From a virus: 44,503 bases of DNA. Position 1 is the first letter of the stretch. Each line of letters begins with the position of its first letter. The position numbers and the translations under genes were made by a program. A model generated the notes under the pieces. The model was not told the DNA's origin and ran no database searches. It saw only the letters and a program-made list of their open reading frames with translations. Shown here piece after piece: positions 1 through 44,503 of this stretch. Where the stretch lies: the IMG/VR virus record IMGVR_UViG_3300033153_001846, positions 1-44,503 of that record. One strand, 5' to 3'.

Positions 1-114
1 ACTGTATGTATTTAGTCACTAAACTAATAGAGGACGTGTAACATGAAACAACTAACTAGAGAGTATAACAAAAGAGATATATTAAGCAAGTGGGCATTAA
101 CTAGAATAGGAGAT
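1..114. repeat. Terminal direct repeat, left copy (circular overlap)
   Basis: Bases 1-114 are identical to 44390-44503. The repeat contains the end of a 34-residue membrane protein gene (stop at 39-41) and the first 24 codons of the gene starting at 43. Because a gene runs smoothly across the join, the simplest reading is a circular assembly whose ends overlap. A true short terminal repeat of a packaged genome is possible but cannot be told apart here. Confidence 0.95.
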
Positions 115-573
115 ATCTATGAGGTACTAGAAGCCTTTAAAGGTAAGAAGATGTTTAGGGTAGATGGTAGCAGGACTAAGGCATTTGATGAGGCTTTAGC
201 ACCTCTTATGCTTAATCAAATTACTAAGAATGTGAAGCGTGGTGATGCTAACTATAGGATGCAGAATATCAGTATTAGAACCTCTTATAGTTCTTTAGAA
301 ATACAATTTAGATGTATTATTAACTATGATAATAATGCTGGTTGTGAATACTTCGATATACCTATTAGTGTATGTAGCTTTAAGAATTTAGGCTTTAACT
401 ATGATTATAATGATATATTAAACTTTAGAGATTTACACCAATTAGAGCAAGCCTTAGAGGGTTATATAACTGAGCCTTTAGAGAGTATAATAGCTAAGAA
501 GACACAGTTAGAAGCCTTAGAACAGCAGGTAAAGGAGCAAAAGGACAAAATGCCTTACTGGAGTTATAGATAG
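43..573 (+). CDS. Hypothetical early protein, 176 aa
   Basis: I do not recognise this family. The protein is soluble-looking with no membrane segment. The N-terminal third is rich in Lys and Arg, the middle looks like mixed alpha/beta, and residues about 133-170 form a charged, Gln/Glu/Lys-rich helix that could be a coiled coil. A GAGGA ribosome site lies about 8 bases before the ATG. It directly follows the 34-residue membrane protein that spans the genome join, so it belongs to the early operon starting near 43499. It is the last gene before a 970-bp non-coding region. Its function is unknown. Confidence 0.75.
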   Translation: MKQLTREYNKRDILSKWALTRIGDIYEVLEAFKGKKMFRVDGSRTKAFDEALAPLMLNQITKNVKRGDANYRMQNISIRTSYSSLEIQFRCIINYDNNAGCEYFDIPISVCSFKNLGFNYDYNDILNFRDLHQLEQALEGYITEPLESIIAKKTQLEALEQQVKEQKDKMPYWSYR

Positions 574-589
574 AGGGTGTGTGTCCTCT
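572..589 (+). terminator. Weak hairpin after the first early gene
   Basis: AGAGG at 572-576 can pair with CCTCT at 585-589 around an 8-base loop of GT repeats. The stem overlaps the stop codon of the 43-573 gene. The following bases (CTCTTAAATG) are only modestly T-rich, so this is a weak terminator candidate at the edge of the non-coding region. Confidence 0.3.
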
Positions 590-605
590 CTCTTAAATGC
601 AGTTT

Positions 606-900
606 GTTGATAATGACTATTATAATCAACATCAACTCATAGCTATATAGGTCTGATAGGCAGTTGATAATGACTATGATAATCAACCTAATAGATAGCC
701 AAGTGATTAAAAATTAAGCAGTCGGTTGGTTATGTGTTGATAATACTTATCAGTATCATCAGACCTATCCTATCCTAATATACCTTATAGATAGCTTAAG
801 GGTGTATCTATAGTTGATAATGACTCTCATGACAGTAACTCAGCTACCTATAAGGTAGATTATGCCTAATAGCTAGTTGATAGTGATTATCATTGTAACC
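606..900. repeat. Array of five Fur-box-like dyads
   Basis: Five copies of a GTTGATA(A/G)TGA-type element start at 606, 663, 736, 813 and 876, spaced 57, 73, 77 and 63 bp apart. The 19-mers at 609-627, 666-684, 739-757, 816-834 and 879-897 match the classical Fur box GATAATGATAATCATTATC at 14, 14, 14, 13 and 15 of 19 positions by my alignment. Most are imperfect palindromes, for example GATAATGACTATGATAATC. They could bind host Fur, a related regulator, or a phage initiator for which they would be iterons. Confidence 0.6.
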
Positions 901-1043
901 CTGCAAAACGCTGAGGATGCTCTTGAGAGGCTGAATAGGTCTTAACTAATGTATGAGCCTAGCTAGAGGTGCAGAATGTCTAATTAGGGTATGTTAGCGA
1001 GGTTTTAGCTAAGTACTATTAACGTTTCGGTAAGTACCGTTAA

Positions 1044-1061
1044 TTTTATCACTTTTATCAC
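1044..1061 (+). repeat. TTTATCACTTTTATCA repeat, copy 1
   Basis: TTTTATCACTTTTATCAC is itself two tandem copies of a TTTTATCAC unit. The same unit recurs inverted at 1118-1132 and as three tandem units at 1346-1370. It is a candidate binding site for the neighbouring ribbon-helix-helix protein or for the replication initiator. Confidence 0.6.
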
Positions 1062-1117
1062 TACTCCAGTATCGTTAGAGTTGTAACCCCCTTTTAGAGC
1101 GTGAAGATACGAAACAT

Positions 1118-1132
1118 GATAAAAGTGATAAA
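1118..1132 (-). repeat. TTTATCACTTTTATCA repeat, copy 2 (inverted)
   Basis: GATAAAAGTGATAAA is the reverse complement of the repeat at 1044-1061, about 56 bp away, so the two copies face each other. Confidence 0.6.
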
Positions 1133-1204
1133 CCATTTTGACCACCTGCCTAATTTTTAATCACCTACCAGCCAGCTACCAGCTACACGGACACACAGAG
1201 CTAT

Positions 1205-1474
1205 GACCACCATAAGACCACCCCAAAAGTGACCACCATAAGACCACCCAAGCACATTGACGAAGAAACAAATCACTAACACTGTCTTTTTACATTTTAG
1301 GCATATTAGCCCTCTCGACTGCCTCTATAGCTAGTGGTAGCGTCATTTATCACTTTTATCACTTTTATCAAATCTAATCCTCTCTAAACTACTAACAGAA
1401 CATACCCCTACCATTAACAACCGTTAAGCATTGATAGGATTGATAAACAGCAAAATGACCACCATAAGGACACC
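1205..1474 (+). repeat. GACCACCATAAG direct repeats (three copies)
   Basis: GACCACCATAAGACCACC occurs exactly at 1205-1222 and 1231-1248 and with one small change at 1457-1474 (GACCACCATAAGGACACC). Partial copies are at 1140-1150 and 1513-1527, the last just before the gene at 1543. The copies are all in the same orientation. Confidence 0.65.
1346..1370 (+). repeat. TTTATCACTTTTATCA repeat, copy 3 (extended)
   Basis: This copy has three successive TTTATCA units separated by CT, the longest member of the family. It lies about 175 bp before the start of the ribbon-helix-helix gene. Confidence 0.6.
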
Positions 1475-1542
1475 TTAAGCCACTTCTCTATATAATTACA
1501 GGTAGTCAAATCGACCACCCATACCACTAAAGGATAACAACC

Positions 1543-1878
1543 ATGCGAAAATCAATCAAGATAAGCGAAGGCAATTACCGCAAACTAGAAGCCCTCAAAG
1601 ACCAGCTACACTTTAACACACTATCAGAGACACTAACATATATCCTCTCTAGTGTCACCTACACAGCTACGTTACACTTACCGAGAACCGCCCCTAAACC
1701 GATACCAACCCTTGACAATGGTCAGCCCGATTATCTCATAGCTATGCCCCTTATGCTTACATTATATAACAAGGGAATGACATCACCGAGCAAATTACAG
1801 AAAGCTTTAAATATACCGATGTCAGACGTATTGGAATTATTACAAGATATTAAGGATGGAGTTACCTATGAAGCTTAA
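1543..1878 (+). CDS. Ribbon-helix-helix-type DNA-binding protein, 111 aa
   Basis: Residues 1-38 (starting MRKSIKISEGNYRKLEAL) fit the strand-helix-helix pattern of the Arc/MetJ/CopG superfamily: a short basic strand, then an amphipathic helix, a turn (FNTLSET) and a second helix. The C-terminal part (about 80-106, SPSKLQKALNIPMSDVLELL) resembles a helix-turn-helix. Such proteins act as dimeric repressors or plasmid copy-number regulators. It sits alone directly behind the repeat-rich non-coding region, so it is a good candidate for binding those repeats and autoregulating. Codon use is richer in C (GCC, ACC, CCG, CGC) than in neighbouring genes, which hints at a separate origin. The ribosome site AAAGGATAACAACC precedes the ATG. 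The fold is an inference from pattern. Confidence 0.6.
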   Translation: MRKSIKISEGNYRKLEALKDQLHFNTLSETLTYILSSVTYTATLHLPRTAPKPIPTLDNGQPDYLIAMPLMLTLYNKGMTSPSKLQKALNIPMSDVLELLQDIKDGVTYEA

Positions 1879-1894
1879 GCTCTACCTAAGCTTC
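1870..1894 (+). terminator. Hairpin at the end of the ribbon-helix-helix gene
   Basis: GAAGCTTA (1870-1877) and TAAGCTTC (1887-1894) are perfect 8-bp arms around a 9-base loop, followed by ATTTAGC. The stop codon lies inside the stem. The T run is short, so it may be a weak terminator or an mRNA end-protecting hairpin. Confidence 0.4.
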
Positions 1895-2007
1895 ATTTAG
1901 CTATACTGTTATTAACAGATGAGAGATATACTCTCTCCTCTCCGACACTTGAAGCTAATCATCCTTTAAACTCTAAGGAAGGTTTAAGCTTCAATTAGCT
2001 ATACTGT
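1888..2007 (+). repeat. 22-bp direct repeat pair in the leader of the 2104 gene
   Basis: AAGCTTCATTTAGCTATACTGT at 1888-1909 recurs at 1986-2007 with one change (CAATTAG for CATTTAG). The region between them includes GAGAG(1921)...CTCTC and a second arm pair, TTGAAGC near 1929 with GCTTCAA near 1988. It is probably a regulated leader for the gene at 2104. Confidence 0.55.
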
Positions 2008-2020
2008 CTAAGTAGTTTAA

Positions 2021-2050
2021 GCAGTCGAGACACTAAACCGTCCCGACTGC
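2021..2050 (+). promoter_or_regulatory. Strong stem-loop in the leader upstream of the 2104 gene
   Basis: GCAGTCGAGAC (2021-2031) pairs with GTCCCGACTGC (2040-2050) around an 8-base loop, 11 pairs with one A-C mismatch. It is GC-rich compared with its surroundings and ends 53 bases before the ATG at 2104. No T run follows, so it looks more like a protein-binding or mRNA-stabilising element than a terminator. Confidence 0.5.
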
Positions 2051-2103
2051 TTAGCCTACGAGCTAACAATCAAAAAGTCCCAAGAGGCAACTAAGGAGAC
2101 ACA

Positions 2104-2721
2104 ATGTCTAAAATTAAAAAAGCACTATTACCACTACACACAGCTCTAACAGCACTACACACAGCTAACGCAAACTGTTCACTCAACCAAGCTCTAAGCG
2201 ACCCAGCAATCCTTAAGCTATTTGAGGCAGGTAAAGGTGGATTTAGCGGTGAAAACTCATTTGTAGAGATTGACGGAAACCGTGTAGCTAGAGAGTGTGC
2301 TATGACTGGTGCAGTATTCGCACATGATAACACAGACAAGACAGCATCATTCTTCTATAAGAATGGGTCTTACATGATTGGTGCTGAGATTGTTAAAGCT
2401 AATGCACGTAAAGTATGGGAAGTTGACCAAGAGGCACAAGCTATCACTCTAGAGGATGCGATGCTAGACCTTGTTATCACTCCTAAAGAATGGAAAGAGC
2501 AAGCTACAGCACTTAAAGCAAATACATTTGAGTTCCACCTTGATGATGCAACTAAAGCCAGCCTTATCGCAGACTATGACGGTTATGCAACTAAAGAGGA
2601 TTTCATCACAGCTTATAATGATGGAGCAGTACCAGCCTTTACAGACTATGAAGATGTTACACAGTCACTAAGAGATGCAGGTAAGCCAGCTAAAGAAGAA
2701 GAGCCTACAGAAGAGGCATAA
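2104..2721 (+). CDS. Hypothetical protein with acidic C-terminal tail, 205 aa
   Basis: I do not recognise this family. The N-terminal ~30 residues are an amphipathic helix rich in Leu, Ala and Thr (LPLHTALTALHTANAN). The middle has a plausible beta-rich core, and the C-terminus ends in a short Glu/Pro/Lys tail (EEEPTEEA). Codons are more GC-rich than those of the small genes downstream. The gene has its own structured leader, a clear AAGGAG ribosome site and a downstream hairpin (2821-2841). These suggest an independently controlled, strongly expressed early protein. No catalytic motif is visible. Confidence 0.7.
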   Translation: MSKIKKALLPLHTALTALHTANANCSLNQALSDPAILKLFEAGKGGFSGENSFVEIDGNRVARECAMTGAVFAHDNTDKTASFFYKNGSYMIGAEIVKANARKVWEVDQEAQAITLEDAMLDLVITPKEWKEQATALKANTFEFHLDDATKASLIADYDGYATKEDFITAYNDGAVPAFTDYEDVTQSLRDAGKPAKEEEPTEEA

Positions 2722-2820
2722 CAGCCTTCTTCTACCGTCTAGTTATATAGCTTATCGAGGGCATACATCTGAATAGAGACAGCCAAGATATACAGTTATT
2801 CAAGGACAGATAGACTAATA

Positions 2821-2841
2821 GAGGAGATAAATAATCTCCTC
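2821..2841 (+). terminator. Probable terminator hairpin after the 2104 gene
   Basis: GAGGAGAT (2821-2828) pairs perfectly with ATCTCCTC (2834-2841) around a 5-base AT loop and is followed by GTTTAGC. The T tract is short. A second hairpin, GCTTAT/ATAAGC (2847-2852 with 2860-2865), follows immediately before the next ribosome site. Confidence 0.5.
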
Positions 2842-2889
2842 GTTTAGCTTATCATATCAATAAGCACTAATAACACTAAGGAGGACAGT

Positions 2890-3117
2890 ATGGCACAGTA
2901 CGATGAGCTTTTAGACAAAGCCGAAGAGGTATCACAGACACTCAAGGAGTATAAGGCATATAAGAAGGTTAACCAAGAGTTAGACCGCTTAGAGCAAAGA
3001 GGTACATTACTATATAACCTATTAGAGATAGAAGACTCACAGATTAAGAAGGCACGATTTCTAGCTACAGAAAGAGCCGATGATGCTACAGACCTCTTAA
3101 GGAGTTTAATAAGATGA
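2890..3117 (+). CDS. Small coiled-coil protein, 75 aa
   Basis: This is a highly charged, almost entirely helical protein (Glu, Lys, Arg and Leu in heptad-like spacing from residue 5 to about 65). It has no membrane segment or known motif. It is the first gene of an overlapping run of small early genes, and its stop overlaps the next start by 4 bp (ATGATAG). AAGGAGG precedes the start. It could be a dimeric adaptor or inhibitor of a host protein, but nothing shows which. Confidence 0.65.
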   Translation: MAQYDELLDKAEEVSQTLKEYKAYKKVNQELDRLEQRGTLLYNLLEIEDSQIKKARFLATERADDATDLLRSLIR

Positions 3118-3338
3118 TAGTCACACAAAACTTATTAACTTACTCAACACGTACACACTACGACCTAGAGCATAACACTCTAAGCCGTACTCTAGGAGGT
3201 ACTATACACACAGTAAGCTTAAAGAGTAACGACAGCATACAGCAGGTAGATAAAATATCTAAATTAGATGATGAGACCTTCCAGCAACTATCGGAAGTAC
3301 AAACTATAAGGAGAAGCCATGCTAAACCTATTAGCTAA
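3114..3338 (+). CDS. Hypothetical protein, 74 aa
   Basis: This small soluble protein is of unknown family, rich in Thr, Ser and Leu. It overlaps the preceding gene by 4 bp, which suggests translational coupling, and overlaps the next small gene by 20 bp. No motif is recognisable. Confidence 0.6.
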   Translation: MIVTQNLLTYSTRTHYDLEHNTLSRTLGGTIHTVSLKSNDSIQQVDKISKLDDETFQQLSEVQTIRRSHAKPIS

Positions 3339-3459
3339 CATACTGCTAAAGGTACATAAGCCTATAGTGACTAAGAGCGTACAGACAGCACAGTTAAACC
3401 AACAAGCTAACGGACTATTCCAAGCCCACCAAGCTAATCCATTCAATATAAGGAGTTAG
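3319..3459 (+). CDS. Small hypothetical protein, 46 aa
   Basis: A 46-codon frame begins at ATG 3319, 4 bases after an AAGGAG-like ribosome site inside the end of the upstream gene. It ends at TAG 3457-3459, one base before the next gene at 3461. The protein starts with a hydrophobic stretch (LNLLANILLKV) followed by a basic and Gln/Asn-rich tail. The tight packing and ribosome site support a real gene. Its function is unknown. Confidence 0.5.
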   Translation: MLNLLANILLKVHKPIVTKSVQTAQLNQQANGLFQAHQANPFNIRS

Positions 3460-3460
3460 T

Positions 3461-3706
3461 ATGTATATAGTAAATGAACACCCGCAGACACTACCTAATG
3501 AGCCTCAACTAGGTACTAAGGACGAGAGCTACTTAGTTATAGAAGAGAACGAGATAGCTATAGAGGCTAGAAGGGTATTTCAAGAGACGGGAACTATACC
3601 ACGTATCATGATATTTATAGATGAGTGTACTAACGAGCCTATAGAGATAACTACAGATGATTACTTACCAGAGTATGAACAAGAAGAGATAATGCTAGGA
3701 GCATAA
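3461..3706 (+). CDS. Very acidic small protein, 81 aa (possible DNA mimic)
   Basis: By my count it has 19 Asp/Glu and 4 Lys/Arg, a net charge near -15 in 81 residues, spread over the whole length (for example SYLVIEENEIAIEA and LPEYEQEEI). Small, strongly acidic early phage proteins include DNA mimics such as T7 Ocr that block restriction enzymes, but I see no sequence similarity to Ocr. AAGGAG precedes the start, and the next gene begins 2 bases after the stop. The DNA-mimic idea is inference only. Confidence 0.6.
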   Translation: MYIVNEHPQTLPNEPQLGTKDESYLVIEENEIAIEARRVFQETGTIPRIMIFIDECTNEPIEITTDDYLPEYEQEEIMLGA

Positions 3707-3707
3707 C

Positions 3708-4031
3708 ATGATTAACAGAACAGACATACTAACACTATTAGAGAACGCAGACAAGCTAAAGAGTGGGGATTATAAGACAGGAGTACAAGCTACCTTACAA
3801 GCAGTATTGACTTTATTTGACCAGCAGGTAGACAAGGTTACTAAAGTATACTTAGTTAGTTTTGAGACTCCTTTAGTTACTGGACATAATACTTTAACTA
3901 TTAAGACAGATAATACCCTAGAGGACGCTAGAAACCTAGTTACTAATATAGTAGCTTATATAGCAGATACTTATAAATTAGAAACTAAAGATATTATACT
4001 AATTAGTGTAGCAGAGATAAGCCATGCTTAA
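3708..4031 (+). CDS. Hypothetical protein, 107 aa
   Basis: This soluble alpha/beta protein is of unknown family. The first 45 residues look helical. The rest has strand-like segments (VTKVYLVSFET, HNTLTIKT, IILISVAEI). The last bases overlap the start of the membrane microprotein at 4024 by 8 bp. A partner or regulatory role is possible, but nothing specific can be read. Confidence 0.65.
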   Translation: MINRTDILTLLENADKLKSGDYKTGVQATLQAVLTLFDQQVDKVTKVYLVSFETPLVTGHNTLTIKTDNTLEDARNLVTNIVAYIADTYKLETKDIILISVAEISHA

Positions 4032-4131
4032 GTTTATAGCCTATACAGTCTATATAGGAGTATGTATAGTGTATCCACCTCTAGGGTTTATAACCTTAGC
4101 AGTGATAGCACTATTCATAATACTGCGATGA
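4024..4131 (+). CDS. Membrane microprotein, 35 aa
   Basis: The 35-residue frame is almost entirely one or two hydrophobic segments (FIAYTVYIGVCIVY, then a PP turn, then GFITLAVIALFIIL) with a terminal Arg. The start lies inside the upstream gene, and the stop overlaps the next start as ATGA at 4128-4131. The paired overlaps on both sides and the coherent hydrophobicity support it as real. It may insert into the inner membrane early in infection. Confidence 0.5.
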   Translation: MLKFIAYTVYIGVCIVYPPLGFITLAVIALFIILR

Positions 4132-4220
4132 GGTGGCTAGGAGTAGTACTTGCATTTATATTTGCTATATTAGTTTATGGTTTTGCCATTATAGGTATAG
4201 CCCGAACATTTATTATATAA
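4128..4220 (+). CDS. Membrane microprotein, 30 aa
   Basis: This 30-residue frame has a single transmembrane helix (VVLAFIFAILVYGFAIIGIA) flanked by Arg-Trp and Arg. It begins within the ATGA stop of the 35-residue microprotein, so the two are translationally coupled and may form a two-part membrane complex. It is the second of a pair of tiny membrane proteins; no family is recognised. Confidence 0.5.
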   Translation: MRWLGVVLAFIFAILVYGFAIIGIARTFII

Positions 4221-4229
4221 GGAGACCAA

Positions 4230-4445
4230 ATGTTAAAAGACCATATAAAAGAAAGTCTAGCTATATATACTATAAAGTATAGACATCGTCCATATCTAGA
4301 GGAAAAGACTAAACAATTTGAATTTAATATAGTAGCCACTAGTATAACAGATGCTATAGAGCAAGCTAAAGTACTGCCTCACTTTAAGCCTGAGAAACTA
4401 GAAAGTATAAGGCTTAACTGTATAGCTATGAAGCTAAAACCTTAA
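4230..4445 (+). CDS. Hypothetical protein, 71 aa
   Basis: A small basic protein of unknown family. AAGGAG lies 7 bases before the ATG. A central segment (FEFNIVATSITDAIEQAKVLPHF, about 30-53) looks like a strand then helix, a pattern common in small phage proteins with an all-purpose alpha/beta fold. It is the last gene before a promoter-bearing gap. Confidence 0.6.
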   Translation: MLKDHIKESLAIYTIKYRHRPYLEEKTKQFEFNIVATSITDAIEQAKVLPHFKPEKLESIRLNCIAMKLKP

Positions 4446-4485
4446 GGAGTGCGATAAGCATCCTTAACATATTATAGTTTAAAGT

Positions 4486-4511
4486 TCCTTTAAAGGATTT
4501 TACAGTATAAT
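4486..4511 (+). promoter_or_regulatory. Promoter of the replication operon with a palindromic operator-like site
   Basis: TATAAT at 4506-4511 is followed by ATAAATCAA, 27 bases before the ATG at 4538. No good TTGACA box is visible, but the upstream DNA is T-rich. A perfect 12-bp palindrome, TCCTTTAAAGGA, lies at 4486-4497, just upstream of the -10, where a repressor or activator could act. It resembles the promoters at 40989 and 43464, which share TATAAT(A/G)TAA. Confidence 0.55.
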
Positions 4512-4537
4512 ATAAATCAACTAAAGGAGACCCACAA

Positions 4538-4741
4538 ATGACACTCTCAGAACTAAGTAATCTTACACAGTCGCACCACAATGGATACTATGAGCTTTTA
4601 CTAACTCATTCAGCCCTTATTATTAGGGAGGTAGCGATAGGGTCTAAAAACTCAGTCTCGAAAGCCTTACATATACACCCTACACAATTTAAAGGTATAT
4701 TCGGTTGTATAGTAGCACATGATAATATAAAGGCACTCTAA
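4538..4741 (+). CDS. Small protein with helix-turn-helix-like segment, 67 aa
   Basis: The C-terminal half (SVSKALHIHPTQFKGIFGCI, about 39-58) has the spacing of a helix-turn-helix. The N-terminal part is a hydrophobic helix pair. It is first in the replication operon and its TAA overlaps the next ATG by one base. It may be a regulator of the operon, perhaps acting at the palindrome 4486-4497. Confidence in the motif is low. Confidence 0.45.
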   Translation: MTLSELSNLTQSHHNGYYELLLTHSALIIREVAIGSKNSVSKALHIHPTQFKGIFGCIVAHDNIKAL

Positions 4742-7044
4742 TGACCCCTATACAAAGTATACAGCCTTTTATAGACTTAGAGCTACATACTATACCTCTT
4801 AATGGAAAGCACATCAAGAGAGACAGTAAAGGTAAAAAACACGGGTTTTCTATGCCTTCTAATTGGCAAGAACAGTATTCAAAACATCTTAATGAGTTAG
4901 CTACTCCTCTAGGTGGTCTTATAACTGGTAAGGATGGTCTAGTAGCTATAGATTGCGATGACAAGAAGACTTATGACCTATTCCGTCAATTAGACTCAGC
5001 TAACACAGCCTACTTTAACTCTATAGGGAAACTAGATAAGAAGGGTAATCTACTAGAGTGTGGTACTATATTATATAAACATGATGATAGTTTACCTATA
5101 TCTTTTAGAACTAATAATGGATATGACCTAGACTATTATAACGGAAGTGGGTTTGTATTTCTACCTACAGTACATAATGAAACTAAGACAGTGTGGCTAG
5201 AGAATGATAACAAACTATATAATCAAGATGGACTAGAGGTTATATTTCACTCTATGCCCTCTACAGTTAAAGACCTATTAGAGTTACTACACGTTAGACC
5301 TGAGCCAGCTAAGACAATAGCTACGACTACTACCTCACTATCTAGTAGAGGTTTTCTAGCTAAGGCATTAGTCGGAGTAGACTTTAAAGAGTATAATCCT
5401 TTAGTTACTAAGATATTAACTCCTAAAGAGTATAGGTCGGCTAAGTATGTTAAGCAAGGACATTTACACCCTAATGATATTCAAGGAAGTGGACATATGT
5501 ACCTATTTAAGATAGCTTGTATATTAGCTGGAGATAACACAGTAGATAAGGATTTGTTTAGAGATATAATGGACTATCTTAATCAACTATGGGATGAGCC
5601 TATGTCAGATAAACTTCTAGAGAAGACTATTATAGCTCCTATAATTAGTGGGCGTTCTATTAATCAGACTACTGGAGACCCTTATTGGACATATGACGAG
5701 AATTGGGAGACTGTAGCTGGCTGGAGTGTAATAGATAAAATGGATGGGTATCTATGGGATATATTCTATGACCCTTTTAAATCTCAATATTTCTTATATA
5801 ATACAATTACAGAACGTATAGAGCAAAGAGACGATGAGAGCAGACTTATTAAGCATATTAGAGCCTCTACTATAGGTAAATTTAATCAAGCAGAGGTTAT
5901 TCAAGAAATGAATAATTTATTAACTATAGTAGAACCATCTCAAGACTTTGGCTATCTAAATGATGATATGAATTTTAACTTATTTAAACCTACAGAGTCT
6001 CTTAAGGTTCTACATGACCCTGAGGCATATGCAGATAGTTATAAAATACCTACAGAGTTTATAGACTATATGGAGCATTTTATACCTAGTGAGCAACAGC
6101 GTAATTACTTATTATCTCTAATTAGAACTAAATTGACTACATTTAATTATAGTCCAGTAGTTCCTTATATAATAGGAGTTCAAGGTAGTGGTAAAAATAC
6201 TCTAATTAGTGTTATAGCTAATATGCTAGGGCATCAATATGTAGTACCTGATGTAACTGGTTCACAGTTCATAGAGAAGTATAATGACTGGATGGTAGAT
6301 AAATACGTAGTACATTTAAATGAAATGGCTGAGACACTACCTACAGCTAAGGAACGTAAAGAAGCTCAAGGTAAGCTAAAGACTTACACTGGTTCTACTA
6401 TAATGCAAGTAAGAGCTATGAGAACTGGATATGTACAAACTGAAATGAGAGCTATGTTTATTATGACAGCTAACTCTAGTCCACTTACTATAGAGGATAA
6501 GGATAGAAGGTTATATTATATTAGTACACCTAATGTGTTTGATTTCAGTCCTCAATGTCAAGCGTCTAGTCCTACAGCTATATATAATGCTATTATGAGA
6601 CAGACTAAAGATATAGCATATTATCTAGCTACAGAGATAGAGAACCTAAGTGATATGGACTATATTAGAGCACCTGAACACGAAGGTAAAAATAGTATGA
6701 TATTTCTTAGTCTTAATACCTCTAATAAAATTGGATGGGCATTAGCTAATGGAGAGTTTGATTTACTAGTAGACTTCCTTATTAATCCAGACCCTTTATT
6801 TGAAGATAAAGAGAGTGGACGTGTTACTTTAGCTAGCCTAGTTAAAGTCTATGAGGAGCAGAGTAAAACAGATGATGCAGAGCATACTATGTCAACTATA
6901 ATGAAGCAGGTAGGTCTAGACCAAAAGAGAGGCAGTGCTAACGCTAAATATTATATAATAGATGGACTAGCTGATTATAATTATAAAATGCCTATATCAG
7001 ATGATGAGGCTGAAACTATACCACTAGAGGAGGTAAGAACATGA
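4741..7044 (+). CDS. Primase-polymerase / SF3 (D5-like) replicative helicase, 767 aa
   Basis: This is a bifunctional replication initiator and helicase. The N-terminal ~180 residues fit a PrimPol (archaeo-eukaryotic primase) domain, with VAIDCDD giving the acidic D71/D73 pair and a glycine-containing GSGFVFLP segment near 135-142. The C-terminal part is a superfamily 3 helicase: Walker A GVQGSGKNT (479-487), Walker B VVHLNEMAE (about 523-531), motif C FIMTANS (573-579) and a probable arginine finger at R589/R590. Such fusions prime and unwind DNA at phage forks, where T7 uses gp4. It overlaps its neighbours by 1 and 4 bp. The length and domain order are normal for the family. It likely pairs with the family A polymerase at 11826. 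Confidence 0.88.
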   Translation: MTPIQSIQPFIDLELHTIPLNGKHIKRDSKGKKHGFSMPSNWQEQYSKHLNELATPLGGLITGKDGLVAIDCDDKKTYDLFRQLDSANTAYFNSIGKLDKKGNLLECGTILYKHDDSLPISFRTNNGYDLDYYNGSGFVFLPTVHNETKTVWLENDNKLYNQDGLEVIFHSMPSTVKDLLELLHVRPEPAKTIATTTTSLSSRGFLAKALVGVDFKEYNPLVTKILTPKEYRSAKYVKQGHLHPNDIQGSGHMYLFKIACILAGDNTVDKDLFRDIMDYLNQLWDEPMSDKLLEKTIIAPIISGRSINQTTGDPYWTYDENWETVAGWSVIDKMDGYLWDIFYDPFKSQYFLYNTITERIEQRDDESRLIKHIRASTIGKFNQAEVIQEMNNLLTIVEPSQDFGYLNDDMNFNLFKPTESLKVLHDPEAYADSYKIPTEFIDYMEHFIPSEQQRNYLLSLIRTKLTTFNYSPVVPYIIGVQGSGKNTLISVIANMLGHQYVVPDVTGSQFIEKYNDWMVDKYVVHLNEMAETLPTAKERKEAQGKLKTYTGSTIMQVRAMRTGYVQTEMRAMFIMTANSSPLTIEDKDRRLYYISTPNVFDFSPQCQASSPTAIYNAIMRQTKDIAYYLATEIENLSDMDYIRAPEHEGKNSMIFLSLNTSNKIGWALANGEFDLLVDFLINPDPLFEDKESGRVTLASLVKVYEEQSKTDDAEHTMSTIMKQVGLDQKRGSANAKYYIIDGLADYNYKMPISDDEAETIPLEEVRT

Positions 7045-7268
7045 TTAGTACTAAAAGAGGTAGAGTAGGAGCTATAGACTATATAGATATAGAAACTAGA
7101 ATAGATAATGAAAGACTAAGTATGGCTAAGCTGATATATAAACAAATAGATAAAGAGGTTATAGAGAATATGCCTCAAGATATATTAGAGGAATTACAGA
7201 AATTAGTAAATGCAGAGTTAGAAGATAGAGAGTTAGATAGTGTAAATATATTTAATGGAGGAAGATAA
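7041..7268 (+). CDS. Hypothetical protein, 75 aa
   Basis: A small, highly charged, largely helical protein with no known motif. Its start overlaps the stop of the primase-helicase gene by 4 bp and its stop overlaps the next helicase start by one base, so it is translated as part of the replication operon. It might be an accessory factor of one of these helicases, but the sequence gives no direct sign. Confidence 0.65.
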   Translation: MISTKRGRVGAIDYIDIETRIDNERLSMAKLIYKQIDKEVIENMPQDILEELQKLVNAELEDRELDSVNIFNGGR

Positions 7269-8563
7269 TGGAAATAGGAGACATAGAGTATAACTATAGA
7301 CAACCAATAAACTTCGTAATTGGGTTTGCTGGTAGCGGTAAGAGTACAGAGTTAGCTAAAAGATGGAGACCAAACTGGTTAGTATTAACACCTACACATA
7401 AAGCTAAAGGAGTCTTAGAAGCTAAAGGTATTAATAATGTATATACTATACATAGTGTATTAAAGTTAGTACCTACATTGAATGAGAATATGCGTAGAGG
7501 TCAGAAAATGCAAAGGTTATCGAGAATAGGAGAGACAGACCTAAGTTCCATAACACATATAGCTATTGATGAGTTCTCTATGATTAATACATATATAATG
7601 GATATGTTATTAAATGCTTTACCAGCAGATGCTAATGTAACTATATTTGGAGACCCTTATCAGCTACCTCCAGTAGACGGAGACCCAGTAGACCCTGAAT
7701 GGTATACAGATAAGATTACAGAGCTAACAGTACAATATAGAGCTGAAGCACCTGATGTAGTCGAGACATTTATGAGATTTATGAATTATATTAAAGGTAC
7801 TGGAGAGATGGATTTAAGAGTTAATCTGCCACATGGTACTATTAAAGGCTTTAATCCAGCTACAGATAGAGCATTAGCTTATACTAATCAAAGAGTATTA
7901 GAGCTTAATGATGCTATAGCTAAAGAGCTTAAACTACCTAAAGAGATTAGTATAGGGGAAGAGATTTCTATTAATGGGGTTATAGGTAAGTTAGTTGATA
8001 CTCCAGTAGATATAGAGTATGAGCCATTACATATATATCCTAAATGTTTATCTAAGGGTAAGCTAATGACTGAAAGGAAGTTAGAAGATGCTATAGAGAA
8101 GGTTGAAGATGATATGGCTAAATTCGGTACTGATATTAATCAATGGGAAGTAGCTTATATAGAGATAGACGATACTATATATTCTTTTAGTTTAGACCTA
8201 GACCACTATGCAAACTCTAAGATAAGAAAAGGTCTAGTAGAAGAGGCACAGTTTAGCCTTATAGAAGAGTATGACTTAGCTAAGGATATAGACCTAAAGG
8301 ACTGGTGCAGGAATAATAAAAATAGCCATACTGTTAGACGTGGTAAAGCATGGAGTAATTTTCTATTACATCAAGGTCTTATATGGGATATGAGACGTCC
8401 TTTTGCTTCTACAGTACATAAAGCACAAGGACAAGAGTTTGATACAGTATATATAGCTCAAGATGATATGAAGAAAGCTATACGTAATGGGTATTATGAG
8501 CAGTACGCTAGACTAATGTATGTAGCCTTATCTAGAGCTATTAAGAAGGTGGTTATAGTGTAA
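7268..8563 (+). CDS. SF1B DNA helicase, Dda/RecD-like, 431 aa
   Basis: The full set of superfamily 1 motifs is visible: Walker A GFAGSGKST (19-27), THKAKGVL (motif Ia), motif II AIDEFS (DEFS 101-104), motif III GDPYQLPPV (128-136), a QYRAE motif IV, VHKAQGQEFD (motif V) and YVALSRAI near the C-terminus (motif VI). This is the architecture of short 5'-3' helicases such as T4 Dda, used to start replication, clear proteins from DNA and aid recombination. It sits between two helpers in the replication operon, with a GGAGGAAGATA ribosome site before the ATG. It ends with TAATG, a one-base overlap with the next gene. Confidence 0.9.
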   Translation: MEIGDIEYNYRQPINFVIGFAGSGKSTELAKRWRPNWLVLTPTHKAKGVLEAKGINNVYTIHSVLKLVPTLNENMRRGQKMQRLSRIGETDLSSITHIAIDEFSMINTYIMDMLLNALPADANVTIFGDPYQLPPVDGDPVDPEWYTDKITELTVQYRAEAPDVVETFMRFMNYIKGTGEMDLRVNLPHGTIKGFNPATDRALAYTNQRVLELNDAIAKELKLPKEISIGEEISINGVIGKLVDTPVDIEYEPLHIYPKCLSKGKLMTERKLEDAIEKVEDDMAKFGTDINQWEVAYIEIDDTIYSFSLDLDHYANSKIRKGLVEEAQFSLIEEYDLAKDIDLKDWCRNNKNSHTVRRGKAWSNFLLHQGLIWDMRRPFASTVHKAQGQEFDTVYIAQDDMKKAIRNGYYEQYARLMYVALSRAIKKVVIV

Positions 8564-8766
8564 TGACAGATATATTAATAGGGTGCAGAACTATTGTACC
8601 TAATGGTAAAGATAGATACTTTAATATGAAAATGACTGTAGAGTATTATCCAACTAAAGAAGATAGTGAGGAGTTAAAAGAGTTCCTAACTCCCCATACA
8701 CCTAATATAATAGATGATATAGTCTATATAATGGACAAAGGAGACATAATATGGAAAAGAGAATAG
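8563..8766 (+). CDS. Hypothetical protein, 67 aa
   Basis: A small soluble protein of unknown family, moderately acidic. It starts in the TAATG overlap with the helicase gene and overlaps the next gene by 16 bp. No motif is recognised. Confidence 0.6.
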   Translation: MTDILIGCRTIVPNGKDRYFNMKMTVEYYPTKEDSEELKEFLTPHTPNIIDDIVYIMDKGDIIWKRE

Positions 8767-8948
8767 AGGAATTAGAGGATGTGCTAGAACATACACTAGC
8801 TAAACTAGATGATATTAGTGTATTAACACCTATATGTGCTAATTGTGGAGCTATATATCTAATAGAAAAAGGGTATCATTATGAGTGTAAAATTTGCAAG
8901 TTTAATACCTCTAAGATACTTATAAAGTATAAAAGGCTACCAAAATGA
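8751..8948 (+). CDS. Zinc-ribbon protein, 65 aa
   Basis: Two CxxC pairs (CANCGAIYL near 29-32 and CKICKF near 46-49) separated by about 13 residues are typical of a zinc ribbon. They are preceded by an N-terminal charged helix (RIEELEDVLEHTLAKL) that could be a coiled coil. Zinc ribbons in phage operons usually bind nucleic acid or a protein partner. AAAGGAGACATAAT precedes the ATG inside the upstream gene. Its specific role is unknown. Confidence 0.65.
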   Translation: MEKRIEELEDVLEHTLAKLDDISVLTPICANCGAIYLIEKGYHYECKICKFNTSKILIKYKRLPK

Positions 8949-9217
8949 AACTAGTAGAATTAGTTGATGGTAGTTATAGGGTTATAGATAAGAAAAAGCG
9001 TATAGCTAAATTATCAAAACCTATAGTTGATGTACTTGATATATACTTTATTAGATGGGTATCTACTACAGATGAAGTTATAACGGATGAATATACAGAA
9101 CTGACTGATGAAGCTAGTTCTTATAAACAGTTATTACATTATGTAACTAAGTCTCTATTAGATGATATACCTATTAGATATATACATAGTTACTTACTAA
9201 ATAACAAAAGGAGTTAA
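8945..9217 (+). CDS. Hypothetical protein, 90 aa
   Basis: A soluble protein of unknown family. It starts with a short beta-like segment (VELVDGSYRVIDKKKR) and has a helical C-terminal half. It overlaps the zinc-ribbon gene by 4 bp (ATGA), so the two are probably coupled. No catalytic motif is seen. Confidence 0.6.
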   Translation: MKLVELVDGSYRVIDKKKRIAKLSKPIVDVLDIYFIRWVSTTDEVITDEYTELTDEASSYKQLLHYVTKSLLDDIPIRYIHSYLLNNKRS

Positions 9218-9218
9218 T

Positions 9219-9509
9219 ATGATAGGGTTAGATATAGAAGAGATAGAGGTTAAAGATGATTACTTTAGAGAATTATGTCCTGAGGTGTTTGAGCCTATAC
9301 AGTTACTAAACAGCTCATCTAATATGGATTATAGTTATAGACCTAAAGTAATAGATGATGAGCTAGGTTTAGAGGTAGTAGAGAAGGAGACTATAGAGTC
9401 TAAGTATAGCATTAAATTAGACAAAGATAACCCATTCCATAGAAGCCTACAGAAGTTCTTTGATAGAACAGGTTTTTTGACACCTAAGCAATTAAATGCT
9501 TTAAACTAG
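9219..9509 (+). CDS. Hypothetical acidic protein, 96 aa
   Basis: The first 75 residues are acidic (LDIEEIEVKDDYF and LGLEVVEKETIE). The C-terminal tail (HRSLQKFFDRTGFLTPKQLNAL) resembles short helical binding segments. It is the last gene before a promoter at 9528. AAAAGGAG precedes the ATG. No family is recognised. Confidence 0.6.
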   Translation: MIGLDIEEIEVKDDYFRELCPEVFEPIQLLNSSSNMDYSYRPKVIDDELGLEVVEKETIESKYSIKLDKDNPFHRSLQKFFDRTGFLTPKQLNALN

Positions 9510-9527
9510 TTTTTATGTAAAATATGT

Positions 9528-9533
9528 TATAAT
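9528..9533 (+). promoter_or_regulatory. Promoter for the single-strand DNA-binding protein operon
   Basis: TATAAT at 9528-9533, preceded by a T-rich stretch (TTTTTATGTAAAATATG), lies 105 bases upstream of the ATG at 9638. The leader contains a small GCTATAGAGATAGC dyad near 9591-9604. No clear -35 box is present. Confidence 0.5.
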
Positions 9534-9637
9534 TGTACTTACAAAGGGAAGAGACCCGCCTTAAAGAATTTAGGTCACAGACAGATAGAGAGCTATAGAG
9601 ATAGCAGAACAACAGAATATATATAAGGAACAGAACA

Positions 9638-10276
9638 ATGGCATACCCAAAAGAAAAATTTACGACTCCTAAAGGTAACTTAAAGTGGGCATTTGTAGAT
9701 GGTCTAGGTAAAGAGACCAAAAAGAATAGTGGAGAGTATAAGTACTCAGTAGTAATTAAGGCACATGAAGACCTACAAGAGGTTAAAGATGCTATAGCTA
9801 CTATTGACCAATTCTGGAAAGATAATAAGCCTAAACAAGCTAAACCACGTCCTAAAACTGCGGCATATAAATATGAGGAAGATGAAGAGACTGGAGAGCG
9901 TACTGGGTTTGTATACTTTGGTATGAGTACAGTTACTAAATTCCCTAGTAACGATGCCAAAGTAGTTAAAATTTTTACGGCTAAAGCACCAGTTAGAGAA
10001 GTATCTCTAGGAGGTAAAAAGATTGGTGAAGACTCTTTAGGTAGAGGTATTGGTACATTAGCTATCTATGAATATGAAGGTTCATTCGGTACTACATTGT
10101 ATCTTGATGCACTTAGCCTATCTAAGTTCGTAGAGTATGTAGGTGGTGTAGACGTTAATGATGTAGAGACAGATGATGATGCAGAAGATATTGGTTTAGA
10201 TGAAACAGTAGTAGGTACTGATGCAGTAGCTACTGGTGGAGCTGAGCAAGACGATACTAATGTACCGAGAACGTAA
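9638..10276 (+). CDS. Single-stranded DNA-binding protein, T7 gp2.5/DUF2815-like, 212 aa
   Basis: The start (FTTPKGNLKWAFVDGLG) and the alternating strand pattern up to residue ~165 match the OB-fold SSB family found in T7-like and many other phages. The last ~45 residues are strongly acidic (DVETDDDAEDIGLDE), the tail that contacts polymerase and helicase in this family. It coats single-stranded DNA at the fork and promotes annealing. It has its own promoter (9528), and AAGGAACAGAACA precedes the ATG, consistent with high expression. Its codon use is richer in preferred codons than its neighbours. Confidence 0.8.
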   Translation: MAYPKEKFTTPKGNLKWAFVDGLGKETKKNSGEYKYSVVIKAHEDLQEVKDAIATIDQFWKDNKPKQAKPRPKTAAYKYEEDEETGERTGFVYFGMSTVTKFPSNDAKVVKIFTAKAPVREVSLGGKKIGEDSLGRGIGTLAIYEYEGSFGTTLYLDALSLSKFVEYVGGVDVNDVETDDDAEDIGLDETVVGTDAVATGGAEQDDTNVPRT

Positions 10277-10557
10277 TGTTTGTAGCTAATCTTAAAAACG
10301 CTATAGACTCTAATGAAGGTAAAATTCCATTATGGTTCACAGAACAACATCTTAACAGTGCTAAAGTAACACATGCTCAAGTTACACCTAATACAAGAGT
10401 ATGTGTAATTACATTAACTACTGGACATGACCTAGTAGGTTATGCTCAAGTACTAGATGCTGAGAATGATGTAGAACTTGTAGGTCAAGAGATAGCATAT
10501 AACAATGCTAAAGAAGAGATATGGAGAGTGTTTGGCTCTATTGGAAAAGTTATATAA
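10276..10557 (+). CDS. Gp49-like phage protein, 93 aa
   Basis: The segment NTRVCVITLTTGHDLVGYA, followed by VELVGQEIAYNNAKEEIW, matches the pattern of the Phage_gp49_66 family (a short TVC..LTL.nG...G motif, then a dEIG..A...A...iW motif). Its function is not established. It overlaps the SSB gene by one base and is the last gene before the structured non-coding region at 10558. Confidence 0.65.
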   Translation: MFVANLKNAIDSNEGKIPLWFTEQHLNSAKVTHAQVTPNTRVCVITLTTGHDLVGYAQVLDAENDVELVGQEIAYNNAKEEIWRVFGSIGKVI

Positions 10558-10563
10558 ATAGCT

Positions 10564-10589
10564 AGAAGACTGATTAAACCCAGTCTTCT
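10564..10589 (+). terminator. First hairpin after the Gp49-like gene
   Basis: Nine perfect base pairs (AGAAGACTG with CAGTCTTCT) lie around an 8-base loop, 6 bases after the stop codon. The following ATGGTGTTTATTC is only partly T-rich, so it may end some transcripts or protect the 3' end of the SSB message while letting others continue into the hairpin cascade. Confidence 0.45.
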
Positions 10590-10860
10590 ATGGTGTTTAT
10601 TCACCCTCTATCAGGATATGCCGATTGGGTTCGGGCAATAGAGAGACTAGTTTATTCACTAGTCTACAAATTAAAGGAGTCACTACCTTATAATAGTGGC
10701 GTACTTTGTTTTAAAAAATATCAAATATGTTGGCTGATAGGAAAGACTATCAAACCCAAGAGCTAGAGACATACTAGGTATGTCCATGTAAGGCTAGCTC
10801 TATTATATTGTCATGGTGGTTAGAGATTTTTTACTTCCTCCCTTTACTCTAGCCACTATG

Positions 10861-10875
10861 AGAGTATAATACTCT
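10861..10875 (+). promoter_or_regulatory. Promoter -10 inside a perfect palindrome
   Basis: AGAGTATAATACTCT is a perfect 15-bp palindrome with TATAAT at 10865-10870, only 17 bases before the ATG at 10888. A -35-like TTTACT is at 10843-10848. Transcription from it would give a very short leader. The palindrome could be bound by a repressor. Confidence 0.5.
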
Positions 10876-10887
10876 GAAAGGTACAAA

Positions 10888-11403
10888 ATGACACCACAGA
10901 AACTTGCAGAATTGAGACAACAGACAGAAAAAGCTTTAGAGAAAAAACTACAGCTTAACCATATAGCTAACGATAGAGGCTTAACTGATATATCTTATTA
11001 TGATAAGAGACTATTAAACCTTAAAGGTAAAAAGGTAAGTATTTTAGCAACTGAGACAGATATACTAACTAAACTACAAGAAGTATTAACTAAACATAAA
11101 CTAAATAAAGGTATAGGTCTTCATATTACTATGAATGGATATACTACACCAATAGGTAGAGCAGATTATTTTGATAGGTTAGAGTTTTCTATTAGATGGT
11201 ATGTAGTTAAACATGAAGTATCTATCCATCTAGTTAGTGAGTTGACTAAGAAAGCTTTGACTAATATAGTTAGACCTAAAAATTGGAAAGATAATAACTA
11301 TAGTGAATTTATATTAGATTGTAGTTTAATGACTTTATTTAAAGAAGGTACAATAACTATGGATGAAGTTATACTGAAAAGTAATGAGGATTGTGAATTA
11401 TGA
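10888..11403 (+). CDS. Hypothetical protein, 171 aa
   Basis: I do not recognise this family. It begins with a charged helix (PQKLAELRQQTEKALEKKLQL), then has an alpha/beta body including a strand-rich middle (GIGLHITMNGYTTPIG, then FSIRWYVVKHEVSIHLV). There is no membrane segment. It is the first gene after the hairpin region, with its own palindromic promoter. GAAAGG lies 6 bases before the ATG. It overlaps the next gene by 4 bp. Confidence 0.65.
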   Translation: MTPQKLAELRQQTEKALEKKLQLNHIANDRGLTDISYYDKRLLNLKGKKVSILATETDILTKLQEVLTKHKLNKGIGLHITMNGYTTPIGRADYFDRLEFSIRWYVVKHEVSIHLVSELTKKALTNIVRPKNWKDNNYSEFILDCSLMTLFKEGTITMDEVILKSNEDCEL

Positions 11404-11594
11404 CAGTAGAATACTTAGTTAAGAGTAATGATGGAGGGTATATAGATAAACACTATGAGTCTTTTGTAGTTAAACAAGAGGCTAGTAAGTTTAAGAGCTT
11501 AAAAGAGATAGAAGACTATTTCAAAGAAGTGTCATATCTAGGGTATGAAGAGACCTTTACAATAGAGTTAATTATAGGAGTATATTCATGTTAG
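11400..11594 (+). CDS. Hypothetical protein, 64 aa
   Basis: A small soluble protein with an alternating strand-helix pattern (TVEYLVKSNDGG, then a Lys/Glu-rich helix, then TFTIELIIGVYS). It starts in an ATGA overlap with the upstream gene and overlaps the following gene by 7 bp. Unknown family. Confidence 0.6.
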   Translation: MTVEYLVKSNDGGYIDKHYESFVVKQEASKFKSLKEIEDYFKEVSYLGYEETFTIELIIGVYSC

Positions 11595-11836
11595 AAGTAT
11601 TGGAAGCATATCATAAGACTAAAATGAAAGTTATAGAGAAAGATATAGAGATAAAAAAGCTAGAGAAGCAACTATATGATTCTAATAAAGCTTTAGAAGA
11701 TACATATAAGAAAGAGGATTTAGCCACTTTATTTAGTATATATACAGACTCTATATTCATTAAAGACTCTAATACACTATTAGCATGGTTTAAAGGTACA
11801 ATACCTTTTCCTAAGGATACATCTAATGATAGTTAA
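11588..11836 (+). CDS. Small coiled-coil protein, 82 aa
   Basis: Residues 1-45 are a continuous charged helix with heptad-like Leu/Ile spacing (KVIEKDIEIKKLEKQLYDSN). The rest is a short alpha/beta tail. It overlaps the DNA polymerase gene by 11 bp, so the two are translated together and it may be a polymerase accessory factor, though no motif shows this. Confidence 0.6.
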   Translation: MLEVLEAYHKTKMKVIEKDIEIKKLEKQLYDSNKALEDTYKKEDLATLFSIYTDSIFIKDSNTLLAWFKGTIPFPKDTSNDS

Positions 11837-13538
11837 ATATGAAAGTGTACCTCTTAGATTTATAGAGAGACTTACAGATGATACTAAGCCTATCTTTACA
11901 GACTTTGAGACTTTAGGTCTTTATGGTGAGATAGTCCTAGCACAACATAAGCAAGACCATTGGGCAGAAGCTTACTTAGTTGAATATCCAAATGTTAAAG
12001 CATTACGAGATTACCTAAAAGATAAGTGGGTAGTATCATATCCTATAGCTTATGACATGGGTACTTTAGAAATAGCACCTAGAAAGATAGATTGCTTACA
12101 GACAGCCGCAAGGTCAGCATACCCCTCAGCTAAAGATTTTGGTTTAGCTACAATAGCTCCACAATTCTATTATGGTATAGATAAATCTGAAATGCAGAAG
12201 TCCTTTATGAAAAAGAGGATGGCGTTTACAGAAGACCAACTACATTATGGTGCATTAGATGTATATGCTCTAGAATGGCTATGGAAACAAAAAGAGATAC
12301 ATAACGTAATAACTAATAACCTTAGCTATAGAGTAGATATGAAAAACCAAAAGTTAGCTCTACATTATCAGCATAATGGTATGCCAGTAATAGCTAGTGA
12401 ATGGGATAAAGCTAATAAAGAGACAGAAGCTAAGAGAGTTACTAGTCAAGCTAGACTTAATGAATTAGTAGGTCGTGAGTTAAATGTTAAGAGTTGGCAA
12501 CAGAAACAAAAGGCATTCCCAGAGTTACCTATAAATGAGAAAGGTAAAATACCTACAGATGCACCTACATTCAAAAAGTTATATTTAGAGACTGGTAAAG
12601 AGGTATATAAATTAGTATTAGATACTACTGATTATAGAACTCAGTTACAAGACCTTGAAAAATATAGAGAGAGTTATGACCCTACAGAAGACCCAGTTCG
12701 TATTAGAACCTTTTTTAATGTAGCTGGTGCAAAGACTGGACGTTATACTTCTAAAGGTGGAGATAGAGTAGGTTATACTAATATCCAAAACATAGGTAGG
12801 CACTTTAAAGGCATCTTTGGTTATGAAGAGTCAGCTAAACGTAAGATTGTATCAGCTGACTACAGTACAGCAGAACTAATAGCTGGTTGTGCTATTATGA
12901 AGATACCTACTATGCGAGAGCTAATTATGGAAGGTATAGACTTACATAAGGCTATGGCATCTGTAGTTACTGGTAAAGCTGTAGAAGAGATTACTAAAGA
13001 TGAAAGACAGCACGCTAAAGCTATTAACTTTGGCTACCTATTTGGCATGGGCATAGATAGATTTCAAGAATATGCTTATGACACTTTTGGAGTTAAATTA
13101 ACTGCTGATGAATGTAGAGAGTATAAAGCAATCTATTATCAAGAGCATCCAGCTATAGCCTTATACCATAAGCAAATGGCTAGAAAGATTAAAGGTACAA
13201 ACTTTACTGTAGAGACTGCATTAGGTAGATTAGTTAAACCTGATAGATATGCAGATGCTCTTAATATACCAGTACAAGGTACTATTGGAGAAACAACTAA
13301 GATGGCTGAGAACTTCCTAATGGAAGACCATACAGCCCTAATGAAGGAGGTTATGTTAATAAATATGGTACACGACTCTATTGTTGGAGACAGCCCAGAC
13401 CAATATGCAGAAGATTTAGGACTAGCGTTCACAGACTCTATGCAAACAGCTTGGAGAGAAATCTCTAAATCACAACTATTCCACTACCACGATTTACCTA
13501 TGGGAGTGGATGTAGACATATCAAGACAATGGAGATAG
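11826..13538 (+). CDS. Family A DNA polymerase with 3'-5' exonuclease, 570 aa
   Basis: This is the replicative polymerase. Exonuclease motifs: TDFETLG (D26, E28), a YPIAYDMGTL segment (about 72-81) and YGALDVYALEWL (D145). Polymerase motifs: A is SADYSTAEL (D345), B is RQHAKAINFGYLFG (R394, K398, F402, matching R754/K758/F762 of E. coli Pol I), C is NMVHDSIV (H516, D517, S518). Motif C normally reads HDE; here Ser replaces Glu. There is no 5'-3' exonuclease domain; that function is in the separate gene at 13755. The length is short for the family (T7 gp5 is ~700 aa). Phe at 402, as in Pol I, predicts discrimination against dideoxynucleotides. The start overlaps the preceding gene. Confidence 0.92.
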   Translation: MIVKYESVPLRFIERLTDDTKPIFTDFETLGLYGEIVLAQHKQDHWAEAYLVEYPNVKALRDYLKDKWVVSYPIAYDMGTLEIAPRKIDCLQTAARSAYPSAKDFGLATIAPQFYYGIDKSEMQKSFMKKRMAFTEDQLHYGALDVYALEWLWKQKEIHNVITNNLSYRVDMKNQKLALHYQHNGMPVIASEWDKANKETEAKRVTSQARLNELVGRELNVKSWQQKQKAFPELPINEKGKIPTDAPTFKKLYLETGKEVYKLVLDTTDYRTQLQDLEKYRESYDPTEDPVRIRTFFNVAGAKTGRYTSKGGDRVGYTNIQNIGRHFKGIFGYEESAKRKIVSADYSTAELIAGCAIMKIPTMRELIMEGIDLHKAMASVVTGKAVEEITKDERQHAKAINFGYLFGMGIDRFQEYAYDTFGVKLTADECREYKAIYYQEHPAIALYHKQMARKIKGTNFTVETALGRLVKPDRYADALNIPVQGTIGETTKMAENFLMEDHTALMKEVMLINMVHDSIVGDSPDQYAEDLGLAFTDSMQTAWREISKSQLFHYHDLPMGVDVDISRQWR

Positions 13539-13539
13539 T

Positions 13540-13755
13540 ATGAGAGACTCCTTACAAAAGACAGTAACTACTATTGAAAGTAGAGACTATAAGGTAACTG
13601 AGAAATTAGTACATGAGGCTATTATAGAGTTCTTAGAAGAGCGTTATAGTGTAATAATTAGTAATGATACTAAAGTACTAGTTAAAGAAGATGGTTCAGC
13701 TATAGTAACTATAATTGATAGTATAAATACAACACCAACAGAGGAGATAGAATAA
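13540..13755 (+). CDS. Hypothetical protein, 71 aa
   Basis: A small protein between polymerase and exonuclease genes, with a helix (KLVHEAIIEFLEERY) then two strands (VIISNDTKVLVKEDGSAIVTII). It overlaps the exonuclease start by one base (AATAATGG context, TAATG). Unknown family. Confidence 0.6.
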   Translation: MRDSLQKTVTTIESRDYKVTEKLVHEAIIEFLEERYSVIISNDTKVLVKEDGSAIVTIIDSINTTPTEEIE

Positions 13756-14693
13756 TGGTAAAACAGATATATATAGATAGTGATAGCCTACTCTATAGAG
13801 CCGCACATTTAGCTGGTCATTCAGATAAAGACTTATCAGAGGCAGAAGCTATAGAAGAGGACGGAGACGATTTAGGGCTAGAAGATGCAGTAGAGACTGA
13901 CTCACTAGCTGATATGAAACGTATCTTTCATTCTATGGCTAGAGAAATAATCAAGGCAGTTATGGATGATAGCGTGGCTAAAGGGTATGCAGTTAATCCT
14001 GAACCTACCTATGTACTAACTGTAAAAGGTAAGCTAGAGATTTGTAGTGCCTTATCTGATAATTTTAGATATGATATTATGACTGATGTAGAAGACCCAG
14101 CAGTTAAAGGTTATAAATCTAACAGAGCTGGTATGGAAGTACCTGATGGACTAAATGAGATATATGAATATGTATTTAATCTTGAAGAGACTATCTGTAT
14201 AGGTGGTGTAGAGGCTGATGATGTATGTGTTTATTATGGACGGCAAGGGCATATAGTAGCAGCATTAGATAAAGATGTATTAGGCTCTTTAGAGTATGCC
14301 TATAACTTTGGTAAATTTGAATGGGTAGAGAATACTCCTGAAGAGATTATGAAATTTCCATACTTTCAAACAATAACTGGAGATACTTCTGATGGTCTTA
14401 GAGGTGTATATAGAGTAGGTAAAGTAGGAGCTAATAAAGCATTAGCTGGATGCACTACTCACTATGATATGTGGAAAGCTGTAGTAATGCAGTATGTACT
14501 AAAAGACCAAACTATAGAAGAGGCTATTGCAACTATGCGATGTGTACTAATGAACCAATGGTCACCTGAGAATGGGCTAGTCTACTGGCAACCACCTAAG
14601 AGAGATATTAATACAGTACAGACGTTTAACGCAGACCCTAAAGCACCACAATGGAAAGATGAAGAGACAGGAAAAGAAATCCCAAATGATTAA
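13755..14693 (+). CDS. FEN-type 5'-3' exonuclease (T7 gp6-like), 312 aa
   Basis: The sequence shows the metal-binding PIN/FEN layout: [11 protein letters not shown] (D8, D10), KGYKSNR (helical clamp region), [21 protein letters not shown] and [25 protein letters not shown] (the H3TH DNA-binding motif). It removes RNA primers and 5' flaps and degrades DNA 5' to 3'. An acidic insertion at about residues 26-52 ([17 protein letters not shown]) after the first motif is unusual in length. It complements the polymerase, which lacks this domain. Confidence 0.85.
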
Positions 14694-15360
14694 GAAAAAG
14701 TTAGAAAGTAGTTTAAAGCATCTACTAGGTACTTCTATTTCTATTGAAAATACAGAGCAAGGGTTATGGCTTAGATATGATACAGACGATAGTGACCCTA
14801 AAGAACAATGGGATAACTATATAGAGGTAGTCGAGGCTCTAAAAGAGGTTGGGTTTGAATTTATAGACCCATTAACAGAACACGATTGTATATCAGGTGA
14901 TATAAAGGAAACCCAAATGATTAAACAGTATAGAAAGAAACCCGTAGTAATTGAGGCAGTGCAAGTAACAGCACCTACACTAGAAGAGGTAGAAGCTTTT
15001 GTAGGTGGAGACCTAGAGATACGTGATGGAGTAGTTACTATAGCTACTTTAGAAGGTGCTATGACAGCTAGTCCTGATGATTATATCATTAAAGGTGTTA
15101 AGGGAGAGTTCTACCCTTGTAAACCTGATATATTTGATGCTACTTATGAGGAGGTTGACACTACTAGAGCAATAGTTAATGAACTACCTAAACCTACTTG
15201 GTTTGATAGATTACAAGATGAGAGAGCAGAGCTATTAAACAAAATAGCTAAATTAAATGTCTATCCTAATAAGGATGCGTATATGACTATACAATTACAC
15301 AACATGATAGCTTATTGTGCCATCTTAGATATTAGAATTAATATAGAGAAGGAGAAATAA
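14686..15360 (+). CDS. Conserved phage protein with [10 protein letters not shown]-type domain, 224 aa
   Basis: The part from about residue 78 onward ([17 protein letters not shown] ... [23 protein letters not shown]) is a very widespread phage protein of unknown function. Here it follows about 77 extra N-terminal residues and is followed by a ~70-residue helical tail. I chose ATG 14686, overlapping the exonuclease gene by 8 bp; an in-frame ATG at 14659 is also possible. A good ribosome site (AAAGGA) precedes the internal ATG at 14917, where the widespread form would start, so a shorter product may also be made. Confidence 0.6.
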
Positions 15361-15879
15361 ATGTTAAATGATGTAATGGTAGATATAGAGACTTTTGGAA
15401 CGGATAGTAATGCAGTTATTGTGTCTATCTCAGCAGTACAATGTAATATGGAAACTGGTGAAACAGGTAAGCACTTTGAAATAGGCATAGACCTAAAAGA
15501 GCAGATGGATAGTGGTGCTGTAATGGAGGCAGATACAGTTCTATGGTGGCTTACTCAAGCTAAGGAAGCTCAAGACCAACTTACTGCCTTAGATAGAGAG
15601 TCAGTACATACTGTTCTATATAAATTTAATGAGTGGCTTAAGTCAGTTTTTTGTAATAGTTTTTGGGGTAATGGAGCTACATTTGACAATGTAACCATTA
15701 GAAATCTCTATAAGAGACACAATGTAACTTTTGTAGTACCTTTTTGGGCTGATAGATGTGTACGTACTAGAGTAGCTGATAAAGGTATCAATACTAAAGA
15801 CTATAACTTTATAGGTATTAAACATAGAGGTATAGACGACTGCCTACATCAAATTAAATACTGTACTGGAGATAAGTAA
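15361..15879 (+). CDS. DnaQ-like (DEDD) 3'-5' exonuclease, 172 aa
   Basis: Three exonuclease motifs are clear: VDIETFGT (D8, E10), FWGNGATFDNVTI (second Asp) and HRGIDDCLHQIKY (His and final Asp). The set and length match the RNase T/Rv2179c-like and phage exodeoxyribonuclease VIII-type proteins that trim single-stranded DNA or RNA ends. It is separate from the exonuclease domain of the polymerase. AAGGAG precedes the ATG. It overlaps the next gene by one base (TAATG). Confidence 0.8.
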   Translation: MLNDVMVDIETFGTDSNAVIVSISAVQCNMETGETGKHFEIGIDLKEQMDSGAVMEADTVLWWLTQAKEAQDQLTALDRESVHTVLYKFNEWLKSVFCNSFWGNGATFDNVTIRNLYKRHNVTFVVPFWADRCVRTRVADKGINTKDYNFIGIKHRGIDDCLHQIKYCTGDK

Positions 15880-16286
15880 TGACTAAAGATATCATACGTC
15901 TATCTTTACCAGCAGCTATAGCATCTATTCTAGGACGTAAAGACCATGAAGAGTATAGAAATATTAAGCAGAATATGAACATTAAAGACCTATACAAGTT
16001 ATTAGGTCTTACCAATTCTCCTATGTTATATAACTATATGAGCGGTAAAACTAAAGGTATAGACTCTGAACGAGCATTAGTGCTGTTAGATAAGTTTGAT
16101 ATTTTGGTTACTGATTGGTTGACTCCAGAAGAGCTAAGAGAAGAGGCAACTAATACAGAACTATCAGCACAGATAGCTAGAGAGCCAATTAAAGATATTA
16201 TCAATGAGATAGTAGATATAGAGGCTAATGAAGATATATACTCACTCCGTAGAGGTTTGAGACAATTAATAGCGAGGTATTACTAA
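15879..16286 (+). CDS. Possible helix-turn-helix DNA-binding protein, 135 aa
   Basis: Residues about 37-75 (MNIKDLYKLLGLTNSPMLYNYMSGKTKGIDSERAL, quoted in part) resemble an XRE-like helix-turn-helix: short helix, LGLTNSPMLYNYMSG recognition-like turn, then a helix continuing to LVLLDKF. The C-terminus is helical and acidic. It could regulate transcription or help replication, and sits inside the replication operon. The call is by pattern only. Confidence 0.45.
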   Translation: MTKDIIRLSLPAAIASILGRKDHEEYRNIKQNMNIKDLYKLLGLTNSPMLYNYMSGKTKGIDSERALVLLDKFDILVTDWLTPEELREEATNTELSAQIAREPIKDIINEIVDIEANEDIYSLRRGLRQLIARYY

Positions 16287-16432
16287 TGATAGAGTTATAT
16301 GAACCTACAAATGCCTTAAGATGGCTAGACTTAGGAGAAACTAAAGTTTTACAACAAGCATGGGTAGGACAACGTAGCGGTCTTGTTAACTGGCGTTCTA
16401 TACCTATAGTAACTACAAAGGATATATCATGA
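16286..16432 (+). CDS. Small conserved-type phage protein, 48 aa
   Basis: The 48-residue frame from ATG 16286 shows ALRWLDLGE, VLQQAWVGQ and VNWRSIPIV. This resembles a common short phage protein pattern (a LRW segment, a LQQ.W segment, then W R.IP.V). It overlaps the upstream gene by one base and the downstream gene by ATGA. Function unknown. Confidence 0.6.
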   Translation: MIELYEPTNALRWLDLGETKVLQQAWVGQRSGLVNWRSIPIVTTKDIS

Positions 16433-16857
16433 CAGATGCACTAAAGAAACAAGTAGGTGGAGAGCATTATAATAAACATAAGATACAGCCGTGGCATATT
16501 ATTGATGACCATAAGCTAGACTTCTATGAAGGTAATGCTGTAAAGTATATATTACGTAAAAAAGGTAATAGGGTAGAAGACTTACAAAAGGCTATACATT
16601 ACTTAGAGCGTAAAATAGAATTAGAAAGTGAGCATGAAGGTCAACTTAAAATGGAACTATTCGACTCTGTGGAGGAGGCTAAAAGGGAGATAGAGCAGTC
16701 TATGGGTGTACCAGTTAGTATGATAGAAAGAAGAACTCCTATAGGTACTATTAATATTATTAATGATAGACAGATTTTCAATGGTGAGATATATGTAGAT
16801 ATTGAGTCAGTAGAAGGTAAACAGATATATACAGACTATCATCATGACTCCGTATGA
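16429..16857 (+). CDS. DUF3310 protein, 142 aa
   Basis: The N-terminal ~65 residues match DUF3310: VGGEHYNKHKIQPWHIIDDH, LDFYEGNAVKYILRK, then LQKAIHYLERKIEL. These proteins occur in many phage replication operons; their biochemical role is unsettled. The C-terminal half has a helical segment and a beta-rich tail that are not part of the usual domain. It overlaps the helicase gene by 14 bp. Confidence 0.75.
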   Translation: MTDALKKQVGGEHYNKHKIQPWHIIDDHKLDFYEGNAVKYILRKKGNRVEDLQKAIHYLERKIELESEHEGQLKMELFDSVEEAKREIEQSMGVPVSMIERRTPIGTINIINDRQIFNGEIYVDIESVEGKQIYTDYHHDSV

Positions 16858-18148
16858 ATACCAACTAAAGATAGCTAAAGAGGCTTATACTGTACTTCAA
16901 AGGTATGGATTAGTCTTTTTTGCTATGGAAGAAAGGACTGGTAAAACTCTAGCCTCTATAGTACTAGCTGAAATGACTATTAGAAAAAATGTATTGGTAG
17001 TTACTAAAAAAGGCGGTCTTATGGGAGAAAAGGAGAAGAACTATAAGACAGCTAAAGAAGGCTGGTTTGGTACTCTTAATGCCTATGCTACATTAATAGG
17101 TAAACATCAATGGTTAACTAATGATGGTACTTTATTTACTGTAGTTAATTATCATGGTATACATACTAAATATAAGACTCCAGCAAGTAAAACAGCATAT
17201 AAACTTAATTTCAAAAAAGGTATATATGATTTAATTATATTAGATGAGAGTCATAACTACTTATCTGCTTATCCTAAAGTAGGTGTAATATGGAAGTCAA
17301 TAAGGAAGTTAACAGATGGATTACCAGTTATATACTTGTCTGCAACACCTAATGCTCAAGGGTATCAGTTGTTGTTTAACCAGCTACGACTCTCAAACTG
17401 GAGTCCATTTAAAGCATATAAAGACTTCTATAGATGGTTCGAGTACTATGGCATCCCCAGTAAAGTACGAACTGCTTATGGGCTTCAAGAGACTTATAAG
17501 AAGTGTAAAGTATCAGCATGGGAGGAAGTCAAGCATCTCTTTATTACCTACACACGTAAGGAGTTGGGATTTGAGCATGAACCGAATGATGTATTACATT
17601 ATGTAGAGCTAGACAAACCTACTAAAGAATTATATAATAAAGCTACAGAAGAACTTATACTACCTATACCTCAAGTAGAGGAAGGGATATTATTAGACTC
17701 TTCTATGAAAGAACGTACTAGTTTACATATGCTAGAAGGTGGTGTAGCTAAGAATGGAGATGATTATTATGTACTAAATAATGATGAGAAGATACAAGCT
17801 ATTCTAAGAGACTTTGGAGATAGTGAATATAATTATATTATGTACCATTATAAAGCAGAGCATACTAAACTAGAAAAGTATTTTAAGAATACTAGACTAT
17901 TACAAGCTACTTCTAATGCAGAAGGAGTAGACCTCTCAATGTATAAAATTGGTATTATTTATAGTCAAGATTGGTCTACAGCACGTCATAGCCAACGCAG
18001 AGCTAGACAAGCTAATAAGAACCGTAAAGAGCCTATTAATGTACATTACTATCTAGTTAAAGATGCTATTAGTGACCAAGTATACGATACAGTATCAATA
18101 AACAAGACTAACTTTATAGATAGTCTATATGAAAGGAAAAAACTATGA
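16844..18148 (+). CDS. SF2 (SNF2/DEAD-like) helicase, 434 aa
   Basis: Motifs visible: Walker A-like EERTGKTLAS (29-38), VVTKKGGLMG (Ia), LIILDESHNYL (DESH 134-137, motif II), IYLSATPNAQG (SAT 166-168, motif III), YSQDWSTARHSQRRARQ near the C-terminus (motif VI with two Arg). The length, two RecA-like lobes and the ATP-site form ERTGKT are typical of phage DEAD/SNF2-like helicases that act in recombination or repair. It overlaps neighbours by 14 and 4 bp. It is the third helicase in the operon, after the SF3 and SF1 ones. Confidence 0.85.
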   Translation: MTPYEYQLKIAKEAYTVLQRYGLVFFAMEERTGKTLASIVLAEMTIRKNVLVVTKKGGLMGEKEKNYKTAKEGWFGTLNAYATLIGKHQWLTNDGTLFTVVNYHGIHTKYKTPASKTAYKLNFKKGIYDLIILDESHNYLSAYPKVGVIWKSIRKLTDGLPVIYLSATPNAQGYQLLFNQLRLSNWSPFKAYKDFYRWFEYYGIPSKVRTAYGLQETYKKCKVSAWEEVKHLFITYTRKELGFEHEPNDVLHYVELDKPTKELYNKATEELILPIPQVEEGILLDSSMKERTSLHMLEGGVAKNGDDYYVLNNDEKIQAILRDFGDSEYNYIMYHYKAEHTKLEKYFKNTRLLQATSNAEGVDLSMYKIGIIYSQDWSTARHSQRRARQANKNRKEPINVHYYLVKDAISDQVYDTVSINKTNFIDSLYERKKL

Positions 18149-18375
18149 GTAAAATAACAGTAGTTTTAAACTGTGATGAGGAAGGCAATACATCTATAAG
18201 TAGTGATGTAGAGGTAACAGATAGAGAACTTATAGCTGTAGCATCTACAGTTATGTTTTATGTATTTGATAGAAATGAAAGTCTAGACCCTATATCTTTA
18301 TCTAAGGATATAGGAGATAGATATATTAACTATAAAAAGATAGGAATATCTTTACTAAAGAAGGAGCAAGAATGA
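18145..18375 (+). CDS. Hypothetical protein, 76 aa
   Basis: A small acidic protein. It begins with a beta strand (KITVVLNCDEEGNTSISSD) then a helix (RELIAVASTVMFYVFDR). It is coupled by ATGA overlaps to both the SF2 helicase and the DNA ligase genes. Unknown family. Confidence 0.6.
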   Translation: MSKITVVLNCDEEGNTSISSDVEVTDRELIAVASTVMFYVFDRNESLDPISLSKDIGDRYINYKKIGISLLKKEQE

Positions 18376-19238
18376 ATAAAGCACTAGACTTAAACAAACT
18401 ATTCAATGAGCATAAGAAAGGTAAACTACTAAAGAAACATCCTGTATTCCCTATGTGGGCAGGTATTAAGTATGATGGTAACTATGTTACTGTAATAGTA
18501 GATAATAGAGGAGACCCTATCTTTACAACTAGTGGTGGACATGTATATAATAATGATGCACCTACTATATTTGATGATGTAGCCAAAGGAGTATATATAG
18601 CTGAGCGTATAGCTACAGATGGTAAATTAGGAGACCGTAAAAATTGTTCTCTTAGAGGTCCTAGAGGCTCACAGACAGCTTATGGACATAGTTATATGGT
18701 ACATGGGTATATACCACTAGAAGACTTTAGTAAAGGTAGAGCTATAGATGATTATGAGTTTCTTAGAGATTATGTAACTACGTTTATACCTGCCGAGAAC
18801 GTAGTACAAGAGGTCTTAATCAATAATATGGAGGAACTAAAGTTAGAATTAGACCGTGTAGTAGCATTAGGATATGAGGGTATTATAGGTAAGCGTCCTA
18901 GTTGGTTATGGAAGAATACTAAAAGTCGTACTATTGACTTAATTAAATATAAGACACGTCCTACAGTTGACCTATTAGTTATAGGCACAAAAGAAGGAGA
19001 TAAAAAGTATGAAGGTATGATAGGGTCTCTAATACTACGAGATAAGACTGGTAGGACAGTTGATGTTGGTTCAGGTATGACAGATGCAGAGAGACTATTA
19101 GACCCTAATCACTTTATAGGTGCAGTAGTTGAATTATTCTATGAGCAGATAATGGATACATATATTCAGCCAACATTTGGTGATGAGTATGAAGGAGTCT
19201 TAATAAGACATGATAAAACTAAGGAGGATATAGATTAA
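18372..19238 (+). CDS. ATP-dependent DNA ligase, 288 aa
   Basis: The adenylation motif AGIKYDGNYVTV supplies the nucleophile K33 (KxDG). Further motifs are seen at EGIIGKRPS (motif IV) and DLIKYKTRP (motif V), followed by a C-terminal OB-like domain with VIGTKEGDKKYEGMIGSL, a pattern shared by T7-like and other phage ligases. It seals nicks after primer removal by the exonuclease at 13755. The length is normal for a minimal phage ligase. It overlaps the preceding small gene by 4 bp and is followed in TAATG style by the next gene. Confidence 0.9.
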   Translation: MNKALDLNKLFNEHKKGKLLKKHPVFPMWAGIKYDGNYVTVIVDNRGDPIFTTSGGHVYNNDAPTIFDDVAKGVYIAERIATDGKLGDRKNCSLRGPRGSQTAYGHSYMVHGYIPLEDFSKGRAIDDYEFLRDYVTTFIPAENVVQEVLINNMEELKLELDRVVALGYEGIIGKRPSWLWKNTKSRTIDLIKYKTRPTVDLLVIGTKEGDKKYEGMIGSLILRDKTGRTVDVGSGMTDAERLLDPNHFIGAVVELFYEQIMDTYIQPTFGDEYEGVLIRHDKTKEDID

Positions 19239-19612
19239 TGTATAGTATATATAATGAAAAAAGAAATAGGTTACAAGCTTTATCTTTAAACATAGAGTAT
19301 AAAGACCCTAGTCTACATAGTGTAGCCTTTAGACATGAACCACCATTGTCTGAAAATGCAGATATGTATGCTCCAGTAGCTATAGAATATGAGGAGTATA
19401 AAGCTCCTATAGTACATATTGGTAACAAAGAAGGGCGATTTCGTATAGCAGTAGATAAGCCTTTACAAGAGGTTATAGACTTATATGTAGAACTAGCTAC
19501 TAGAGAGTATAGCTATAAAATAGATGAGTTGAAAGCTAAAGTATTTAGATTACAAAGAGAGGCTAATATGTCATGGTGGGATAAAGTTAAAAGGTGGTGG
19601 AGTAATGGCTAA
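19238..19612 (+). CDS. Hypothetical protein with Trp-rich C-terminus, 124 aa
   Basis: I do not recognise this family. The body contains a strand-rich segment (APIVHIGNKEGRFRIAVDKPL), then a helix (SYKIDELKAKVFRLQRE). The last residues, MSWWDKVKRWWSN, form a short amphipathic Trp/Lys/Arg tail that could bind membranes or nucleic acid. It overlaps the ligase stop by one base and the VRR-NUC gene by 8 bp. Confidence 0.6.
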   Translation: MYSIYNEKRNRLQALSLNIEYKDPSLHSVAFRHEPPLSENADMYAPVAIEYEEYKAPIVHIGNKEGRFRIAVDKPLQEVIDLYVELATREYSYKIDELKAKVFRLQREANMSWWDKVKRWWSNG

Positions 19613-19976
19613 AGAACAATATTATCAAAAAAGAATTATAGATTGGTTTATTAAAATAGGTGGTACTGCTATTACTGGTACTCTACCTACTGGAGAAGCT
19701 GATATACAAGCTGGATACCCTTATAATATAGGAGTTAAACAGGTATTATTAAATGTAATGGTAGAAGTAAAGACAGAATTTGACTATCATAGAGTTATGC
19801 GATGTATTACAGAAATAGACGGGCTATATGTTATAGATAAGTCATGTGGTAGTCTAAAAAAACATGAGACTTTACAGATAATTAAACTAAATAATGTCCG
19901 TAAAAAAGGAGGTATGGCTTTATTAGCTTATTCAGTAGCTCAAGTTATAGAGTATATAGATAAGGAGACACAATAA
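19605..19976 (+). CDS. VRR-NUC family nuclease, 123 aa
   Basis: The PD-(D/E)XK-type active site is visible: an N-terminal Glu in EQYYQKRIIDWF, GTLPTGEADIQ (D33), and MVEVKTE (E54, K56), followed by LQIIKLNNVRKKGGMALLAY. Stand-alone VRR-NUC proteins are Holliday-junction or structure-specific nucleases found in many phages. It could resolve branched intermediates from recombination before packaging. Confidence 0.8.
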   Translation: MAKEQYYQKRIIDWFIKIGGTAITGTLPTGEADIQAGYPYNIGVKQVLLNVMVEVKTEFDYHRVMRCITEIDGLYVIDKSCGSLKKHETLQIIKLNNVRKKGGMALLAYSVAQVIEYIDKETQ

Positions 19977-20128
19977 AGGAAGTTATATATCTTAAATGGT
20001 ATCACAAATTATGGATATGGGTATACCCTACACAATATAAAGTAGTTATAGAAGGTAAGTATGAAACTACAATTACCTATAAAAGGTGCTTAAGCACATT
20101 ATATATATTAAAAATGGAGACAAAATGA
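19973..20128 (+). CDS. Possible small gene with ATA start, 51 aa
   Basis: An open frame runs from 19964 to the TGA at 20126-20128 and encodes a basic, aromatic-rich peptide (KEVIYLKWYHKLWIWVYP...). No ATG, GTG or TTG occurs near its start, but AAGGAG (19962-19967) is perfectly placed before ATA at 19973. Its stop overlaps the next ATG as ATGA. Either ATA is used, an ATG was lost by mutation, or there is a sequencing error. The Trp-rich segment hints at a membrane-associated peptide. Confidence 0.4.
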   Translation: MKEVIYLKWYHKLWIWVYPTQYKVVIEGKYETTITYKRCLSTLYILKMETK

Positions 20129-20370
20129 GTAATCAGTTAATGAATGAGGCTTTATTAATAGCCGTAGTAGAAAAGAACAAAGATGGTATTTATACCTTAA
20201 AAGTATCAGCACCTAACGGTACTATTAATGAATGGACGTTTGGTACAGACAAACATGAGGCTAAAGGTAAAGTAGCTACTATACTTGATGCATATCAAAA
20301 GGGTATGGAGTTTGTGCAAGAGCAAGTTCGTAACTCTTTTGCACAAGAAGAGGAGGCTAGGAAAGCCTAA
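20125..20370 (+). CDS. Hypothetical protein, 81 aa
   Basis: The start at 20125 is preferred over the upstream in-frame ATG at 20086 because GGAGACAAA directly precedes it and the upstream codons overlap another small frame. The protein has a strand-loop-strand N-terminal part (ALLIAVVEKNKDGIYTLKVSAP), a helix, and a Glu/Ala-rich C-terminus. It is the last rightward gene; its 3' end overlaps the convergent endolysin gene by 14 bp. Confidence 0.7.
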   Translation: MSNQLMNEALLIAVVEKNKDGIYTLKVSAPNGTINEWTFGTDKHEAKGKVATILDAYQKGMEFVQEQVRNSFAQEEEARKA

Positions 20371-20830
20371 ACTTCTCTGTCATAGGACATCCTCTACTGT
20401 GGTGTCCTTTATACTCATTATGACCTTTAATATCTTTAGGTGTTAATTTATACATACTCACTAATAAACTACCTAACTCCTTAATAGCCTTAACTTGTTG
20501 AGGTGTTATATCATCATACTTCATACCGCCAATAAAGCATATATGAATAGTATTACGATTATGTTTATAGACCCCAGCACCTTCAGCATCTACCCAGCGA
20601 CCTTTTTGTATTGTACCATCAGGTAAAATTACATAATGGTATCCTAACCCCGACCATCCATTATCTAAATGCCATTTATCTATAGTACGTGCATCATCAC
20701 CTCTATTTTGAGGACTGGCAGAACAATGTATAGCTATAGATTTAATAGGTCTTTTAGTCTTATATAACTTACCAGCAGTTACCTGTCTAGTAAGTATATT
20801 CCCTATAGAACTAAAGTTCTTAGGTCTCAT
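20357..20830 (-). CDS. Endolysin: N-acetylmuramoyl-L-alanine amidase, 157 aa
   Basis: It cleaves the bond between muramic acid and L-alanine in peptidoglycan. The Amidase_2 pattern is clear: SIAIHCSAS gives zinc ligand H35; GLGYHYVILPDGTIQKGR follows; GHNEYKGHHSRGCP gives the other ligands H137 and C148. The layout resembles T7 lysozyme. There is no signal peptide or membrane anchor, so release needs the holin upstream. The protein is last in the leftward transcript, at the convergent boundary with the early operon. It starts 4 bp inside the end of the upstream secreted-protein gene. Confidence 0.9.
   Translation of the reverse strand: MRPKNFSSIGNILTRQVTAGKLYKTKRPIKSIAIHCSASPQNRGDDARTIDKWHLDNGWSGLGYHYVILPDGTIQKGRWVDAEGAGVYKHNRNTIHICFIGGMKYDDITPQQVKAIKELGSLLVSMYKLTPKDIKGHNEYKGHHSRGCPMTEKFRLS
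20385..20410 (+). terminator. Possible terminator for rightward transcripts inside the endolysin gene
   Basis: GGACATC (20385-20391) can pair with GGTGTCC (20401-20407), seven pairs with one G-U, followed by TTTAT. It lies 15 bases past the stop of the last rightward gene and inside the convergent endolysin coding sequence. The evidence is weak because the T run is short. Confidence 0.3.
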
Positions 20831-21201
20831 GGTACTACAGTTTTATCGGTTTTAGTAGTACCTAAAGGAACTCCCTCTAATGTACCATTAAATTCAGCCC
20901 AACGGCTACCATCAGAGGCTTTGATATGAAACGGACTATCGGGCTTAACCTCTACTTTAAAGTTACCCTCATCATCTGTAGTAGTTGAGAACTCCCAGCC
21001 TTCTCCCCATACAGTAACTTTAGTATTATGTACTCCACCCCCTTCATCATGGTCTATATAATCACCCCAAATAATTCTATTCTCATAATAAGTATACACC
21101 TTATTAGAGAATACTTGGAAGCCCTCTTCAACCTTTACAATTTTACCTTGTGCATATATCACTCCTATAGCTAATACTAGCAATAATAGAATTTTCTTCA
21201 T
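20827..21201 (-). CDS. Secreted beta-sandwich protein, 124 aa
   Basis: The start MKKILLLLVLAIGVIYAQ is a typical signal peptide with a likely cleavage after Ala-Gln. The mature part (KVTVWGEGWEFSTTTDDEGNFKVEV) resembles a carboxypeptidase-regulatory/transthyretin-like beta-sandwich. It sits between the lipoprotein and the endolysin in the lysis cluster, so it is likely periplasmic and could help lysis or alter the envelope. This assignment is from position and signal peptide only. Confidence 0.6.
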   Translation of the reverse strand: MKKILLLLVLAIGVIYAQGKIVKVEEGFQVFSNKVYTYYENRIIWGDYIDHDEGGGVHNTKVTVWGEGWEFSTTTDDEGNFKVEVKPDSPFHIKASDGSRWAEFNGTLEGVPLGTTKTDKTVVP

Positions 21202-21476
21202 TTACTATCCTTTTCATAAAATAAATTTTTATCTTTTCGTTTCATTGAGGTATTAGAACACTCAACAAGCTTTTCTTTATTAACCCAAAATGAGGTATCG
21301 TTTAAATCCCCATAATGAACACCTTTATTCATGGTACAGTTATTAACTTTATCAAGAACAACCTTATCCTTCTTTTTAGCCTTAATATACTTAGTAACTA
21401 TTTGTGGTTCACAGTTAGTACACCCATTAAAAAGGAAGATTAACGGAATGAATAGTAGCAATATTACTCTTTTCAT
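21198..21476 (-). CDS. Lipoprotein, candidate o-spanin (Rz1-like), 92 aa
   Basis: ATG at 21476 is preferred because AGGAGG precedes it by 8 bases; an earlier in-frame ATG exists at 21518. The protein begins MKRVILLLFIPLIFLFNGC, a signal peptide ending in a lipobox with Cys at residue 19. The start lies inside the 3' end of the TM protein gene 21427-21732, in a different frame, as in Rz/Rz1 pairs. It is rich in Lys, Asn and Cys and lacks the proline richness of coliphage Rz1. Outer-membrane attachment and pairing with the upstream gene product are inferred. Confidence 0.6.
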   Translation of the reverse strand: MKRVILLLFIPLIFLFNGCTNCEPQIVTKYIKAKKKDKVVLDKVNNCTMNKGVHYGDLNDTSFWVNKEKLVECSNTSMKRKDKNLFYEKDSK

Positions 21477-21732
21477 AACTAAAACCTCCTTTCCATCCAG
21501 TATTATAACCATTATCATATACTACACTCATATCAGATATAAGTTTCTCTTTCTCAGCTGAACAAGTAGTTAAGTTATTATCTAGAATTATTATACGTTT
21601 AGACTTCTCAGCTAATGGATTATAATGTACATCATTTATAATATATTTACCTCCTAACCAAATAGATAATACAAGTATGAATACACCAGTATATCTATTA
21701 AATACTAATTTAAGTAATATACTAGGCATCAT
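21427..21732 (-). CDS. Candidate i-spanin (Rz-like), 101 aa
   Basis: It has one N-terminal transmembrane helix (about residues 13-32, YTGVFILVLSIWLGGKYII) followed by a periplasmic charged helical segment (LAEKSKRIIILDNNLTTCSAEKEKLISDM). This is the topology of an inner-membrane spanin. Its end overlaps the start of the lipoprotein gene by 50 bp in another frame, and its start overlaps the holin-like gene. Such overlap is the hallmark of two-component spanins that fuse inner and outer membranes at lysis. Confidence 0.6.
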   Translation of the reverse strand: MMPSILLKLVFNRYTGVFILVLSIWLGGKYIINDVHYNPLAEKSKRIIILDNNLTTCSAEKEKLISDMSVVYDNGYNTGWKGGFSYEKSNIATIHSVNLPF

Positions 21733-21946
21733 TTTTAACTTTAGTCATTCCATAAAGTATAATATTACCTATAGATGATACAAGTACTAATGTAGGTGCA
21801 AGTAATGCTTCCACAAGCGGATAACTCTCTTGAACTACAACACTAACAGCCATTAAAAAAGCTGTTATAGAGGTCATAATAGCATTAAAGATAATAGTTC
21901 TACTACCTGTTCCTTTTGCTTTAATATGGTCTAATGCGTTCTTCAT
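21722..21946 (-). CDS. Holin-like protein, 74 aa
   Basis: Two predicted membrane helices (TIIFNAIMTSITAFLMAVSVVV, about 17-38, and ALLAPTLVLVSSIGNIILYGM, about 47-67) have short charged ends (N-terminal Lys/Arg, C-terminal TKVKNDA). This matches the size and topology of class II phage holins that form inner-membrane holes to free the endolysin. It is just upstream of the spanin-like and endolysin genes. Confidence 0.7.
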   Translation of the reverse strand: MKNALDHIKAKGTGSRTIIFNAIMTSITAFLMAVSVVVQESYPLVEALLAPTLVLVSSIGNIILYGMTKVKNDA

Positions 21947-21955
21947 CTTTATCTC

Positions 21956-22297
21956 CTAATTAATTATTGATGTAAGTTTACCTTCAATAACCTTACTTAT
22001 CTTGTCTAGTGTCTTATTTAAATGACCCATCTCTAGTACTAACTTCTCTTCCAATCTAGTAGATTGCTCACTATGTTCTTTTCTTGTAATAAATAACTTA
22101 TACGTAAACTCTTGAGTAGCATATGTTCTATCCAAAGCCTCTATCATCTTTAATTGAGTCTTCTCTAAAGTATTTATTCTAAGTTTGTTCAAATCATCAT
22201 TTTTCTCTAGTCTTGCAAGGGTAAAGTGACTAGACGCCACCTTCCATAATAACCCAAAGATAAAAATAGATAATGTAACCATCCACCCTTCTATCAT
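21956..22297 (-). CDS. Membrane-anchored coiled-coil protein, 113 aa
   Basis: One N-terminal transmembrane helix (residues ~4-22, GWMVTLSIFIFGLLWKV) is followed by a long charged helix, likely a coiled coil (LEKNDDLNKLRINTLEKTQLKM). It precedes the holin-like gene and could be an antiholin, a second holin component or a spanin-type protein. It shows no catalytic motif. Confidence 0.6.
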   Translation of the reverse strand: MIEGWMVTLSIFIFGLLWKVASSHFTLARLEKNDDLNKLRINTLEKTQLKMIEALDRTYATQEFTYKLFITRKEHSEQSTRLEEKLVLEMGHLNKTLDKISKVIEGKLTSIIN

Positions 22298-22306
22298 TCT
22301 ATCTCC

Positions 22307-22855
22307 CTATTCTATTAATTCGGCATTATCTGCTTCTATTTTAAAGGTAGACCTACCCATACTTATAGTAAAGTCAGACCCACTCATACTTTTACCCCAC
22401 ATCTGTAACATCTGTCCTGAAGCCATCTCTATATCAGATTGCCAAAAGAAAGATACTGGACTATCCTCTCCAGGTCCTTGAATGACTATAGGATTAGGAG
22501 AAAACTCAGTCCATACTACACCATCTGTACTAACATATAAAAGTAAAGCTAATACATCAAATTTACTAGATACAGATACATTAAGACCTATACTAATGTT
22601 AACTGACTCTAGTGCCTTATTACCATTAACTAAGGTGGGTACGTTATCAGTTACAGAAGCTGTAAATCCAGTCCTTTGTGTAATTACATCAGTAGCTAGT
22701 TCTAATGGTGTAGCCTCTGCTGATAATATAAGTTGTGTATTAGTAACTGCTTTTCTAACACTAGCTTTTGGAGCTAATCGAGATAACTCATTAACTCTAA
22801 TAGCCCAGTCTGCTCCTGTAGTTCCGCCTTCTCCACAAGTTATTTGTGTTGCCAT
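22307..22855 (-). CDS. Hypothetical virion protein, beta-rich, 182 aa
   Basis: A Ser/Thr/Val-rich protein with a probable beta-sandwich (ALESVNISIGLNVSVSSKFDVLALLLYVS, quoted in part; then FFWQSDIEMASGQMLQMWGKS). No signal peptide is present. It lies between the ejection proteins and the lysis genes in the late operon, so it is probably a minor capsid or tail component. No family is recognised. Confidence 0.55.
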   Translation of the reverse strand: MATQITCGEGGTTGADWAIRVNELSRLAPKASVRKAVTNTQLILSAEATPLELATDVITQRTGFTASVTDNVPTLVNGNKALESVNISIGLNVSVSSKFDVLALLLYVSTDGVVWTEFSPNPIVIQGPGEDSPVSFFWQSDIEMASGQMLQMWGKSMSGSDFTISMGRSTFKIEADNAELIE

Positions 22856-22856
22856 A

Positions 22857-25226
22857 TTATATCCTTAGTTCTTCTACACCTAAATTCTTTAGGATATAGT
22901 TAAATTGCTTTTTAGTCTTTGCATCATATAAGTGACCTACGATATTCTCAGACTCCTCTTTTGTATACCCCTCTACTTGTAAAGCGTCATATACTTCTCC
23001 ATATGTCTTTTTACCTCTAGAAGCAGTAACTACCTCATCTTTCCAATAAGACATTTTACCAGTTTCAGCTCTAGCTCTAAACTTAGCAGATACACCTTTA
23101 TCAGATGAACTTTCTATAAACTCCTCAGACATTATACTTGGTTTACCTTTTGGTTTTGTGTAGTCTACATTAGCAGCTAATCTATCCTCCTCAGCTTTAA
23201 GACCTGCATCATCTAAATTTCTATACTTAGCGTCTACACCTCCCTCCTTTTTCCATTTTTTAAATATGGTCTGATTAGCTTGTGCAGTTACATCTTCATC
23301 AGTCATATTCTCTTTATTACGTCTCATAGCCTCTTGAGCATCTGATAGCTTTCTTTCTTTATGTAACCCAAGTTCTAAAGTAGGAGTCCTATCTTTTTTC
23401 TTCTTGGCTTTTTTAGCCTCTTTACCCATACGAGTTATAAAGTCACTTTGAGACTTAGCATCCATACCATGTACTTTAGTTACTTTTTTCTCTATATCAG
23501 CTATTTGTGTATCAGCTAACTTTTGTAACTTAATATCTTCTGCTTCCTGTAACTTAGTAGCTTTAATAGTTTGTTTAGCTTCTTCTGTCTCTTCAATCAT
23601 CAGTTGTTTAGCTAACTGATTATCCTCTTTAATTTGAGCCTTCTCTACCTGCTCAACTAATGCTCTAGCTTTATTAGTATCAATACCTCCAGCAGTCAAA
23701 TTATCACTTAACTCTTTAGGTTTTACTCTACCATCAACTAAGGAGTCTTTAATAATCCTAGCTACTTTAGTCTCATCACTAGGAAACCACTCATTAAGTC
23801 TCTTATTGATAGACTCTATCCAAAGACCGAACCCTTGTTGTTTAGCTCCACCTCTAGCAGTCTCTTTAACTCCTATTAGTTTCTCTACTCCAGCTACACC
23901 CATATCTCTTTCAGGCTGTACAACAGTTCTAAATACTCTAGCTTCATAGTTATCAAAAACATTAGCGTTTTCTCCTATATTTCTAACTAATGGGTCGTCA
24001 GGTGATACACCAGCTCCCATCATATCATCATATAAACCTCTCCAATTAGTAGCACTTCTACCTTTATCTGTAATAGTATTTTTACTATATAAAGATAATA
24101 ACTCTTCATTATCAGCTAATGCTTTACCTATACCTTTAGACCTAGTATCTATTTCTTTAAGTAGGTTAGTTTTAGCTACTGGATCATCTATAGCATCTAT
24201 TAATACACCTAATTGTTCTTTATGACTAGATTGTGCCGCACCTCTAACTGCATCATCTAAGGTTAATGTACCTGCTTCTGTAGATTTAGAATAATCTTTA
24301 ATGACTTTTTCCATTGCCTTATCATCTATACCAGACTTATCTTGTAGAGTCTGAATAGCTTGTCTATACTTCTTAGGCATATCAGCTAATGATTTAAAAC
24401 CACTTTCAGCTACAGAATTAAATAACTTACTAGCAACTTTAGAAATAGCCTCAGCACCAGTAACAGCTGCAAGTTCCTCTATAGAAATCTCAAAGACTCT
24501 ATCAAGACGTTCCTCAGTAGATATTTTAATATCATGTTCTATAGCCTGCATAGTTGTATCAGCATAATCTCCAGCTATAGCACCACTAATAGCTCCAATA
24601 GTACCACCTAATGCAGTACCTAATGCTTTAGTTTGTGGTGTTGGAGGAGATAAGGTTGCTCCAGCTATACCGCCAGCTACAGCTCCACCTACAGCTCCAA
24701 TCTCTTTAAACTTAGAAGCTAATATATCTTTAAACATACTAGGTTCATAAGGATATTGCTTAGTTGGATTATCTAAATCAACTAATACAGTCTTAGTAGA
24801 CCCATCATCCATAGTAATATCTCTCTTCTCTAGACCATACTTTTGCTTTAATACAATACCTAATCTATCTTGAGCTTGTTTACGTTGAACTTGAGAGTCT
24901 TCTGTTAAACCTAATTTATCTCCAGTTGTCATAGAGATATTCTCTAGGTCAGCTTGTATACCTTGAACATCAGCCATAACAGCTCTATTCTGTTCAAACT
25001 CTAGTTCCTCAGGAGAAGCAGTCATACCACCTTCTTCAGCTATAGGAGGAGTATAAATACCTATATCAGATGTAGTACCAAAGTCCATCATAGAAGTGTC
25101 TACTTCTGTAGGAGCTTCTATCTTACCCATTTCAGCTTCTGTAGGAGGAGTATCCCATCCCGTAGGAGTCTCTGCCATTTTCATTTCCTCTTCTGTAGGA
25201 GGAGTATTCCAATCTAAATTATCCAT
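22857..25226 (-). CDS. Large internal virion / DNA ejection protein, 789 aa
   Basis: The N-terminus has two copies of a TPPTExEM motif (WNTPPTEEEM at 6-15, WDTPPTEAEM at 24-33). Residues about 177-219 are a glycine-zipper stretch (VGGAVAGGIAGATL ... LGGTIGAISGAIAG) suited to insertion into a membrane. The rest is long, charged and largely helical (for example AKQLMIEETEEAKQTIKATK). This profile fits ejection proteins of podoviruses (T7 gp15/gp16, P22 gp16-like) that leave the virion with the DNA and form a channel. It overlaps the transglycosylase-bearing gene by 13 bp. The assignment is by position and composition. Confidence 0.65.
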   Translation of the reverse strand: MDNLDWNTPPTEEEMKMAETPTGWDTPPTEAEMGKIEAPTEVDTSMMDFGTTSDIGIYTPPIAEEGGMTASPEELEFEQNRAVMADVQGIQADLENISMTTGDKLGLTEDSQVQRKQAQDRLGIVLKQKYGLEKRDITMDDGSTKTVLVDLDNPTKQYPYEPSMFKDILASKFKEIGAVGGAVAGGIAGATLSPPTPQTKALGTALGGTIGAISGAIAGDYADTTMQAIEHDIKISTEERLDRVFEISIEELAAVTGAEAISKVASKLFNSVAESGFKSLADMPKKYRQAIQTLQDKSGIDDKAMEKVIKDYSKSTEAGTLTLDDAVRGAAQSSHKEQLGVLIDAIDDPVAKTNLLKEIDTRSKGIGKALADNEELLSLYSKNTITDKGRSATNWRGLYDDMMGAGVSPDDPLVRNIGENANVFDNYEARVFRTVVQPERDMGVAGVEKLIGVKETARGGAKQQGFGLWIESINKRLNEWFPSDETKVARIIKDSLVDGRVKPKELSDNLTAGGIDTNKARALVEQVEKAQIKEDNQLAKQLMIEETEEAKQTIKATKLQEAEDIKLQKLADTQIADIEKKVTKVHGMDAKSQSDFITRMGKEAKKAKKKKDRTPTLELGLHKERKLSDAQEAMRRNKENMTDEDVTAQANQTIFKKWKKEGGVDAKYRNLDDAGLKAEEDRLAANVDYTKPKGKPSIMSEEFIESSSDKGVSAKFRARAETGKMSYWKDEVVTASRGKKTYGEVYDALQVEGYTKEESENIVGHLYDAKTKKQFNYILKNLGVEELRI

Positions 25227-27709
25227 GTATTACCATCCCAATATCTAGTTTCTCCACCTACTGTACGAGTAGGCATCCCAGTTCTATCAATACTAGGTTT
25301 GCCAATCTCAGTCATTTGAGATGCTTCATAAGCACTATATGGAGAGAATTGAATTTGGTCTCTAGCAGACTTATTCTCTCTAACTACATTACCATGAAAT
25401 TGCTCAAGAGATTGTAATAGTCTATCTTCATCATTCCAATCACTAGACTGCATAATCTTAACTAGTTGTTGTCTCTCAGCATCTGACGCGGCAGTACCTG
25501 AGATAGCCTTAATAAACTGAGCTTGTAAGTAACCTAATCTAGTATCAGCTTCTACACTAGCTTTAACTTGATTTTCCCAGTTACCCCCAGTAATCTTATC
25601 TAGCCATTGTACAGTCTCAGGGTCTGCTAACTTACCAGCCCAGTTACTCATATTATCTATAATACCTTGTTGTAAGTTCTTAAGGTTTTTAGAAGGGTCA
25701 TTGAAGTCATTAAGGAAAGTAGCAATATCATTCGCAGCTAATTGCTTACCTTGCATCCTCTCTATAATTTTATTCTCTCTTTCAAGAACTTTAGAACCTT
25801 TCTTAGACTCACTATATATATTCTCTGCACTTCTTAAATCATTCTCTCCAGCCTTATCTAGTTTGTCTTTACCAACATGTTTTTGAACTAAATTAAATGC
25901 CTCTTTACCTGTTTTAAGACGTTCTCTAGAAGACTCTGTAGATGCAGTAGTCTCATAACCCTCTATAATCTCTAGATTAGCATCATATGTACCTTGTTGT
26001 GAAGCAGTTAAATCCTCTAAACCATCTAGTTTCTTATTATCTGCTAATGCAGTCTTATAATCAAATGTACTTGATGTACCTTTATTAGCTTGTTTTCTAG
26101 CCATATCCATTAGTATACCGTATTGCTCTAAATCTCCCCTAGCTTTTGCATCATTAGCGTCTCTTAAAGTCTTACCTCCTCTAGATAATGAAGAACTAGT
26201 CTTACTTCCATAAGTAGCTTTAAATGCTTCATCATCACTATAACCATTCTCTTTTAAGAACTCATAATTAGTCATATCAGCGGTTTGTTTAGGTTCTTTT
26301 ACTGGGTAATTCATACCAGCTAGAGCATATAAATGCTTCATTCTATCTGTACCTATTGGTTTAACTTGACCACTCTCAGCCATATATGCTTTACCAACCT
26401 TCTCTACAGACTCTGGACCACCGCCTTCATTATATAATTTAGACCATGTAGATACTACTATCTTAGAGTTACTAGATTGTTTATCTTTAGGTAGATTATC
26501 ATTCATAACTTTAATATCTTTATCAGTTAATGTACCTTCAAAGTATCTTTTAGCTCTACCAGCACCTAATTGGTGTACTGCATAAAGGTTAGCTGGAGTA
26601 ACTGCTTCACCCCAACCTTTTAATTGCTCTGTACCTTCTCGTTTTAACTCTGCATAGACCTTCTCTTGTCCTTCAGGAGTTCTACCTTCCTCAGGAGTCA
26701 TACCTAATCTCTCAGATATTCTAGCATTAGTAGAGTCAATTACTTGATACTTACCATATGCACTTGAACCAGCTTCATTTTTACGAGTATATACATCACC
26801 TTTATAACCTACACCTTGTTCTCTAGCTTGATTATAAGCTTCAACATCTGTAGAGACTACCTTTTTTGGAGTAGGTTCATCAATTACATCTTGAGATACT
26901 GTCTCGACAGGCTTACGTCTATCTTCAGGGTCTTTAAGAGCATCGATAGTATCTTCAATACGACCCTCTATACCCTTTTTTCTACGAAGTCCACCTAGAG
27001 CCTCGTCTAATTTCTGTTCATAACCTTTAACACGTTCTTTTTGTGAGGGGCTAAGTAGGTTAGAAGCACCAGTAGCCTTTGACAAACCGTCCATATCTAT
27101 ATAAGTACCGTCTGCTTTAAGAGCTGGATATACACCAATTAGTTTATCTACATACTCATCCCATTGAGCTTGGCTCTCTGGCTTTGACATGTCAAGACCT
27201 TCTGACTGAGGAGATATACCATTCCTAGATAGTAGTTCTGATATCCACTTTCTATCTTTAGGTACTCCTGGACGTAATACATCTAAAGTCTCCATATTCT
27301 GAATACCTAATGATTTAACTATTTCAGGATTAGATTTAAATTTAGCTACAGCAGAAACTAGTTGTTCCTCTCTACCTACAGTATTATCAACAACAACTAC
27401 ATCATTAATAATACTCTTAAGTGTAGAACCATTATTAGTCTGTTGTTGCTTAGTCAGCCTATTAATCTCTTCTTGCATCTTAGCAGCTCTCTCATCACTA
27501 CCTCCAGGGTATATACCAGCTTCTATCTCTTTTAAGGCTCTAGACTCACTTTGAGCTTTATAGATAGCCTCTTCTTTAAGTTTAGCATTTTGGTCTGCCG
27601 TACGTTGTTTATTAGCTCTATTCTCTTTTGATGCGTATGCGTCTTCTACAAAGCCATAACCTTGTTGTACACCACTTACAAATGCCGATGCACTTTTTCC
27701 GCTATTCAT
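25214..27709 (-). CDS. Internal virion protein with transglycosylase-like domain, 831 aa
   Basis: Residues about 305-400 hold a lysozyme/SLT-like module: NEAGSSAYGKYQVIDST (E312 the probable catalytic acid, then the GKYQ motif) and LYAVHQLGAGRAKRYF. Such a domain in a large internal virion protein locally opens peptidoglycan during genome entry, as in T7 gp16. The flanking parts are charged, helical and low in Cys. It overlaps the portal gene by one base and lies next to the glycine-zipper protein, giving an ejection module. Confidence 0.75.
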   Translation of the reverse strand: MNSGKSASAFVSGVQQGYGFVEDAYASKENRANKQRTADQNAKLKEEAIYKAQSESRALKEIEAGIYPGGSDERAAKMQEEINRLTKQQQTNNGSTLKSIINDVVVVDNTVGREEQLVSAVAKFKSNPEIVKSLGIQNMETLDVLRPGVPKDRKWISELLSRNGISPQSEGLDMSKPESQAQWDEYVDKLIGVYPALKADGTYIDMDGLSKATGASNLLSPSQKERVKGYEQKLDEALGGLRRKKGIEGRIEDTIDALKDPEDRRKPVETVSQDVIDEPTPKKVVSTDVEAYNQAREQGVGYKGDVYTRKNEAGSSAYGKYQVIDSTNARISERLGMTPEEGRTPEGQEKVYAELKREGTEQLKGWGEAVTPANLYAVHQLGAGRAKRYFEGTLTDKDIKVMNDNLPKDKQSSNSKIVVSTWSKLYNEGGGPESVEKVGKAYMAESGQVKPIGTDRMKHLYALAGMNYPVKEPKQTADMTNYEFLKENGYSDDEAFKATYGSKTSSSLSRGGKTLRDANDAKARGDLEQYGILMDMARKQANKGTSSTFDYKTALADNKKLDGLEDLTASQQGTYDANLEIIEGYETTASTESSRERLKTGKEAFNLVQKHVGKDKLDKAGENDLRSAENIYSESKKGSKVLERENKIIERMQGKQLAANDIATFLNDFNDPSKNLKNLQQGIIDNMSNWAGKLADPETVQWLDKITGGNWENQVKASVEADTRLGYLQAQFIKAISGTAASDAERQQLVKIMQSSDWNDEDRLLQSLEQFHGNVVRENKSARDQIQFSPYSAYEASQMTEIGKPSIDRTGMPTRTVGGETRYWDGNTWII

Positions 27710-29673
27710 TACATACCTCCTTTAGGTAGCCCTAATGTGGGTGATTTAGGTCCTGATTGACCTAGTTGAGGTGCTTGAGACCCTTGATTAGGCATAGTGC
27801 CTCCTGGCTTACCACCAGCTCCATTGTTACCACCCATAGCTGCTCCCATAATAGCTTGTAAATCTCCACCTACCATAGCTAGTCTTGGGTCTATTCTACC
27901 TTCTTCAATACCCATAGCTGTCTCCATAAGAAGTCGTGATATCTCTAATGAGTGCTTAGTACCAAACTCAGATACTTGCATAGCTAGAGTTCTAAGGAAA
28001 GCAGCTGGATTAGTCTGCATTAGTATCTGACCAGCTGGACCATTAATGAAAGTCTCCATTAATAACTGATTACGCTCATCTGAATTTTGTCCATTAGAAG
28101 ATATAACTTTAATGTCTGTGTCACTAAACTCTATATCAGTATCAGGTTGATTAAGAGGAGTCATCATGTATGCTCCATCTTTATCACGTCTAGGATTGCC
28201 TTTAGAGTCTAGATCTTCTGTCCATATAAGACTTGTAACTAATGTACCATCTTGCTTAATCTCTCCAGTAGGCATTTGTATAGGTTTATTTATTTGCGTA
28301 TAATGCTCTGTATTTAAAGGGTCTGCAATTCTAAATACTTGTTCAGCTTTATAGAATTGTTTAATTAACTCTACTATATCAGTACCTATCATCTTAAACA
28401 TATACTCAACTCTACTAGTGACCATAGTCATTTGACTAGCTGATGATTGAGTCTGCATAGCTACTTTACGTCCACTATCAGATGCAAAAGCTTGACCTAA
28501 GAAACTATCGTTAATACCTAATACAGCTTTAATTCTAACTAAGGCTTGGTCTATGATAGTATACTGTTGTACTACATCACGACTCATATCCTCTATTCTA
28601 ATACCCTTTAAATCTGTTACTGGTATAATAGCATTTACTCTACCAAATAACTCTCTAAACTCTTCTATATTCTCAACTGCATCTTCTTCTACAAAGGCTT
28701 TAGATGTATTGACTAGTAATTGTATTTGTAATAGAGCTTGATTAATAGCCTTCTGAGTCTCTGTAATATCTCTAAATGGACCATAATATTCAGCTTTATC
28801 AGATTGACTTACTTTAACTATTCTATATGGAAAACGATTTTTTTCTAAGGTAAGTTCTTTTTCCTCTAAAGTAATTTCATCATGCCATATAACACTCCAT
28901 AATTTACCTTTATGTTTGATGATAGTCTTAACTACTAGATAACTATTATGTTGTCTATATCTACCAGTTTCTCTACCAGCCTCATACTCTCTTTCATAAT
29001 CAGCCTCTTGGTCACCATCTAAGAAGTTATAATACTCTGTAAGTTTATCTGCCTTCTCTTTACCAAACATATCTATAATAGCATCTTCTCTTAACCACTT
29101 AAATGTATTAAAGAACTTAGCATCACTATAATCATCTAAACTACTCATAGGGTCAAGACGACACTGCCAACTAGGTGTATGACTAAGTTTAATCTCAGTA
29201 ATAGGTCTACCATAGGTATCTGTCTTACCAGTATCTATGACTTCTTCATAACATACCATTAAACCAGTCAATAACCCATCTAATTTAAGTCTTTTATTTA
29301 CTGCTTCAAAGTCATTCTTATCTAGAATAAACTCTACTACATCATTAAGAAGTAAAGCAGTTACAGAAGAACTCATATATCTAGGTTCTACATTAATCTG
29401 ATTAGTGATAGTCTCCATATAACCAATCATAGCATTAGCCATCATTTTAATTATATTAAAAGTCTCTGCTGGTTGCCCATTTTCAACTAATTGAGCTAAT
29501 TGAGCTACTGTGTATTGTCTATTATGGTAAAGGTTGATAGTTTCTTTACCCTCTAATATAGAAAACTTGTAAGCTTCCTCAGCTATCTTATATGCATCTC
29601 TACATTCTACAAGTAACTCACTAATAGGCTGTCTATTTTTAGGCATTTGCCCTAATGCTGTTGGAGTAGCCAT
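27709..29673 (-). CDS. Portal protein (head-tail connector), 654 aa
   Basis: It forms the dodecameric portal through which DNA is packaged and ejected. The sequence fits P22/T7-type portal proteins: N-terminal helices with LYHNRQYTVAQLAQL, a core of strands (SYLVVKTIIKHKGKLWSVIWHDE, quoted in part), YYGPFRDITETQKAINQALLQIQL for the stem-clip region, and ASDSGRKVAMQTQSSASQM before the C-terminal helices. The last ~50 residues are a Gly/Pro/Gln low-complexity tail. Position is unusual: it is not next to terminase or scaffold but sits 10 kb downstream, between ejection protein genes. Confidence 0.8.
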   Translation of the reverse strand: MATPTALGQMPKNRQPISELLVECRDAYKIAEEAYKFSILEGKETINLYHNRQYTVAQLAQLVENGQPAETFNIIKMMANAMIGYMETITNQINVEPRYMSSSVTALLLNDVVEFILDKNDFEAVNKRLKLDGLLTGLMVCYEEVIDTGKTDTYGRPITEIKLSHTPSWQCRLDPMSSLDDYSDAKFFNTFKWLREDAIIDMFGKEKADKLTEYYNFLDGDQEADYEREYEAGRETGRYRQHNSYLVVKTIIKHKGKLWSVIWHDEITLEEKELTLEKNRFPYRIVKVSQSDKAEYYGPFRDITETQKAINQALLQIQLLVNTSKAFVEEDAVENIEEFRELFGRVNAIIPVTDLKGIRIEDMSRDVVQQYTIIDQALVRIKAVLGINDSFLGQAFASDSGRKVAMQTQSSASQMTMVTSRVEYMFKMIGTDIVELIKQFYKAEQVFRIADPLNTEHYTQINKPIQMPTGEIKQDGTLVTSLIWTEDLDSKGNPRRDKDGAYMMTPLNQPDTDIEFSDTDIKVISSNGQNSDERNQLLMETFINGPAGQILMQTNPAAFLRTLAMQVSEFGTKHSLEISRLLMETAMGIEEGRIDPRLAMVGGDLQAIMGAAMGGNNGAGGKPGGTMPNQGSQAPQLGQSGPKSPTLGLPKGGM

Positions 29674-30557
29674 TATTGTTCTCCTACGAGTTTAGTATCG
29701 CCCCATTCTTCTATACCTAAATTCATAGCTGTACCAAACATAGTACCTGATGCACTACTATGACCAGCCGCACTTTCTATATACGTTCCAGCAGTTTGAG
29801 CTTGTTGACTAGATGCACCTTGATAGGCACTTACTACTGGACTAGTCATACTAGCTTTAGTTCTATAAGCTTCTCCAGCTCTATTATATGCATCTCCAAT
29901 AGCACCACTACGTCTTACAGTAGCTCTATCTTCCATTTGACCATACTCAGATAGGGAATGACTCATAGCATCTTGAGCTTGACCACGTTGTCTTTCACCA
30001 GTAGCTAAGAAATCACGTTGCATACCAGCTACTTGTTCAGGTGCATCAATATCTATCTGTGCAGAACCTTCTGCCGTTCTAAACATAGCTTCTTTAGCTG
30101 TTTGTTGTTTCATCCCAGCTGACTGTAAACCACTAGATGCCATAGTCTCATTGAACTGTTGCATCTGTTTATCCATCGACCTAGTTAATGTAGCTTTACT
30201 TTGTGTAGCAAATTTGGTAGGGTCTAAGTTACTATAGTACTCACTTAAGTTATCTTGAATACCACCAAATGTACCTTCCCAGTCATCCATCATAGTTTGT
30301 GCAAATTCAATACCTTCTCTACTACCACCACCCCAATCTAATTCTTCCATAACACCGATATTAGCTTGTGTAGATGTAATATATTGGTCCATAGCATCTC
30401 TACTATATTGTAACTGTTCTTCAGCAGCATCAACAGACAAAGCTAAATTTTCTTGGGACAATTCCATTGATGCCTCAGCTGCATCTGATGCTTTATCAGC
30501 CTCATTCCAGCTACTAATACCGCCAATGACGGCTGACCCTATTGCTGCTCCTACCAT
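29673..30557 (-). CDS. Internal virion protein, gp14/gp7-like, 294 aa
   Basis: It starts with a glycine-containing hydrophobic segment (MVGAAIGSAVIGGISSW), then long Gln/Ala/Ser-rich helices (DAAEASMELSQENLALSV, KATLTRSMDKQMQQFNETMA) and a Ser/Ala/Gly-rich end. This composition is typical of small ejection proteins such as T7 gp14 or P22 gp7. It overlaps the portal gene by one base. It probably inserts in the host outer membrane during infection. Confidence 0.65.
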   Translation of the reverse strand: MVGAAIGSAVIGGISSWNEADKASDAAEASMELSQENLALSVDAAEEQLQYSRDAMDQYITSTQANIGVMEELDWGGGSREGIEFAQTMMDDWEGTFGGIQDNLSEYYSNLDPTKFATQSKATLTRSMDKQMQQFNETMASSGLQSAGMKQQTAKEAMFRTAEGSAQIDIDAPEQVAGMQRDFLATGERQRGQAQDAMSHSLSEYGQMEDRATVRRSGAIGDAYNRAGEAYRTKASMTSPVVSAYQGASSQQAQTAGTYIESAAGHSSASGTMFGTAMNLGIEEWGDTKLVGEQ

Positions 30558-30558
30558 G

Positions 30559-30978
30559 TTATCTCCTATTTAATCTATACACCTTAGCTAAAAGGGTATG
30601 TCTTTTATCTAGCACTTGTATATGCTTACTATTTAACTCTGTAACACCTAATATTTCTCCATTAGGGAAGTCTGTAAATAACCTATTATAGAAGCGAGCT
30701 AATAGTGAAGTGTTCCTATGCTCAATTTTAATAAATACTCTAATACCATTATATCTATGTAGAGTAGGAGTCATAGGTTCTGACTCATCTCTAACTATAA
30801 AGAACCCTTTATCCTTCTCTATATAAATAGTATCTTTAGGGTTATTATGAGACTCAATTACTGACTTCATATATACATTTAAATCATCAGTATAGTGACT
30901 AGGTTGAAGCTCTTTATATAGCTCCCTCATCATCCTTGCTACATGGTATAAATCGGGTTCTTTTGCTATTCTTATCAT
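30559..30978 (-). CDS. GNAT-like protein, 139 aa
   Basis: The N-terminal part (IRIAKEPDLYHVARMMREL) and the central GFFIVRDE ... GIRVFIKIEHRNTSLLARFYNRL fit the helix-strand order of the GNAT acetyltransferase fold, but the usual Q/RxxGxG/A acetyl-CoA loop is not obvious. Podoviruses often carry a GNAT-like protein among virion genes, for example T7 gp13. The catalytic role is uncertain; it may be structural. Confidence 0.45.
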   Translation of the reverse strand: MIRIAKEPDLYHVARMMRELYKELQPSHYTDDLNVYMKSVIESHNNPKDTIYIEKDKGFFIVRDESEPMTPTLHRYNGIRVFIKIEHRNTSLLARFYNRLFTDFPNGEILGVTELNSKHIQVLDKRHTLLAKVYRLNRR

Positions 30979-30984
30979 GCCTTA

Positions 30985-31215
30985 TTATAGCCTACTTCGC
31001 TTTAAGTCACGCTTAATAAGCTCATTAACGGTACTTATCACATCTGATAATGTAGCAGACCCACCTAATAATTTAATAGGTACATCATTAGTATTTAAAG
31101 GTGTTGGTATAGGCATACTATTCTCTAAATCTTGCACTCTAGAGAATAATTCTTCTATACTAGACTCTTCTCTACCAGTACTGTCTTTTATACTAGACCT
31201 TATTTGCTTTTCCAT
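30985..31215 (-). CDS. Small coiled-coil virion protein, 76 aa
   Basis: A small charged protein: basic ends, central region with ELFSRVQDLENSM (helix) and a proline turn, then GSATLSDVISTVNELIKR. The stop is 7 bases before the GNAT-like gene starts and the start overlaps the tail nozzle stop by one base. It could be a tail or capsid accessory factor; no family is recognised. Confidence 0.55.
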   Translation of the reverse strand: MEKQIRSSIKDSTGREESSIEELFSRVQDLENSMPIPTPLNTNDVPIKLLGGSATLSDVISTVNELIKRDLKRSRL

Positions 31216-32924
31216 TAGTTGATTACCTCTCTAGGTTTCCAACTATATTGAATAGACTCAATAGAACCTATACCTTCTATCATAAATTTAATGAAATATG
31301 ACTTATTCTTAGCGTTTGGAATACCTAATAGTGTAAAGGTATCTATGCCATCTAAGGACTCAATATCCTGCTCTAGTACAACCTCATCATTATCAAATAT
31401 AATCTTTATATTGAACGTGCCTTGAAACATCACACGTACTTTATCATACTCTTTAATTGTAGCTCTACTACCATCAATTAATTCAGGAGATATATAGTAT
31501 AAGGTAGTAAACCCTTGAGACTTATTTACATTTAGTTTATTCAATGAATAAGGACTACAATCTAAAGTATCTACACAAGTTGAAAACATTGGTAAATTAC
31601 ATGGAGCATCTACCTTATATAAAGAGCCTTTACCTATATGTACTTCTCCATCTACTAAACCTACAGTTCTAATATCATCATACTCTATTAGTTTATAACT
31701 AAAGCCATCTCCACGTTTAAAGTCTATTGCTATAATACCTTGATCTACTCCTCCAGTCCCAGCTACTGAACCAGGAAATAGTTTAGTAGAGGGGTATAAA
31801 GTAACATGTGGAAATAAATTAGGTTTAAATGACATATAGTATACATCATTATCAACTATAGCACCAGTAGGATATAACCCACTTAAGTTATCTATTTTAT
31901 TTGCTGTAATATTCGTAACTAAATACCCATTAGACATACAAAAAGAACTATCAGATAGCCATATTGCTGAGTCTCCTAAGTAAGCTATAGACTCTTTACC
32001 AATACATCCTAATTGGTCTGACAGTACTTTAAGTCTAAAATTCTCAGGTTGAGTACCATAACATAGACTGGTATAGAACCTACTTAATACTAATACACCA
32101 GCTGGAGTCTTAGCAAGCCCTACAATAGTATCTCTAAGTGTAAAATAATTACTTATATACCAAGCATCAGGATTACCTAATGCAGAGAAGTAAACTTTAT
32201 TGCCTACAGTACCATAAAAACGACCATTCATCTCTAATAGGTTATCTAATCCTGCTGGAGGAGGACCTGAATGTAATGTAGTCAATGAACGACCATCTAT
32301 TCTAGTATCATCTAAAGAGTCTGTATATGGTAACTCAACTGCATTTATTTTTCTAACTAATGTAAAATAAGGTAGATACCCACCTATTCTATAAATTCTA
32401 TATGAATTAGCATTACTAGGTAAAGACTCTAAATTACTAACTATTATATTATCATCTTCTACAGTAATATAACCAGTTAAAGGTGCTGGAGCTGACTCTA
32501 TACCAGTTTCTGTTGAATAGAATGTATATGTATATTTAAAATCTCCAGTGTGTACACCATCAGCAACTCCCTCAGCAGATACAGTAGCTATTATTGAAGG
32601 CGTAGTTATACCAAGAGGTAATGGAGTACCATCATCTAATACCTTACCAGTATTAACACCATCAGACCAATACCATTTATTATCCCATAATACATTATTC
32701 CTAAAGCTAGTATAGTCGTATATATCATTATTCAGCTGAAAGAAAAATGGACCACTAGATAACTCTTTAACATGGTCTAGGTTAGGCATAGATTGTAAAG
32801 ACCCTAATCTAATATCTACATTAACTAGTTTTATAGCCTCTCGTCTATCAATAAGATGAGAAGACCTTATAGTATTCATACCACCAGTAAAATCTAGTAG
32901 TTCTGTTACTCTAGAAGTACCCAT
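31215..32924 (-). CDS. Tail nozzle / tail tube protein B-like, 569 aa
   Basis: It begins with a DFTGGMNTIRSS-type segment, as in tail-needle/nozzle proteins, then has repeated beta blades (FKYTYTFYSTETGIESAPAP, SNANSYRIYRIGG, NGRFYGTVGNKVYFSALGNP). It probably forms the tail nozzle that extends from the adaptor in podoviruses (T7 gp12, P22 gp10 family). The protein is almost free of helices, in line with a propeller. It lies directly upstream of the small tail and fibre genes in the cluster. Confidence 0.7.
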   Translation of the reverse strand: MGTSRVTELLDFTGGMNTIRSSHLIDRREAIKLVNVDIRLGSLQSMPNLDHVKELSSGPFFFQLNNDIYDYTSFRNNVLWDNKWYWSDGVNTGKVLDDGTPLPLGITTPSIIATVSAEGVADGVHTGDFKYTYTFYSTETGIESAPAPLTGYITVEDDNIIVSNLESLPSNANSYRIYRIGGYLPYFTLVRKINAVELPYTDSLDDTRIDGRSLTTLHSGPPPAGLDNLLEMNGRFYGTVGNKVYFSALGNPDAWYISNYFTLRDTIVGLAKTPAGVLVLSRFYTSLCYGTQPENFRLKVLSDQLGCIGKESIAYLGDSAIWLSDSSFCMSNGYLVTNITANKIDNLSGLYPTGAIVDNDVYYMSFKPNLFPHVTLYPSTKLFPGSVAGTGGVDQGIIAIDFKRGDGFSYKLIEYDDIRTVGLVDGEVHIGKGSLYKVDAPCNLPMFSTCVDTLDCSPYSLNKLNVNKSQGFTTLYYISPELIDGSRATIKEYDKVRVMFQGTFNIKIIFDNDEVVLEQDIESLDGIDTFTLLGIPNAKNKSYFIKFMIEGIGSIESIQYSWKPREVIN

Positions 32925-32927
32925 AAG

Positions 32928-33182
32928 TTATCCTTTTACAAAATATAGTGTATCAGGTATCGGAGTTAAATCATCATAAGACTCTTGAGTACATCTTACT
33001 AGATTAGGTACTGATGAAGTCCCAGGTTCTCCAGTTAAAGACCCAACTTTAGTATTAGTTAATACTATAACCTCTGCCGTAACATCTTGTATACCCTGCT
33101 CTATATGATTTAAGTTGGTAGAGTCTATAGAGGGAGCTGTCTCATTTACCCATACTGTAGGTACATATATTTCCATTGCCAT
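32928..33182 (-). CDS. Small tail-associated protein, 84 aa
   Basis: The segment PTVWVNETAPSIDSTNLNHI then EQGI resembles a common phage structural pattern (W.....P.i....LN.ie.gI) at the start of many tail or baseplate accessory proteins. The rest is beta-like, ending in YDDLTPIPDTLYFVKG. It may attach to the nozzle or fibres. AAAGGAATAATAA precedes the start. Confidence 0.6.
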   Translation of the reverse strand: MAMEIYVPTVWVNETAPSIDSTNLNHIEQGIQDVTAEVIVLTNTKVGSLTGEPGTSSVPNLVRCTQESYDDLTPIPDTLYFVKG

Positions 33183-33196
33183 TTATTATTCCTTTA

Positions 33197-34363
33197 TTAA
33201 TATTTAATTCGTATATAACCATTACCACCATTACCGCCAGTAGCATTGTTATCTCCACCACCGCCTCCAGCACCCATTCCACCATTTCTAGTATATCGAC
33301 CGCCATCACCGAACCCAGCTTCTCCACCAAAAAGGTGTCGTCCTTGTACCTTTGCATATATACCGTCTTTAAATGTACCATAACAATTAGTAGGTTTAGT
33401 ATCTCCCATACCATTATAAGGAGCGTCTACTGCAAAAGCACCTTTTTTACCTCCAATACCTCCACTAGCAATTGTACCACCTACTTTACTATCAGTACCA
33501 TTTGCACCATCTCCTACAGAAGGCGAAGTACCTCCAACACCTACAACTATAGTTAGAGTAGCTCCTTGTGATACAGCTTTAACTGAGGAGACTATAGTAC
33601 CTGCATGACCACCTCCAGCAGCATAGTCTTCTGAGAAAACAAATAAACTAGAACCTCCTCCACCTCCACCAATCATACATAATTCTAGTGACGTAATACC
33701 TATAGGAACCTGAAAAGAATAAGTCCCTGGAATAGAATAGGTAAGCACACCTCTAGAAGTACCCTCAGCTTCATTACTAAGTGTATAACCTTGAGAATTA
33801 ATAGCTTTTATATAGTAATCTCTAGTACCACCAGCTACATTACGAATATACCCACTTGATATATTAGTAGCTACTTTAATACTATCTTCATATAAATCAT
33901 AAGTAGGAACTGGGTCACCTATAGGAGTATTTGTCCATATACAAGTCACTTTACCATATTGATTAGTAGAAGCACTAAAATTAGTAACTCGTCCAGGAGC
34001 TACTAAACCTATTGATGTACCATTGTCTGTATTACTAGGTGTAGCACCTTCTGAGTTAACCGCCATAACATAATATTCTCTAGTACCTGACCCTACCTCA
34101 CGTATATATGGACTAGTTATATTCTCTGCTACTTGTTTCCCAGCCTCATATAAATAATAAATAGGAGTTGGGTCACCTATAGAAGTAGCTGTCCATGTAC
34201 AAGTAACTTGAAAATCTTCATCATCAGAAGCTGTAAAGTCTATTACTTGTCCAGGCTCTACATCAATCGGCCATACCTTATCAGCACCTAAATAGATAGC
34301 ATCTACTTTACTAGCACCTAGATATATATCATCAGGTCTATCACTTCCTAAGTAAATAGCCAT
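33197..34363 (-). CDS. Tail adhesin: YLG repeats, two Fn3-like domains, glycine-rich domain, 388 aa
   Basis: Residues 3-32 carry three decapeptide repeats (IYLGSDRPDD, IYLGASKVDA, IYLGADKVWP), a pattern seen in phage tail-tip proteins. Two fibronectin III-like domains follow at about 37-117 and 122-203, with matched segments (DFTASDDEDFQVTCTWT and NFSASTNQYGKVTCIWT; YYLYEAGKQ and YDLYEDSIK). From about 207 a glycine-rich domain (IGGGGGGSSLFVF ... GAGGGGGDNNATGGNGG) resembles adhesive phage tip modules. It is likely a host-binding protein at the tail. Confidence 0.7.
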   Translation of the reverse strand: MAIYLGSDRPDDIYLGASKVDAIYLGADKVWPIDVEPGQVIDFTASDDEDFQVTCTWTATSIGDPTPIYYLYEAGKQVAENITSPYIREVGSGTREYYVMAVNSEGATPSNTDNGTSIGLVAPGRVTNFSASTNQYGKVTCIWTNTPIGDPVPTYDLYEDSIKVATNISSGYIRNVAGGTRDYYIKAINSQGYTLSNEAEGTSRGVLTYSIPGTYSFQVPIGITSLELCMIGGGGGGSSLFVFSEDYAAGGGHAGTIVSSVKAVSQGATLTIVVGVGGTSPSVGDGANGTDSKVGGTIASGGIGGKKGAFAVDAPYNGMGDTKPTNCYGTFKDGIYAKVQGRHLFGGEAGFGDGGRYTRNGGMGAGGGGGDNNATGGNGGNGYIRIKY

Positions 34364-34647
34364 TACAATACTACTTTAAACTTAGGCTTCTTAGCCTTTG
34401 CCCAATTAACTTTCTTATCAACCTTTTCAGCCTCTAAATAATTAGCCCACTCTACTTCATCTGCTTCTTTAGCCTCTCTAGTAGTTTGCTCTTTTTTAGT
34501 CTCGAAAGACTCAACTTTATTACCTAATGCTAGCCATTTCTGAATATCTTTATAATGTCTATTATCCTTTACTTGTGGTACATACATATGACCATTAATT
34601 AAATAACTACCATCTTTATTATGTTTTACTGTATTTATATAATCCAT
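34363..34647 (-). CDS. Tail fibre assembly / chaperone-like protein, 94 aa
   Basis: The first half (DGSYLINGHMYVPQVKDNRHYKDIQKWLALGN, quoted in part) matches a short motif seen in many phage tail proteins (y..nG..yVP.d..N.hY.di..Wla.GN). The second half is a charged helix (KKEQTTREAKEADEVEWANYL). Position between two fibre genes supports a fibre chaperone or a small tail factor, but the chaperone role is inference. Confidence 0.6.
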   Translation of the reverse strand: MDYINTVKHNKDGSYLINGHMYVPQVKDNRHYKDIQKWLALGNKVESFETKKEQTTREAKEADEVEWANYLEAEKVDKKVNWAKAKKPKFKVVL

Positions 34648-34656
34648 TTAATATCC

Positions 34657-36477
34657 TTATAATTCTGCATCTGCTGTTGCATTTGATACATATAGTTCAT
34701 TTGCCTCACCTACATTACTAGATGTATATTTCCACTGTTTAGCCGTACCTTGAGATGCAGGAGTACCTTGATTTGAACCATTAAAAGTCTGTGTTTCTGT
34801 AGGAGCCGTTCTCATTTCAACCTCTCTTTGAAGATCTACTCTTCTAACTGAGGCATTGGTTGTATATGTTTTTAGCCTTACGCCATCGGGGTTAATTTGG
34901 TAATATCTTTGGCATAAACTCAACTCATATCCAATAGGTCTTTGCTCAAATGGTGTAGCTACTAGCCCTTCTTCAAGTTGTATTTCAGCAAACTCAATAA
35001 TTGAATTATCAATAGTTACATCTACTATAATATATAGCCTCCAATAACTAATAGCACCCACATTTGTATTAGGAGTTGTGAAAGTATGTAATGTTTTTTG
35101 TTCCCAACCTGTGCCTGATGGTGGTGTATAATCAATAGTAGTAACATCTTCTTCAAACAACTTAACATCACTTGCATCATATGCCCTAAAAAGGACTCTA
35201 TTTATTCTATTAGGTACTTGCCCACTTTCACTATATCCTCTAAAAGTACCACTCAATGTGAGTTTAGAATTCATACTGATAGTACCAGCTTCTATTTTTT
35301 GACTTAACTGTAGAAATCCCGGAGTTCCACCATTATCAATAGACAAGACTAATGTTTTCTTATTATTAAATGGTACTACATTTGTAGAACCATATACAGC
35401 GTTTGAGTCACCACTTAGTGATACAAGCCATCTGTCGGCAAAAAACGATACTTGACCAGCACCAACTATAGTAGCTGTACCTCTCTGCCATATATCAAAT
35501 CCACCATTAATAAGTTTGTTCTTATGTGAGTATGGAGATAGGAAAGCTTCTCCTATAGACATACTAGGAGCTTCTAAATTCCCAGTCATATCTTCTGAAC
35601 CATCTTTAGGAAGTTTAGTTGCTAACTCAGTATCATTAGAGTCTATTTGATTTTGTAAAGTAGTAATATCAGCTTTAACTGCAAACTCAGACCATACAGA
35701 CCATGTAGAACTACCACTATTATATATTCTATAGTACCAATTAGATGTAACAAAACTAAAAGCTCTCTGAGCTTTATATCCACCAGCATCAAACTGTTCT
35801 AGTCCTATAGCACCGCCAGTAGGAGCATTAGTAGGGTCTACACCTAGAAAAATACCTACATCATCTACATTATTACAATCTAATAGTGTACCTTGAGATA
35901 ATCTCATAACTTGATTATACGGGGTAATACCCATAGAATGAGTAGCTACACCAATACCATCAGTTGTATCAACTCTACCATTTGCATTTTGATCATATAC
36001 AGCCTTAGCCATATCTCCAGCACCTATATCTAATACAGTATCTAGTACAAAACCTTTATTAGCAGGAACTTGACGAGTAGCTGTAGAATATTCAGGGTCA
36101 GGAGTACTACCATCTAATAACATAGTATTATTTTTATTAGCTTTTAATAGTAATAAATCATCCATAGCAGTAATTGAATATACTGCCTCTTCTAGAGCAG
36201 TTAATTGAGCTACAGTTACTACATCATCATCAGCACTACCATTTAAAGCTTTAAAAGTAGAAGTATTGTCTCCCCCTAAAGATTCTTTTTGTCCTATTTC
36301 AGCATCTACATAAGCTATAGAGGATTTACTATCAAGCTCTTGATTAATAGATTTAGTAGAATTATAAGGTATAATACCACCATTTATCATAAGCATTGTA
36401 CCTCTAGACTGCTCTATAGTACCTACTCCAAACTGTATATCCTCTAAAACTATCTTTTCTTTTTTTACATTTAACAT
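34657..36477 (-). CDS. Tail fibre with anchor module and carbohydrate-binding domain, 606 aa
   Basis: Residues 1-55 carry the shared anchor module (VLEDIQFGVGTIEQSRG ... IPYNSTKSINQELDSK). A middle region with LDCNNVDDVGIFLG and SNWYYRIYNSGSSTWSVWSEF is like the 'pyocin knob' of fibre proteins. From about residue 320, NKLINGGFDIWQRGT, ADRWLVSLSG, EIQLEEGLVATPFEQRPIGYELSLCQRYYQ is the hallmark of a widespread phage carbohydrate-binding fibre domain. This is probably the receptor-binding fibre. It overlaps the next upstream anchor gene by one base. Confidence 0.8.
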   Translation of the reverse strand: MLNVKKEKIVLEDIQFGVGTIEQSRGTMLMINGGIIPYNSTKSINQELDSKSSIAYVDAEIGQKESLGGDNTSTFKALNGSADDDVVTVAQLTALEEAVYSITAMDDLLLLKANKNNTMLLDGSTPDPEYSTATRQVPANKGFVLDTVLDIGAGDMAKAVYDQNANGRVDTTDGIGVATHSMGITPYNQVMRLSQGTLLDCNNVDDVGIFLGVDPTNAPTGGAIGLEQFDAGGYKAQRAFSFVTSNWYYRIYNSGSSTWSVWSEFAVKADITTLQNQIDSNDTELATKLPKDGSEDMTGNLEAPSMSIGEAFLSPYSHKNKLINGGFDIWQRGTATIVGAGQVSFFADRWLVSLSGDSNAVYGSTNVVPFNNKKTLVLSIDNGGTPGFLQLSQKIEAGTISMNSKLTLSGTFRGYSESGQVPNRINRVLFRAYDASDVKLFEEDVTTIDYTPPSGTGWEQKTLHTFTTPNTNVGAISYWRLYIIVDVTIDNSIIEFAEIQLEEGLVATPFEQRPIGYELSLCQRYYQINPDGVRLKTYTTNASVRRVDLQREVEMRTAPTETQTFNGSNQGTPASQGTAKQWKYTSSNVGEANELYVSNATADAEL

Positions 36478-36986
36478 TATACTACTCCTGTAATTACACC
36501 ATTAGTTACAGTTACAGTGACTGGAGTAGTTCCATCAACTATACTATAAGCTATAAATTGCACCGTAATAGCACCTAAGAATTTATCAGCTATTAGTCCA
36601 TCGGCATAGCCTTTAGTAGCTGGGTCATATGTAGCAGATGGTACATAACCATCATTATTTAATGAGTCATCTCTAAGTAATACAGATACTTTATTAGCTT
36701 TACTAGCCGCAGTAGCCTCTATTTGAGATTTAGGCATAGCTTGAGTATCTTCTGTAGCAGGTGCAACATTAAATACTTTAGCTATATCACCATTTATAGT
36801 AGCATATTTCTCATCTGATATTACTGTTGTTTGTCTAGCATCTAATGCTTGTTTTACAGACTCAGTCTCTGAGTATGGGAGAGAGGAGGAGTTGAATTTA
36901 GTACCTCCTCTTTCTTGTTCAGTATCTCCAAACCCAAATTCTAAATCTTCTACAAGACCAGTGCCTTTAAGTATTTTAATACTCAT
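36477..36986 (-). CDS. Tail protein with anchor module, 169 aa
   Basis: Its N-terminal module (GLVEDLEFGFGDTEQERGGT ... LPYSETESVKQALDARQT, quoted in part) matches those of the genes on both sides. The rest is Ala/Asp/Thr-rich with a short fibre-like helix and a beta tail (AITVQFIAYSIVDGTTPVTVTVTNGVI, partial). It is probably a short fibre or a connector that docks to the tail through the same site as the large fibre. Confidence 0.65.
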   Translation of the reverse strand: MSIKILKGTGLVEDLEFGFGDTEQERGGTKFNSSSLPYSETESVKQALDARQTTVISDEKYATINGDIAKVFNVAPATEDTQAMPKSQIEATAASKANKVSVLLRDDSLNNDGYVPSATYDPATKGYADGLIADKFLGAITVQFIAYSIVDGTTPVTVTVTNGVITGVV

Positions 36987-36988
36987 AA

Positions 36989-37198
36989 TTAACTACCGTG
37001 ATGTGATAATAAGAAGTCAAGTACATCACCTACTGAACGAGTATTATCATAAGGAATTGAATGTGCATTGATAAGGTTAATAGTTACATTATCTCCTTCA
37101 CGTACTTGAGACACAGAACCAAACCCTAACATTAAATCCTCTACACCAGCTTTCTGTTTTACAAAAATCACTTTACCATTTTCATCTGTAGCCGCCAT
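36989..37198 (-). CDS. Short tail protein with anchor module, 69 aa
   Basis: Nearly the whole protein is the anchor module (GVEDLMLGFGSVSQVREGD ... SIPYDNTRSVGDVLDFLL, quoted in part). It lacks any fibre shaft, so it may be a cap, a spacer or a remnant. It starts directly after the adaptor gene, sharing a base with its stop, and the next anchor gene begins 3 bases after it ends. Confidence 0.6.
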   Translation of the reverse strand: MAATDENGKVIFVKQKAGVEDLMLGFGSVSQVREGDNVTINLINAHSIPYDNTRSVGDVLDFLLSHHGS

Positions 37199-38172
37199 TA
37201 TACTCTCCTAAATCGTGTAATTAACTTATCTTTCTGACCTCTAGAGAAGTCTTTAGAAGTTAAATCTTTTGCTTTGGCTACCTCAGTAGCATATTTAGAT
37301 AACTCTAATTCTCCACGTTGGATATTATTAGCATCATTATCATCTTGTAATGCAGTACCTACCATATATCTAACCATGGCTGTCTCCCACATATCATGTA
37401 AATTTAACTCTTGTCTGTCACTATATAAAAACTCAGGTATAGCAGTATAGAAAATTCTAATATATCCATCCTCAGATACTATAGAAGTAGTAATTCCATA
37501 CTTACCTATAACCTCATATTTCTCACTAGAAGTAATAAATCCTTTTTGTACGTGAGTAGAGTTATTAGGTTCTATAGCTACAGCAACACCATATACATCA
37601 ATATCATCATATACAGGAATAATATCTGATGTATCACATACTTCTCCTAACTGAGTACTAGGCTCTAATTCTAATATATCATAGTTAGAACCTACAATAA
37701 CACCAAAATCAGAGTCTAGTTCATAAGGGTCTCCTATATCAGTCACTACACCAAATAAACTATTAAAGTCAAAAGAGTCACTTGTAACTAGTCCGTCTCT
37801 TACATCCTCTATAGTTGTAATTTCAGGGATAAAAGGGTATAACTCTATAGATGACATATTTAGATTGTCTTTGATACCTACAAACTCCTGTCTACTAATT
37901 CTAGCTGAGTCTATATCATTACGAGAGAATAAAGGGATTGGGTCTCCTTTATATTCAATACGATTAATAGTCATAGTATCATTAGGAAGTGAATACTTAG
38001 TAATATTATTACCTAAAGGAACAACTGTAATCTTTCTAAAAATACCAGACTCTTTACAAAAGTCCTTTTGTCCCTGATCTAGTATAGTACGTAAACGGTC
38101 ATTTGTCCATCTATGTTCATCCTCATCCCCTAGACGAGAACGAGCTATAGCTATTAAAGTTGAGACTATCAT
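37198..38172 (-). CDS. Head-tail adaptor (tail tubular A-like), 324 aa
   Basis: The N-terminal helix bundle (LIAIARSRLGDEDEHRWTNDRLRTILDQGQKDFCKE, quoted in part) is the common adaptor pattern of podovirus and siphovirus connectors that ring the portal. The middle is beta-rich (YSLPNDTMTINRIEYKGDPIP), the C-terminus helical (WETAMVRYMVGTALQDD...). It would join portal and nozzle. The gene abuts the 56-residue gene upstream. Confidence 0.7.
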   Translation of the reverse strand: MIVSTLIAIARSRLGDEDEHRWTNDRLRTILDQGQKDFCKESGIFRKITVVPLGNNITKYSLPNDTMTINRIEYKGDPIPLFSRNDIDSARISRQEFVGIKDNLNMSSIELYPFIPEITTIEDVRDGLVTSDSFDFNSLFGVVTDIGDPYELDSDFGVIVGSNYDILELEPSTQLGEVCDTSDIIPVYDDIDVYGVAVAIEPNNSTHVQKGFITSSEKYEVIGKYGITTSIVSEDGYIRIFYTAIPEFLYSDRQELNLHDMWETAMVRYMVGTALQDDNDANNIQRGELELSKYATEVAKAKDLTSKDFSRGQKDKLITRFRRV

Positions 38173-38343
38173 TTAGTCCTCTTTAGTTCCAGTAGTTGCT
38201 ACAGGTTTACTAACTACGGGGTCAGTTATAGTGCCAACAGTTGCTGGTTTAGGCTCTTCTTTCTTAAACACCTTGTTAGCTTCATCTAAGTTTTGAGCCT
38301 TTACAGTCTCGCCAGTTTTAGGGTTGTGGTATCTAGTCTTCAT
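38173..38343 (-). CDS. Small basic/Pro-Thr-rich protein, 56 aa
   Basis: A short frame from ATG 38343 (complement) to TAA at 38173, too short for usual gene lists. It begins MKTRYHNPKTGETVKAQNL, then a charged helix and a Pro/Val/Thr/Lys-rich tail. The stop abuts the adaptor start with a single-base gap or less. AAAAGGACTAT precedes the start. It resembles small head-completion proteins in size and place, but I do not recognise a family. Confidence 0.6.
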   Translation of the reverse strand: MKTRYHNPKTGETVKAQNLDEANKVFKKEEPKPATVGTITDPVVSKPVATTGTKED

Positions 38344-38378
38344 GATATAGTCCTTTTATTAGAGTCAAATGCTCAAGT

Positions 38379-38398
38379 GGATGCTCCGTAGAGCACCC
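38379..38398 (-). promoter_or_regulatory. Stem-loop with UACG tetraloop after the decoration gene
   Basis: On the transcribed strand GGGTGCTC pairs with GAGCATCC around TACG, giving C(UACG)G, the very stable UNCG loop closed by C-G. There are 8 pairs with one G-U. It lies in the 63-bp gap between the decoration-type gene and the 56-residue gene. No T run follows, so it is more likely an mRNA-stabilising or processing element than a terminator, perhaps keeping the capsid message abundant. Confidence 0.5.
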
Positions 38399-38406
38399 TA
38401 TGAACA

Positions 38407-38868
38407 CTAGTTAGCGTACTGTCCATTTTTAAGATCTGGGTGAATAGTATCAACTACTACTCTCAGTTTACCTGTAGTGATATCGCCAGTTGCTGAGTCA
38501 GCTCCAGCCAATGTAACTACTACGTCTCCACCAGTCGCGAATAGGTTATCCACTTCTGAAGAAACTGTAACACCAGTAGCATCTACATCTACACCAGTAA
38601 AGTACGTAGTACCTCCGATTGTAATAGTTGCTTTAGTAGCTACAGTACCAGTTGGGAACTCTTCATCTACAATAAGATATGCTTTAGTTACAAGAGTGTC
38701 TTTTTCAATTACTCCAGCTGTTAAAGCATCTGCTACTTGCACATATTCTGGTAGAGCTTGAGAGCGACCACCGCCCTGCTTTAATACAGAAGGAACAGTA
38801 ACTACTACTGCCTCCGTATACCTCTTGTTCTCATTTAGAAATCGGTTAGTAATATTTCTGACTGCCAT
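38407..38868 (-). CDS. Structural (decoration-type) protein, 153 aa
   Basis: The beta-rich, Thr/Val-rich sequence (SSEVDNLFATGGDVVVTLAG, TKATITIGGTTYFTGVDVDA) and its place right after the capsid gene fit a head decoration or minor capsid protein. An N-terminal basic segment (NITNRFLNENKRYTEAVVV) precedes the beta region. The gene starts 15 bases after the capsid stop and is probably highly expressed. The family is not named with certainty. Confidence 0.6.
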   Translation of the reverse strand: MAVRNITNRFLNENKRYTEAVVVTVPSVLKQGGGRSQALPEYVQVADALTAGVIEKDTLVTKAYLIVDEEFPTGTVATKATITIGGTTYFTGVDVDATGVTVSSEVDNLFATGGDVVVTLAGADSATGDITTGKLRVVVDTIHPDLKNGQYAN

Positions 38869-38883
38869 CTAAACTCCTCCTTA

Positions 38884-40053
38884 TTAGGCTGGTATTGTAT
38901 CGTAGTATGTATCAAATACAACTACACCATAATCATGACCTGATACCTTAGCATCTTCATAATCTGTATTCTCAGTAGATAGAATAGTCTTTTGAACATT
39001 CATCCACACCTCGAGTGCTGACTCTGACTTAATATCAAAATCTTGTGAGCTTTTGAACTTATAGTCTGGCTGTTTACCAAAACCAACTTGGAAAGCTCCA
39101 CGACCTAGAATAAGTCCTCTAGAGGCAATAATAGTTTCTGCGGCAGCAAAACCTGCTTGACCTTCAAACAACCCAGCTGAATCAATACGTCTAAGTCCTG
39201 CAATCTCTACAGATGATTTACCAATATCTGGACTAGCCGTACCAAACGCTGATTGAGCCTCTATAATAAGAAATGCTCCAAGTTCACCTATAACACCTTT
39301 AAGTAAGATATTATCTTTACCACGAAGGTCTGCATTAGCTGCAATAGCAATGAAGTCATTATCTTTACGGATATCTCTAGACTGACGGCTGTCTACAATC
39401 ATAAGCCATACTTTACGTCCATTAGATAACTGATAAGGTTCTAGTGGTCTACGAGTACCACCAATAGTATAACCTCTACCAGACTTGATAATGTCTTCTA
39501 AGTCCATAGCGAATGAATAAGTAAACTTATCATCTACGGCTACCATAGCACCTATAGTTGCTCTGTTATTAGGTCTTACAATATGTGTCGGACCTTCATT
39601 ATGCAATAGACCAAGTCCAGCATCAAAAATCATTTGGTCTTTAGCTCGAATAAACAGGTCACTAAGTTTGCTTCTTGAGTCACCATGTTCAGCTAGAGAC
39701 AAATCTCCAACATTTACAGCATCGAACTTATCACCATTGTCTACAGACCATCTAAGTCTACGAACTCTAATAGAGTCTGAAAAGAGCTTTTTCTGCTCTG
39801 AATTACCCCAAGCTTGTTCTTTATCCACATGAGCAGTACCTACTAGGTTACCATCCATTTGAAAATGTACCTCATGACCCTCTTTAGCTGAAAGGTCATT
39901 CTTTTGATAGATAACCGAGTCTTCCGACATACCAGTTAAGCCATCCCAAAATGATGTACTACGTGCCTGCACTAGACCTTTTAGTACCCATCCTTTTCTC
40001 GATAATGGACTATCGTAAGCTACGATACCAGTACCACTTCCTTCTGTTGACAT
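38884..40053 (-). CDS. Major capsid protein (N4 gp56/DUF4043-like), 389 aa
   Basis: It forms the head shell. The N-terminal region SFWDGLTGMSEDSVIYQKNDLSAKEGHEV and the central DNGDKFDAVNVGDLSLAEHG ... RSKLSDLFIRAKDQM match the pattern of the N4 gp56-like/DUF4043 capsid family (a start with 'WDGLTG...YQKNDLS...G', then an internal helix). The C-terminal half is beta-rich and ends DYGVVVFDTYYDTIPA. The gene follows the scaffold in the order expected for capsid genes, with AGGAGGT-like sequence before the start and preferred codons. Length is normal. Confidence 0.78.
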   Translation of the reverse strand: MSTEGSGTGIVAYDSPLSRKGWVLKGLVQARSTSFWDGLTGMSEDSVIYQKNDLSAKEGHEVHFQMDGNLVGTAHVDKEQAWGNSEQKKLFSDSIRVRRLRWSVDNGDKFDAVNVGDLSLAEHGDSRSKLSDLFIRAKDQMIFDAGLGLLHNEGPTHIVRPNNRATIGAMVAVDDKFTYSFAMDLEDIIKSGRGYTIGGTRRPLEPYQLSNGRKVWLMIVDSRQSRDIRKDNDFIAIAANADLRGKDNILLKGVIGELGAFLIIEAQSAFGTASPDIGKSSVEIAGLRRIDSAGLFEGQAGFAAAETIIASRGLILGRGAFQVGFGKQPDYKFKSSQDFDIKSESALEVWMNVQKTILSTENTDYEDAKVSGHDYGVVVFDTYYDTIPA

Positions 40054-40072
40054 TTAACTGACCTCCTATATA

Positions 40073-40867
40073 TTAAAAACGAGTATCGTCATAAGATAAC
40101 TCGTCTTTCTTTTTATCAAGCTTATTAGCTTCTGCACTACCATTAGCCTTATTCAGGTCAACAGTAGTATTATCAGGAACTTTAGCCACTACTTTACCAC
40201 TATTTAGGTACTCTGATACCTCATCTAAGTATTCTTCAAATGTAACAGAACGGTCAGCCAGTTTAGAGTTGATACGATTAGGCACATCATTATCTAGTAT
40301 ATCAGGAGTAATAGCAGTCTTTCGACCATCATTAAACTCCTCTAGGTATTTGACACGTCTATCTAATTCAAACTCAGCTCCAGCTTTTGTTCTACTAGCT
40401 TCAGTCACTGTAGTTAACTCTTTATGTACTGCATCAGTTGATTGCTTATCAAGCATATTCATCTTATGTCTCCATGCTGTAGGGTTCTCTACATAAAGTT
40501 TATCTAGCTCCGATTGGTCTTCTGTAGACAGTTCCAATGGCTTTACCGTTTGTTTAGCTAATTGCTCTCGCAGTGCATCACGTTCTGCCTCTGTCTCTTT
40601 TAGACTCTGTTGGGACTTTGTAAACCCCGACTGGTTATCTCTATAACTCTTAGTTGCCGCTACAGCTGCCTTGAGTGTTGGGTCCATACCGTCTGGATAA
40701 ACGTACTTACCCTTCTCATCTACTGTAACTTCTTTTACAGCTTTGTTAATTATAGTTTGTACATCATCAGCATTAGAGGTCGCTGGAAGCGTAGTCTCTT
40801 GTGCAGGAACATATCCCATATTATCCAATTCTGTAGAAGCTTTTGATGTTCTATTGGAGTTATCCAT
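40073..40867 (-). CDS. Capsid scaffolding protein, 264 aa
   Basis: Acidic, low-complexity, mostly helical (SQQSLKETEAERDALREQLAK; ELTTVTEASRTKAGAEFELDRR) with no Cys in the body and a charged, Lys/Asp-rich C-terminus. This and the position immediately before the capsid gene are typical of scaffolding proteins that guide prohead assembly and are later released. It is the first gene of the late leftward operon, with a promoter in 40868-41028. Confidence 0.7.
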   Translation of the reverse strand: MDNSNRTSKASTELDNMGYVPAQETTLPATSNADDVQTIINKAVKEVTVDEKGKYVYPDGMDPTLKAAVAATKSYRDNQSGFTKSQQSLKETEAERDALREQLAKQTVKPLELSTEDQSELDKLYVENPTAWRHKMNMLDKQSTDAVHKELTTVTEASRTKAGAEFELDRRVKYLEEFNDGRKTAITPDILDNDVPNRINSKLADRSVTFEEYLDEVSEYLNSGKVVAKVPDNTTVDLNKANGSAEANKLDKKKDELSYDDTRF

Positions 40868-40922
40868 AGTAGAAATCCTTTATTTTGATTAAGTAGTGGT
40901 TACATACCTTTGCTACTATCAT

Positions 40923-40933
40923 AGTATAGTATA
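40923..40933 (-). promoter_or_regulatory. Likely promoter of the leftward late operon
   Basis: On the minus strand TATACTATACT gives two overlapping -10-like boxes in the 161-bp divergent gap, about 56-66 bases before the scaffold ATG. No good TTGACA box is visible. It drives about 20 kb of head, tail and lysis genes. The late timing cannot be read from sequence. Confidence 0.45.
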
Positions 40934-40988
40934 TTTAACCTTGTATAAAGCTTATGTATGTTAGGATTATGGTAAGAATTTGCCTATA

Positions 40989-40994
40989 TATAAT
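40989..40994 (+). promoter_or_regulatory. Promoter of the terminase operon
   Basis: TATAAT at 40989-40994 followed by GTAAGTAAA lies 35 bases before the ATG at 41029. It shares TATAAT(A/G)TAAGTA with the promoter at 43464 and TATAATATAA with the one at 4506. Confidence 0.55.
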
Positions 40995-41028
40995 GTAAGT
41001 AAATCACATCATCTAAAAGGACTATTCA

Positions 41029-41547
41029 ATGGATAAAAAGACTGAAATCCTAGCTGAGTTGGCTACAGGAAAGAGCCCAAAATATCTAGCTAATAAGTAT
41101 AAAACAGTAGGGCAGGTAACTATAACTAAATGGCGTAATGACTTACGTGAAGGACTAGTTATAAACGAGATACTAGATGTAGCTAAGAAAGACCCTCATG
41201 TATTACAGATGGTAGCTGAGGGAGTTAAAGATAAAGTATATAATAGTGCTCCTATTGAACTAAGTATACCATTCGGAGAAAAAGTAGATGCTCTTGTTGA
41301 AGGAGTGACTAGTCTACAACTACTAGATAAGGCATTTCACCATACTGTAACTAAGTTACTTAAGTGGGCTGATAACCGTATTACAGATGAGATGGATATT
41401 AAAGAATGGAAGATGATAGCTGGTCAAATAGGAGAACTTCATACTGCTATATTCGCTAAAGGTGGAACTAATGTAAATGTTATGCAGATGAATGGTGAGT
41501 CTAGTAATACTAAAGTATCTAAATTCAAGGCTGGGTATAGAAGATAA
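41029..41547 (+). CDS. Terminase small subunit, 172 aa
   Basis: The N-terminal ~40 residues (KTEILAELATGKSPKYLANKY ... VTITKWRNDL, with breaks) form a helix-turn-helix that would bind the packaging site. The middle is helical (LLDKAFHHTVTKLLKW) and probably forms the ring. It is directly followed, with a one-base overlap, by the large subunit. The AAAAGGACTATTCA ribosome site is clear. Together they cut and package DNA. Confidence 0.75.
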   Translation: MDKKTEILAELATGKSPKYLANKYKTVGQVTITKWRNDLREGLVINEILDVAKKDPHVLQMVAEGVKDKVYNSAPIELSIPFGEKVDALVEGVTSLQLLDKAFHHTVTKLLKWADNRITDEMDIKEWKMIAGQIGELHTAIFAKGGTNVNVMQMNGESSNTKVSKFKAGYRR

Positions 41548-43220
41548 TGTGGAATTTAGGAATAACTGAAGAGCAATTTGACAGGATATATAGTGGGCTA
41601 GGTATAGACAAGTCTATATTTAAACGAGACCCTATTAGTGATATAGACTATGAAGAGAATTTCGCAGTTAGTAAACTATGGAGACTGAACAACTGGTATC
41701 ATATTGTAGATAAAGATGGCGATAAAATATGGTATGTTATGAATGAGGCTCAACATAAAGCTCATGCTAAACAACTTAGACACCCTAGATCAATTATCTT
41801 GAAGAGTCGTCAGAGAGGTATATCTACTCACTTCCTTATAACTTATTTCGATGATGCCATTACACTAGATAACATTACAGTAGGTATGCAGTCATATGGA
41901 CTAGAGGAAAGTACTGCATTACTAGAGAAACTGACTGTAGCGTGGGAGACTCTATCTGATAGTAATAAAGAACTATTAGAGATTGGACTAGTTAAAAACA
42001 ATACAAAAGCTATGAGTTTCACAAATGGGTCTCAAGTAAAGGTAGCAACTAGTTTTAGAGGTACTACATTACATAGACTACACGTATCAGAGCTAGGAAA
42101 AATAGCTAATAAAGACCCTAAAAAGGCACGTGAGCTTAAATCAGGTACTCTACAAGCCATCAAGATGGGTAATCCAGTAGCTATAGAGTCCACAGCAGAA
42201 GGACGATACAATGCCTTCTATGAATGGTGGTATGACGCTGTAGACTTAGTAGGTAATATGTCATTAAAGGACTTCGACCCAGTATTTTTGTCATGGGTAG
42301 ATGATGCCGATTGTGTAGCCTATGTAGAACAGGTTATTGATGAGGAGATGGTCGAAGAAATAAAGGTTATAGAGGCTGAATGGGCTGAATATAATAATGA
42401 GCCAGGATTTAAGTTGGCTGATATACAGAAATGGTGGTTTGTAGCAACTAGAAGGGAGCTAAAGGAAGACTTCTACCAAGAATACCCACATACACCTGAC
42501 TCAGCATTTAATGCAGTTAGAGATGGAGCATACTATAGTCGTGTATGGAGAGAAGACGGTCATGTATGGGGTAATGGACTAGATGGAAGAGGTGAAGGGG
42601 AGTTTGTAGCACCTAGAGCTAGGTTATATGACCCTCTGTTAGCAGTTAACACTGCATGGGATTTAGGAGTCAATGATATGATGTGTATTATCTTCTATCA
42701 AACGTTTGGGCATGAAATACGTGTGGTGGATGAATACCATAATCATGGAGAAGGTCTTGAGCATTATGTAGGTGTGTTGGATGAGAAGAGGAAGAGGTTA
42801 GGGTATGCATATGGTAAGCACGTACTACCACATGATGCTAATGTATTCGAGATGGGGTCTAGTATGACTAGAAAAGCTAGACTACGTGAACTAGGGCTTA
42901 GACGGTTTAAAGTGTTAAGACGAACTAAGGATGTTAATACAGATATTGAACAAGTCCGTAAAGCTATAGTTGGTATATGGATAGACCCAGTCACAGCTAA
43001 TTATGTGTTAAAGATGATGTCGCGGTATGCTAAGAAGTGGGATGATGTACTAGGTGCATTTAAAGAGAAGCCTCTGCATGATGAGTGGTCTAATCCAGCT
43101 GATGCTCTACGGTACTGTGTTATGGCTAGGCTACATAATACCTCTAGTAAGATGGATAGGTCTTCTGTATCTGAGAGGTCGGGTAGAAGGAGTAATGTAG
43201 TTGATGGTATGGCTATGTGA
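41547..43220 (+). CDS. Terminase large subunit, 557 aa
   Basis: The ATPase domain has Walker A-like ILKSRQRGIST (K86-T94) and a Walker B-type HRLHVSELGKIA with S181/E182, then a coupling segment SGTLQAIKMGNPVAIESTAEGR. The C-terminal nuclease of the RNase H fold shows NTAWDLGVND (D372), VLPHDANV and LHDEWSNPADALRYC. It packages DNA into the prohead through the portal and cuts it. It is separated from the late operon by a divergent promoter region, and an intrinsic terminator follows 5 bases after the stop. The ATPase and nuclease halves are complete. Confidence 0.88.
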   Translation: MWNLGITEEQFDRIYSGLGIDKSIFKRDPISDIDYEENFAVSKLWRLNNWYHIVDKDGDKIWYVMNEAQHKAHAKQLRHPRSIILKSRQRGISTHFLITYFDDAITLDNITVGMQSYGLEESTALLEKLTVAWETLSDSNKELLEIGLVKNNTKAMSFTNGSQVKVATSFRGTTLHRLHVSELGKIANKDPKKARELKSGTLQAIKMGNPVAIESTAEGRYNAFYEWWYDAVDLVGNMSLKDFDPVFLSWVDDADCVAYVEQVIDEEMVEEIKVIEAEWAEYNNEPGFKLADIQKWWFVATRRELKEDFYQEYPHTPDSAFNAVRDGAYYSRVWREDGHVWGNGLDGRGEGEFVAPRARLYDPLLAVNTAWDLGVNDMMCIIFYQTFGHEIRVVDEYHNHGEGLEHYVGVLDEKRKRLGYAYGKHVLPHDANVFEMGSSMTRKARLRELGLRRFKVLRRTKDVNTDIEQVRKAIVGIWIDPVTANYVLKMMSRYAKKWDDVLGAFKEKPLHDEWSNPADALRYCVMARLHNTSSKMDRSSVSERSGRRSNVVDGMAM

Positions 43221-43225
43221 TTAAG

Positions 43226-43255
43226 CCTCTCAGTTTTTGAGAGGGAATTTTTTTT
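43226..43255 (+). terminator. Strong intrinsic terminator after terminase
   Basis: CCTCTCA (43226-43232) pairs perfectly with TGAGAGG (43238-43244) around a 5-base loop, followed by GAA and eight T residues (43248-43255). It starts 6 bases after the terminase stop and ends the two-gene packaging transcript. Confidence 0.85.
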
Positions 43256-43359
43256 ATGAGGTCTGTTAAGTGCTATTAGTGCTTATTATGGGTTTAGATG
43301 GGTTATCTCTGTTAGGCGTGTGTTAGCCGCCTGCCATATTTCACAATGACTGCCTACCC

Positions 43360-43374
43360 CTTCACGCTCTAAAA
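43360..43374. repeat. 15-bp inverted copy of a motif at 1092-1106
   Basis: CTTCACGCTCTAAAA here is the exact reverse complement of TTTTAGAGCGTGAAG at 1092-1106. Both copies lie in non-coding regions on either side of the early genes that span the genome join. Confidence 0.5.
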
Positions 43375-43463
43375 TTGCCTAACCAGCCTCCAAAATTGTG
43401 TTACTATATGATACAATTACAGTCTATTAGGTATATATTAAGCTAGAATATACTAGATTAGAG

Positions 43464-43469
43464 TATAAT
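43464..43469 (+). promoter_or_regulatory. Promoter of the early operon
   Basis: TATAAT at 43464-43469 followed by ATAAGTACAAA lies 30 bases before the ATG at 43499. It is the only candidate for the early genes between 43499 and 573. The DNA from about 43256 holds no gene and, apart from this promoter and the repeat at 43360, nothing else I can name. Confidence 0.55.
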
Positions 43470-43498
43470 ATAAGTACAAACACAGAGGAGACACACAC

Positions 43499-43933
43499 AT
43501 GACACAGACAGCACAAGTCGAGACATTCGGGAACTACAAGATAATCATTGAGACAGCAGAGGGCTACACGGCAGAGGATGGCATACTAACTGTAAGTATA
43601 TGGCATACTAAGAGTGGACTAGTAGACAGCCATACAGACGGTATGACACTAAGAAACGCTAGAGACAATGCAAAATATAAGATTAAGAGACAATTAGAGT
43701 CTACAGCATCGTTTTACATGGGTTTTGATGAGGTAGAATTGTTAGGGCTACATAATGACCTAATATTGCTTAAAGACAGCACAGACTATATCGTATCCAA
43801 TCAAACAGCGCTTATCTATGCTAGATTTAAGAAGTATTCAGCTATTAGGGACTATGTTATGAATAAGGCTTATAAGGGGTTTAGTCCTTACTTCAATAAG
43901 AATGATATACACCATGCAGAGGAATTAATATAA
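43499..43933 (+). CDS. Hypothetical early protein, 144 aa
   Basis: I do not recognise this family. The N-terminal half is beta-rich (GNYKIIIETAEGYTAEDGILTVSIW), the middle helical (RNARDNAKYKIKRQLES), and the C-terminal part basic. It is the first gene of the early operon, after a TATAAT promoter and a GGAGACACACAC leader before the ATG. Its stop overlaps the next start by one base (TAATG). Confidence 0.65.
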   Translation: MTQTAQVETFGNYKIIIETAEGYTAEDGILTVSIWHTKSGLVDSHTDGMTLRNARDNAKYKIKRQLESTASFYMGFDEVELLGLHNDLILLKDSTDYIVSNQTALIYARFKKYSAIRDYVMNKAYKGFSPYFNKNDIHHAEELI

Positions 43934-44142
43934 TGAGCAAGTCAATATTAAAAGGAGGTCTATACCTCCTAAAAGGTCTAGGAGTTAATTATGACATTAG
44001 AAAGCAGTTTGGGCAGTATGCTATCTATCACGCTAAGGACGGCTTTATAGCTAGAGTAAGCACGCAACGAGAAGTACGTAATGAGATTAGACATCACAGC
44101 GTATATGGTAAAGTAGCTAAGATTTATCAAGGGAGAGAGTAA
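43933..44142 (+). CDS. Small basic early protein, 69 aa
   Basis: A small basic protein with many Arg, Lys and His residues. It has strand-like segments (YAIYHAKDGFIARVST) and a basic helix (REVRNEIRHHSVYGK). It may bind nucleic acid. It overlaps both neighbours by one base in TAATG style. No family is recognised. Confidence 0.6.
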   Translation: MSKSILKGGLYLLKGLGVNYDIRKQFGQYAIYHAKDGFIARVSTQREVRNEIRHHSVYGKVAKIYQGRE

Positions 44143-44333
44143 TGAAACCTTTTAACGGAGTTATACTAACAGCAGAGAACGGAGAGCCTATACTAATCCT
44201 AGAGAGTCAGAGATACTCTAGGAGAGTATTAAAGCGGATGATTAAAGCTGATTTTAATTACTATAATAATAGAGAGAGTTATGGAGCAGTAAAACTCAAA
44301 TGCTACACAACGAAAGGAGAAATCAATGATTAG
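44142..44333 (+). CDS. Small basic early protein, 63 aa
   Basis: A short protein with a beta start (GVILTAENGEPILILES) and a basic middle (QRYSRRVLKRMIKAD). Its last bases overlap the start of the 34-residue membrane protein. Unknown family. Confidence 0.6.
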   Translation: MKPFNGVILTAENGEPILILESQRYSRRVLKRMIKADFNYYNNRESYGAVKLKCYTTKGEIND

Positions 44334-44430
44334 TATATTAGAAACCTACGGAACAGGCATAGGCTGGGCAGTAGTGGGATTTGGTATCTACTGTATGTAT
44401 TTAGTCACTAAACTAATAGAGGACGTGTAA
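44326..44430 (+). CDS. Membrane microprotein across the genome join, 34 aa
   Basis: The frame from ATG 44326 to TAA 44428-44430 gives MISILETYGTGIGWAVVG then FGIYCMYLVTKLIEDV: one transmembrane helix and a short charged end. AAAGGAGAAATCA precedes the ATG. The same stop is found at 39-41 in the left copy of the repeat, showing that the gene is split by the arbitrary contig ends. It is directly upstream of the 43-573 gene in the circle. Confidence 0.6.
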   Translation: MISILETYGTGIGWAVVGFGIYCMYLVTKLIEDV

Positions 44431-44503
44431 CATGAAACAACTAACTAGAGAGTATAACAAAAGAGATATATTAAGCAAGTGGGCATTAACTAGAATAGGA
44501 GAT
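44390..44503. repeat. Terminal direct repeat, right copy
   Basis: Identical to bases 1-114. It contains the 3' part of the 34-residue gene and the first codons of the 176-residue gene found complete at 43-573. The partial gene at 44432-44503 is therefore a duplicate end, not a new gene. Confidence 0.95.

Follow-up and report, generated by a model that had tools for sequence, protein, structure and literature searches.

Why does a phage genome hold, close behind its SSB gene, 330 nt without a gene that fold into a row of hairpins, and does this structure act as DNA, as a free RNA or as part of a message? The locus belongs to an uncultured podovirus, and the window, by which we mean the whole stretch of DNA analysed (44,503 nt; 35% GC), is IMG/VR virus record IMGVR_UViG_3300033153_001846, positions 1-44,503. 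Replication genes occupy its + strand (a primase/polymerase-family protein, a Dda-like helicase, a Gp2.5-like SSB, a family-A DNA polymerase, an exonuclease, a helicase, and a ligase), and the structural genes lie mostly on the - strand. No phage RNA polymerase was found among the proteins scanned, and the genome is therefore probably transcribed by the host polymerase. By SSB and portal, the closest named relatives are Vibrio phage VPMS1, Pseudoalteromonas phage PH1, Dickeya phage Amaethon, and Edwardsiella KF-1-like phages, i.e. VPMS1/KF-1-like podoviruses. Three nearer relatives from IMG/VR have polymerases ~67-72% identical (G001, L001/L005; G002, L002; G003, L004), and we refer to these three and the window as the clade.

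The spacer, its hairpins and its neighbours

The spacer and its surroundings hold the following features:

9638-10276, + strand: SSB gene (Gp2.5-like; PHROG 112, E 7.6e-12), 58-69% identical to relatives
10276-10557, + strand: Gp49-like gene between SSB and spacer (PF13876, E 1.3e-8)
10563-10590, + strand: hairpin 1, 10 bp perfect, 8-nt loop
~10592-10605, + strand: hairpin 2, 4 bp, with GTTTATTCAC in its loop, common to hairpin 4
~10606-10643, + strand: hairpin 3, compound, about 6 bp plus an inner arm
10644-10665, + strand: hairpin 4, 8 bp perfect
10679-10700, + strand: hairpin 5, 7 bp, then a weak T-rich stretch
10730-10759, + strand: hairpin 6, degenerate copy of the clade motif; outer helix UUGG/CCAA, inner helix UGAUAG/CUAUCA
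10760-10800, + strand: hairpin 7, 7-8 bp with a nested 7-bp hairpin
10801-10871, + strand: hairpin 8, 24 bp (9 bp, 1x1 mismatch, 15 bp, 21-nt loop), a candidate RNase III-type duplex
10843-10870, + strand: promoter-like site TTTACT-16-TATAAT with a palindromic -10 region, ahead of gene 10888 (consensus match only)
10877-10881, + strand: accessible Shine-Dalgarno AAAGG of gene 10888
10888-11403, + strand: next gene, 171 aa, function not known

As a preliminary description of this DNA had stated, the spacer at 10558-10887 is free of genes, its sole ORF being one of 58 aa (10590-10766) without a Shine-Dalgarno sequence by eye, and it is flanked by a Gp49-like gene. Eight stem-loops tile the gap. 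The + strand folds with -109.1 kcal/mol (z -6.29) and the - strand with -95.5 kcal/mol (z -4.86), and no dinucleotide shuffle out of 100 matched the value of its strand; 20 control stretches of 330 nt ranged from z +0.8 to -4.0. The proposal that these inverted repeats are tiled beyond chance is thus upheld. In a genome-wide scan of the + strand in segments of 120 nt, 10801-10920 ranks first of ~740 (z -5.1), and 10801-10871 is the longest + strand hairpin of the genome with at most one mismatch. Two of the stems first described needed correction: the perfect stem at 10563-10590 is there but has 10 bp rather than 9, and the 14 pairs with two G-U (10812-10825 with 10847-10860) are real but form part of the longer 24-bp helix of hairpin 8.

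The gene that follows at 10888 had no relatives found in viral contigs. Its Shine-Dalgarno sequence is more open than with shuffled upstream sequence; sequestration of this ribosome-binding site, hinted at by the minimum-energy fold, was rejected because about half of the Shine-Dalgarno is unpaired whatever 5' end is chosen. The Gp49-like gene is absent between SSB and spacer in G001, G002, and G003. Compared with G002, where the spacer sits directly between SSB and polymerase, the window has this extra gene upstream and three small genes (10888-11836) downstream.

Two other + strand gaps are strongly structured (1879-2103, z -5.7; 2722-2889, z -4.1) and flank an early gene at 2104-2721, whose homologues in G001-G003 have structured gaps on both sides too; searches of viral contigs, GTDB genomes, and the phage collection gave no further relatives of this gene. 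Repeats were noted as well. About five Fur-box-like dyads (GTTGATAATGACTATnATAATCAAC and relatives) lie at 606-898, in the large early region without coding sequence, with two exact matches to TTGATAATGAYTATNATNATCAA (G001 has two 3-mismatch copies). A perfect 16-nt inverted repeat (TTTATCACTTTTATCA / TGATAAAAGTGATAAA) occupies 1045-1060 and 1117-1132, with more CACTTTTATCA copies near 1348-1371. A 22-nt direct repeat, AAGCTTCA(A/T)TTAGCTATACTGT, is found at 1888-1909 and 1986-2007; these copies are possibly tandem promoters with -10 TATACT and hairpins after each, and TTTAGCTATACT of this region is present at the same place in G002.

Conservation of position in related phages

Among the relatives, the gap from SSB to the next gene measures 79-157 nt and has no shared sequence outside the motif described below; the stem sequences of the spacer are not conserved, and hairpins 1-5 have no sequence homologue among these phages. 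Fold z scores of the post-SSB gap are -2.9 (G001), -6.0 (G002), and -4.9 (G003) within the clade, and -7.4 (VPMS1), -3.0 (Amaethon), -3.2 (Manatee Spring phage L018), -2.4 (PH1), and -2.1 (ZHX) in other phages, while the gap of L019 was not structured when its fold was compared with shuffles. Ranked within each genome for the longest hairpin, the gap comes first in the window and VPMS1 and second in G002 and G003, with longest duplexes of 24, 25, 21, and 21 bp, respectively; it also contains the most structured stretch of VPMS1 (z -11). These four phages have an intercistronic duplex long enough for about two helical turns, which is absent from G001, whose post-SSB hairpin is short (11-13 bp), and from PH1, Amaethon, and ZHX. 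Because the gap stands out in the window, G002, G003, and VPMS1 and is unremarkable against the rest of the genome in PH1, Amaethon, and ZHX, the hairpin spacer after SSB is a clade feature that VPMS1 has too, and no rule for the whole group. What is kept is its location, after SSB and ahead of the next gene's ribosome-binding site, and this looks like a cis-acting mRNA element.

Throughout the clade (four of four genomes), the + strand gives the more stable fold (+/- strand: -109/-96, -23/-15, -57/-51, and -60/-51 kcal/mol) and is richer in G-U pairs, a bias not seen in the other phages compared. This favours, though not strongly, a clade spacer that acts as RNA on the coding strand. The preliminary description had argued for selection on RNA and not on DNA dyads; the structure is selected, and the better + strand fold, the additional G-U pairs, and two-sided changes in the motif make RNA the probable level, but the support is not strong. 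Were the spacer instead a DNA element, whose dyads or single-strand hairpins served to start replication or to bind a protein, its location among replication genes and the good fold of the - strand (z -4.9) would be accounted for, yet the advantage of the + strand throughout the clade would not, and we give this explanation very little credence. A replication origin at the spacer was rejected, as cumulative GC skew turns at ~20.4 and 40.7 kb and has no turn here. The spacer is a real RNA structure under selection, in an ordinary setting.

Other features near these sites were noted in passing. Several -10 boxes lie inside short palindromes (GAGTATAATACTC at window 10862-10874; TTGAGTTATAATAATACTCAA and GTGTTATAATAACAC at L001 ~4903-4923 and L002 ~4141-4155), which are perhaps operators of a phage regulator. 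Right after the SSB stop codon, L004 has a possible H-type pseudoknot (4544-4577; CAGGU/ACCUG with ACAGCU/AGCUGU), and the layout at L002 ~4854-4886 is similar.

A recurring RNA motif in the clade

A short RNA motif occurs in G001, G002, and G003 at two homologous sites, one immediately ahead of the early gene and one immediately behind SSB, and all four clade members have it twice per genome, the post-SSB copy of the window being degenerate. Its core consists of an outer helix of 3-4 bp, a 1x1 mismatch (A.C or U.C), UUUGA paired with UCAGA, an inner stem whose length varies (about 5-18 bp), and, slightly further along, GCUGA, as in the early copy of G003 (AACGAUUUGAUUAG..CUAAUCAGACCGUUAGGCUGA) and the post-SSB copy of G002 (UUAGAUUUGAUAGG..CCUAUCAGACCUAAGAGCUGA). 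The early copy of the window is the following:

2012-2066, + strand: GUAG-U-UUUAAGCAGUC..GACUGCUUAG-C-CUAC..GCUAA, 6 nt past TATACT and upstream of gene 2104-2721

In the window, G002, and G003, the early copy begins 5-6 nt past the -10 hexamer (TATACT or TATCAT), which would place it at about +1 of the predicted transcript. The post-SSB copy of the window is hairpin 6, whose 3' side (CTATCAAACCCAAGAGCT) is similar to CTATCAGACCTAAGAGCT of G002, and which is near-palindromic and may be read on either strand. A covariance model built from G001-G003 only, and run without filters on the first 12 kb of the window, returned as its two best matches the two predicted places: 10721-10759 (- strand, 15.2 bits) and 2012-2066 (+ strand, 8.9 bits); the + reading of hairpin 6 (10730-10767) came fourth, with a lower score of 7.4 bits. 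The respective E-values of 0.03, 1.3, and 3.4 are weak alone, and what matters is the agreement with predicted positions; when the window was searched in full and with filters, a match inside a coding region scored equally high.

MAFFT and RNAalifold misaligned the full motif copies and gave no useful structure, so that a hand-trimmed alignment was used, built with this structure in mind and with inner stems cut to four pairs. In this alignment, which with seven copies from four genomes is small, 86% of cells pair and 8 of 12 pairs show two-sided changes; two-sided changes were also seen with six copies, leaving out the window. The covariation score was reached by none of 500 shuffles and was lost when the partners were slid. 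The long-stem fold with the mismatch in the same place is the minimum-energy fold in five of the seven copies, an alternative fold being marginally better for two early copies, those of G002 and G001. Compensatory changes in homologues, which the preliminary description had looked to for a decision, are thus found in the conserved motif, and only there; the window's own post-SSB copy is degenerate, and hairpins 1-5 have no sequence homologue. In all copies, the downstream GCUGA can also pair with UCAG in a second, exclusive hairpin; its one two-sided change (UUAG/CUAA, in the window) was equalled in 66 of 500 shuffles, which leaves this alternative hairpin unproven.

A structure-only scanner proved unspecific (730 chance matches when the four genomes were shuffled five times) and was set aside. 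Scanning IMG/VR for GATTTGA-TCAGACC-GCTGA gave 23 stretches; those among them that resemble the motif come from the clade itself, and this exact-pattern scan found no intact intergenic hairpin form outside the clade. The motif is an undescribed, clade-specific RNA element.

The put RNA of phage HK022 suppresses termination via the zinc-binding domain of the RNA polymerase beta' subunit. A similar role here would have the motif, as nascent RNA, bind the host RNA polymerase and let it read through terminators downstream, its copies serving the early transcript and the SSB/polymerase region. HK022 has two ~70-nt two-stem putRNAs behind PL and PR (PMC9378689), and the clade resembles it in having two similar copies per genome, one just past the early promoter, and in that a long and a short hairpin are possible. 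However, the likeness is not in sequence as far as shown, the stem is very variable in length, the predicted fold mostly prefers one long stem over two hairpins, and the second copy, degenerate in the window, lies after SSB without a promoter of its own. We find such an antiterminator very doubtful. It also appears quite unlikely that the motif represents a cis-acting phage RNA of a new class which modifies host RNA polymerase in this manner or switches between two exclusive hairpins, the tile after SSB being part of this control.

The spacer as a probable part of the SSB message

No + strand promoter-like site scoring at least 9 of 12 was found from the SSB start to the spacer, and no U-tract terminator lies behind any strong stem of the spacer, which therefore most simply belongs to the SSB mRNA. 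Searches of Rfam at gathering and E-value thresholds returned only chance matches of miRNA/lncRNA type, and ARAGORN found no tRNA or tmRNA. The preliminary description had proposed a stable small RNA, a decoy for RNases or regulators, or a packaging RNA. The strong fold would suit such a product, and one processed from the SSB mRNA could accumulate, but the spacer has neither a promoter nor a U-tract terminator of its own, nor an Rfam family, hairpins 1-5 are not conserved in sequence, and the conserved trait is the place ahead of the next ribosome-binding site. A free RNA of this kind has no specific support, and we regard it as highly improbable.

The main alternative is transcriptional, namely that the tile consists of weak terminators or pause hairpins that attenuate read-through from SSB, and that a fresh promoter at 10843-10870 serves the downstream genes. 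The palindromic promoter reported beside the spacer exists as a sequence, with GAGTATAATACTC (10862-10874) as the -10 region of TTTACT-16-TATAAT; it is the sole + strand promoter-like site nearby, and it sits inside the last hairpin, immediately ahead of gene 10888 and directed at it. In addition, the spacer has two weak AT-rich terminator-like candidates (10563-10590 and 10679-10700), and the post-SSB gap of Edwardsiella phage ZHX has two GC-rich hairpins and then TTTT. Yet terminator-like and promoter-like matches are no more frequent than in shuffles, and although the hairpins stand at an operon boundary as intrinsic terminators do, no U-tract follows the strong stems of the window, G002, G003 or VPMS1. 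We judge this explanation unlikely.

Our preferred reading, to which we give about an even chance, is that the spacer is a cis-acting boundary element of a polycistronic mRNA, in which an RNase III-type site and protective hairpins split the SSB mRNA from the downstream operon. The SSB(-gp49) message, presumably transcribed as a single unit, would run on into the tile of stem-loops. RNase III of the host, or a nuclease like it, would cut the 21-25 bp hairpin ahead of the next ribosome-binding site, which would thus mark the mRNA boundary. Hairpins remaining after the SSB cistron would then block 3'-to-5' exonucleases, and small hairpins fit such shielding of the SSB message from 3' decay. The SSB message would thus have a stability of its own, separate from that of the replication operon downstream, and the ribosome-binding site of this operon would stay free. 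Demand for SSB would presumably be high; codon usage of the SSB gene equals that of the capsid gene (0.723), as against 0.663 for the polymerase. At the start (~+1) of the early transcript, the second copy of the clade motif would form a 5' hairpin protecting the message there.

RNase III has little sequence preference, and a long stem is therefore compatible with cleavage and not diagnostic of it. In T7, RNase III processes the early mRNA at five sites between cistrons (PMC4858673), and the 21-25 bp duplexes between SSB and the next gene would fit processing of this type. The T7 sites (R1.1 and others) are likewise long hairpins with imperfect pairing, placed between the cistrons of a polycistronic early mRNA that the host polymerase makes (PMC4858673), but the window belongs to another phage group and has several hairpins in a row, with cleavage as a candidate event, and the clade has conserved motif bases at the stem foot. 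A plain RNase III site or barrier hairpin does not explain these bases (UUUGA/UCAG and GCUGA). Also against a boundary element are the G001 hairpin of only 11-13 bp and the lack of anything outstanding after SSB in PH1, Amaethon, and ZHX. Emory et al. reportedly described, in 1992, 5'-terminal stem-loops able to stabilise mRNA in E. coli (cited in PMC3997798). The early motif copy, starting at about the predicted +1, would resemble stem-loops of this ompA/papA type, whereas the post-SSB copy lies within the message and could form a 5' end only after processing.

For VPMS1/KF-1-like podoviruses, these observations make testable the question of how SSB, which is abundant, and DNA polymerase, which is scarce, are set in proportion. 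An RNA boundary kept in position after SSB and an RNA motif present in two copies are candidate processing or antitermination signals that protein-based annotation misses.
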